This document shows positions 1 through 39,969 of a stretch of 39,969 nt of DNA, one piece after another (position 1 is the first letter of the stretch; each line of letters starts with the position of its first letter). The stretch is from Alcanivorax sp. (GTDB lineage: Bacteria > Pseudomonadota > Gammaproteobacteria > Pseudomonadales > Alcanivoracaceae), in contig NZ_JABURH010000159.1 of NCBI RefSeq assembly GCF_014762765.1, positions 15,932 to 55,900 on the forward strand, in the 5' to 3' direction. The position numbers and the translations under genes were made by a program. The notes beneath the pieces are model-generated. The model worked only from the letters and a program-made list of their open reading frames with translations. It had not been told where the DNA came from and did not search any database.

Positions 1-1326
1 GACCGGGACCAGGTCATCGTGCTGTCAGACTGGAGTGACGAGGACCCGAACCACATCTTCGCCACCCTGAAAAAACTCAGCCACTACTACAATTTCAACG
101 AGCGCACCGTGTTCGACACCCTGCGCGATTTCCGCGACAAGGGCGTGATCCAGACCCTCAAGGATCGCCACATGTGGAACACCATGCGCATGAGCGATCG
201 TGATCTGGCCGACGTCACCGGTTACACCTACACCTACCTGATGAATGGCCAGAGCCCCAACGGCAACTGGACCTGCCAGTTCAACCCGGGCGAGCGCCTC
301 CGCCTGCGCTTTATCAACGCCAGCGCCATGACCTTCTTCGATATCCGCATTCCCGGCCTGGACATGACGGTGATTGAAATGGATGGTCAGCCGGTGAAAC
401 CGGTGGCTTTCCACGAGGTGCGCCTGGGTGTGGCAGAAACCCTGGACGTGATCGTGGAACCCTGGGAGGACCAGGCCTATACCCTGTTTGCCCAGAGCAT
501 CGACCGCAGCGGCTTTGCCCGTGGCACTCTGACCCCGAACCCGGCCATGTCAGCGCCAGTGCCGAACATGGACCCGCCACCGTTGCTGGGCCATACCGAA
601 ATGGGCATGGGCGCCATGCAGCACGGCGACAGCCATGCAGGCATGGACCATGGGCAGATGAACCACAACATGGCAGGCATGAAACACAGCGATCACGGCA
701 ACGCCGTCCCCTTTGCCGTCGATCCCAACAACCCGGACCTGCCACCCAGAAACAACGCCACCGACCATGCCGCCACGGAATATGGACCCGGTGTGGACAT
801 GCGCGCCATGGCCCCGGGTGAGATGCTTGCCGACCCGGGTATCGGCCTGCGCGACCGGGACTGGAAAGTGCTCACCTATGCGGACCTGGAAACCGCTGGC
901 GGGCCACCGGACAGCCTGCACCCGGAACGGGAAATCGTGTTGCACCTGACCGGCAACATGAGCCGCTACATGTGGAGCTTCAACGGCATTCCCTTTGCGG
1001 ATTCCGTTCCCCTGGAGCTGTACCACAACGAACGGGTACGCATCACCCTGGTCAACGACACCATGATGACTCACCCCATCCACCTGCATGGTCTGTGGAG
1101 CGATCTGGAGGTGGGCGATGGCAAGCTGCTGCGCAAGCACACCATCACTGTGAAACCCGGCGAGAAACTCAGCTACCTGGTGCGCGCCGATACGCTGGGC
1201 CGCTGGGCCTATCACTGCCACCTGCTCTATCACATGGACGCCGGGATGTTCCGGGAAGTCCGCGTGGTCAAGGCCCAGGCTGACGGTGACCACTCACACC
1301 ATGGCGCACACGGGGAGGACGCATGA
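1..1326 (+). CDS. copA: CopA-type periplasmic multicopper oxidase, 5'-truncated by window edge
   Basis: This is the C-terminal 441 residues of a copper-resistance multicopper oxidase, which oxidises Cu(I) and sequesters copper in the periplasm. The reading frame is open from base 1, so the start lies outside the window. A Met/His-rich stretch near visible residues 195-230 (repeated MGM, MQHG and MDHGQM motifs) is typical of CopA copper-binding segments. The C-terminal cupredoxin domain carries HPIHLHG and then HCHLLYHMDAGM, the His-Cys-His copper ligands of the type 1 and trinuclear sites. The stop TGA overlaps the copB start, so the two genes are translationally coupled. The signal peptide and first cupredoxin domain cannot be seen. 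CopA versus a related PcoA-like oxidase cannot be separated further, but the family is clear. Confidence 0.93.
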   Translation, partial: DRDQVIVLSDWSDEDPNHIFATLKKLSHYYNFNERTVFDTLRDFRDKGVIQTLKDRHMWNTMRMSDRDLADVTGYTYTYLMNGQSPNGNWTCQFNPGERLRLRFINASAMTFFDIRIPGLDMTVIEMDGQPVKPVAFHEVRLGVAETLDVIVEPWEDQAYTLFAQSIDRSGFARGTLTPNPAMSAPVPNMDPPPLLGHTEMGMGAMQHGDSHAGMDHGQMNHNMAGMKHSDHGNAVPFAVDPNNPDLPPRNNATDHAATEYGPGVDMRAMAPGEMLADPGIGLRDRDWKVLTYADLETAGGPPDSLHPEREIVLHLTGNMSRYMWSFNGIPFADSVPLELYHNERVRITLVNDTMMTHPIHLHGLWSDLEVGDGKLLRKHTITVKPGEKLSYLVRADTLGRWAYHCHLLYHMDAGMFREVRVVKAQADGDHSHHGAHGEDA

Positions 1327-2060
1327 TGAAAACATCCACTTTGCTACTGTCATCCCTGACCGCCATGACCTGCACCACACCGGCCTGGTCCATGAGCGAA
1401 CACCCGCCCCGCTTCAGCAAGGTGCTGGTGGATCAGCTTGAGCTACGTGACAGCGACGAGGGCTCGGTACTGGGCTGGGATGCCAGTGCCTGGTACGGCA
1501 GCGACCTGAACAAGCTGTATCTGGCCACGGAAGGCGAACGGCTCATGGACCCGGACCACCGTGACGAGGAAGCCGGCACCGAAAGCGCAGAAACCCGCCT
1601 GGCCTGGAGCCACGCCTTCGCTCCCTACTGGGACTGGCAACTGGGCTGGCGCAGGGACTGGCAACCCGACGACCCCAACCGGGACTGGGCCAGCCTGGGC
1701 ATCCAGGGGCTGGCGCCCTACTGGTTTGAAGTCGACGCCCAGCTGTTTCTGGGCGAGGACGGCCTCAGCGAACTGCGTCTGGAAGCGGAATACGAACTGA
1801 TGTTGACCCAGCGCCTGGCGCTGGTGCCGGAGGTGGAAGCTGGCTTCTACGGCAAGGACGATGACGACTTGGGTATCGGCGACGGCCTTGTGGCCATCGA
1901 ATCCGGCTTGCGGCTACGCTACGAAATCCGCCGGGAGCTGGCCCCCTACATCGGCGTGCACTGGGAAAAACAGTACGGGGATACCGCCGACAAGACACGG
2001 GCGGCAGGCGGTGATCCGGAAGAAGCATCGCTGGTAGCAGGGATCTACTTCTGGTTCTGA
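1323..2060 (+). CDS. copB: Copper resistance protein B (outer membrane beta-barrel)
   Basis: CopB family protein of 245 residues, the usual partner of CopA; it is thought to be an outer-membrane protein that helps sequester or export copper. The N-terminus (MMKTSTLLLSSLTAMTCTTP) is a signal peptide ending near AWS. The rest shows alternating aromatic/hydrophobic strands and many Asp/Glu residues, and ends in YFWF, a typical outer-membrane C-terminal aromatic. Motifs such as ETRLAWSHAFAPYWDWQLG and ELAPYIGVHWEKQYG match the CopB barrel domain. The ATG at 1323 overlaps the copA stop; a second ATG at 1326 is equally possible. The Met-rich N-terminal spacer of some CopB proteins is missing, so this is a short form. 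Confidence 0.9.
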   Translation: MMKTSTLLLSSLTAMTCTTPAWSMSEHPPRFSKVLVDQLELRDSDEGSVLGWDASAWYGSDLNKLYLATEGERLMDPDHRDEEAGTESAETRLAWSHAFAPYWDWQLGWRRDWQPDDPNRDWASLGIQGLAPYWFEVDAQLFLGEDGLSELRLEAEYELMLTQRLALVPEVEAGFYGKDDDDLGIGDGLVAIESGLRLRYEIRRELAPYIGVHWEKQYGDTADKTRAAGGDPEEASLVAGIYFWF

Positions 2061-2084
2061 AGAACCTGAAGGCAGCAAGCTTGC

Positions 2085-2169
2085 GTAGGGCGTCACTGAG
2101 CCTAAGGCGAACTGCACCATTGGCCGGTGGTGGTTGGTGCAGTTCACCTTAGGCTCAGTGGCACCCTAC
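2085..2169. repeat. Long inverted repeat between convergent copB and can
   Basis: Two 35-bp arms (2085-2119 and 2135-2169) are complementary with only three mismatches and enclose a 15-nt loop. Each arm starts at the outside with GTAGGG and also contains GGTGC (GGCGT in the left arm) and GCACC. This resembles the GTAG-footed REP hairpins common in gammaproteobacteria. There is no T-tract, so it is not a textbook intrinsic terminator. It fills most of the 116-bp gap between two convergent stop codons and ends 7 bp from the can stop. Confidence 0.8.
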
Positions 2170-2176
2170 AGGACCC

Positions 2177-2824
2177 TCATGCCGAGGAATTATCGTATTC
2201 CTCGTTTTCCAGCGTCCGCAATTCCTTGTTGTTCTGGATCTGGATATCCAGGTCTCGCAGGCGGCCATCGCCGATACCGTAAATCCAGCCATGAATAGTC
2301 AGTGGCTGATCGCGGCGCCAGGCTTCCTGGACCACGGTGGTGTTGGACACATTGATCACCTGACGGGCCACGTTCAGTTCGCACATGCGGTCCAGCTGGG
2401 CCTTTTCATCCGGCAACTTGACCAGGTGCTTGCGGTTGCGCAGATACAGTTCACGCACCTGCCGCAGCCAGTTGTCGATCAGACCATGGGGCACATCTTC
2501 CATGGACGCCTTTACCCCACCGCAGCCATAGTGGCCCACCACCATGATATGTTTCACCTTCAACACATCCACGGCGAACTGCAGCACCGACAGCAGATTC
2601 AGGTCGGTATGGTTCACCAGGTTGGCCACATTGCGATGCACGAACAGTTCACCGGGCATCAGCCCCACCACCTCATTGGCAGGCACACGGGAGTCAGCAC
2701 AGCCTATCCACAGATACTGCGGGCTCTGCTGCTCACCCAGCGCCTTGAAGAAGCCCGGGTGTTCCTTCTCGATGTCGTGACGCCACTGCTCGTTGTTGGT
2801 AAAGAGTTCAGGAAGGGATTTCAT
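2177..2824 (-). CDS. can: Beta-class carbonic anhydrase
   Basis: Cytoplasmic zinc enzyme interconverting CO2 and bicarbonate. The 215 residues match the usual beta-class length (E. coli Can is 220). Zinc ligands and the catalytic dyad are visible: Cys42, Asp44 and Arg46 in GCADSRVP, and His98 and Cys101 in GHYGCGG. Other conserved blocks are FVHRNVANLV and the late GWIYGIGDGRLRDL. The start ATG (2822-2824) begins MKSLPELFTNNEQW, the normal N-terminus of this group. It lies 50 bp downstream of moaA on the same strand and could share its transcript, although no functional link is known. It ends against the long inverted repeat before copB. Confidence 0.96.
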   Translation of the reverse strand: MKSLPELFTNNEQWRHDIEKEHPGFFKALGEQQSPQYLWIGCADSRVPANEVVGLMPGELFVHRNVANLVNHTDLNLLSVLQFAVDVLKVKHIMVVGHYGCGGVKASMEDVPHGLIDNWLRQVRELYLRNRKHLVKLPDEKAQLDRMCELNVARQVINVSNTTVVQEAWRRDQPLTIHGWIYGIGDGRLRDLDIQIQNNKELRTLENEEYDNSSA

Positions 2825-2874
2825 GGTCTCTCGCTAGATTCATTTACTGGAGGCCGGATGTTTCACGCCCGACA

Positions 2875-3888
2875 TTAACCACCGGTCATATTCATGAACC
2901 GTACCAGTTGCTCACCCGGGGCCAGATTGAAGTCGTGTCGCTCCGGTTTGATGGCCATGGCATCAATGATTGCCTGACGCAGGGGGGCATCATCCGTGGG
3001 GTGCGCCCGCAGTACTGCCCGCAGGTCCACACTATGCTCGTGCCCCAGGCACAGAAGCATACGGCCCTCGGCGGTAATTCGCACCCGATTACACAAATGG
3101 CAAAAGTTTTGTGAGTGAGGAGAGATGAAGCCGATGCGGCTGTCACTGCCCGGTACCTGCCAATAGCGGGACGGTCCACCGGTTTTCTCCGTCATGGGCA
3201 CCAGGGTCAGGCGCTCGGAGAGCTGATCACGCAGCTCCCCGGAGGAAACAAACTCCAGCGCCCGGTCATGCTCACTGATAGCTCCCAGCGGCATTTCCTC
3301 GATAAAGGAGATATCCAGACCCTTTTCCAGGGCGAAATCCACCAGCGCCGGCACCTCGTCCTGATTGCGCCCGCGCAGAATCACGCTGTTCAGCTTGATG
3401 CGACGGAAGCCGGCCCGGCGGGCCGCATCGATGCCGTCCAGCACCTTGTTCAGATCACCGGTGCGGGTCAGCGCCCGGAAGCGTTGCGGGTCCAGGGAAT
3501 CCAGGCTGATATTGAGTCGAGCCAACCCGCCGGCTTTCAGATCATCGGCAAAACGGCCCAGGCCGGCGCCGTTGGTGGTCATATTCAGTTCATCCAGCCC
3601 TTTCAGCGCACCAAGATCGCGCACCAGATGCGCCACATCACGGCGCACCAGGGGTTCGCCGCCGGTCAGCCGGATCCGCCGCACACCCAGCTCCACCAGC
3701 ACCCGGCCCAGCCGCCCCATCTCCTCCAGGGTCAGCACCTGGGCCCGGGGCACAAAGGTCATATCCTCCGCCATGCAGTACACACAGCGGAAATCACAGC
3801 GGTCCGTCACCGACAGGCGCACATAGTCGATAGTGCGGCCGAAACGGTCCTGCAGTAGCGGATTGTCAGTGAAAGTGTCAGCGGCCAT
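2875..3888 (-). CDS. moaA: GTP 3',8-cyclase MoaA (molybdenum cofactor, step 1)
   Basis: Radical SAM enzyme that converts GTP to 3',8-cH2GTP, the first step of molybdopterin synthesis with MoaC. The N-terminal 4Fe-4S motif is CDFRCVYC (Cys31, Cys35, Cys38). The [10 protein letters not shown] block that binds SAM follows. Near the C-terminus [20 protein letters not shown] holds the three cysteines of the second cluster. The protein ends in Gly-Gly, as active MoaA enzymes do. At 337 residues it is of normal size. moaC, moaD and moaE are not adjacent; other Mo-cofactor genes (moeA, moaB) lie 16 kb away in this window. Confidence 0.97.
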
Positions 3889-4160
3889 GGCGGTACTGTA
3901 GCAAATGCGGGGCCAAGCCGGGGAACCGGCGCTTACTCGGACAATAACCTCCCGGTTCCGCCCTCCTGTGGAGCCCTTCGTGGCTCCCCAGCCCCTGTTG
4001 GCTACCCCACGCCCGTCGGCCGGTACTGGCTCCGGTTGGTCAGGCCCTTGCCGGTCTTGTTAGAATGTTCGCCGACCTGAATGCGGGGCGCAGCCGGACC
4101 ATGAAACGCCATGTCCGCCATACCCCTTATTCCGAATTCATCTACCCCTAAAGGGTTTCC
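3889..4160. other. Divergent intergenic region moaA / slyD
   Basis: This 272-bp stretch separates the divergent moaA and slyD starts and must hold promoters for both. I see short C/G-rich inverted motifs around 3960-4030 and a TAGAAT hexamer at 4061 that could be a -10 box for slyD, but no convincing -35 at the right spacing. A purine-rich AAAGGG just before the slyD ATG is a plausible ribosome binding site. No open reading frame or known RNA is recognised. Confidence 0.4.
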
Positions 4161-4649
4161 ATGCAAATTTCAGAAAACTCCGTAGTGTCCATCCACTACA
4201 CGCTCACTAACAACGCCGGCGAGACCATCGATTCCTCTATCCAGCGTGGCGAGCCCCTGGCCTACCTGCACGGCGCAGGCAACATTATTCCCGGCCTGGA
4301 AAAGGCTCTGGTGGGCAAAGCTGCCGGCGACAAGCTGGACGTGACCGTCACCCCGGAAGAAGGCTACGGCGAGCGTCACGAGCAGCTGATCCAGCAAGTG
4401 CCGAAAACTGCCTTCGAAGGCAACGAAGAGAACCTGCAGCCGGGCATGCAGTTCCAGGCCCAGACCGAAGCCGGTCCGCGCATCTTCACCATCACCGCTG
4501 TGGAAGGTGATGAAGTGACCGTTGATGGCAACCACCCGCTGGCAGGCGAAACCCTGAACTTCGCCGTAGAAGTCACTGAGGTGCGTGAAGCCTCCGATGA
4601 AGAGAAAGAACACGGCCACGTACACGGCCCGGAAGGTCACGACCACTAA
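4161..4649 (+). CDS. slyD: SlyD-type FKBP peptidyl-prolyl cis-trans isomerase
   Basis: Cytoplasmic prolyl isomerase and chaperone of the SlyD branch, which also binds metals. The 162 residues show the split FKBP domain: EPLAYLHGAGNIIPGLEKAL, then the start of the inserted IF flap domain after EGYGERHEQLIQQVP. The domain closes with VDGNHPLAGETLNFAVEV. The short tail is His-rich (EHGHVHGPEGHDH), a reduced version of the nickel-binding tail of E. coli SlyD. The start follows an AAAGGG ribosome binding site, and a strong intrinsic terminator follows the stop. It is probably monocistronic. Metal binding is inferred from the tail. Confidence 0.95.
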   Translation: MQISENSVVSIHYTLTNNAGETIDSSIQRGEPLAYLHGAGNIIPGLEKALVGKAAGDKLDVTVTPEEGYGERHEQLIQQVPKTAFEGNEENLQPGMQFQAQTEAGPRIFTITAVEGDEVTVDGNHPLAGETLNFAVEVTEVREASDEEKEHGHVHGPEGHDH

Positions 4650-4665
4650 GGTCTGCCCCTCCCGC

Positions 4666-4692
4666 AAAAAAGGCGCCTCCGGCGCCTTTTTT
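4666..4692 (+). terminator. Intrinsic terminator after slyD
   Basis: A perfect 12-bp stem with a 3-nt loop: arms 4666-4677 (six A then GGCGCC) and 4681-4692 (GGCGCC then six T), loop TCC. The GC core is followed by a T-tract, a classical Rho-independent terminator 16 bp after the slyD stop. The flanking A-tract means it could also act on the opposite strand. Confidence 0.93.
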
Positions 4693-4914
4693 ATTGTCCT
4701 CTGAAATGTCCCCGAAACCCGCCTGACAGTGAAAGAAGAGTGAAACGGAGACCGCTTTCTGCCTTCTTTTTTATCAGAATTATAGCCCGCCACGACTTAC
4801 TTCAGCTTCTTGTTGTCGATTATGCCGACTTTTGTAAAGCCTTATTGAATGTATACTTCGCAGCCAAATAGGATCGATGCTCTTTGATAGTTCTGTTTTT
4901 TACGGGAGAGCATC

Positions 4915-5922
4915 ATGCGCTACATAACGATATTAATTCTTTCCGCTTTGCTTTCGAGTATTTCCCTTTCCGCTCAGGCACTGGAAAAACGAAAATTTTG
5001 TGTCTTCGACATCATCGGCGCCAACGGCGATATCTATAACATCATGAAGGACTACAAAACCGCCGCTGTTGCATGGGGCGTGGATGTGGAACTGAAACCC
5101 TTCACCGATGAAAAGATTGCTGCCGAAGACCTTAAAGCCGGCCAATGTGATGCAGCAGTCCTTACCGGCATTCGTGGCCGTCAGTTCAACAGCTTCACCG
5201 GCAGCATGGATTCCATCGGCGCCATCCCCAGCTATGAAGCCATGAAAACGGTCATTTCCGTCATTTCCAGCAACACCCCATCCATCAACAAACAACTGGT
5301 TTCCGGCCCCTATGAAGTCGGCGGTGTGGTTCCCATGGGCGCGGCGTTTCTTTTTCTGAAGGACCAGGAAATCGATACCGTTGAAGAGCTGTCCGGCAAA
5401 TCCATTGCCGTGCTTGAATATGACAGCGCTCAGGCGAACATGGCATCCCGTGTGGGCATGTCCCCGGTGATGTCCGATATCACCAACTTCTCCACCCGCT
5501 TCAACAATGATTCCGTGGATATCTGCTTCGCACCCATCATGGGTTTCTCTGCTCTGGAACTGTACAAGGGCATGGCGCCGGATGGCGGCATCCTCGATTA
5601 TGTATTGGGCCAGCTCAGCGCCCAGATCATTCTCAAGAAAGACCGATTCCCGCCGGAGTATGCGCAACAGTCACGGGATTTCATGTTCGGCCAATTTGAT
5701 CGCGCCATGCGCCTGATTGATAACGCCAGCAGCGAAGTGGACAACAAATGGTGGATCCGGATTCCCGATGCGGACAAGCTGCGGTACGACGAAATGATGC
5801 GTGAAGCGCGCATTTCCCTGACTCAGGACGGCGTCTACGACAAGTCGATGATGGGCCTGCTCAGAAAGGTGCGTTGCAAGCTGGAGCCGTCGCGGGCGGA
5901 ATGCGTCAACCCCATGGAATAA
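4915..5922 (+). CDS. Putative periplasmic solute-binding protein (DUF6091-like)
   Basis: A 335-residue exported protein. Residues 1-22 are a clear signal peptide (MRYITILILSALLSSISLSA, cleavage near AQA). The mature part has a two-lobe binding-protein look: FCVFDIIGANGDIYNIMKDY early, GQCDAAVLTGIRGRQFNS, then VEELSGKSIAVLEYDSAQANMASRVG, as in TRAP/TAXI-type binding proteins. The two late cysteines (CKLEPSRAEC) probably form a disulfide. I believe it matches the DUF6091 'putative solute-binding' family, from memory only. No permease gene is adjacent. A GGGAGAG ribosome binding site precedes the ATG and a TATACT hexamer lies at 4852. The upstream region is noticeably AT-rich. The ligand is unknown. 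Confidence 0.75.
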   Translation: MRYITILILSALLSSISLSAQALEKRKFCVFDIIGANGDIYNIMKDYKTAAVAWGVDVELKPFTDEKIAAEDLKAGQCDAAVLTGIRGRQFNSFTGSMDSIGAIPSYEAMKTVISVISSNTPSINKQLVSGPYEVGGVVPMGAAFLFLKDQEIDTVEELSGKSIAVLEYDSAQANMASRVGMSPVMSDITNFSTRFNNDSVDICFAPIMGFSALELYKGMAPDGGILDYVLGQLSAQIILKKDRFPPEYAQQSRDFMFGQFDRAMRLIDNASSEVDNKWWIRIPDADKLRYDEMMREARISLTQDGVYDKSMMGLLRKVRCKLEPSRAECVNPME

Positions 5923-5928
5923 TATTAT

Positions 5929-5951
5929 AAGGGCCGGATTTTCCGGCCCTT
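5929..5951. terminator. Hairpin terminator between convergent genes
   Basis: Nine-bp perfect stem: AAGGGCCGG (5929-5937) and CCGGCCCTT (5943-5951) with a 5-nt ATTTT loop, followed by TCTTCATTCT on the plus strand. It sits 6 bp after the solute-binding protein gene and 31 bp before the methyltransferase stop, so it may serve both directions. Confidence 0.8.
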
Positions 5952-5982
5952 CTTCATTCTGACAAATATCGCATCAAAGGCC

Positions 5983-6639
5983 TCAACGCCTGCCCCCTGA
6001 AAACAGTGCCATGCACCCTTCCACCTGAACCTCCACCTGATCAAGACGGCTTTCCAGTGCCTGCTTCAGACTGGCCAGCGAATCATTCTGATTGGAAAAG
6101 ATGCCCTTGCGGTTATACACCTTCATCAACCCTCTTGCGGCAACATTACGGGGCACATCGCCCTGCAGAATCGTGGCACCAAACACCCGGGCACCGGGAG
6201 TCAGCAACGGCAACAGATGATCAAACGCGCGCGCTTTCTCCGCCATGGTGCCAGGCAGGCAATGCAACAGCAGGTTCATGCCGAGCGAATCGAATTTGCC
6301 ACCCTGGTAGTCGATGGGCTCCAGCACATTACGTTGCAAGGTTTCCGGCTGGTAGCGGCCAATACGCTGAGCGCAATAGTCGAGGCTATTCGGGTTCAGA
6401 TCCATCAGTGCCACCCGCGGACTCGAAGAAGGGAAACGCACCTTGTCCAGAAAGTAGCCACTGCCCACGCCCACATCCAGATGATTGTCACTGATGTGTT
6501 GTTGGTAGTGCACCAACAGGGTGGATGCCGGGCAGCGCCACAACCAGCGGCAAGACAGACCGAGTACGCCCAGATCATAAAGGGTAAGTACAAAAGGGCT
6601 GTAAACAGCCTGGCCAGCGTGAGCATCATCCTTGCGCAT
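5983..6639 (-). CDS. Class I SAM-dependent methyltransferase
   Basis: A 218-residue methyltransferase of unknown substrate. Motif I is visible as LDVGVGSGYFLDKV (about residues 54-67), followed by the acidic end of strand 2 in VALMDLNPNSLDYC and a motif near LGMNLLLHCLPGTMAEKARAF. These are Rossmann-fold SAM-binding features. The N-terminus (MRKDDAHAGQAVYSPFVLTL, then YDLGVLGLSCRWLWRC) is hydrophobic and may contact membrane or a lipid-like substrate. It begins 47 bp downstream of cobQ on the same strand, so it may be the last gene of the B12 operon. None of its motifs resemble the corrin C-methyltransferases, and I would not assign it a cobalamin role. Confidence 0.8.
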   Translation of the reverse strand: MRKDDAHAGQAVYSPFVLTLYDLGVLGLSCRWLWRCPASTLLVHYQQHISDNHLDVGVGSGYFLDKVRFPSSSPRVALMDLNPNSLDYCAQRIGRYQPETLQRNVLEPIDYQGGKFDSLGMNLLLHCLPGTMAEKARAFDHLLPLLTPGARVFGATILQGDVPRNVAARGLMKVYNRKGIFSNQNDSLASLKQALESRLDQVEVQVEGCMALFSGGRR

Positions 6640-6686
6640 GGTTTTCTCACTTTGTTTAGAAAGAAAAACACTCTAGCAGGCCAGCG

Positions 6687-8144
6687 CTACAAAGCGGAGA
6701 GCAGTTTTTCCGTATCCAGATACTGGTCGATCATATCCGCCAGCCGATCCAGATCCTTCTGCCGATGAGCATCGTAATCCACCGCCCGCTCGCTACGTAA
6801 TCCCGCCCACTCCAGGATGGCATTGCCGGCCTCGGCACTGTCGAAAAGACCGTGCAGATAACACCCCATGACCTGACCATCGTCGCTGATGGCACCCTCG
6901 TCACCCTCACCCAGTTGCAGCATGGGCCGCAACAGGGCAGAGCCTTCGCTGATGCCATTATGAATTTCGTAACCGTGGATGGCGGTATTGGCTGGCAGGA
7001 AAACACCCTGCACATTGCGCAACTGCTTGCCGGCAATCAGCCGGGTGGTCATGGCCAACCAGCCAAGGCCGGGGCTGCTACCCGCATCGCTTTCCAGCCC
7101 GTCAGGATCATCAATCCGTTCACCCAGCATCTGGAAGCCCCCACAGATACCCAAGACCTTGCCGCCGTAACGCAGATGTTTTTCGATCTGTTTGTCCCAA
7201 GCCTGCTCGCGCAGGAATGCCAGGTCAGCTCGGGTTGCCTTGCTACCGGGAAGAATCACCAGATCTGCCGTCGGCCAGACCTCACCCATTTTCACAAAAC
7301 GCAGGTCGACCTGAGGGTGCAGGCGCAGAGGATCAAAATCATTGTGGTTACTCATGCGCGGTAGCAGCGGCACCACCACCTTGAGCGCATCGATATCATG
7401 ATCTCCCTGCTCGGCCACCGCGTCTTCCGCATCCAGGGTCAGGCCATGCAGGTAAGGCAGCACCCCGAACACCGGTTTGCCGGTGCGATCTTCCAGCCAG
7501 TCCAGTCCGCCCTGTAATAACGACAAGTCACCACGAAAACGATTGATGACAAAACCCAGGGTACGTTGCTGCTCGGTTTTGGAAAGAAGATCCAGCGTGC
7601 CGGTGAGATGCGCAAAGACCCCACCGCGATCAATATCCGCCACCAGAATCACCGGGCAATCCACCATTTCGGCAAAGCCCATATTGGCAATATCGTTGTC
7701 ACGCAGATTGATTTCCGCCGGACTGCCGGCGCCTTCGGCGATAATCACATCGTAACGGGACGATAACGCCTGCCAGGCCGCCAGCACGGAGTCTCGGGCA
7801 GTCTTTTTATAGCCGTGATAATCCAGTGCCTGCATGTTGCCCAGCACCTGGCCACGAATAATTACCTGAGCGCCCATGTCGGTCTGCGGCTTGAGCAACA
7901 CCGGATTCATGTCACTGTGCGGCTCAATCCCGCAGGCCAGAGCCTGCAGCGCCGTCGACCGCCCTATCTCGCCGCCGTCCAGGGTTACCGCACTGTTCAA
8001 CGCCATATTCTGCGGCTTGAACGGCGCCACCGAATACCCCCGCCGCGCAAACCACCGACACAACGCCGCCACCACCGTGCTTTTACCCGCATCCGAGGTA
8101 CAGCCCTGGACCATCAGGGTTAATTGAGAATGGAGAATTGACAA
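6687..8144 (-). CDS. cobQ: Cobyric acid synthase CobQ
   Basis: ATP- and glutamine-dependent amidase that adds four amide groups to adenosylcobyrinic a,c-diamide, giving adenosylcobyric acid. The N-terminal P-loop domain reads [15 protein letters not shown], then [12 protein letters not shown]. The C-terminal glutamine amidotransferase domain has the nucleophile in [11 protein letters not shown] and the late His in GCYLHGLF. The length (485) is normal. The start is unusual. The TTG at 8142-8144 has a GGAG 7 nt upstream and gives a short extension before the first beta strand (LTLMVQG), matching relatives that begin a few residues before MVQG. The ATG at 8114 has no ribosome binding site. The TTG and first codons lie inside an AT-rich repeat. 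Downstream of cobO in the btuB operon. Confidence 0.95.
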
Positions 8145-8213
8145 TTGATAACTCCAAAATCTTGAGTGGTTTCGAACTTAGCTATCAATTCTCAATTATT
8201 AATTATCAATTGA
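8121..8213. repeat. AT-rich inverted repeat pair at cobO/cobQ junction
   Basis: Two AT-rich segments, 8121-8153 and 8180-8213, are imperfect inverted copies built from AATTGACAATTGATA / TATCAATTCTCAATT motifs, in otherwise GC-rich DNA. The right copy ends 1 bp before the cobO stop. The left copy overlaps the putative TTG start and first codons of cobQ. A related AT-rich unit follows btuD (8871) and another follows the DUF523 gene (30271). Confidence 0.7.
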
Positions 8214-8214
8214 T

Positions 8215-8826
8215 TCAAAGTTCCACGCCCTTCTGCGCCTTTACCCCAAGATCCTTGAAGGCATGCTTTACCACTTTCATTTCAGTGACGGTATCAGCCA
8301 GCTCGATCAACTCTTTCGGCGCATAGCGACCAGTGACAATTGCGTGCTGCATGACGGGACGGTTCTGCAGATCGTCGAGCACGGTATCCAGATTTAGATA
8401 CTCATAACGCAACGCAATGTTCAGTTCGTCCAGCAACACCATGTGGTAGCTATCGTCCTGCAGCATTTTTTTTGCAATATCCCAGGCAGCACTGGCAGCA
8501 GCCACATCCCTTTCCCGGTCCTGGGTGTCCCAGGTGTAACCCTCACCCATGACGTGATAATCCACGTTGGGCAGGTTGCGAAAGAAAGCTTCCTCACCGG
8601 TACTGAACGCACCCTTGATAAACTGCACCACGCCCACCTTCATGCCATGCCCCAAAGCCCGAGCCAGCATACCGAACCCGGAACTGCTCTTTCCCTTGCC
8701 GGGACCGGTGAGGACCAGCAGGATGCCCTGATCCTTGTCCGCATTGGCAATACGCTCACGCATGATTTGCTGCTTCTTTTCCATCCTCCAGGCATGACGC
8801 TCAGGACTTTTCGGATCGGGTTTCAT
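8215..8826 (-). CDS. cobO: Cob(I)yrinic acid a,c-diamide adenosyltransferase (CobO/BtuR type)
   Basis: Transfers the 5'-deoxyadenosyl group from ATP to cob(I)alamin or corrinoid precursors. At 203 residues it matches CobO/BtuR/CobA. The inverted P-loop is visible in LVLTGPGKGKSSSGFGMLARALGHG (about residues 38-62). It is followed by VGVVQFIKGAFSTGEE and MVLLDELNIALRYEY, all diagnostic. The N-terminus (MKPDPKSPERHAWRMEKKQQ) resembles other CobO proteins. It lies between btuD and cobQ on the minus strand. It serves both salvage of imported corrinoids and the assembly pathway. An AT-rich repeat separates it from each neighbour. Confidence 0.97.
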   Translation of the reverse strand: MKPDPKSPERHAWRMEKKQQIMRERIANADKDQGILLVLTGPGKGKSSSGFGMLARALGHGMKVGVVQFIKGAFSTGEEAFFRNLPNVDYHVMGEGYTWDTQDRERDVAAASAAWDIAKKMLQDDSYHMVLLDELNIALRYEYLNLDTVLDDLQNRPVMQHAIVTGRYAPKELIELADTVTEMKVVKHAFKDLGVKAQKGVEL

Positions 8827-8870
8827 ACTTTTCTCACTATCAACTCGGCCTTAACAAGGCGTTTTCTTTC

Positions 8871-8905
8871 GCTATTAATTATTCATTATTAACTATTAAT
8901 TAATT
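8871..8905. repeat. AT-rich dispersed repeat after btuD
   Basis: An AT-rich unit made of GCTATTAATTATTCATTATT followed by AACTATTAATTAATT ends directly at the btuD stop codon (8906-8908). The first 30 bases match, in inverted orientation and with about two differences, the unit at 30273-30302 more than 21 kb away. It therefore belongs to a dispersed family rather than being random AT-rich DNA. Confidence 0.75.
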
Positions 8906-9670
8906 TCACCCCGGCACAAAAACCGGCACACCATTGATCTGGCCCACACTGAGCTTCTGGTCGTACAGCCGCTCCAGTGCCTCCGGCACCAGCATGGTCT
9001 CGGCCGGGCCGAAACACAGCTCACCATCCGGATAGAGCAGCAGCAGATGATCACACCAGCGGGCGGCCAGATTCAGATCATGCAGGCACATGAATACCGC
9101 CGCGCCCTGCTCGGCCTGCCGATGTAACAACTCCATCACCGCCACCTGATGATGCAGGTCCAGATGGTTGGTGGGCTCGTCCGCCAGCCAGATGGCCGGC
9201 TGCTGGGTCAGTGCCGTAGCAATGGCCACACGCTGACGCTCCCCCCCGGACAGAGTACTGACCAGACGATCGGCGAGCAGGCTCAGGGACAGGGCATCCA
9301 TGGCCTGGTTGGCCAGCCGCAGATCGTTGGCCGTTTCCTGCTGCCAGGGTGACAGAAAGGGATGACGACCAATCAGCACGGTTTCCCGAACAGTGGCCGG
9401 GAAACTGTCCTGGCGTTCCTGAAATACTACCGCCAGTTTTTGTGCCAGTTGCCGGCGACGCAGCTGGGTCAGGCAGTCGCCATCCAGCAATACCTGACCA
9501 CTGCGCGGAGGCCGCAACCCGGCCAGGGTATGCAGCAGGGTGGACTTGCCTGCGCCGTTTGGACCCAGCACACCCCAGCGCTGCCCCGGCAGAATCCGGG
9601 CGGAAAAAGGGTCACCTGCCGAACGACCGGGAATATCGACCACCAGATTGCTGGCTTCGAGAATCGCCAT
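8906..9670 (-). CDS. btuD: Vitamin B12 ABC transporter ATP-binding protein BtuD
   Basis: ATPase subunit energising cobalamin import through BtuC. It has 254 residues from the ATG at 9668-9670. Walker A is GPNGAGKST (about residue 37), the signature LSGGERQR, Walker B AIWLADEPTNHLD and the switch His in FMCLHDLNLA. The Q-loop reads VVFQERQDSFP. The sequence belongs to the FecE/BtuD/HemV branch, and the neighbours (btuC, btuF, btuB, cobO) fix the substrate as cobalamin. The junction with btuC is GTGATG: an ATG start shares one base with the btuC stop, while the GTG at 9673 would give a 4-bp overlap. Both imply translational coupling. Confidence 0.95.
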   Translation of the reverse strand: MAILEASNLVVDIPGRSAGDPFSARILPGQRWGVLGPNGAGKSTLLHTLAGLRPPRSGQVLLDGDCLTQLRRRQLAQKLAVVFQERQDSFPATVRETVLIGRHPFLSPWQQETANDLRLANQAMDALSLSLLADRLVSTLSGGERQRVAIATALTQQPAIWLADEPTNHLDLHHQVAVMELLHRQAEQGAAVFMCLHDLNLAARWCDHLLLLYPDGELCFGPAETMLVPEALERLYDQKLSVGQINGVPVFVPG

Positions 9671-10644
9671 CACCGACTCCGATACAGCAGGAAGAGGAAA
9701 GTGGGCACGCCGAGCAGCGCCGTGATCACGCCCACCGGCAACTGCTCCGGCGCCATCAGGGTTCGCGCCAGGGTATCGGCGATGGTCAGCAAGGCACCAC
9801 CGGCCATGACACTGGCCGGCAGAATGATGCGCTGATCATTGCCCAGCACCAGGCGCAGCATGTGCGGCACGATCAAGCCCACAAACCCCACACTGCCCGC
9901 AGTGGTTACCGCCACCGCCGTCAGCAGGCTGGCCAGCCCATAGACCAGCCAGGCCAGCGGTTTCACCGCCACCCCCAGGGCCGCCGCCTGTAATGGCCCC
10001 CGGGCCAGCACATTGAGGCTGCGCCCCAGCGGCAATGTCACTATCAGCACAGGGACCAACACCAGCCAGGCCAGCCATGGCGAGCGGGCATAACTCAGAT
10101 CGCCCATCAACCAGTAGAGCATGCCGGGCAAGCGGTCCGCCGGGCTCAGTGACAACATGAAGGTAATCACCGCCCCCCAGCCAGCAGCGATAACCACGCC
10201 GGTCAACAACAGGCGGGTGGGTGTCCAGCTGCCTCGCCCCTGAGCCAGGCCGAACACCAGCAGGGTGGACAGCAAGGCGCCAGCAAAGGCGGAGCCGGAT
10301 ACCATCGCAGTACCCAGCCCCAGCAACATGGACGCCAGCGCCCCCACCGCCGCACCACCGGAAATGCCAAGCACATAGGGATCGGCCAGGGGGTTGCGCA
10401 ACAGCACCTGCATCAGGGCGCCGGCCAGTGCCAGCAGACCGCCGGTGGCAAAGGCCGCCAGAGCACGAGGTAAACGCAGGGAAAACACCAGTTCCCGGAA
10501 TAGAGGATCTCCCCTGCCGGAAACCGCCATCCACAACTCCGAGAAGGTCATGGAAACACTGCCTACGGTCACCGCCACCAGCAATGCCACCACACCCAAT
10601 ACCGCCAGCATCAGCAGGGATGAAACGGATCGGCCACTAATCAC
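9670..10644 (-). CDS. btuC: Vitamin B12 ABC transporter permease BtuC
   Basis: FecCD-family inner-membrane permease of 324 residues with about ten membrane helices. Conserved blocks are RLPRALAAFATGGLLALAGA, MQVLLRNPLADPYVLGISGG, and the coupling region GFVGLIVPHMLRLVLGNDQR near residue 260. The frame stays open far upstream to 10806, but that part is shadow of btuF and not membrane-like. I chose the GTG at 10642-10644, which overlaps the btuF stop by 8 bp and begins MISGRSVSSLLMLAVLG, directly before the first helix. The resulting size matches BtuC (326 in E. coli). It pairs with BtuD and BtuF. Confidence 0.93.
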   Translation of the reverse strand: MISGRSVSSLLMLAVLGVVALLVAVTVGSVSMTFSELWMAVSGRGDPLFRELVFSLRLPRALAAFATGGLLALAGALMQVLLRNPLADPYVLGISGGAAVGALASMLLGLGTAMVSGSAFAGALLSTLLVFGLAQGRGSWTPTRLLLTGVVIAAGWGAVITFMLSLSPADRLPGMLYWLMGDLSYARSPWLAWLVLVPVLIVTLPLGRSLNVLARGPLQAAALGVAVKPLAWLVYGLASLLTAVAVTTAGSVGFVGLIVPHMLRLVLGNDQRIILPASVMAGGALLTIADTLARTLMAPEQLPVGVITALLGVPTFLFLLYRSR

Positions 10645-11536
10645 GGGCGCGCACGGTGTCGAGGTGGCTGCACAGGGTGCGGGTGCCGGCCAGCATTTGC
10701 GGGGTTGGCCGCTGCAAGGTGGACGGCGCCACAAAGAACAGGTTGTCGTATTGCACCGCACGCAGGGAGGAAAACTGCTTCCAGGGCTCCAGCCACGAAG
10801 GGTCATCCTCGCCCATGCCTCCGGCGATGATCACCTCCGGGTCCTTGGCGAGCACCGCCTCACGGCTAACCTTGGGCGCCAATGATCCCAGCTCACCGAA
10901 CACGTTAACTCCGCCACAGATCCGGATCGCTTCGCTGATCAGGTGCTCGTTATTCACGGTCATCAGCGGCTCTTCCCAGACCTGGTAAAACACTGTCACC
11001 GGTGCCGCCTCCGCATAGCGCTGGCGCAGTGAATCCATACCGCTGCGCAAGGAATCTGCCGCCCCCTGCCCCACAGCCTCGGTACCAGCCAACACCGCAA
11101 GGCGCTCCAGCGTGGTGCTGATATCCTCAAAACGGCGCGGTTCGCTGTGGTACACCGGCACACCCATTGCCTGCAGCCGCTCCACCTGTTCCATGGGATT
11201 ACCACTGCGCCAGGCGATGATCAGATCCGGTTTCAGTGCCAGCACCGCTTCCAGATCCAGCCGCTTGTAGCTCCCCACCCGCGGCAGTTTTTTCGCCGCC
11301 GGCGGATAATCGCTGAAGCTTACCACCCCTACCAGCTGCTCACCGGCACCGGCGGCGAACACCAGCTCGGTAGCACCGGGGGACAAGGCAATGATGCGAG
11401 AAGCCGGCTGCGCCAGGCAGACCTGACGGTCCGCATCATCGGTGACACAGACCTGTGCCCGGGCCAGCCCGCTCCCCAGCCACAGCACGGCTGCCAACAG
11501 GGGAAGGCAACGGGATAACAGACGGGCTGGGGGCAT
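10637..11536 (-). CDS. btuF: Periplasmic cobalamin-binding protein BtuF
   Basis: Periplasmic binding protein that passes vitamin B12 from BtuB to BtuCD. The 299 residues start with a signal peptide (MPPARLLSRCLPLLAAVLWL, cleavage near ARA). Class III binding-protein motifs follow: RIIALSPGATELVFAAGAGEQLVGV, then DYPPAAKKLPRVGSYKRLDLEAVLALKPDLIIAW and later VNVFGELGSLAPKVSREAVLAKDPEVIIAGG. The conserved surface glutamates that salt-bridge to BtuC are probably those in DLEAV and SREAV. It starts 18 bp after the btuB stop and overlaps btuC. The assignment to cobalamin rather than haem or siderophore rests on sequence motifs and context. Confidence 0.94.
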   Translation of the reverse strand: MPPARLLSRCLPLLAAVLWLGSGLARAQVCVTDDADRQVCLAQPASRIIALSPGATELVFAAGAGEQLVGVVSFSDYPPAAKKLPRVGSYKRLDLEAVLALKPDLIIAWRSGNPMEQVERLQAMGVPVYHSEPRRFEDISTTLERLAVLAGTEAVGQGAADSLRSGMDSLRQRYAEAAPVTVFYQVWEEPLMTVNNEHLISEAIRICGGVNVFGELGSLAPKVSREAVLAKDPEVIIAGGMGEDDPSWLEPWKQFSSLRAVQYDNLFFVAPSTLQRPTPQMLAGTRTLCSHLDTVRARD

Positions 11537-11554
11537 GGCGGACTCCGTTTTCAG

Positions 11555-13384
11555 TTACTGCACATCGTAACGCAGGCTTACCATTACGGAACGCCCGGCG
11601 TTGAGATAGTTCCAACCGCTGAAGTTCTTCGCGGTGGCGTACTCTTTATCGAGCACATTTTTCATCGTCAGGCGGGTGGACCAGTTCGGCGCGAACTGCC
11701 ACCCGGCACGCAGATCCAGCAGGCCGAAACCGGAAAGCCGCTGGGTATTGGCGGCATCATTGTAACGGTGCCCCTGGAAACTGGCGGTGCCACCCACAGT
11801 CACGGTGCCGATGCGACGATCCACATCCACCCTGCCCAGGCGCTGGGCACGACGAGCGATCAGTGTGTCGGTATCCCGATCTTCCGGTTTCAGGGCCGAG
11901 AAGGCCACCCGCACCTGCCACGCTTGCCAGTCCATCCCCAGAGCCAGTTCCGCCCCTTCGATGCTGGCCTTGTTCACATTGAACGAGGATCCCTTGCTGC
12001 CATCGTAGGCGATCAGATCATCAATGTTGGTACGGTACACCGCCGCATCCCAGAACCAGTGTTCATGCTGACCGCGAACACCCAGCTCGCCGGTTTCCGA
12101 GGATTCCGGCTTCAGGTCAGGGTTGCTGAAAAAGAACGGCGGCGAATCCGGGAAATACAGATCGTTGAAGGTGGGCGCCTTGAACGCCGTGCCATAGCTC
12201 ACCCGCACCCGGTGAACCGTATCCAGCTTGTAGCCCAGTGCCGCGGCGCCGGTCACCTTGCTACCGTAAGCATCGTTATCGTCATGGCGCAGGCTGCCCT
12301 GCACATCCAGCGGACCGAAGTGCAGCAACGCCTGACCAAACGCCGCCTTGTTGTCCCGGTCGGTCACATCGTACTCGTTGCTGCTGGTGATCTCGTCACG
12401 CAGGTATTCGCCACCCAGCACAAACTGATGGGCACCCACCGCGAAAATATTCTGCCAGTTGGCGGTGCGGGTGCGGGTATCGAAGACACCGTTACTGACA
12501 TGGTTGGCAAAGTCTTCGCTTTCGTCCTTGGCCTGGCTGATCAGTACCTTGGTCTGCCAACCATCAGTGAGCATCACTTCGCCTTTCAGCCCCGCCACTT
12601 CCAGTGCGTAGTCGATATTTCTGTCGTCTGCCGGCGTGCTGCCTTCGAATTCGGTATTGCCCCGGGTATGGAAACCGAACACCCCGATTTCGCCACGACC
12701 GCCAAAGCGATGGCTGATCTTGGCAATACCGGCGGTATTGTCGTAACCACGTTCTTCGCTGTCTTCGCGCAACTCGATGCCATTGGTACGGAAGCGGTTG
12801 ATACCCAGGGTATAACGGGTGCCGCCCTGTTCACCGGAAACGCCGGCACCGGCATTCATGGTGCCGAAACTGCCAGCACCGAAATCCAGCCAGCTACCGT
12901 CATCGCGGGTAAAGAGCTGCACCACACCGCCCACCGCATCGGCACCGTACAGGGAACCCCGTGGTCCACGGACCACTTCCACCCGCTCCAGCATGGCCGG
13001 TGGCAGATATTGCCAGGCCGGGCTACCGGCGGTGGCGGAGCGCAACCGCACCCCGTCCACCAGCAGCAGGGTCGCATCACTGGACGTACCCCGCACGAAG
13101 ACGCTGGCATTCTTGCCGAAGGAACCATTGCTGGTGGTATCCACACCGGGCTGCCCACGCAGGATGTCAGCCATATCCACCGGTTGCTGGTCGCGAAGTT
13201 GTTGCTCGTCCACCACCGTGACGGAAGACAGCGATGCTTCCGTGGTGCGGCTGACCAGAACCGGCGTGACGACCACCGGATCAAGCATGGCCACGACCTG
13301 TGACGAGGAGGATTCGGCCTGAACGGCCAACGGCAAGACAGACAAGGACACAGCGGCAGACGCCGCAAAAGAACGCAAAGACAT
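11555..13384 (-). CDS. btuB: TonB-dependent vitamin B12 receptor BtuB
   Basis: Outer-membrane receptor importing cobalamin with TonB energy. The mature N-terminus carries a TonB-box-like stretch (DPVVVTPVLVSRT). The plug domain follows, with GQPGVDTTSNGSFGKNASVFVRGT, LLLVDGVRL and RVEVVRGPRGSLYGADAVGGVVQ, all BtuB/FepA hallmarks. The 22-stranded barrel ends SLRYDVQ. The frame extends upstream to 13495, but I chose the ATG at 13382-13384 because MSLRSFAASAAVSLSVLPLA is a signal peptide and the upstream part is leader RNA. This gives 609 residues, as in E. coli (614). A cobalamin riboswitch lies just upstream, so expression should fall when B12 is plentiful. Confidence 0.96.
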   Translation of the reverse strand: MSLRSFAASAAVSLSVLPLAVQAESSSSQVVAMLDPVVVTPVLVSRTTEASLSSVTVVDEQQLRDQQPVDMADILRGQPGVDTTSNGSFGKNASVFVRGTSSDATLLLVDGVRLRSATAGSPAWQYLPPAMLERVEVVRGPRGSLYGADAVGGVVQLFTRDDGSWLDFGAGSFGTMNAGAGVSGEQGGTRYTLGINRFRTNGIELREDSEERGYDNTAGIAKISHRFGGRGEIGVFGFHTRGNTEFEGSTPADDRNIDYALEVAGLKGEVMLTDGWQTKVLISQAKDESEDFANHVSNGVFDTRTRTANWQNIFAVGAHQFVLGGEYLRDEITSSNEYDVTDRDNKAAFGQALLHFGPLDVQGSLRHDDNDAYGSKVTGAAALGYKLDTVHRVRVSYGTAFKAPTFNDLYFPDSPPFFFSNPDLKPESSETGELGVRGQHEHWFWDAAVYRTNIDDLIAYDGSKGSSFNVNKASIEGAELALGMDWQAWQVRVAFSALKPEDRDTDTLIARRAQRLGRVDVDRRIGTVTVGGTASFQGHRYNDAANTQRLSGFGLLDLRAGWQFAPNWSTRLTMKNVLDKEYATAKNFSGWNYLNAGRSVMVSLRYDVQ

Positions 13385-13517
13385 AGAAGGAGATCCCCTG
13401 TTGCCGTGCCCACCCGCACGGCCTGGATTCAGCCGCGGAGACACAACAGGGATAACCGGCACCGAACGGCACCGCTGCACCCCGCCATCGCCCACCGCGA
13501 CGCCAAGTTCACCTTCT

Positions 13518-13730
13518 GGCCGGTCTCCGGGCTGATGAGCGAGGCGTATTCCCTCGGCGCGTTCGCCTTCCCATGCACCCTTTCGGGCTTTGGCACAGTG
13601 GCACTACGAAACGCGGTTAACTCAATCACCGTTGCGGGGGCAGCGTCGGACTGGCTTTGCGGACACAGCAAAGCCCACCGACTTCCCGTTTAACCCGGCT
13701 GCATGTGGGCAGGCGGGCACCGGAAGGTGG
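13518..13730 (-). promoter_or_regulatory. Cobalamin (AdoCbl) riboswitch upstream of btuB
   Basis: Read on the minus strand, the conserved blocks of the class I cobalamin riboswitch appear in order. They are a GGTGCC entry near 13721, GGTTAAACGGGAAGTCGGTG, then GTCCGACGCTGCCCCCGCAA and CGGTGATTGAG, GCCACTGTGC, and GGGAAGGCGAACGCGCCGAG. The B12 box comes last: CATCAGCCCGGAGACCGGCC, ending at 13518. The order and spacing match the family. The element ends 133 bp before the btuB ATG, leaving room for an expression platform that masks the ribosome binding site or terminates transcription. It should control btuB-btuF-btuC-btuD-cobO-cobQ. Confidence 0.95.
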
Positions 13731-13823
13731 CGCGAAATTACCAACGGCGGCGGCAATAAGCAAACGGATACGTTCTGCGTGAGGAAAATTCAGGAGAAGT
13801 TGAGATTTACTAATAGAAGCCAT

Positions 13824-13886
13824 GTAGGAGCCATGCTCGCATGGCGAACGGCTTGAGGTGGTTCGCCATGCGAGCATGGCTCCTAC
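13824..13886. repeat. REPIN: perfect pair of inverted REP units
   Basis: Two 26-nt arms (13824-13849 and 13861-13886) are exactly complementary with an 11-nt spacer. Each arm reads GTAGGA, then stem GCCATGC, loop TC, stem GCATGGC and GAAC, so each is itself a small hairpin with a GTAG foot. The pair forms a REPIN-like element. It lies 11 bp after the cobD stop and upstream of the btuB riboswitch. Confidence 0.88.
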
Positions 13887-13896
13887 AAAGGAAGGA

Positions 13897-14904
13897 TCAA
13901 ACCGGTAACGTCTGTAACGCCAGCAACAAACGTTGTTCTTCCGATTCGTTCCCGGGCAATCCGAAACGCAGCGCACCGGGCTGCTCGAAATGCCGCACCA
14001 AAATGGCCTGGCGTGCCAGACCATCCCGTATCGCCTCGGCCTCATCATGAACACACAAGGCAAACAGATCACTGTCGCCCTGCGGCAGCAAACCGGCCGC
14101 GCTCAACAACCCGTCCAGCCGCAGCCTGGCCTGCCGCAAACGCTCCCTCTGCCGCTGTTGCCAATCCCGATCCTGCACTGCCCGCGCCATCACCCAACGG
14201 GACGGGTGGCTCATTGCCCAGGGGCCCAGCAGATCCGCCAGCGCCTCACACACAGCCGCCGGCCCCACCATCACCCCGGCCCGCAAGCCCGCCAGGCCGA
14301 AAAACTTGCCCAGGGAGCGCAGCACAATCAGGCCCGGCTGATCACAGCGAGCAGCCAGAGACTCGCCATCACTGGCCTCCAGAAATGCCTCATCCACCAC
14401 CAACCAGCCGCCCTTCGCCGCCAACTGCTGATGCCAGCGCAACAGCGTGTCCTGTGGGTACAGGTGGCCGGTGGGATTATTGGGATTGATGCACACCAGC
14501 ACATCCAGATCCGGGAGGGCCCCATCGATCTGTTCCACAGACAATGGCACCACCTCGTGCCCTGCTCGCTGCCAGGCCAGCGCATGCTCACGGTAACCCG
14601 GCGACGGCACGCCAACCCGGGCGGTCTTGCGCAGCCGTGGCAACAGTTGCAGCGCCGCCTGGCTCCCCGGTACCGGCAGACAGGCAGCGCCTGCGGGCAC
14701 TGCGAGCCAGTGACGGCAACACGCCGTCAGCCCATCATCCTCTTCAGGAAGACGCTGCCACACAGATGCGGGCAATGTCGGTACCGGCCATGCAAAGGGA
14801 CTGATGCCGGTGGACAGGTCCAGCCAGTCACTGACCGGAATCCCCCAACGCCGGGCCGCTTCATGCAAACGCCCGCCATGGTGCTCACCCTCTAAAACGC
14901 TCAC
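13897..14904 (-). CDS. cobD: L-threonine-O-3-phosphate decarboxylase (CobD/CobC aminotransferase-fold)
   Basis: PLP enzyme making (R)-1-aminopropan-2-ol O-2-phosphate, the linker attached by CbiB; the Pseudomonas name is cobC. Fold-type I features are visible: HHGGRLHEAARRWG and DLSTGISPF at the N-terminus, INPNNPTG (Asn140), DEAF (Asp171) and the PLP lysine Lys200 in RSLGKFFGLAGLRAG. The frame is open upstream to 15168, but that is shadow of cbiB. The GTG at 14902-14904 shares a GTGA overlap with the cbiB stop and begins right before the conserved HGG block, giving 335 residues. It is co-transcribed with cbiB. No threonine kinase (PduX type) is nearby. Confidence 0.93.
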   Translation of the reverse strand: MSVLEGEHHGGRLHEAARRWGIPVSDWLDLSTGISPFAWPVPTLPASVWQRLPEEDDGLTACCRHWLAVPAGAACLPVPGSQAALQLLPRLRKTARVGVPSPGYREHALAWQRAGHEVVPLSVEQIDGALPDLDVLVCINPNNPTGHLYPQDTLLRWHQQLAAKGGWLVVDEAFLEASDGESLAARCDQPGLIVLRSLGKFFGLAGLRAGVMVGPAAVCEALADLLGPWAMSHPSRWVMARAVQDRDWQQRQRERLRQARLRLDGLLSAAGLLPQGDSDLFALCVHDEAEAIRDGLARQAILVRHFEQPGALRFGLPGNESEEQRLLLALQTLPV

Positions 14905-15809
14905 AGGCTCACTCCCAGCAACACCACCAGCCACAGCGACAACGCCCGTTGCACCAGAGTAGTGGCGGCAGCAATGCTGTCGGCGCTGGCCGCCCTTCCT
15001 TCGCCCAGCCACGGCTTGTCCTTCCAGCCGCCGTGATAGGGCGCACCACCACCCAGCATCACACCCAGAGCACCAGCCCCGGCGGCCATCACCGGACCCG
15101 CGTTGGGACTGTCGCAAGCACTGGCCTGCTGCTGCCAGCAGCGCAGCCCCGCGGCGAAACGCCCACACAGGGCATAGCTGATGGCCGTTAATCGTGCCGG
15201 CACCCAGCCGAGCAGATCATCCAGCCGCGCGACCACCTTGCCGAACCGCTCGAAGCGTTCCGTGCGATAGCCCCACATGGCATCCAGGGTATTCACCAGC
15301 CGATGCAGCAAAGCGCCGGGCAAGCCCGCCAGCGCAAACCAGAACAGGCTGGCAAACAGGGCATCGGCGCCGTTTTCCAGCACGGATTCGGTGGCCGCCC
15401 GGGCCACACCGCCGCTATCCAGTTTGTCAGTATCGCGGCTGACCATGCGGCTCACCTGTTCCCGGGCGCAGGGCAGATCGCCATCGTGCAGCGGCGCCAT
15501 CACCGCCTGGCCGTGCTCCTCCAGGCTGCGCCCGCCAATTACCAGCCACAGTCCCAGCGCCTGCAGTCCCCAACCGGCCCAGCCCGGCAATACCAGCAGC
15601 AGCCACACTACCGCCAGCACCCAGGGCAGCACGGTGATGACCACGGCCAGGGCACCGGCCGCTACACCCCCCGGACGGTTAAGGCGTTGCTCCACGGCCA
15701 TCGCCAGCCGGCCAAACCCCACCAGCGGGTGCCAGTGGCGGGGCTCGCCCAGCCAGCGATCCAGCATCACGCCGACAAGCAGTGCACAGAACAGGGAAAA
15801 AGACAGCAT
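14901..15809 (-). CDS. cbiB: Adenosylcobinamide-phosphate synthase CbiB (CobD of Pseudomonas)
   Basis: Integral membrane enzyme that joins aminopropanol phosphate to adenosylcobyric acid. It has 302 residues and several hydrophobic segments. Family blocks are [21 protein letters not shown] near the N-terminus, then [39 protein letters not shown] (about residues 120-160). [40 protein letters not shown] follows. The C-terminal [20 protein letters not shown] is also diagnostic. The start [19 protein letters not shown] is standard. It is the first gene of the cbiB-cobD pair, divergent from cobT across a 238-bp gap. Confidence 0.96.
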
Positions 15810-16047
15810 CCATCCAATCCATCAGCACAAAACAGGGAGCAGCAGTGTACAGGAACGCGACCACACTCCCCGCCGTTGGAACCTTGAAGGGTTTTCCGCA
15901 GGCACGGCAGCGGATTGTTGCCTTCGCCTTGCCAGCAAGGCCCCAACGGCAAGACGGGCAGCCAGTGGGAGACCGTTACTTGACAGCTCAGGGCCAGGGG
16001 CAGAGGATTTGCCGCTTTCCGGCCCCTGTCCTTTTCGGGAGTGTTCC
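15810..16047. other. Divergent control region cbiB / cobT
   Basis: This 238-bp gap separates divergent cbiB and cobT. A perfect -35-like TTGACA occurs at 15980-15985 on the plus strand, but the -10 region at proper spacing (around 16003-16009) is poor. A weak 7-bp GC hairpin (15995-16001 with 16022-16028) lies before the GGGAG ribosome binding site of cobT. I looked for a cobalamin riboswitch on both strands and did not find the conserved GGGAAGG, GCCACTG and B12-box blocks in order. Confidence 0.35.
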
Positions 16048-17100
16048 GTGCCCCACCCTGCCCATTGGCAAAAAGCGATTCCCTCGCCCAGTCAGCAACA
16101 CCGTGAAACCGCCCTGGCCCGCCAGGGGCAGCTCACCAAACCCGCCGGCTCACTGGGTCTTCTGGAATCCCTGGCAGTGACGCTGGCGGCGTTGCAACAC
16201 AGTGACGCTCCTGCCGCCGACCGTATCAGCATCGCCGTCTTTGCCGGCGACCACGGCGTCTGTGCGGAGGGAATTTCCGCCTTTCCCCAGGCGGTCACCG
16301 GGCAGATGATTGCCAACTTCGTGGCCGGTGGCGCCGCCATCAGTGTCATGGCCAGACATCTGGGGGCAACGCTGGAGGTGATCAATCTGGGCACCGCCAC
16401 CCCACCGCCCACCAGCGACGGCGTGGTGGATGAAACCATCGCCGCCGGCACCGCCAATCTGGCCCGCCAGTCGGCCATGTCCGTGACACAGCTGGAACAG
16501 GCCCTGGCCGCCGGTGACCGTGCCGCCCAGCGTGCCGCAGACCAGCAGGCCCAGCTGTTTATCGGTGGCGAAATGGGCATCGGTAACACCACCAGCGCCA
16601 GCGCCGTGGCCTGCGCTCTGCTGGCCGAACCGGCGGTGGCCCTGGCCGGGCCCGGTACCGGCCTGGATGTGAAGGGCGTTAGCCACAAGGTCACCGTGAT
16701 CGAACGGGCACTGGCCCGTCACGGGGACAACCGGGAACCGCTGGCAGTACTGTCCTCCCTGGGCGGTTTTGAAATTGCCGCGCTCACCGGCGCCATGATC
16801 GGCTGTGCCACCCGTGGCATCCCCGTTCTGGTGGATGGTTTTATTGTCACCGTAGCCGCCCTCGCCGCCGTGCGGCTACGACCGGAATTACGGGAGTGGT
16901 TATTGTTCGCCCATCACTCCCGGGAACCCGGCCACACCAGACTGCTCGACGCGCTGGATGCCGAGCCGGTTCTCAATCTGTCCATGCGCCTGGGCGAAGG
17001 CAGCGGCGCGGCGGTGGCCGTGCCGGTGATTCGCAGCGCCTGCGCCCTGCATAACGGCATGGCCACCTTTGCCGATGCCGGCGTCAACAGTGCGGAGTAA
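16048..17100 (+). CDS. cobT: Nicotinate-nucleotide-dimethylbenzimidazole phosphoribosyltransferase CobT
   Basis: Activates the lower ligand: nicotinate mononucleotide plus dimethylbenzimidazole give alpha-ribazole phosphate. Conserved blocks are [54 protein letters not shown] and the late [14 protein letters not shown], whose Glu is the expected catalytic base. The frame extends upstream to 15277, but that part overlaps cbiB antisense and is not protein-like. I chose the GTG at 16048, preceded by GGGAG at about 6 nt. It begins [15 protein letters not shown] and gives 350 residues, the usual CobT length. cobC follows after 3 bp. Confidence 0.95.
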
Positions 17101-17103
17101 CCC

Positions 17104-17700
17104 ATGACCACCACCCTGTTTGATTTGATTCGCCACGGCGAACCCGCCGGCGGCCACATGTATCGCGGCCACAAGGACGATCCGCTCAGCGAACTGGGCT
17201 GGCAGCAAATGCGCGATGCCATTCAGGCGGACGATACCTGGGATCACATCCTCACCTCGCCGCTGCTACGCTGCCGCGAGTTTGCCGCGCACCTGTCCGA
17301 GCAACACCATATTCCCTTCACCGTGGCACACGATTTCAAGGAAATCAGCTTCGGCGACTGGGAAGGAAAAACCCGGGAACAGGTGGCAGCGGAATACGGC
17401 GATCACCAGGCCAACTTCTGGCGCGATGCGGAAAATCATCCCCCGGTGAATGGCGAAACCATTCAGGCTTTTCACCAGCGCATCGGCGACGCCTGGGCAC
17501 TATGGCAGCAGGCATTGCAGGGTCAGAGAGTGTTACTGGTCTGCCACGGCGGCGTGATCCGCATGGTACTGAGTCATGTCCTGGGCATGAGCCCGAGCCA
17601 GGCCATGGCAGGATTCCAGGTACCCTTCGCCTGCCGTTCGCAAGTGCGCATTGATGACACCGAGCACGGCACCTTGCGTTGTCTGGTGAGGCACGGGTAG
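17104..17700 (+). CDS. cobC: Alpha-ribazole phosphatase CobC (histidine phosphatase family)
   Basis: Removes phosphate from alpha-ribazole 5'-phosphate or adenosylcobalamin 5'-phosphate. The catalytic LIRHGEPAGG (His11) motif is at the N-terminus. The branch motif SPLLRCREFAAHLSEQ follows, then FGDWEGKTREQVAAEYGD and the second catalytic His in LLVCHGGVIRMVLSH. It has 198 residues, normal for CobC. The ATG lies 3 bp after the cobT stop, so the two are one operon. In many genomes cobS sits between or next to these genes; here it does not. The assignment relies on both sequence and context, since histidine phosphatases are broad. Confidence 0.9.
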   Translation: MTTTLFDLIRHGEPAGGHMYRGHKDDPLSELGWQQMRDAIQADDTWDHILTSPLLRCREFAAHLSEQHHIPFTVAHDFKEISFGDWEGKTREQVAAEYGDHQANFWRDAENHPPVNGETIQAFHQRIGDAWALWQQALQGQRVLLVCHGGVIRMVLSHVLGMSPSQAMAGFQVPFACRSQVRIDDTEHGTLRCLVRHG

Positions 17701-17715
17701 ATAGCGAGCTCCACC

Positions 17716-17887
17716 GTAGGAGCGTCGCTCGCGGCGCGATTACCAACCTTCGATAAAAACATTTTCACCACAGAGGACACCGAGCACACAGAGAAAAAAT
17801 ATTCTTTTCCTCAGTGATCTCTGTGTCCTCTGTGGTAAATCGATCTTTAAAAGAGGGTCGGAATCGCGCCGCCAGCGACGCTCCTAC
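17716..17887. repeat. REPIN with an inner CACAGAGG inverted repeat
   Basis: Outer arms 17716-17741 and 17862-17887 are inverted copies differing at one loop base: GTAGGA, stem GCGTCGC, 2-nt loop, stem GCGGCGC, GATT. The stem is complementary with one G-T wobble. Nested inside is a second, unrelated inverted repeat. Its arms at about 17766-17791 and 17810-17838 contain ACCACAGAGGACAC and its complement. Such a nested arrangement fills the junction between the convergent cobC and cobU stops. Confidence 0.85.
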
Positions 17888-17895
17888 GGCCAGGC

Positions 17896-18414
17896 CTACC
17901 CCTTCAATGTCTGCGCAATCCCCGCCACTGACAACAGCACCCGGTCACAGCGTTTTGCCAGGGCCTGATTCAGCCAACCCAGCTCATCGGCAAAGCGGCG
18001 GGTGAGCGGGTCCATGCCGATGATCCCCAGCCCTACCTCATTACTGACGATCACCACCGAGCCCGGATAGGCCGCCAACGCCGTCAGGAAATTCTCTTTC
18101 TCGCGCACAAATACCGTATCGCCAGCATGCAGCAGGTTACTCACCCACAGGCTCATGCAATCAATCAACACACAGGGGGGCGGCGACAGGGTGGCCTGGC
18201 GGTTCAGCAGATTGCCCAGCTCAACGGGTTCTTCCACCAGCCCCCAGCTCGCCGGTCGGCGTCGCTGGTGGCGGCGAATGCGATCGCTCATTTCGCCATC
18301 CCCGGCGGTGGCCGTGGCCACATACACCACCGGCTCGGATTGCTCCGACACCAACTTTTCCGCCAGCGAACTCTTGCCGGAACGGATGCCACCGAGAATC
18401 AGGGAATGTGGCAT
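17896..18414 (-). CDS. cobU: Bifunctional adenosylcobinamide kinase / guanylyltransferase CobU
   Basis: Phosphorylates adenosylcobinamide and transfers GMP to give adenosylcobinamide-GDP, the partner of alpha-ribazole in the last assembly step. It has 172 residues from the ATG at 18412-18414. The P-loop is LILGGIRSGKSS (about residues 5-16). The guanylylation region has RIRRHQRRRPASWGLVEEP with His49 the likely GMP-accepting residue. Later VLIDCMSLWVSNLL and VIVSNEVGLGIIGMDPLTRRFADELGWLNQ are diagnostic. The start shares one base with the phnA stop (TGATG); a TTG one codon earlier is possible. The junction suggests coupling to phnA. Confidence 0.95.
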   Translation of the reverse strand: MPHSLILGGIRSGKSSLAEKLVSEQSEPVVYVATATAGDGEMSDRIRRHQRRRPASWGLVEEPVELGNLLNRQATLSPPPCVLIDCMSLWVSNLLHAGDTVFVREKENFLTALAAYPGSVVIVSNEVGLGIIGMDPLTRRFADELGWLNQALAKRCDRVLLSVAGIAQTLKG

Positions 18415-18992
18415 CAATTCTTTTTCACGAACTGGGTGAGGATGACAATCCGCTGGCCTTCCACCCGGCCTTCGATATGCTCCGGGTTATCCTGCACCAG
18501 CGAGATATTGCGCACCGGTGTACCGCGCTTGGCGGTGAAGTTGGCGCCCTTCACATTGAGATCCTTGATCAGGGTGACGCTATCACCGGCTTCCAGCACA
18601 GCGCCGTTGCTGTCGCGGTGCACGACCTTTTCTTCCTCGCTCTGCCCCTCCCCGGTGGCCTGGGCCCAGGCCAGTGTCTCGTCATCCAGATAGAGCATAT
18701 CCAGCAGATCCTGGGGCCAGCCTTCCGCCCGCAACCGGGTCAGCATGCGCCAAGCCAGGACCTGCACCGCCGGCTCCTGGCTCCACATGCTGTCGTTCAG
18801 ACAACGCCAGTGGTTGATATCTTCATTGCCGGGATTGTCGATCTGAAAGCTGCAGGTATCACACAACAAGGCACTCTGCGCCGCCGTGCCATCCCCTCCC
18901 GGCGGCACCGCATACACCGCCAGCGCCTCACCGGCACCACACAGTTCGCAGGTCGAATCGGCTCGCGCCAGCAGGGTGGATTCCAGGGTCAT
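18414..18992 (-). CDS. phnA: PhnA/YjdM-family zinc-ribbon protein
   Basis: A 192-residue protein with the two-part PhnA layout. An N-terminal zinc ribbon shows CELCGAGEALAVYAVPP and LLCDTCSFQI. The C-terminal SH3-like domain has VVHRDSNGAVLEAGDSVTLIKDLNVKGANFTAKRGTPVRNISL. It ends VEGQRIVILTQFVKKN, the classical PhnA tail. Despite the name, E. coli PhnA is not phosphonoacetate hydrolase and its role is unsettled, so I assign no reaction. The gene overlaps cobU by one base and leads it, an uncommon partner for B12 genes. The ATG begins MTLESTLLARADSTCELC. Confidence 0.88.
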   Translation of the reverse strand: MTLESTLLARADSTCELCGAGEALAVYAVPPGGDGTAAQSALLCDTCSFQIDNPGNEDINHWRCLNDSMWSQEPAVQVLAWRMLTRLRAEGWPQDLLDMLYLDDETLAWAQATGEGQSEEEKVVHRDSNGAVLEAGDSVTLIKDLNVKGANFTAKRGTPVRNISLVQDNPEHIEGRVEGQRIVILTQFVKKN

Positions 18993-19103
18993 TTGTTTAC
19001 TCCATCAATTTGCCTGCCAGTATACAAGCAAAGGCCATGCAACGCGGATGAAACGTCCCATGACATAAGAATCTTCAGGTAAAAAACCAGCACACCAAAA
19101 CAA

Positions 19104-19520
19104 TTAGCTGCTGAAAAAATCCGGATGTGAATTGAGATACAGTCTTCGACCAATCTCGACACCCGCCATCACTCCCACAAGGATCATCACCACCACCGCC
19201 ATCTCATACCAGAGCGGCCAGCCCGTCTCCTCAATATAACGTAAATACCCGGTAATCCCCCCATAACCGAGGGCAAGCAAGGCCCCATCCATTCTCGCCG
19301 AAAGAACATTGGCATACCCGACGATCATTCCTCCCAGACCGTAAAAAACAGTCGATATCCCCAGGTCCAGCAATAGAAAAGGCGTCAGATAGTCGAAGAT
19401 ATCAAGCAGCGAGATTTCACTGACCAGATAGACAACATCTTCAGCCAGATATTTGCCGCCACCAACACAGACCAACAGGCCTGCACCAATAAAAAATAAA
19501 CGCCAGAAATAAACTGTCAT
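19104..19520 (-). CDS. Small integral membrane protein of unknown function
   Basis: A 138-residue protein I do not recognise. Hydropathy by eye suggests four membrane segments: residues about 5-23 (WRLFFIGAGLLVCVGG), 43-65 (YLTPFLLLDLGISTVF), 75-92 (GALLALGYGGITGYL) and 102-122 (WYEMAVVVMILVGVMAGVEI). The start MTVYFWRLFF lies 7 bp downstream of the moeA stop on the same strand, so co-transcription with moaB-moeA is likely, but nothing in it suggests a molybdenum role. Its base composition is a little more AT-rich than its neighbours. Confidence 0.7.
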   Translation of the reverse strand: MTVYFWRLFFIGAGLLVCVGGGKYLAEDVVYLVSEISLLDIFDYLTPFLLLDLGISTVFYGLGGMIVGYANVLSARMDGALLALGYGGITGYLRYIEETGWPLWYEMAVVVMILVGVMAGVEIGRRLYLNSHPDFFSS

Positions 19521-19527
19521 CGCGCAA

Positions 19528-20757
19528 TCATCCCAGCAAATCAGGGAACGAAAAGAAAGACAGTGTTTCGCCTTCAGAGACTGTTCTCCCCACCGGCACT
19601 ACCGCCAGCCCGTCCGCCCACACCGCAGAGCTCAACATGCCGGAACTCTGATTGGGGTGTTTTTCCAGCACCAGATTGCCGTTCTTCGGCACGCAGCGAA
19701 CACGCAAATATTCCTGTCGCTTGCCCGCTTTTTTGACTGAAAAATCCGCCGGCAACCGGAATGGTTCCGGCAAGACGTTTTCGGCACCACAGCAGCGACG
19801 CAAGGCGGGCAACACCAGCATCAGGTAACAGACCAGCACAGCAGACGGGTTGCCCGGCAGGCCGAAAAACGGAATGCCATCCACGCTGCCGTAGGTGAAA
19901 GGCTTGCCCGGTTTGATTGCCAGGCGCCAGAAATCCAGCTGGCCCTGCTGCTCCAGCACTGCCCGCAGATGATCCTCTTCACCAACGGACACGCCGCCGG
20001 TGGAGATGATCACATCCGGCCGCTGGTCAGGACTGGTGAGGGCCCGGGTCAACGTAGCCTGGATGATGGCCGGGTCATCGGGCAGGTGCTCTCGCCGCAC
20101 CTCGGCAAAGCCACTCTGTATCAGCAGCTGCTCCAGTTGTGGCCCATTGCTGTCGTAAATTTTCCCCGGCAACGGCGCTTCGTCCGGCGCCTGCAGTTCA
20201 TCTCCGCTGGTCAACACCAGTACCCGGGGGGCATACACCCGCACCCGGGATATCCCCACCGAGGCGATCAGCCCCACCGCCTGGGGCGTCAGACGCTGAC
20301 CGGCGCACATCACCACCTCATCCAACCGGGCATCCTGCCCCGCCGGGCGAATATTCTGCCCATCGGTGACCGAAGCCTGTGCAGGAAGCCGCACCCGACC
20401 GTCAGCGGTTTCACAGTCTTCCTGCATCAATACGGTATCCGCCCCGGCGGGCACCGGCGCGCCGGTGAAGATACGCGCCACCTGCCCCGGCATCAGGGTG
20501 CCCGGCGGGTCACCGGCGGCAATGCGCAGCGGCATGGGCAGGGTCAGGCCCGGTTCATCCAGGTCGGCATAGCGCAGGGCCACACCATCCACGGCGGCAT
20601 TATCGAAGGCGGGCACATCCACGCGGGACACCACGTCCTGGGCCAGGTACTGGCCACGGGCGTCACCGAGGGCGATCTCCTGCACACGGGCAAACGGCAC
20701 CGCGCTGTCCAGCAACCGGGCCAGGGCGCCCTCTACCGGCATCAAGTTCATCGTCAT
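19528..20757 (-). CDS. moeA: Molybdopterin molybdenumtransferase MoeA
   Basis: Inserts molybdate into adenylylated molybdopterin to form Mo-cofactor. It has 409 residues from the ATG at 20755-20757. Conserved blocks are VDVPAFDNAAVDGVALR, IFTGAPVPAGADTVLMQE, and the substrate loop DVIISTGGVSVGEEDHLRAVLEQ followed by IKPGKPFTYGSVDGIPFFGLPGNP. The C-terminal beta domain ends near SFPDLLG. The junction with moaB is GTGATG: the ATG shares one base with the moaB stop, while the GTG at 20760 would overlap by 4 bp. It is transcribed as moaB-moeA, possibly with the small membrane protein. Confidence 0.96.
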   Translation of the reverse strand: MTMNLMPVEGALARLLDSAVPFARVQEIALGDARGQYLAQDVVSRVDVPAFDNAAVDGVALRYADLDEPGLTLPMPLRIAAGDPPGTLMPGQVARIFTGAPVPAGADTVLMQEDCETADGRVRLPAQASVTDGQNIRPAGQDARLDEVVMCAGQRLTPQAVGLIASVGISRVRVYAPRVLVLTSGDELQAPDEAPLPGKIYDSNGPQLEQLLIQSGFAEVRREHLPDDPAIIQATLTRALTSPDQRPDVIISTGGVSVGEEDHLRAVLEQQGQLDFWRLAIKPGKPFTYGSVDGIPFFGLPGNPSAVLVCYLMLVLPALRRCCGAENVLPEPFRLPADFSVKKAGKRQEYLRVRCVPKNGNLVLEKHPNQSSGMLSSAVWADGLAVVPVGRTVSEGETLSFFSFPDLLG

Positions 20758-21269
20758 CACCGTCGAATCTGGGCGACAAAGTTACAGGGACGATGACGGG
20801 CATCCAGCTGGTCGCGGATGATCCGATCCCAGCCGGTGGCGCAGGCATTATTGGAGCCAGGCAGACAGAAGATCACCGTGCGATTGGCCAACCCGGCCAG
20901 GCAACGGGACTGGATGGTGGAGGAGCCGATATCCTCCACACTGACCTGGCGAAACAGCTCACCAAAGCCTTCGATGTGTTTATCGAACAGCACCCCCAGG
21001 GCTTCCGGGGTGGAGTCGCGCCCGGAAAAGCCGGTGCCGCCGGTGGTGATGATGCCCTGGATGTGCTCGTCGGCGATCCACTCGGACACCACCTTGCGCA
21101 GCTGGTAGATGTCATCCTTCACGATCTGCCGAGCCTGCAGGTGATGGCCGGCCTCCTCCAGACGCTGGACCAGAAGATCTCCGGAAGTGTCATTATCCGG
21201 GGTACGGGTATCGCTGACGGTCAACACCGCCAGGGCCAGGGGCTCGAATTCTGCCGCAGGCTTGGACAT
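20757..21269 (-). CDS. moaB: Molybdenum cofactor biosynthesis protein MoaB
   Basis: MoaB/MogA-family protein, 170 residues, thought to adenylylate molybdopterin or assist that step. Motifs are LAVLTVSDTRTPDNDTSGD at the N-terminus, IITTGGTGFSGRDSTPEAL and the later IFCLPGSNNACATGWDRIIRDQLD. The frame remains open to 21335, but the ATG at 21267-21269 has a GGAGAAG ribosome binding site and starts the normal MoaB sequence (MSKPAAEFEPL). It is the first gene of moaB-moeA. Together with moaA at 2875 it shows the organism makes Mo-cofactor; moaC, moaD and moaE must lie elsewhere. Confidence 0.95.
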   Translation of the reverse strand: MSKPAAEFEPLALAVLTVSDTRTPDNDTSGDLLVQRLEEAGHHLQARQIVKDDIYQLRKVVSEWIADEHIQGIITTGGTGFSGRDSTPEALGVLFDKHIEGFGELFRQVSVEDIGSSTIQSRCLAGLANRTVIFCLPGSNNACATGWDRIIRDQLDARHRPCNFVAQIRR

Positions 21270-21427
21270 AGGGCTTCTCCTTGCAGTTGGCGCCAATGCT
21301 AGCACGAGCCATGCCACCGTGGCTGGACAGCACATGCCGGATTGACCGTTGCCAACAACCCTCTGTTCGCCGCGGTTTGCTCACCGTAAATTGACGCTAC
21401 ACAAAGTGTTTATCGGGAGAGCTGACA

Positions 21428-22795
21428 ATGAGCAGCAGCATGGAAACCGCCCAGCAGGATGCCGCCCGCCTGCCGCGCCTGCCACAACGCAAGCTGGACC
21501 ACATTCCGGGGGATTACGGCACGCCGCTACTGGGCGACACCATTCCGTTCCTCAAGGACTACCACAAGCTGGTAACCCAACGCGCGGAAAAATACGGCCT
21601 GGTCTCCAAGGGCTCGGTGCTGTTCCAGCGCGGCGTTACCCTGCTGGGACCGGAGGCCAACGAGTTTGTCCTCAAGGACCCGGAGCACGTGTTTTCCAGC
21701 CGTGCGGCCTGGAACCCGTTCCTGGAAAAGCTGTTTACCGACGGGCTCATGTTGCGCGACTTCGCCGATCATAAATTCCATCGCCGCATCATGCAGCAGG
21801 CATTCAAGAAGCCGGCACTGGCCAGCTACCTGGACCGCATGAACGCCCATATCAGCAGCCAGATCCAGCCCTGGCAGACCGGCGAAACGATAAGCTTCTT
21901 CGATCATATCAAGGGGCTGCTGCTGGACGTGGGCGCACAGATTTTCTTCGGCCTGGACATGGGCCCGGAATCCGACAAGGTGAACAAATCCTTTATCGAC
22001 TCTGCGGATGCCTCCCTGGCGGTATTGCGTCTGCCCATTCCCGGCACCCTGTGGCACCGGGGCATGACCGGACGCCGCTACCTGGAAAAATTCGTTACTG
22101 GCCTGATCCCGCAGAAGCGCGCCAGCGAGACCCCGGATTTCTTCAGCGAGCTGTGCAAGGCCGCCGACGAGGAAGGCGGACTGAGCGATCAGGACGTGAT
22201 GAATCACATGATCTTCCTGCTGTTCGCCGCCCACGACACCACCACCAGCACCCTGTGCTCCATCATTTATCTGCTGGCAAAACACCCCTACTGGCAGGAT
22301 CAGCTGGCCGAAGAAATGACTGGCCTGAACAAGGACAGCCTGGACTACGACGACCTGGCCAAGCTGGAAAAAACCGGCTGGGTGTTCCGCGAAACCCTGC
22401 GCATGCGCCCACCACTGACCACTTTCCCGCGCCGCACCGTGAAGGAAGTGACTTTCCAGGGCTACACGCTGCCGCGCAATACCCTGATCAACATCTCCCC
22501 CCTGTTCACCCACTACATGGAGGAGTACTGGAGCAACCCGCACACCTTCGACCCGGAACGCTTCAGTGACGAACGGGCCGAGCACAAGAAGCACTTCTAC
22601 CAGTGGGTGCCTTTCGGCGGCGGCCACCACAAGTGCCTGGGCCTGAACTTTGCCGAGCTGCAGACAAAAACTTTCCTGTTCCACTTCCTGCAACGCTACA
22701 AGATTTCCCTGAAGCCGGGCTACGAGATGCCGGTACAACAGGTGCCGCTGATCATGCCCAAGGATGGTTTGCCGGTGGTGCTGGAGAAACGGTAA
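21428..22795 (+). CDS. Cytochrome P450
   Basis: Soluble haem-thiolate monooxygenase of 455 residues. The haem-binding loop is PFGGGHHKCLG with axial Cys403. The oxygen-activating I-helix has FAAHDTTTST (about 267-276) and the K-helix ExxR is ETLR (322-325). PERF follows at about 376. The sequence lacks an N-terminal anchor. It does not show the N-terminal features I associate with the CYP153 alkane hydroxylases, and looks closer to the CYP51/CYP26/CYP120-like branch, by general impression only. No ferredoxin or ferredoxin reductase gene is adjacent, so redox partners are elsewhere. A GGGAGA ribosome binding site precedes the ATG. The substrate is unknown; a sterol, terpenoid or lipid is plausible. 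Confidence 0.93.
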   Translation: MSSSMETAQQDAARLPRLPQRKLDHIPGDYGTPLLGDTIPFLKDYHKLVTQRAEKYGLVSKGSVLFQRGVTLLGPEANEFVLKDPEHVFSSRAAWNPFLEKLFTDGLMLRDFADHKFHRRIMQQAFKKPALASYLDRMNAHISSQIQPWQTGETISFFDHIKGLLLDVGAQIFFGLDMGPESDKVNKSFIDSADASLAVLRLPIPGTLWHRGMTGRRYLEKFVTGLIPQKRASETPDFFSELCKAADEEGGLSDQDVMNHMIFLLFAAHDTTTSTLCSIIYLLAKHPYWQDQLAEEMTGLNKDSLDYDDLAKLEKTGWVFRETLRMRPPLTTFPRRTVKEVTFQGYTLPRNTLINISPLFTHYMEEYWSNPHTFDPERFSDERAEHKKHFYQWVPFGGGHHKCLGLNFAELQTKTFLFHFLQRYKISLKPGYEMPVQQVPLIMPKDGLPVVLEKR

Positions 22796-22858
22796 AGCAG
22801 CACGGCTTCGCCTCCAGCTGCGAGCGACGAGCTGCTAGCCGCTAGCTACAACGCCGCT

Positions 22859-23060
22859 GTAGGAGCGCCGCTGGCGGCGCGATTGAATGTAGGAGCACCT
22901 CTCTCTGTGCTCTGCGAGTATGAGGTGCGAACCGAGCGTAGTGAGGCGACAGAGGGGGCGTCAGCCGTTCTTTCTGAAACCTGTCGAGCTCTGAAATAAC
23001 TGATTTCCCTGCGGTCGATTTCCGCGCAAGCGCGGTTCGCACCTCAAGAGGTGCTCCTAC
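22859..23060. repeat. Cluster of three REP units between P450 and mscS
   Basis: Three units of the GTAGGA family occur here. Unit 1 (22859-22884) has stems GCGCCGC/GCGGCGC. Unit 2 (22889-22933) has stems GCACCTC/GAGGTGC but a 20-nt insertion in its loop. Unit 3 (23034-23060) is inverted, with the same GCACCTC stem and a TT loop. Units 2 and 3 end in GAACC, unit 1 in GATT. Between them are GAGGCGACAGAG and neighbouring bases that also recur near 26990. The cluster fills the gap between two convergent genes. Confidence 0.85.
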
Positions 23061-23091
23061 AGCGGCTTCGTATATGAGCGCAGCTTCTAGC

Positions 23092-23922
23092 TCAGCTCTG
23101 CTGATAAAGATGCACATCCCGCTGCGGATAGGGGATGGTAATACCCGCTTTATCGAAGGCCAGCTTCACCTGTTCAAACAGGCCGAAGTACACCGGCCAG
23201 TAGTCCTCGGAATTCACCCATACCCGGGTCAGCATATTGATGCTGCTGTCCGCGTGGGCGGAGACAAAAATATTGGGATTGAACTTGTCGCCACTCAGGA
23301 TACGATCGTCGTTATCGATCACTGACTGTATCGCTGCCCGGGCATCGGCAATGCTGTCGTCGTAGCTGATACCGAACTCGATATCCACTCGCCGCTGCGG
23401 CTCACAGAAAACATTTTTGATGCAACCATTTGACATCGGGCCGTTGGGGATCACGATGCGCTGGTTGTCATAGGTAATCAGAATGGTGTTGAAAATCTGG
23501 ATGTCATGCACCCTGCCCATATGCCCCTGGGCCTCGATAATATCCCCCAGTCGATAAGGTTTGAAAAACAGGATCAACACACCCCCGGCAAAGTTACCCA
23601 GGCTGCCCTGCAGGGCCAGCCCCACCGCCAGACCGATGGCACCCAGCATGGCGATAAATGAGGTGGTCTGCACTCCCACCATGCCGGCCACTGCCACCAG
23701 CAGCAGTATCTTCAGCAACACCTCCACAAAACTCGTCATGAACTTCTGCAGAGTGTCGTCCACGGCCTTGTGACCGAGCACCCGGTTCAGCCCCTTGGTG
23801 ATACGGCCGATAAGCCAGAACCCCACGATCAGGGTAATGATGGCCAGCACCACCTTGGGCAGATAGCTCATGCCCAGTTCTATAGCCTTGTCCAGATAAG
23901 GCTGCAGCTGTTCCATTTCCAT
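23092..23922 (-). CDS. mscS: Small-conductance mechanosensitive channel MscS
   Basis: Inner-membrane channel releasing solutes on hypo-osmotic shock. It has 276 residues, near E. coli MscS (286). Three membrane helices are visible; the pore helix is GAIGLAVGLALQGSLGNFAGGVLILFFKPYRLGD (about residues 95-130), with the Gly/Ala pattern of the TM3 seal. The beta domain follows as IIEAQGHMGRVHDIQIFNTILITYDNQRIVIPNG, then the alpha/beta C-terminal domain. The frame continues to 24495 without coding character; I chose the ATG at 23920-23922, which has AGGAAGGGAATC upstream and begins MEMEQLQPYLDKA. A betaine uptake system in the same window fits an osmotic role. Confidence 0.95.
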   Translation of the reverse strand: MEMEQLQPYLDKAIELGMSYLPKVVLAIITLIVGFWLIGRITKGLNRVLGHKAVDDTLQKFMTSFVEVLLKILLLVAVAGMVGVQTTSFIAMLGAIGLAVGLALQGSLGNFAGGVLILFFKPYRLGDIIEAQGHMGRVHDIQIFNTILITYDNQRIVIPNGPMSNGCIKNVFCEPQRRVDIEFGISYDDSIADARAAIQSVIDNDDRILSGDKFNPNIFVSAHADSSINMLTRVWVNSEDYWPVYFGLFEQVKLAFDKAGITIPYPQRDVHLYQQS

Positions 23923-24087
23923 GATTCCCTTCCTTTGCGCTAGTGTGAAAGCGGCTAAAATAGCACTGCTTTCGCCACCCTCAGCGGCAACACGTCGGAA
24001 TTTGCCATTATTTACGCTTTGCAGGGAATGAACCGGATTCCCGTTTGCCGCTATACTGCAGGCACATTTTTTACCCGATAGACAACC

Positions 24088-24729
24088 ATGAAGTACGCCA
24101 TCCTGCCGGTTACCCCCTTCCAGCAAAACTGCTCCTTCCTCAAGTGCGAAACCACCGACAAGGTGGCCATCGTCGATCCGGGCGGGGATCTGGACAAGAT
24201 TCTGGAAGCACTGCAACAAGTGGGCGGCACGCCGGAAAAGATCCTTGTCACCCACGCGCATCTGGATCACATCGGTGCCGTGGCCGAGCTGGCAGACAAA
24301 CTGGATCTGCCCATCGAAGGGCCGCACCGGGACGACCAGTTCTGGATCGACATGCTGCCCCAGCAGGCGCAGATGATGGGCTTTCCCGCCTCGCGCCCGT
24401 TCACCCCGAACCGCTGGCTGGAGGACGGTGACACGGTCACCGTAGGCGATACCGAATTCCAGGTACGTCACTGCCCGGGCCACACCCCCGGCCATGTGGT
24501 GTTCTACCAGCCGGACAGCAAACTGGTGGTGGTGGGCGATGTGCTGTTCAACGGCTCAATCGGCCGCACGGATTTCCCCAAGGGCGATTTCGACACCCTG
24601 ATCCAGGCCATCAAGGACAAGTTGCTCACCCTGGATGACGATGTATCCTTCATCCCCGGCCACGGCCCCATGTCCACTATCGGCCATGAGCGGGCCAACA
24701 ATCCTTTCGTTTCCGGCAAGCACGGTTGA
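24088..24729 (+). CDS. MBL-fold hydrolase (glyoxalase II-like, YcbL family)
   Basis: A 213-residue metallo-beta-lactamase-fold hydrolase. The metal motif is THAHLDHIG (about residues 53-61), with further ligands in VRHCPGHTPGHVVF, VVGDVLF and IPGHGPMSTIGHE. The N-terminus MKYAILPVTPFQQNCSFLKCE and the sequence FNGSIGRTDFPKGDFDTL are typical of the YcbL/GloB2 subgroup, which hydrolyses S-lactoylglutathione or related thioesters in vitro. The substrate here is not fixed by context. It is divergent from mscS and followed within 7 bp by a mini-MscS gene. Confidence 0.93.
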   Translation: MKYAILPVTPFQQNCSFLKCETTDKVAIVDPGGDLDKILEALQQVGGTPEKILVTHAHLDHIGAVAELADKLDLPIEGPHRDDQFWIDMLPQQAQMMGFPASRPFTPNRWLEDGDTVTVGDTEFQVRHCPGHTPGHVVFYQPDSKLVVVGDVLFNGSIGRTDFPKGDFDTLIQAIKDKLLTLDDDVSFIPGHGPMSTIGHERANNPFVSGKHG

Positions 24730-24736
24730 GGCAGTC

Positions 24737-25270
24737 ATGGAATCCAGCGCAATGAAATGGGGTTTGACGGTTGCCGTTATTCTGTTGGCCTGGCTGCTGT
24801 CCGTGTTGCTGCGCAGTGCCACCCGACGACTGGGCCGCCGCCGTGATTTCAGCCGGGCCCGCATCTTCCAGACCGCCGTGGTCATCAACAGTGCCTGCGT
24901 GGTGCTGTCACTGCTTACCATCGGGATTCTCTGGGGGCTTAACGGCAGCGGCCTGATGGTGTTCGCCACCTCGCTGATGGCCCTGCTCGGCGTGGCCCTG
25001 TTTGCCAGCTGGTCCATGCTCAGCAACACCACCGCCGCCATCATCCTGTTCTTCAGTGCTCCCTACCGGGTGGGCGATCGCATCCGCCTGCTGGATGGCG
25101 ACAACACGGTCACCGGCCAGATCCGCTACATGGGGCTGATATTCATTACCGTGCAGGACGAACTGGGCCACCGTTACACCCTGCCCAACAACCTCCTGTT
25201 GCAGAAAACCGTGATTCGCCTGCGCGGCGACACCCTGCCCCGGGATCACAAACATTGCCGGGCTGACTAG
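24737..25270 (+). CDS. Miniature MscS-like membrane protein
   Basis: A 177-residue protein with the core of an MscS channel. Two membrane helices at about residues 6-24 and 48-70 precede a TM3-like stretch (LMALLGVALFASWSMLSNTTAAIILFFSAPYRVGDRIRLL). A beta domain follows, ending YTLPNNLLLQKTVIRL. The alpha/beta C-terminal domain of true MscS is missing; the protein stops about 20 residues after the beta domain. The frame is open to 24635, but the ATG at 24737 lies just after the MBL gene stop and begins MESSAMKWGLTVAVILLAW. Whether it gates or pairs with other subunits is unknown. Confidence 0.85.
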   Translation: MESSAMKWGLTVAVILLAWLLSVLLRSATRRLGRRRDFSRARIFQTAVVINSACVVLSLLTIGILWGLNGSGLMVFATSLMALLGVALFASWSMLSNTTAAIILFFSAPYRVGDRIRLLDGDNTVTGQIRYMGLIFITVQDELGHRYTLPNNLLLQKTVIRLRGDTLPRDHKHCRAD

Positions 25271-25308
25271 CACCCCCCCGACAGAGTAAAGTGACATCCT
25301 GTTAAAGA

Positions 25309-25331
25309 GGCCTTGCCGGTTTGGCAAGGCC
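25309..25331 (+). other. Perfect 9-bp hairpin before the Kunitz gene
   Basis: GGCCTTGCC (25309-25317) and GGCAAGGCC (25323-25331) form a perfect stem around GGTTT. There is no T-tract, so it is not a clear intrinsic terminator. It lies 39 bp after the mini-MscS stop and 29 bp before the Kunitz ATG. It could reduce read-through or stabilise the leader. Confidence 0.55.
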
Positions 25332-25360
25332 GTGTGCAGATCAAACACAAGGACGACACC

Positions 25361-25663
25361 ATGCGACTGCTTTTTCCCCTGATTATCCTCACCCTGCTGG
25401 CCGGCTGTCAGAGTGGCAACGAAGCCGGCAACAAGTTGCCGGACGCCTGCTACCAGCCGCCGGAATCCGGCATGTGCAAGGCCGCCTTCCAGCGTTACTA
25501 CTACGATCAGGACAGCGACAGCTGCAAGAGCTTTACCTGGGGAGGCTGCAAGGGCAGCGTGCCCTTCGAGACCATGGATGCCTGCGTGCAGACCTGTGAC
25601 GCCGACAACAGCGAACCCGCCGCCCCGGCGAAAATCTACCGCAGCAAGGGGGACCCGCAATGA
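25361..25663 (+). CDS. Lipoprotein with a Kunitz/BPTI-type protease inhibitor domain
   Basis: A 100-residue predicted lipoprotein. Residues 1-15 are a short signal with lipobox LLAGC, so Cys16 should be lipidated. Residues 30-79 form a Kunitz domain with six cysteines (30, 39, 55, 63, 75, 79), spaced 8, 15, 7, 11 and 3; the classical pattern is 8, 15, 7, 12, 3. The reactive site Cys39-Lys40-Ala41 equals BPTI Cys14-Lys15-Ala16, so P1 is Lys and trypsin-like proteases are the expected targets. RYYYD and WGGC match the BPTI core. The one-residue deletion falls near the BPTI Asn43-Asn44 loop. The ATG at 25361 follows AAGGA. It overlaps the next gene by 4 bp. Inhibition is inferred, not shown. Confidence 0.88.
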   Translation: MRLLFPLIILTLLAGCQSGNEAGNKLPDACYQPPESGMCKAAFQRYYYDQDSDSCKSFTWGGCKGSVPFETMDACVQTCDADNSEPAAPAKIYRSKGDPQ

Positions 25664-25998
25664 GTCAATCTGCATCCCTGGGCCTGGCCCGGGCGGTTTA
25701 TGTACTGCATCTGGTAGGCCTGATCACCGGTGGCCTGACCGCCGTTGCCGGGGTCATCATTGCCCACCTGCACGCCGGGGATGCACCGCCGCCGTTGCGT
25801 GAGCACTTCCGCTTCCAGTACCGCACCTTCTGGATCGGTCTGCTCTACAGCATCATTGCCGGCATCACCACCCTGGCCTTTATCGGTTGGCTGTTGATGG
25901 TGATCATCACCATCTGGTGGATCGTGCGCTGTGCCCGCGGCCTGAGCACCCTGAATCGCAATGTGGCACCCGCCCGGGTGGATACCTGGGGCTTCTGA
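25660..25998 (+). CDS. Small DUF4870-like membrane protein
   Basis: A 112-residue inner-membrane protein. Hydrophobic segments lie at about residues 10-35 (AVYVLHLVGLITGGLTAVAGVIIA) and 57-89 (FWIGLLYSIIAGITTLAFIGWLLMVIITIWWIVRC), the latter long enough for two passes. Between them is a charged loop with HLHAGDAPPPLREHFRFQYRTFW. This pattern resembles the DUF4870-type small membrane proteins of proteobacteria, whose function is unknown. The ATG at 25660 overlaps the Kunitz lipoprotein stop by 4 bp (ATGA), so the two are translationally coupled. That coupling is the only clue to its role. Confidence 0.8.
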   Translation: MSQSASLGLARAVYVLHLVGLITGGLTAVAGVIIAHLHAGDAPPPLREHFRFQYRTFWIGLLYSIIAGITTLAFIGWLLMVIITIWWIVRCARGLSTLNRNVAPARVDTWGF

Positions 25999-26006
25999 TT
26001 TTGCCA

Positions 26007-26024
26007 CTGTCACAAAGCTGTCAT
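26007..26024 (+). promoter_or_regulatory. Pho box (PhoB binding site) upstream of the DUF2057-like gene
   Basis: CTGTCAC (26007-26013), AAAG spacer, CTGTCAT (26018-26024). This equals the known PhoB site of two CTGTCAT-type 7-mers separated by an AT-rich 4-bp spacer, with a single variant base (C for T). It stands in the 71-bp gap before the lipoprotein gene at 26070. The -10 region is not obvious. The site match is direct; control by PhoB is inferred. Confidence 0.6.
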
Positions 26025-26069
26025 TATGGCCGGCCAGACTGGCTGGCCCGCGCCTACCTAGGAGAGATC

Positions 26070-26774
26070 ATGCTGTCCCTGCGCCTTATCCCCCTCGTTC
26101 TCTGCACCCTGATTCTGTCCGCCTGCGCCCGCAGCCCCGTGGTCCAGCTCTACGACGGTGCCGCCAAACCTGACAGCCAGGTACTGACCGTGCGCGTGCC
26201 CAGCGAAATCGAAGTGTTCACCATCAACGGCAAGGAAGTGGATGGCGCCAACACCTTTTTCGCCACCGACTTCAAGGAACTGAAGTTCACCCCCGGCCGC
26301 TACGAGATCCTCGCCTACTACAAGGAACTGTGGCAGCTGGACGCGGACAACCATGAGATCGTGAAAACCAACCCGGCCAACTTTATCGTCGACGGCAAGG
26401 CCGGCGAGAAATGGCAGCTGGATTACGACAAACCCGCCAACGTGGATGAAGCCCGCGCCCTGGAAGACACCTTTACCGGCTGGGCCCTGAACACCGCCAC
26501 CGGGGAAAAAGTGGCCGCCCAGGAATCCAACCTGATCCTCAAGCGCGGTTTCCTGGCACCCATCACCGGCGAGGAAGTGAGCACCGCTGCCTCCGCAAGC
26601 GTGGCACCCCAACAAGCGGTCGCCCCGGCACCTGCCACCAGCGCTCCGGCTCCGGCCACTCAGGCAGCCCCTGCACCGGCCCCCGCAGCCAGCTACCTGG
26701 ATACCCTGAAAGCCCAGTGGAAACAGGCCACCCCGGAAGAGCGCCGGGAGTTTTTGCAGTGGATAGCTGAATAG
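26070..26774 (+). CDS. DUF2057-like (YccT-type) lipoprotein
   Basis: A 234-residue envelope protein. The N-terminus MLSLRLIPLVLCTLILSACA carries a lipobox (LSAC, Cys19). The main domain has VLTVRVPSEIEVFTINGKEV, FKELKFTPGRYEILAYYKELWQLDADNHEIVKTNPANFIVD and AGEKWQLDYDKPANVDEARA, which fits the DUF2057/YccT family. A Pro/Ala-rich linker (about residues 170-205) leads to a C-terminal helix SYLDTLKAQWKQATPEERREFLQWIAE, a layout I have seen in this family. The frame stays open back to 25887 but the ATG at 26070 has AGGAGA and the signal sequence. A Pho box lies 46 bp upstream, suggesting phosphate-starvation control. Function is unknown. Confidence 0.82.
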   Translation: MLSLRLIPLVLCTLILSACARSPVVQLYDGAAKPDSQVLTVRVPSEIEVFTINGKEVDGANTFFATDFKELKFTPGRYEILAYYKELWQLDADNHEIVKTNPANFIVDGKAGEKWQLDYDKPANVDEARALEDTFTGWALNTATGEKVAAQESNLILKRGFLAPITGEEVSTAASASVAPQQAVAPAPATSAPAPATQAAPAPAPAASYLDTLKAQWKQATPEERREFLQWIAE

Positions 26775-26870
26775 GGTTACGAGTCACGAGAAGCGAGTCG
26801 CGAAAGGCCCCTGAAATATGGGGTTCGCTTCTCGCAACTCGGTACTGACACACTTCTCCACGAAGCCGCT

Positions 26871-27032
26871 GTAGGAGCGCCCTTCCAGGGCGCGAACCTT
26901 GCGAAGCAAGGAATCGCCCAGAGGGCGATCAGGACTTGCCGAACCTGACAGGTTTCTACAGGTAGACCTGACATTCTCTGAAAGTTTTGTCGCCTCGCTG
27001 CGCTCGGTTCGCGCCTCAAGAGGCGCTCCTAC
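26871..27032. repeat. REPIN-like pair between DUF2057-like gene and yjbQ
   Basis: The left unit (26871-26898) reads GTAGGA, stem GCGCCCT, loop TCC, stem AGGGCGC, GAACC. The inverted right unit (27006-27032) has stem GCGCCTC, loop TT, stem GAGGCGC, GAACC. The two arms thus carry different but self-complementary stems. The inner region includes TTGTCGCCTCGCTGCGCTC, which recurs (inverted) in the cluster at 22930-22960. It occupies a 296-bp gap between convergent genes; nothing else was recognised there. Confidence 0.83.
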
Positions 27033-27070
27033 AGCGGCCTGGTAGATGGCGTTGTCGCAACGCCTGCCGA

Positions 27071-27490
27071 TCACTCCCCCTGAATCGTTGCTACCACCCG
27101 TCTTGCCCCGCCATGGTCCCGGTGCTCGCACAGGTAAATTCCCTGCCAGGTGCCCAGCGCCAATCGGCCATTGCTGACCGGCAGGCTCAGTGACGGGCCG
27201 ATCAGCACGCTCTTGATATGGGCGGGCATGTCGTCCGGGCCTTCCAGGGTGTGTTCATAATAAGGCGCGTTTTCCGGCACCATCACATTCAGGTGCCGCT
27301 CCAGATCGCCACGCACATCCGGGTCGGCATTTTCGTTGATGGTCAACGACGCGGAGGTGTGCTGGATAAACAGATGCAGCAACCCCACCTGCATATCCGC
27401 CAGCTCCGGCAAACCCTCCAGTACCTCACGGGTGACCAGGTGGCAGCCTCGGGGCTTGGCGGTTAATGTCAATGTTCTCTGGAACCACAT
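27071..27490 (-). CDS. yjbQ: UPF0047 / YjbQ-family protein
   Basis: A 139-residue protein of the conserved YjbQ family, annotated in databases as secondary thiamine-phosphate synthase enzyme. Conserved blocks are [31 protein letters not shown] and the His-rich [29 protein letters not shown] at the C-terminus. The frame extends to 27547, but [19 protein letters not shown] at 27490 is the family start and has GGAGGAAC upstream. It is divergent from the SDR gene. The enzymatic assignment comes from family knowledge and is not confirmed by neighbours, as no thiamine genes are present. Confidence 0.93.
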
Positions 27491-27567
27491 TTTCGTTCCT
27501 CCGGATCTTGGCGCCTCGCCCGACCGGCGGCACACTCCGTGCAGCAACTGACAGACAAGGGAACACC

Positions 27568-28374
27568 ATGAAACTGAATGGCCAGACCATTGTACTCACC
27601 GGCGCTTCCAGTGGCATCGGCGCCGAGGCAGCAAAAATCATGGCGCGCCGGGGCGCCACCGTGTGCCTGGTGGCACGCCGGGAAGAACAGTTACGTGAGG
27701 TTCAGGAAGTCATCGAAACAGAGGGTGGCTGCGCCTTTATCTACCCCTGCGACTTGAGCGACAACGTGGCCATCGAGGCCTGCGCCGCACGTATTCTCGC
27801 CGAGCAGCCGCGTATCGATGCGCTGGTGAACAACGCGGCCCATTCTATCCGTCGCCCCATAGAACAATCCCTGGATCGCCTGCACGATTACCAGCGCACC
27901 GTACAGCTCAACTATATTGGTGCCGTGGCCATGACTCTGAAACTGTTGCCGCGTTTTCTCGAGCAGGGCCACGGCCATGTGGTGAATATTTCCAGCCTCT
28001 CCACCCAGGTGCCCATCCCCCTGTTTTCTGCCTACCTGGCCAGCAAGAGCGCCCTGGAATCCTTCACCCGCTCTCTGCAGGCCGAGATGGGCCATCAGGG
28101 CATCAGCACCACGGTGGTGTACTTCCCCATGGTGCGCACGCCCATGTCATCGCGTACCGCCATCTACAAATACATGCCGATGATGCACGTGAAAAAAGCC
28201 GCCGGCTGGATCGTGGAAGCCTGCGAAAAGCGCCCGGCGCGCATCGCCCGCCCCATGGGCAAACTGGGCAGCGTGCTACTCGCCGCCCTCCCCGGCCCGG
28301 CCACCAAACTGCCGCAACCGTTGTTCCGGGGCATGGATAAACTGCTGGCCAGCCAGCTGAAGAAGAAGGGGTAA
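27568..28374 (+). CDS. Short-chain dehydrogenase/reductase (acyl-CoA-reductase-like SDR)
   Basis: A 268-residue classical SDR. The nucleotide-binding motif is TGASSGIG (about residues 11-18), followed by LVARREEQ, which suggests NADP(H), and DALVNNAAH. The catalytic residues are Ser in NISSLS and Tyr/Lys in [11 protein letters not shown]. The second half ([39 protein letters not shown]) recalls the SDR domain of Acr1-type fatty acyl-CoA reductases, but the N-terminal domain of that enzyme is absent. I therefore infer a lipid carbonyl substrate only weakly. The ATG at 27568 follows AAGGGAA; the frame extends to 27466 without coding evidence. Confidence 0.87.
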
Positions 28375-28383
28375 AGGCAGATG

Positions 28384-28601
28384 CAAGTTACAAGTTTCAA
28401 GTTGCAACGCGGATGAGGCTTGTGCGTTAGCCGCCTATGCTCTGCCCGCGATTCGCGGTAAAGCCTCAAAGACGCTCAAGACTGTCTGTAGATGCCGGGC
28501 ACCACTGAGCAAGAAAAACGGCACCTTTCACAGTAATCGCGGCCAAGGCCAGCCTGCACCACCTTGCCTCGCCCGCGTTGCAACTTGAAACTTGCAACTT
28601 G
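28384..28601. repeat. CAAGTTTCAAG-type inverted repeat element (copy 1)
   Basis: Arms 28384-28411 and 28574-28601 are 28 bp long and complementary with one mismatch (GTTTCAAGTTGCAACGCG core), around 162 bp without a gene. The element lies between convergent SDR and dehydrogenase genes, 9 bp after one stop and 4 bp before the other. A second copy of the same arms is at 36998-37146. The inner sequences of the two copies do not look alike. Confidence 0.82.
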
Positions 28602-28605
28602 AAAC

Positions 28606-29559
28606 TCAACTCACCACGTTAATCGCACTGCCCGCCTGCCACTGACGAATATTTTCCACCACACCGTCCAGCAAGCGTTGTCGGCACTCTCTCGTGCCCC
28701 AGGCGTTGTGCGGGGTGATAATCAGATTGGGAATGTCCGCCGCCAGCAACGGATGATCCGCCGGTGGCGGTTCGCTGCTGAGTACGTCCAGGCCGGCGCC
28801 GCCCAGGTGGCCAGAACGCAGGGCATCGGCCAGCGCCGGTTCATCAATCAGGCCACCCCGGGCGGTGTTGATCAGAAAGGCGCCGGGCTTCATTTGCGCG
28901 ATAAAGGACGCATTCACCAGCTTGTCGGTCTGCGCCGTCAGCGGACAATGCAGGCTGAGCACATCCGCCTGCGGCAGCAACTCCGCCAACGCCACCCGCC
29001 CGGACTGGCCGCCATGGCGCTGGAAGGATTCCGCCACCAACACCTGCATGCCCAGCGCCTCTGCCAACCGTGCCACTTCCCGGCCCAGATCGCCGTGGCC
29101 GATCAGCCCCAGGGTCTTGCCGGCCAGTTCCATGATCGGGTGATTCAGCAGACAGAACTGGGCCGCCCGGCTCCAGGCACCGGCTTTCACATCCCGGTCG
29201 TACTGATGCCAGCGGGTGGCCAGTGACAGCATCAACGTCAAGGTGTGCTGGGCCACCGACGCCCGCGCATAACCGCTCACATTGCACACGGTGATGCCCA
29301 ACTCCCGGGCCGCATCCAGGTCCACATTATTGGTACCGGTGGCACAAATGCAGATAAGCTTGAGGGACGGGCAGGCTTTCAGGGTAGCCGCATCCAGCAC
29401 CACCTTGTTGGTGATAACCACCTGGGCCCCGTCCAGACGCGCCAGCCGATCTTCCGGGCGAGTCAGCGGATGAAAGGTCCAGGGCATCAAGGCCTCAAGG
29501 GCGGCGAAGTCCATCTCGTCGGGGTTGAGGGTATCGGTGTCGAGAAAAACGCCCTGCAT
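28606..29559 (-). CDS. D-2-hydroxyacid dehydrogenase (glycerate dehydrogenase / hydroxypyruvate reductase-like)
   Basis: NAD(P)-dependent reductase of 317 residues. The Rossmann motif is TLGLIGHGDLGREVARLAEALG (about residues 147-168). Catalytic residues are Arg in NTARGGLID, Glu in LSSEPP and His in ITPHNAWG. The N-terminal substrate domain contains ICICATGTNNVDLDAARELGI. The sequence is closest in feel to HprA/glycerate dehydrogenases, but substrate choice among hydroxypyruvate, glyoxylate and related acids cannot be fixed. AAGGTGA precedes the ATG. It is divergent from the DUF523 gene, with only 38 bp between the starts. Confidence 0.9.
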   Translation of the reverse strand: MQGVFLDTDTLNPDEMDFAALEALMPWTFHPLTRPEDRLARLDGAQVVITNKVVLDAATLKACPSLKLICICATGTNNVDLDAARELGITVCNVSGYARASVAQHTLTLMLSLATRWHQYDRDVKAGAWSRAAQFCLLNHPIMELAGKTLGLIGHGDLGREVARLAEALGMQVLVAESFQRHGGQSGRVALAELLPQADVLSLHCPLTAQTDKLVNASFIAQMKPGAFLINTARGGLIDEPALADALRSGHLGGAGLDVLSSEPPPADHPLLAADIPNLIITPHNAWGTRECRQRLLDGVVENIRQWQAGSAINVVS

Positions 29560-29597
29560 GTTCGGTCACCTTTATCGGGGAAGAAGGGAGGTGTTCC

Positions 29598-30266
29598 ATG
29601 CTAACGGATTTGCTGGAAAAGATGGGCTTCACCCTGCCACAGCATGACTGGCAGAAACCGGTGGTGGGCGTCAGTGCCTGCCTGCTCGGCCAGAAGGTTC
29701 GCTACGACGGCGACCACAAACACAACGCCATCCTGGTCCACCAGCTCGGCCCCTTGCTGCGCTTTCGCGATACCTGTCCGGAAGTGGCCATTGGCCTGCC
29801 GGTCCCGCGCCCGCCCATTCAGGTAGTGCAGGTGGATGACACCCTTCGCGTGCAAGGCGTGGACAATCCACAGCAGGATGTCACCGACGCGCTGGAAGAC
29901 GTGGCCACCCGGCTCGGGGAACCGCTCAGCGGGTTTGTCCTGAAAGCCCGCTCCCCCAGTTGCGGCCACCTGAGCACCCCGGTGCACAACACCACGGGCC
30001 AGCAGATCGGCATGGCTTCCGGCGCCTTCGCCCGCAAGCTCCACGAATTATTTCCGCGCATTCCCCTGGCCAACGACAGCGACCTGGAAAAGCCCGCGTT
30101 TCTGCAGAGTTTTCTGTTGCAGGTGTACTGCTACCACCAGTGGCATCACAGCACACACCAGGGCCAATGGCTCCATGACATGCAGGCACAGAGCGAACAA
30201 CTGGACGAACCGCTGCATAGCGGCCTGCGCCATTATCTGGATAAGCTTGGGCAGGCGATGCATTGA
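29598..30266 (+). CDS. DUF523-family protein (TudS thiouracil desulfidase-like)
   Basis: A 222-residue protein whose first two thirds match DUF523: GVSACLLGQKVRYDGDHK, FRDTCPEVAIGLPVPRPP and GFVLKARSPSCG. The three cysteines (in SACLLG, CPEV and SPSCG) are the ones that hold the [4Fe-4S] cluster in characterised TudS desulfidases. The rest continues GMASGAFARKLHELFPRIPLANDSDLEKP, and a C-terminal extension of about 60 residues (QSFLLQVYCYHQWHH and onward) follows. That tail is longer than in minimal TudS and may be a truncated DUF1722-like start. GGGAGG precedes the ATG. Sulfur removal from thio-bases is inferred from family. Confidence 0.87.
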   Translation: MLTDLLEKMGFTLPQHDWQKPVVGVSACLLGQKVRYDGDHKHNAILVHQLGPLLRFRDTCPEVAIGLPVPRPPIQVVQVDDTLRVQGVDNPQQDVTDALEDVATRLGEPLSGFVLKARSPSCGHLSTPVHNTTGQQIGMASGAFARKLHELFPRIPLANDSDLEKPAFLQSFLLQVYCYHQWHHSTHQGQWLHDMQAQSEQLDEPLHSGLRHYLDKLGQAMH

Positions 30267-30270
30267 AAAG

Positions 30271-30302
30271 CAATGAATAGTTAATAATGAATAATTAATA
30301 GC
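30271..30302. repeat. AT-rich dispersed repeat after the DUF523 gene
   Basis: The segment CAATGAATAGTTAATAATGA then ATAATTAATAGC is the inverted near-copy (about 28 of 30 bases) of the AT-rich unit at 8871-8900. It begins 5 bp after the DUF523 stop. Placement right after a stop codon repeats what is seen for the other copies. Confidence 0.75.
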
Positions 30303-30434
30303 TAAATCCAAAACCGGGGTCCGGGCTGCGAATTCAGGTTTTCGAAACTCGCTACTTTTACCCGGTTTCGTGGGGAATCAATGCGCGCTATCGTGGTCGG
30401 TAAGGGACCCCAACAGCGACCCGGCGAGGATGTC

Positions 30435-31898
30435 ATGACACAGCAACAGGACCGGCTGCTCTGGATCGACGGCCAATATAGCCCAGGCAACGACAACCAG
30501 TTCTTCGACACCATCAACCCGGCCACCAACCAGGTAATCTGCCGGGTTGCCCAGGCCACCCCCGACGATGTGAACCGTGCCGTGCAGGCGGCCAAACGGG
30601 CCCAGCCCGCCTGGCAGGCTCTTGGCGGCGTGGAGCGCGGTCGCATCCTGATGCGCACCGCCCAGTTGCTGCGCGAACATCGCGACGAAATTGCCCAGCT
30701 GGAAACCCTGGATGCGGGCAAGCCCATCGCCGAAACCCCGGAAGCGGATGTGGATTCCGCCATCGATTGCCTGGAGTACTTCGCCGGCCAGGCCAGCTCC
30801 CTGCAGGGGGAATACCAGCAGGTGCCCGGCGGTTTCTTCTACACCCGCCCGGAACCCCTGGGCGTGTGCGCCGGCATCGGTGCCTGGAACTACCCGGTGC
30901 AGATCGCCAGCTGGAAAGCCGCCCCCGCCCTGGCCGCCGGTAATGCGCTGGTCTACAAACCCTCGGAAGTCACGCCCCTGTCCGCCCTGCGTCTGGCAGA
31001 GCTGTTCAAGGAAGCTGGCCTGCCCGACGGCATCTTCAATGTGGTGCAGGGTTTCCGGGAAACCGGTGAAGCCCTCACCGGCCACCCGGACGTGGCCAAG
31101 GTCTCCCTCACCGGCGGGGTCCCCACCGGCAAGGCCGTGATGCGCGCCGCCGCCGACACCCTCAAGGGCGTGACCCTGGAACTGGGCGGCAAGTCGCCAC
31201 TGATCATCTTCGAGGATGCGGATCTGGATAACGCCGTGTCCGCCGCCATGCTCGCCAACTTCTACACCCAGGGGCAGATCTGCACCAACGGCACCCGCGT
31301 CTTTGTGCACGAGAGCATCAAGGATGCCTTTGTGGAAAAACTGCTGGCCCGTGTCGGCACCCTGACCCTGGGCGACCCCATGGACCCGGCCACGGAAGTG
31401 GGCCCGCTGATCAGCCGCCAGCACATGCAGCACGTGCTCAACTATATCGAGATCGGCAAGGAAGAAGGCGGCCAGGTGCTGATCGGTGGTGGCAAGGCCG
31501 AGGTGGATGGCATGCCGGACGGCAACTTCGTCTTGCCCACGGTATTCGATGGCCTCAATGACGAGATGCGCATCGTCCGAGAGGAAATCTTCGGGCCGGT
31601 GTTGTCACTGCTCAGCTTCCGCGATGAAGACGAGGTCGTCGCCCGCGCCAACAACACCGACTTCGGTCTGGCCGGCGGTGTCTTCACCCGCGACATCAAT
31701 CGCGGCCATCGCATGGCGGAACGGATCGATGCCGGTATCGTGTGGGTAAACCACTACAACCTGACGCCCATCGAAATGCCCTTCGGTGGTTTCAAGCAAT
31801 CCGGCATCGGCAAGGAAAACAGCCGCCGCGCCTTCGCCCACTACACCCGCCTGAAGACGGTGTACGTGGCGCAAGAGGATGTGGACTCGCCCTATTAA
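30435..31898 (+). CDS. betB: Betaine-aldehyde dehydrogenase BetB
   Basis: Oxidises betaine aldehyde to the osmoprotectant glycine betaine with NAD(P)+. It has 487 residues. Catalytic residues are Glu in LELGGKSPLIIFED and Cys in QGQICTNGTRVFVHE; the NGTRV motif after the Cys is typical of BADH. Other marks are IGAWNYPVQIASWKAAPALAAGNA and WVNHYNLTPIEMPFGGFKQSGIGKENS. The frame extends to 30381; the ATG at 30435 has GAGGA upstream and begins MTQQQDRLLWIDGQY. It faces betA, convergently, and no betI regulator is adjacent, unlike E. coli. Confidence 0.97.
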   Translation: MTQQQDRLLWIDGQYSPGNDNQFFDTINPATNQVICRVAQATPDDVNRAVQAAKRAQPAWQALGGVERGRILMRTAQLLREHRDEIAQLETLDAGKPIAETPEADVDSAIDCLEYFAGQASSLQGEYQQVPGGFFYTRPEPLGVCAGIGAWNYPVQIASWKAAPALAAGNALVYKPSEVTPLSALRLAELFKEAGLPDGIFNVVQGFRETGEALTGHPDVAKVSLTGGVPTGKAVMRAAADTLKGVTLELGGKSPLIIFEDADLDNAVSAAMLANFYTQGQICTNGTRVFVHESIKDAFVEKLLARVGTLTLGDPMDPATEVGPLISRQHMQHVLNYIEIGKEEGGQVLIGGGKAEVDGMPDGNFVLPTVFDGLNDEMRIVREEIFGPVLSLLSFRDEDEVVARANNTDFGLAGGVFTRDINRGHRMAERIDAGIVWVNHYNLTPIEMPFGGFKQSGIGKENSRRAFAHYTRLKTVYVAQEDVDSPY

Positions 31899-31917
31899 AG
31901 TCAGACAAAGGCATTTC

Positions 31918-31987
31918 TACCACAGAGGTCACCGAGTTCACTGAGTAAAAATCTTTCTCTGTGCTCTCTGTGTCCTCTGTGGTGAAA
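31918..31987. repeat. CACAGAGG-type inverted repeat between betB and betA
   Basis: Arms at about 31919-31947 (ACCACAGAGGTCACCGAG and on) and 31957-31985 (CTGTGTCCTCTGTGGT) are imperfectly complementary, with an A-rich loop. It sits between convergent betB and betA, 19 bp and 13 bp from their stops. It could act as a two-way terminator. The same family is nested at 17766-17838, and a half copy is at 35999. Confidence 0.8.
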
Positions 31988-32000
31988 ATTTGATGCCCGT

Positions 32001-33686
32001 TCACACCTGCCGCTTCGGCATCCCGCTGCGCTGATACTCCTCCCAGCCGTCCGCATGGAAACTGGGCGCCGTGGACGGGGGCAGGGATTTACCGAGGATA
32101 TGATCCGCGCCTTTCTCACCGATCATGATGGTCGGTGCGTTCAGGTTGCCGTTGGTCACCGTGGGCATGATGGACGAATCCACTACCCGCAGATTTTCCA
32201 CCCCGTGCACCCGGCACTGCGGGTCCACCACCGCCATGTCATCGGTGCCCATGCGGCAACTGCCCGCCGGGTGATACGCCGTTTCGGCGGTACGTGACAT
32301 CCAGTCGTCCAGCTCATCATCGCTGTTGATATCCGGCCCCGGCGACAGCTCGGCACCGCGGTAGGGATCCATGGCCGGCTGGGCAAAAATCTCCCGGGTG
32401 AAACGCACCCCGGCACGGAATGCCTCGCGATCCTCCTCCCGGTCGAAGTAGTTGAAGAACATGGCTGGCGGCGCCGCCGGGTCCTTCGACTGCAACTTCA
32501 CCCAGCCTCGGCTGAGCGGTTTGTTGGCACCCAGATGCACCTGAAAGCCGTGCCCCTTCACGGCACTGGAGCCATCGTAGGCAATGGCGCCGGCCAGGAA
32601 GTGATACTGGATATCCGGGTACTGCAAACCCGCACGGCTGCGAATATAGCCGTTGGATTCAAAGTGGTTGGAGGTGCCCAGTCCACGGCGCAGGAACAGC
32701 CAGTTGGCGCCGATCCAGGCTTTCGCCAGCGGCCCCAGCCAACCATTGAGGGTGATCTTCTGGGTGCATTCCTGCTGTACCCACACCTCTAGATGATCGT
32801 GCAGATTCTGGCCCACGCCGGGCAAATCATGAATCACTTCAATGCCGTTTTCCTTCAAGTGCTCCGCCGGCCCGATACCAGACAGCATCAACAGCTTCGG
32901 GGAATTGAAGGCACTGGCAGAGAGGATCACTTCCTTGCGCGCCTTCACCCTGTAGGTGTTGCCGCCCCGGCGGTATTCCACCCCCACCGCTTTCTTTCCT
33001 TCCATGATCACGCGCGTGGTGAGGGCATGCATCTTCACGTCCAGGTTAGGCCGGTTCATGGCCGGCTTCAGATAGGCCATGGCGGTGGAGCAGCGCACGC
33101 CGTTGCGCACCGTCATGTCCATGCGCCCGAAGCCTTCCTGACGAAAGCCGTTGTAGTCTTCCGTATACCCGTACCCCGCTTCCTCACCGGCCTGGATAAA
33201 GGCCCGGTACAGCGGGTTCTTCATGTTGTTGCCGTTGCAGGTGGTCAGAGGCCCGTCGGCGCCGCGATAGTCATCGCCGCCGTAGACACAGCCTTCCGCC
33301 CGCTTGAAGTAAGGCAACACATCCGCATAGCCCCAACCTTCGGCACCCATCGATTCCCACTCGGCGAAATCACCGGCGCAACCGCGCACATACACCATCC
33401 CGTTGATAGAGGATGAGCCACCAATCACCTTGCCACGGGCCTGATGAATGCTGCGCCCGTGCAGGCCCGGCTCTGGCTCGGTATGAAAACCCCAATCGAA
33501 CTTTTCCATGTTCAGGGGAATGGAAAAGGCGGTGGGCATCTTGATGAAGATGGAGTTGTCCTTGCCGCCGAATTCCAGCACCAGTACCTGGTTGCTGCCA
33601 TCCTCGGTGAGACGGTTGGCCAGTACGGCACCGGCGGAGCCGGCACCGACGATCACGTAATCCATTTCCTGATCAAAGGTGGTCAT
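32001..33686 (-). CDS. betA: Choline dehydrogenase BetA (GMC oxidoreductase)
   Basis: FAD enzyme oxidising choline to betaine aldehyde, probably at the inner membrane and coupled to the respiratory chain. It has 561 residues (E. coli 556). The FAD motif is DYVIVGAGSAGAVLANRLTED (about residues 10-30). The GMC signatures GKVIGGSSSINGMVYVRG and ILSASAFNSPKLLMLSGIGP follow. The C-terminal active-site block includes YHPAGSCRMGTDDMAVVDPQCRVHGVENLRVVDSSIMPTVTNGN. It starts 24 bp after the betT stop on the same strand, so betT-betA form an operon. Together with betB it turns imported choline into betaine. Confidence 0.97.
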   Translation of the reverse strand: MTTFDQEMDYVIVGAGSAGAVLANRLTEDGSNQVLVLEFGGKDNSIFIKMPTAFSIPLNMEKFDWGFHTEPEPGLHGRSIHQARGKVIGGSSSINGMVYVRGCAGDFAEWESMGAEGWGYADVLPYFKRAEGCVYGGDDYRGADGPLTTCNGNNMKNPLYRAFIQAGEEAGYGYTEDYNGFRQEGFGRMDMTVRNGVRCSTAMAYLKPAMNRPNLDVKMHALTTRVIMEGKKAVGVEYRRGGNTYRVKARKEVILSASAFNSPKLLMLSGIGPAEHLKENGIEVIHDLPGVGQNLHDHLEVWVQQECTQKITLNGWLGPLAKAWIGANWLFLRRGLGTSNHFESNGYIRSRAGLQYPDIQYHFLAGAIAYDGSSAVKGHGFQVHLGANKPLSRGWVKLQSKDPAAPPAMFFNYFDREEDREAFRAGVRFTREIFAQPAMDPYRGAELSPGPDINSDDELDDWMSRTAETAYHPAGSCRMGTDDMAVVDPQCRVHGVENLRVVDSSIMPTVTNGNLNAPTIMIGEKGADHILGKSLPPSTAPSFHADGWEEYQRSGMPKRQV

Positions 33687-33710
33687 GATTCACCTCGTGG
33701 TCATGTGCCT

Positions 33711-35771
33711 TCAAGCCGGACCGGGCTCGCTGGCATCGTCCATGTTGTTGCCCATCTCGCGGCGCATGTGCAGGTACTGCAGGTGCGCCTCGAAATGGTC
33801 AATCAGATCCTCGATAACCTGTTCGCGGCTGTAACCCATCAGGTCATAACTCAGGCCGCCCTCGCGCAGGTGCACTTCCAGGCGGTAATACACGGATCGA
33901 GACTGCTGGGTACGCACCGTGAAAGACGGCATCAGGCAACGGCGTGGCCACACCTGGTAGGTAAAGTTCTGCTCGCCACCCAGGTCCACATTCAGGGCAA
34001 TATGTAGCTGATCACCACTACCCTCGGCAATCTCCACCGGGTAACCCTTTTCCGCCAGCTCTTCCTTCACCGCGTCAAAGGCCGGACGCACCGTCTTGTC
34101 GATAAACTGGGCCACCTGTTTTTCGCTGGGGAAACTGATCGCCCGGGCCAGTCGTTTGCTCCAGCTTTCATGCTCGGCGCGTGAACTGCTGCGCCCGGAC
34201 AATTGCCCGGCCAGGGCATCCTGCATGCTGATGGACTTGAGACCTTCCAGCTTCAGGGCCCGGTACAGGCCGATCATCATCAGGAACAACACGAAGGCAA
34301 ACGGCAGCCCCATGATCACCACCGCGCTCTGCAGGGCCGACAGCCCGTCGGTCATCAGCAACGCCAACGTCACCACCCCGATGATGGCGGCCCAGACAAT
34401 ACGCATCCACGGTGCTGCATCGTTGTTCGGGTCCTTGATACGGCAGGTCAGATTGGACAGCACCAGGGAACCGGAGTCCCCGGAGGTGACAAAGAACACG
34501 ATGGCCAGCACCGTCACCACGATGGTGGTCACCGTGACCCAGGGCAATTGCTCCAGGAACAGATAGATGGCCGAGCCCGGATTGCCCACCGCTTCCTTGC
34601 CGAATTCGGTGGCACCATTCATCACCATGTCGATGGCGGAATTCCCCATCACGGACATCCACACCATCATGAAGGTGAGCGGCAGAATGAGGGTGCCGGC
34701 CACGAAGCTGCGAATGGTGCGGCCCCGGGAGATCCGCGCCAGGAACAGCCCCACGAAGGGTCCCCAGGCGATCCACCAGGCCCAGAAGAATACGGTCCAG
34801 GCATTCAGCCAGTCCTGGGGCGGATCGAAGGCATAGGTATCAAAGGACATGGAAATAAAGTGGGTCAGGTAATCGCCCACGTTCATCACCAGCGCATCCA
34901 GCAGGAAGCGGGTATCACCTACCACCAGCACGAACAGCATCAGCACAATGGCCAGCAACATGTTGAACTCGGAAAGGCGGCGGATGCCCTTGTCCACACC
35001 AGTGGCGGCGGAAATTGCCGAAAACAGCACAATGAAGACCGCCAACACCGCCTGCGTCAGTGTGCTCTCGGCAATGCCGAACATATAGTTCAGGCCGAAG
35101 TTGAGCTGGATGATGCCAATGCCCAGGCTGGTGGCCACCCCGAACACGGTGCCCAGCACCGCAGCGATATCCACGGCATTACCGATGGAGCCGTGAATGC
35201 GTTTACCGAAGATGGGATACAGCGCAGAACGAATGGTCAGCGGCAAGCCATGACGATAGCTGAAATAGGCCAGTGACATGCCCACCAGGGAGTAGATCCC
35301 CCAACCGGACAGCCCCCAGTGCAGGAAGGTAATCTGCATGGCTTCACGGGCCGCTTCCACCGTACCGCCCTCGCCCACTGGCGGCGTCAGGTACTGGGTC
35401 ACCGGCTCCACTACGCAATAGAAAATCAGGTCGATACCGATGCCGGCGGAAAACAACATGGCCGCCCAGGTAACGATATTGAATTCCGGCTCCGCGTGAT
35501 CCGGTCCCAGCTTGATACTGCCATAGCGAGAACAGGCGATGGCAATCACAAAAACCAGATACGCCACCACGGAAATAAAGTAGAACCAGCCGAAGCTGCC
35601 GGAAATCCAGGCCAGAGCACCGTAGATGGTTTCATTGGCCTGTTCGGTGAACAGCATGGCCCACAACGCAAACAGCACGATGCCGGTGGTGGAACCATAG
35701 AACACAAGGGGATTGATGCGGCCTTCCGGAATATCGGGCTCGGCCTGGGGTGACGGGTTGGCTGTATCCAT
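33711..35771 (-). CDS. betT: High-affinity choline transporter BetT (BCCT family)
   Basis: Proton-coupled choline uptake protein, 686 residues (E. coli BetT 677). Twelve membrane helices can be traced; the family core FFWAWWIAWGPFVGLFLARISRGRTIRSFVAGTLILP and YPIFGKRIHGSIGNAVDIAAVLGTVFGVATSLGIG are present. The aromatic box residues are WW in AWWIAWGPF. A cytoplasmic C-terminal tail of about 170 residues (after KLEGLKSISMQDALAGQLSG), ending EVHLREGGLSYDLMGYSREQVIEDLIDHFEAHLQYL, matches the osmosensing tail of E. coli BetT. It leads the betT-betA operon. Regulation was not recognised. Confidence 0.97.
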   Translation of the reverse strand: MDTANPSPQAEPDIPEGRINPLVFYGSTTGIVLFALWAMLFTEQANETIYGALAWISGSFGWFYFISVVAYLVFVIAIACSRYGSIKLGPDHAEPEFNIVTWAAMLFSAGIGIDLIFYCVVEPVTQYLTPPVGEGGTVEAAREAMQITFLHWGLSGWGIYSLVGMSLAYFSYRHGLPLTIRSALYPIFGKRIHGSIGNAVDIAAVLGTVFGVATSLGIGIIQLNFGLNYMFGIAESTLTQAVLAVFIVLFSAISAATGVDKGIRRLSEFNMLLAIVLMLFVLVVGDTRFLLDALVMNVGDYLTHFISMSFDTYAFDPPQDWLNAWTVFFWAWWIAWGPFVGLFLARISRGRTIRSFVAGTLILPLTFMMVWMSVMGNSAIDMVMNGATEFGKEAVGNPGSAIYLFLEQLPWVTVTTIVVTVLAIVFFVTSGDSGSLVLSNLTCRIKDPNNDAAPWMRIVWAAIIGVVTLALLMTDGLSALQSAVVIMGLPFAFVLFLMMIGLYRALKLEGLKSISMQDALAGQLSGRSSSRAEHESWSKRLARAISFPSEKQVAQFIDKTVRPAFDAVKEELAEKGYPVEIAEGSGDQLHIALNVDLGGEQNFTYQVWPRRCLMPSFTVRTQQSRSVYYRLEVHLREGGLSYDLMGYSREQVIEDLIDHFEAHLQYLHMRREMGNNMDDASEPGPA

Positions 35772-35998
35772 TCAGCGTTCCTCCAGTCAGGGTTGCGTGG
35801 TTTCGCAAACACCCCGGTACCGGACACGGACACGCCCTGACAGCTGTGCGCAAGCGCACACAGTCAACCGCCAGCGATGTGTCGTCAGCGCCCGATCCTC
35901 CCGAGGCATTCACACACGGCTTTCCTCATTCTGCCGAGGCCATGGGTAACATGAAAGTGAATCCTTGTTCGCAGTCAGAATCGCATGAAAGGCGATTT

Positions 35999-36030
35999 TT
36001 ACCACAGAGGGCACGGAGAACACTGAGACA
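35999..36030. repeat. Half copy of the CACAGAGG repeat
   Basis: TACCACAGAGGGCACGGAGA followed by ACACTGAGACAG matches the left arm of the inverted repeats at 17766 and 31919. No right arm is seen downstream before the REPIN at 36053, so this is a solitary or truncated copy. Confidence 0.65.
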
Positions 36031-36052
36031 GCGGTTTTATTGGCGCCTCATT

Positions 36053-36140
36053 GCAGGAGCTATGCTTACCCCCAAGGGGATCTGCGACATGCGAACCTGC
36101 TCGCGATGGCGGTTGTTCGCCATGCAAGCATAGCTCCTAC
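36053..36140. repeat. Degraded REPIN after the DUF4112 gene
   Basis: The right unit, read on the minus strand, is GTAGGA, stem GCTATGC, loop TT, stem GCATGGC, GAAC, with one T-G wobble. The left arm begins GCAGGAGCTATGCTT but is broken by an inserted stretch with CCCCCAAGGGG before ATGCGAACC resumes near 36090. It therefore shows a once-symmetric REPIN with one damaged unit. It lies 31 bp from the DUF4112 stop. Confidence 0.75.
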
Positions 36141-36170
36141 AAAAAAGAACCGGCCGATGGAACTGGCGCT

Positions 36171-36626
36171 TCAGAAAATCAGCGTCAGCCCACCGGTGAC
36201 AACGGCAAACAGGATGGACAACCCGATCAGGGTCTTCCAGGGGAATGGTGGCGGGGGCGGCTCCACTTCGAGCTGCTTTTCCAGGTAATTCTTCAGCAGC
36301 TTGGTGTTGCGGGTGTTGGCCTTGTAGATGGCATCGAAGGCATCGCCCACCACCGGCAACAGCCCGCCAAGAAAATCGATACCGATATTGCGCAGCATAC
36401 GCAACTTCACACTCTTGCTGGCCCCGGCCCGCTGCGCCTCGATCAGCACATAGCTGGATAACACCAAGCCGGCCGCATCACCCACCAGCGGCACCAGGCC
36501 GATAATGGCCTCGGCACCGATCTGAAATTTGGTAAAGGGAATGCCGATGCTGCTGTCGGTAAAACGGCTGAACTTTTCCAGCCGCTCCAGGGTTGCCCGT
36601 TGCTGGGCTTCTGTCCTTGCTGCCAT
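36171..36626 (-). CDS. DUF4112 membrane protein
   Basis: A 151-residue protein with the DUF4112 signature: RLEKFSRFTDSSIGIPFTKFQIGAEAIIGLVPLVGDAAGLVLSSYVLIEAQRAGA and then MLRNIGIDFLGGLLPVVGDAFDAIYKANTRNTKLL. The repeated G-L-x-P-x-V-G-D motif occurs twice (about residues 42-50 and 84-93). A last hydrophobic helix (PWKTLIGLSILFAVVTGGLTLIF) ends the protein. Function is unknown. The ATG shares one base with the Rieske gene stop (TAATG), so the pair is coupled. The longer frame to 36737 is not used because it overlaps that gene. Confidence 0.85.
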   Translation of the reverse strand: MAARTEAQQRATLERLEKFSRFTDSSIGIPFTKFQIGAEAIIGLVPLVGDAAGLVLSSYVLIEAQRAGASKSVKLRMLRNIGIDFLGGLLPVVGDAFDAIYKANTRNTKLLKNYLEKQLEVEPPPPPFPWKTLIGLSILFAVVTGGLTLIF

Positions 36627-36970
36627 TACATCTCCACAAACAGGTGGCCGTCTTCTTCCGTGACCGGCCAGGTCTCCAGGGCTTTCTCGCCCCGCACCAC
36701 ATTCAACAACTGCACACCGGGGGGAAAGTTGGCCCACTCGGTCACTTCGCCGGTACGGATATCAAACCGCGCCCGGTGCAGCGGACACTGCACACACTTG
36801 TCCTCGACAATCTTGCCCTTGCCCAGGGACGCAAACATATGGGTACAACGGGCCTGAGTGGCATAAAAACCATCACTCAGGTGATACACCACCAGTTTTT
36901 TACCACCGGCTTCCATCGCACGGCTTTTCCCTTGCGGGAGGTCCTGGCTGGCACAGAGTTCATAACGCAT
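36626..36970 (-). CDS. Rieske [2Fe-2S] ferredoxin-type protein
   Basis: A 114-residue single-domain Rieske protein. The cluster ligands are CTH in ATQARCTHMFASLGKGKIVE and CPLH in CVQCPLHRARFDIRTGEV. This is the NirD / dioxygenase-ferredoxin size and layout, a cytoplasmic electron carrier with no membrane helix. Its partner is not apparent: no oxygenase or reductase is adjacent, only the DUF4112 gene that overlaps its stop. GGAGAGCAAC precedes the ATG. It could in principle serve an oxygenase elsewhere. P450s normally use a different ferredoxin type. Confidence 0.9.
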   Translation of the reverse strand: MRYELCASQDLPQGKSRAMEAGGKKLVVYHLSDGFYATQARCTHMFASLGKGKIVEDKCVQCPLHRARFDIRTGEVTEWANFPPGVQLLNVVRGEKALETWPVTEEDGHLFVEM

Positions 36971-36997
36971 GTTGCTCTCCTTGCTGGCTTGGAATCA

Positions 36998-37146
36998 GTT
37001 GCAAGTTTCAAGTTGAAAGTTACAACGCGAAAAAGATTCTCATGTCTTCCAATGCCATGCCCGCGCTCAACGATAGCCGCGGGCACGGCCTTTTCGATCA
37101 GATCACGCTGGATTCGCGTTGCAACTTGAAACTTTCAACTTGCAAC
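36998..37146. repeat. CAAGTTTCAAG-type inverted repeat element (copy 2)
   Basis: Arms 36998-37029 and 37115-37146 (32 bp) are inverted copies ending in CAACGCG. Inside the arms, GTTTCAAG and TTGAAAG blocks are swapped in order, so pairing is imperfect at a few positions. The spacer is 85 bp. The right arm ends 3 bp before the speA stop; copy 1 likewise ends 4 bp before a stop. The element lies upstream of the Rieske gene. Confidence 0.78.
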
Positions 37147-37149
37147 TCA

Positions 37150-39030
37150 TCACTCCAGATAGGTATACCCGGCCAGGCCTTCGCGTACCAGCCCGATAAA
37201 GGTTTCCTGCTCGCCGTCGCTCAAATGCGCCTGCCGACAATGTTGCTCCAGGGCTCCCAGCAACTTGTCGGTATCGTAGTTCACGTAGCGTAGCACCGTG
37301 CTCACCGTATCGCCCTGAATGGCGTGGCTCAGGGTGATGGCGCCATCGGCTTCCACGTCCACATCCACGGAATCCGTGTCACCGAACAGGTTGTGCATGT
37401 CGCCGAGGATTTCCTGGTAGGCACCCACCATGAAAATCCCCAGGTGGCCATTGAGCTGCTCCGGCAGCGGCAGGGTGGCTTCCACGCCTTCGCCATCCAC
37501 GAACTGGTCGATGCGGCCATCAGAATCGCAGGTAATGTCCTGGATCACCGCCCGGCGGGTGGCCGGCTTGTCCAGGCCGGACAAGGGCAGCACCGGGAAC
37601 ACCTGGTTGATCCCCCACACATCCGGCACCGACTGGAACACGGAAAAATTCACGAACAACTTGTCCGCCAGGGTTTCGTTGAGGCTGTCGAGCAACTCGC
37701 GCTGCTGCTTGCGCAGCGGGTTCAACCGACCGCGCAGGGCCAGCAGGCAGTTGATATACAGCTGCTCGCCCCGGGCGCGGGTGCCCAGGCCCAGGTCACC
37801 GGCGATATAACGCTGGTGAATGTCCTGCCAGGCGCCGGTCACTTCCGAGAAACGCTCGATCAGATTGCCCGGCTCGCCGGCCAGCAACCCTTGCAGCTCC
37901 CACAACTGGTGCAGCTCGGCCACGTCGTCGTCCGCCGGTGCCTCCACCGTCACCGGGGCCATCTGCTCCTGGTCGGTGATATTCACCAGCAGCACCGCGT
38001 GGTGAGCGGTCAGCGCCCGGCCGGATTCGGAGATGATGTTGGGCTCCGGCAGGCCATGCTGGGCGCACTGCTGCTGCAGGGTCTGCACGATATGGCGGGC
38101 ATAGTCGCCCACCCCGTAGTTCATGGAGCAATAGGACCGGGAGTGGGTGCCTTCATAATCCACCCCCAGGCCGCCGCCCACATCCACGGTCTCCACCGCC
38201 GCGCCCAGGGCGCGCATCTCGGTGTAGTAACGGGCCGCTTCGCGCATGCCCGCCTTGATGTCCTGGATATTGGCCACCTGGGAGCCCAGGTGGAAATGCA
38301 GCAGCTTCACGCAATCCAGCCGCCCGGCGGCACGGCAGTGCTCGATGGCTGCCATCAGCTGCGGCGCACTCAGGCCGAACTTGGACTTCTCGCCCCCGGT
38401 GTTCTGCCAGTTGCCCTTGCTGATGCTCATCAGCCGCACCCGCAGCCCGATACGCGGCGACACGCCCAGCTCATCCGCCAGCGACAGCAGCGCCGGCAGC
38501 TCGGACATCTTCTCCACCACGATATGCACGTGAAAGCCCAGCTTCTCGCCCATCAGCGCCAGGCGCAGGTATTCCGCGTCCTTGTAGCCGTTACAGACGA
38601 TGGTATCGCCCGGGTTGGACAGGGCCAGCACGGCCAGCAGCTCCGGCTTGGAGCCCGCCTCCAGGCCGATGCGCTCGCCGTCTTCACGGGCGCGCAGAAT
38701 CTCATGCACCACCCGGCGCTGCTGGTTCACCTTGATCGGGTACACCGGCGTATAGCCGCCCTGATAGTCGTTGCCCTCGATGGCCTCCCGGAAGGCCCCG
38801 GCCAGCAGCTTGACCCGCTGGCGAAGAATCCCGGAAAAACGCGCCAGCACCGGCGCCCGCAACCCGGCCGCCCGGCAGCTTTCCAGCACCGCTTCCAGCG
38901 TGGCCTGGCCGCCCTGCTCGCCATTGGGCCGCACACACAGCTGGCCCTGGTCGTCGATTCGGAAGTAGCTGTCGCCCCAGCGATCCACGTTATAGATGTC
39001 GCTGGCGGGCAAGGGAGATCTGTCGGTCAT
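37150..39030 (-). CDS. speA: Biosynthetic arginine decarboxylase SpeA
   Basis: PLP enzyme converting arginine to agmatine, the first step of putrescine synthesis. It has 626 residues, as expected (E. coli 632-658). The PLP lysine lies in GGYTPVYPIKVNQQRRVV (about residue 103). Other blocks are GLEAGSKPELLAVLALSNPGDTIVCNGYKDAEYLRLAL, HFHLGSQVANIQDIKAGMREAARYYTEMRALG, and VDVGGGLGVDYEGTHSRSYCSMNYG; the late FSVFQSVPDVWGINQVFPVLPLSGL is also typical. The ATG at 39028-39030 follows AGGACAGGTA. It is divergent from speE. The agmatine-to-putrescine enzymes are not in this window. Confidence 0.97.
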   Translation of the reverse strand: MTDRSPLPASDIYNVDRWGDSYFRIDDQGQLCVRPNGEQGGQATLEAVLESCRAAGLRAPVLARFSGILRQRVKLLAGAFREAIEGNDYQGGYTPVYPIKVNQQRRVVHEILRAREDGERIGLEAGSKPELLAVLALSNPGDTIVCNGYKDAEYLRLALMGEKLGFHVHIVVEKMSELPALLSLADELGVSPRIGLRVRLMSISKGNWQNTGGEKSKFGLSAPQLMAAIEHCRAAGRLDCVKLLHFHLGSQVANIQDIKAGMREAARYYTEMRALGAAVETVDVGGGLGVDYEGTHSRSYCSMNYGVGDYARHIVQTLQQQCAQHGLPEPNIISESGRALTAHHAVLLVNITDQEQMAPVTVEAPADDDVAELHQLWELQGLLAGEPGNLIERFSEVTGAWQDIHQRYIAGDLGLGTRARGEQLYINCLLALRGRLNPLRKQQRELLDSLNETLADKLFVNFSVFQSVPDVWGINQVFPVLPLSGLDKPATRRAVIQDITCDSDGRIDQFVDGEGVEATLPLPEQLNGHLGIFMVGAYQEILGDMHNLFGDTDSVDVDVEADGAITLSHAIQGDTVSTVLRYVNYDTDKLLGALEQHCRQAHLSDGEQETFIGLVREGLAGYTYLE

Positions 39031-39157
39031 TACCTGTCCTGAAATAAGGGGTGTTGTCTGGGGGCATTATGCCTGCCGGGGCGCCGCACTCGCACCCCTT
39101 TTTCCTGCTTTACATGGGGGGCGCAGGCCTTACAATCCGGCTTTGAGAGGTAGCCCA

Positions 39158-39240
39158 TTCGCGATGCGCGCATCGCTTCCCACAAAGACCATCCCCAGGG
39201 TGGCACCGGTTTTTGTGGGAAGTCATGCTTGCATGACGAA
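39158..39240. repeat. Inverted repeat between speA and speE, REP-like
   Basis: Arms 39158-39186 and 39212-39240 are 29 bp, inverted, around a 25-nt spacer. Each arm contains its own small palindrome: CGATGC/GCATCG on the left and TCATGC/GCATGA on the right, next to a shared CTTCCCACAAA foot. The arms differ at six bases; the four in the stem are compensatory pairs and two are in the loop. It resembles the REP units elsewhere but with a GTGGGA foot instead of GTAGGA. It lies in the divergent promoter region. Confidence 0.78.
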
Positions 39241-39280
39241 AGACGATCACTCCGCCCACACCATTCCACCGGAACCGCCC

Positions 39281-39969
39281 ATGAGCAGCACCAAAGACAA
39301 CTGGTTTTACGAGCACTTCGACACCGCCGGCACCGCTTTCGGCCTGCGCCTGAAACAAAAGCTGGAAGAAGTGCAGACCGAGTATCAGCACATCGAGATG
39401 TGGGAAACCGACACCTTCGGTTACCTGATGACCATCGATGGCGCCACCATGCTCACCACCCGCGACAACTTCCTCTACCACGAGATGATGTCGCACCCGG
39501 TGCTGTTCAGCCACGCCAACCCCAAGCGCGTCATCATCATCGGTGGCGGCGACTGCGGCACCCTGCGTGAAGTGCTGCGTCACTCCAGCGTGGAAAAAGC
39601 CACCCAGATCGACATCGACGAAATGGTCACCCGCTATTCCGAGAAATACTTCCCGGAACTGTGCGAGTCCAACGGCGACAGCCGCGCCGAACTGCTGTTC
39701 GAAGACGGCGTGCAGTACATGCGCAACTGTGAAGACGGCAGCGTGGACGTGATCATCGTGGATTCCACCGACCCGGTAGGCCCGGCGGAAGGCCTGTTCA
39801 AGGCCGACTTCTTCCGCGATTGCCACCGCGTCCTGGCCGATGGCGGCATCATCGTGCAGCAATCCGAATCCCCGCTGCTGCACAGCGATACCATCATCAA
39901 GGACCTGCACGCCAACATGCGCGAAGCGGGCTTCACCACCACCCAGACCCTGCCCTTCCCGCAGCCGGT
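39281..39969 (+). CDS. speE: Spermidine synthase (polyamine aminopropyltransferase), 3'-truncated
   Basis: Transfers aminopropyl from decarboxylated SAM to putrescine. The first 229 residues are visible; the frame runs off the window. The N-terminus MSSTKDNWFYEHFDTAGTAF is followed by DTFGYLMTIDGATMLTTRDNFLYHEMMSHPVL and the dcSAM loop IIIGGGDCGTLREVLRHSSVEKATQIDID. The catalytic Asp region is IIVDSTDPVGPAEGLF. The usual GGGDGG is GGGDCG here. I chose the ATG at 39281, which has only a weak GGAA site; an in-frame ATG at 39233 lies at the edge of the inverted repeat and would add 16 residues. It is divergent from speA. Confidence 0.95.
   Translation, partial: MSSTKDNWFYEHFDTAGTAFGLRLKQKLEEVQTEYQHIEMWETDTFGYLMTIDGATMLTTRDNFLYHEMMSHPVLFSHANPKRVIIIGGGDCGTLREVLRHSSVEKATQIDIDEMVTRYSEKYFPELCESNGDSRAELLFEDGVQYMRNCEDGSVDVIIVDSTDPVGPAEGLFKADFFRDCHRVLADGGIIVQQSESPLLHSDTIIKDLHANMREAGFTTTQTLPFPQP

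Follow-up and report, generated by a model that had tools for sequence, protein, structure and literature searches.

Kunitz inhibitors are textbook animal proteins, occurring mainly in animals, and BPTI and its animal relatives belong to MEROPS family I2. The tri-domain Kunitz inhibitor SmCI (PDB 4bd9) is of marine worm origin. Gram-negative bacteria possess an envelope inhibitor of trypsin-like proteases in ecotin, a periplasmic dimer that is not a lipoprotein; the Alcanivorax protein described here is likewise a candidate envelope inhibitor of such proteases, with an unrelated fold. Bacterial Kunitz domains as such are already in print: five of them, KABP1-5, stem from the Acinetobacter baumannii F6W77 assembly, and some are reported to inhibit Xa and XIa and others elastase (PMC11511053). 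By this description they resemble the Alcanivorax domain in being encoded in a bacterial assembly, and differ in forming five domains of one secreted protein, presented as anticoagulants. A further point of comparison is Vibrio cholerae, where the trypsin VesB is reported to be exported by type II secretion, to stay largely on the surface and, apparently, to gain activity only once it is past the outer membrane (PMC6219818). Periplasmic accumulation of the related exported trypsin VesC appears harmful (PMC7771236). VesB and VesC resemble a candidate target of the Alcanivorax protein and are not its homologues; the available portions of these two papers name no dedicated inhibitor of either enzyme. 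No report of a Kunitz lipoprotein family in Alcanivoracaceae was found in the open-licence literature, a scope outside which most subscription journals fall, and the sole open-licence paper naming both Alcanivorax and Kunitz appears to concern a tapeworm genome. For earlier work on Kunitz domains in bacteria the same literature yielded a single relevant paper, PMC11511053. Among the points set out below, those that look new are fixation of the trait throughout the family, a loop signature of the bacterial domains, loss of two cysteines as a pair and the proposed target.

The window, that is the whole stretch of DNA analysed, comprises 39,969 nucleotides of a marine bacterium, Alcanivorax sp. 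The Kunitz gene and its surroundings contain the following features.

24088-24729, + strand: metallo-beta-lactamase-fold hydrolase, upstream (PF00753, 133.7 bits; 20 of 38 family loci, most of which span only about 3 kb, many being too short to reach this gene)
24710-25270, + strand: MscS-like channel protein, upstream, start codon uncertain (PF00924, 37.3 bits; 30 of 38 family loci)
25361-25663, + strand: Kunitz/BPTI-domain lipoprotein gene, 100 aa (translation; PF00014 match)
25361-25408, + strand: lipoprotein signal peptide and lipobox L-L-A-G-Cys16, with Gln as the +2 residue (read from the sequence)
25448-25597, + strand: Kunitz domain, residues 30-79, Cys1 to Cys6 (PF00014, AlphaFold2 model, Foldseek)
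25478-25480, + strand: P1 residue Lys40, at the position of BPTI Lys15 (alignment of copies)
25550-25582, + strand: short last loop, residues 64-74, KGSVPFETMDA, 11 residues (loop length across copies)
25660-25998, + strand: predicted membrane protein of 112 aa; its start codon and the stop codon of the Kunitz gene share the overlap ATGA (31 of 38 family loci)
26070-26774, + strand: DUF2057 lipoprotein, conserved downstream neighbour (PF09829, 136.9 bits; 38 of 38 family loci)

The frame extends from the ATG at 25361 to the TGA at 25663, with AAGGA at 25349-25353 ahead of the start codon, and encodes a protein of 100 aa beginning with MRLLFPLIILTLLAGC, in agreement with the coordinates, frame and sequence given by the first-pass annotation. 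Its product consists of a signal peptide with lipobox, a short linker, a single Kunitz domain running from Cys30 to Cys79 and, at the C-terminus, a tail. The lipobox LLAGC reported earlier is indeed present and precedes the domain, its cysteine being residue 16, and a regular expression recovers a lipobox-type motif in all 37 intact copies of the gene (36 from Alcanivoracaceae and one, in G070, from outside the family). Sorting of lipoproteins to the outer membrane is judged by the +2 rule; the residue at this position is Gln in 29 of the 37 copies and Asp in none, suggesting that the protein is probably lipid-anchored at the outer membrane. In the spacer that separates the MscS-like gene from the start of the Kunitz gene lies a perfect 9-bp hairpin (GGCCTTGCC/GGCAAGGCC, 5-nt loop, 25309-25331) that lacks a T-run, is only partly conserved in four close relatives and is a possible terminator or leader element. 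A GAGTAAAGTGAC block at 25284-25295, invariant in the window and these four relatives within a more variable spacer, is a possible regulatory site.

The first-pass annotation had recognised a bacterial Kunitz/BPTI domain from the letters alone and proposed a profile search and a structure prediction, both of which bear it out. The protein matches PF00014, the only Pfam family found in it, with 52.1 bits against a curated cut-off of 21 (E 7.7e-14), and the match spans residues 29-79 and profile positions 1-52 of 53; a comparison to NCBIfam gave no match. In a phmmer search its best PDB match is SmCI (E 2.5e-27), followed by TFPI, Kunitz-type protease inhibitor 1, boophilin and BPTI (from 2.5e-14). 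Together the profile score and these matches argue that the Kunitz identity is not due to chance. An AlphaFold2 model of the domain only, made with 60 bacterial sequences, reaches a mean pLDDT of 92.9 (the whole protein, predicted with family sequences only, 60.7), and its elements follow the Kunitz order of short helix, twisted hairpin and C-terminal helix (H4-7, E19-25, E30-36, H48-55). The best 50 Foldseek matches listed are Kunitz structures (TMq 0.77-0.86, probability 1.00, rmsd from 1.2 A), several of them from complexes with trypsin. The product of 25361-25663 is thus confirmed, by sequence and model, to carry a genuine Kunitz/BPTI domain and to be an ordinary member of PF00014.

The six cysteines (residues 30, 39, 55, 63, 75 and 79) are spaced 8-15-7-11-3 as earlier reported, and the same spacing recurs in all 37 intact copies. 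Cys39-Lys40-Ala41 aligns with the Cys-Lys-Ala reactive site of BPTI, which we take to be residues 14-15-16 of that protein, so that this part of the first reading also holds. Six cysteines, fold, reactive site and GGC core are all shared with BPTI and the animal inhibitors, and the pattern CYQP-E-G-CK-RYYYD is common to the Alcanivorax domain and the third domain of SmCI, a protein that differs in having three domains, a loop longer by one residue and an annotation as carboxypeptidase inhibitor. The equation of WGGC with the BPTI core did not survive: the Alcanivorax protein has Trp before GGC, in contrast to the Tyr of the aligned animal chains. It further differs from BPTI and the animal inhibitors in being a single-domain bacterial lipoprotein. 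The Lys P1 of the first-pass annotation falls within a consistently basic position, where 23 of the intact copies have Arg, 14 have Lys and none has another residue, and the two are exchanged even between nearest relatives, while P1' is Ala in all intact copies but one. In two other members of the Alcanivoracaceae Cys2 and Cys4 are both gone and the remaining four cysteines are intact; they are replaced by Gly and Ser in L038, where the P1 position is still Arg, and by Gly and Gly in L037, where it is Thr. Such joint loss is the outcome predicted by the BPTI 14-38 disulfide and supports a 2-4 pairing, the predicted fold agreeing with 1-6, 2-4 and 3-5. Among the copy in the window and those of four close relatives, dN/dS of the domain is 0 to 0.16 in 10/10 pairs, and the remainder of the protein is looser than the domain in nine of these ten, which supports purifying selection on the domain.

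With these properties the Kunitz lipoprotein is likely a serine-protease inhibitor, a reading drawn from sequence and predicted structure. In some animal Kunitz proteins the domain has a receptor or a channel as its target instead, and chains of mambaquaretin-1 and dendrotoxin are among the matches listed in the profile-to-PDB and Foldseek comparisons; the fold could accordingly have been put to a non-inhibitory use, for instance to bind some partner in the envelope, for which the 112-aa membrane protein encoded next to it is one possibility. This protein, for which Pfam gave no match at E 0.01, is probably co-translated with the Kunitz gene. The ATGA stop/start overlap occurs in 16 of 37 Kunitz copies, in 15 of them with the membrane protein (the window copy included), which speaks in favour of such a partner, and in L033 with the DUF2057 gene. 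Against a binding role, the membrane-protein gene is absent from 7 of 38 family loci that retain the inhibitor and present in five genomes that have lost it, and a partner function would leave the fixed Lys/Arg at P1, the nearly constant Ala at P1' and the retention of the loop disulfide cysteines in 37 of 39 copies unaccounted for. We therefore regard it as improbable, and an inhibitory function as the better reading of the reactive site.

The occurrence of the domain follows the family closely. The genome itself has a single PF00014 match; in all, 39 of 94 genomes searched carry one, namely this genome, 37 of 45 other Alcanivoracaceae and one of 48 from other families of the order. Elsewhere in the class PF00014 is met in 3 of 368 genomes sampled, and in the phylum to which a Flagellimonas belongs in 4 of 394, the centre genome itself not counted. 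Named relatives place the family as Alcanivoracaceae; the nearest are Alcanivorax jadensis (86%), Alcanivorax sp. DSM 26293 (85%) and, closest at 87%, an uncultured Alcanivorax MAG. A scan of named genomes with two patterns yielded 159 related stretches, and the hosts among the 80 listed include Neomarinimicrobiota, Bacteroidetes, Thiohalocapsa, Neptuniibacter, Arcobacter, a Spirochaetales MAG, a Nitrosopumilaceae MAG and others; as many of these are MAGs, single odd placements call for caution. Judged from these surveys, the Kunitz domain is rare beyond Alcanivoracaceae. Some of the distant hosts show arrangements of their own: a Saprospiraceae MAG (L143:5359-6393) has six tandem Kunitz domains in one open frame, with P1 residues K, E, K, E, K and R, and adjoining Kunitz open frames with different P1 residues occur in a Neomarinimicrobiota MAG (L138:6088-6496; K, E) and a Lewinella MAG (L162:3047-3777; R, L, E). 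Carriage as cargo of a mobile element was considered and rejected, as pattern scans of a viral collection confirmed no relative and plasmids gave no match for the Kunitz gene.

The one-residue deletion in the last loop had been called unusual, a judgement that stands relative to animal Kunitz domains but not among bacterial ones. All 37 intact copies have 11 residues in this loop, as do all 87 bacterial domain rows from named and surveyed genomes, which read V-P-F in 85 cases, V-P-Y in one and I-P-F in one; the scan behind these rows is partly biased toward this very loop, since one of its two patterns demands WGGCxGxV. The PF00014 surveys, which supplied the 37 intact copies and eight further loci, provide a fairer check of loop length, and among these eight six have 11 residues (three of them, L181, L185 and L186, repeating genes or genomes of the biased scan), two (L187, L188) are shorter and none is of animal length. 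By contrast, all 60 PDB chains listed, out of 141 matched by a bacterial-domain profile, have the animal-type loop of 12 residues. The broken copy L037 also reads 12 by eye. We read the 11-residue loop with V-P-F as a bacterial signature and not as a peculiarity of the Alcanivorax sp. gene.

The gene also has a settled place. Every family locus with the Kunitz gene has the DUF2057 neighbour; at the locus from outside the family (L039 in G070) none of the DUF2057, membrane-protein and MscS-like neighbours lies by the Kunitz match. The neighbouring locus could be recovered in six of the eight family genomes without a Kunitz gene. G015 has lost the Kunitz domain there but retains the stretch upstream of it and part of the signal peptide, in which the cysteine of the lipobox is missing; at the same place four related genomes have neither the MscS-like nor the Kunitz gene, and G033 has neither the Kunitz nor the membrane-protein gene. 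On a tree of BLAST-aligned DUF2057-neighbour stretches from 44 family genomes, the other two of the 46 (G023 and G031) having yielded no such stretch, absence or breakage of the Kunitz gene amounts to four changes, at least three of them on well supported branches. The shared locus and these changes indicate that the gene is an old Alcanivoracaceae trait that has been lost several times. They also bear on the suspicion, natural for a domain generally known from animals, that the gene is a functionless relic or a contaminant of animal origin: the same locus in 38 family genomes, the purifying selection, the bacterial signal peptide with lipobox and the bacterial-type loop make such an origin exceedingly improbable, and contamination or a recent transfer from animal to bacterium is ruled out by the shared locus together with the low dN/dS.

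As to the target, the first-pass annotation had suggested an own protease, and a concrete candidate can now be named. The genome has four PF00089 matches, three weaker ones (59-78 bits), which are probably HtrA-type proteins, and a strong one of 166 bits (G000:C162), encoded on a different contig from the Kunitz gene. The latter is a trypsin, about 544 aa long when counted from the probable start codon, that contains the motifs TAAHC and DSCRGDSGGP; this second motif gives it the S1 Asp of trypsin-type enzymes, which we take to be position 189 in the numbering. It ends in a GlyGly-CTERM tail (18.1 bits against a cut-off of 15.5; when three trypsins of the family were scanned, two exceeded the TIGR03501 cut-off and the third gave no match), the genome encodes a rhombosortase (149.8 bits against a cut-off of 84), and VesB of V. 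cholerae is among the PDB relatives of the trypsin. The combination of trypsin domain, GlyGly-CTERM tail and a rhombosortase in the genome makes it a trypsin of the VesB/VesC kind. The reported surface location of VesB and apparent periplasmic harm by VesC provide a setting that an envelope inhibitor with Lys at P1 would fit. The apparent activation of VesB only after it has crossed the outer membrane (PMC6219818) means in turn that a periplasmic guard may be unneeded.

The comparative evidence for this target is mixed. Trypsins at E<=1e-25 occur in 42 of 46 Alcanivoracaceae genomes, as against 10 of 48 other genomes of the order. At a lower threshold G020 gives a split trypsin match with Asp189, and G017, G028 and G033 give no trypsin of that kind even then; G017 and G028 (the latter genome 86% complete) nevertheless have an intact inhibitor. 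Asp189 is found in 76/76 trypsins that could be read in genomes whose Kunitz gene is intact, a count that excludes two second GDSGG matches inside glycine-rich tails as well as L237 and L214, which have no readable motif, and includes four trypsins without TAAHC in the stretch read and those of G070 outside the family. Position 189 is Asp in eight and Asn in four trypsins of genomes without the Kunitz gene, and Asp in three and His in one of those from the two genomes with a broken Kunitz disulfide, so that all five departures (the four Asn, in one clade, and the His) fall in genomes where the inhibitor is lost or broken. This association amounts to two evolutionary events, too few to reach significance (tree test, p 1), and the co-occurrence of inhibitor and trypsin, both near-universal in the family, represents only 2 to 4 independent pairs. 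The Asn replaces the S1 Asp in a second trypsin paralogue (L200, L202, L204 and L206) of a four-genome Alcanivoracaceae clade without the Kunitz gene. G015 has lost the inhibitor and kept two Asp189 trypsins, and seven of the eight Kunitz-less family genomes keep such a trypsin. Outside the family an S1A trypsin at E<=1e-25 accompanies the Kunitz gene in only 5 of 49 genomes, which rules out a strict pairing of inhibitor and trypsin in all bacteria.

The last figure is what would be expected if the same inhibitor, as a surface-exposed lipoprotein, were directed, in the manner of ecotin, at foreign trypsin-like proteases, whether from neighbouring cells, from predators or from an animal host. 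Further arguments for such a target are that the gene has been repeatedly lost or broken, that recombinant A. baumannii Kunitz domains are reported to inhibit Xa and XIa or elastase according to their P1 (PMC11511053), and that P1 varies elsewhere, as diverse outside targets would predict. Of the 58 rows for domains in other bacteria, 26 have Lys or Arg at P1 and 32 another residue; these rows, which are not independent, belong to the 87 distinct ones collected by a pattern fixing the first three spacings, a set outside which L173, L181 (a duplicate) and L183 fall. Within Alcanivoracaceae, however, the uniformly basic P1 and the single locus suggest a constant target, and the low dN/dS of the domain gives no sign of an arms race. 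A foreign target is thus a serious competitor, to which we would give roughly a third of our belief. Protection against own trypsins is the role we place first, though unproven, and foreign proteases follow closely, because of the trypsins kept without inhibitor in G015 and most Kunitz-less genomes, the inhibitors without trypsin in G017 and G028 and the few trypsins outside the family.

Following the own-trypsin reading, the Kunitz lipoprotein would be a standard-mechanism inhibitor, lipid-anchored and probably at the outer membrane, in which a rigid reactive loop held by the Cys39-Cys63 disulfide would place Lys40 in the S1 pocket of a serine protease of the trypsin type, with Asp189, and so block the enzyme. 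Its most likely targets would be the exported GlyGly-CTERM trypsins of the Alcanivoracaceae themselves. By quenching trypsin molecules that become active in or on the envelope, the inhibitor may protect envelope proteins and leave the released enzyme active. The fold, the lipoprotein signal, the basic P1, the purifying selection and the presence of trypsin and rhombosortase are supported by sequence and prediction; inhibition, sorting to the outer membrane, target and protective role are what we infer from them, and taken jointly the inhibitor and its own-trypsin target fall somewhat short of an even chance. More tentatively still, the Alcanivoracaceae may carry a dedicated self-protection against their own GlyGly-CTERM trypsins, in the form of an outer-membrane-anchored Kunitz inhibitor from a distinct bacterial subfamily marked by the 11-residue V-P-F loop.

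A bacterial form of the Kunitz domain with a loop signature of its own, present in several phyla and held at one locus across most of a family, points to a fold at work in bacteria. If the lipoprotein does guard against own exported trypsins, this would help to explain how Gram-negative bacteria survive with enzymes that seem harmful in the periplasm (PMC7771236), and would predict directly testable phenotypes. The Kunitz lipoprotein would then act in the envelope as an immunity factor of the protease route through rhombosortase and type II secretion.
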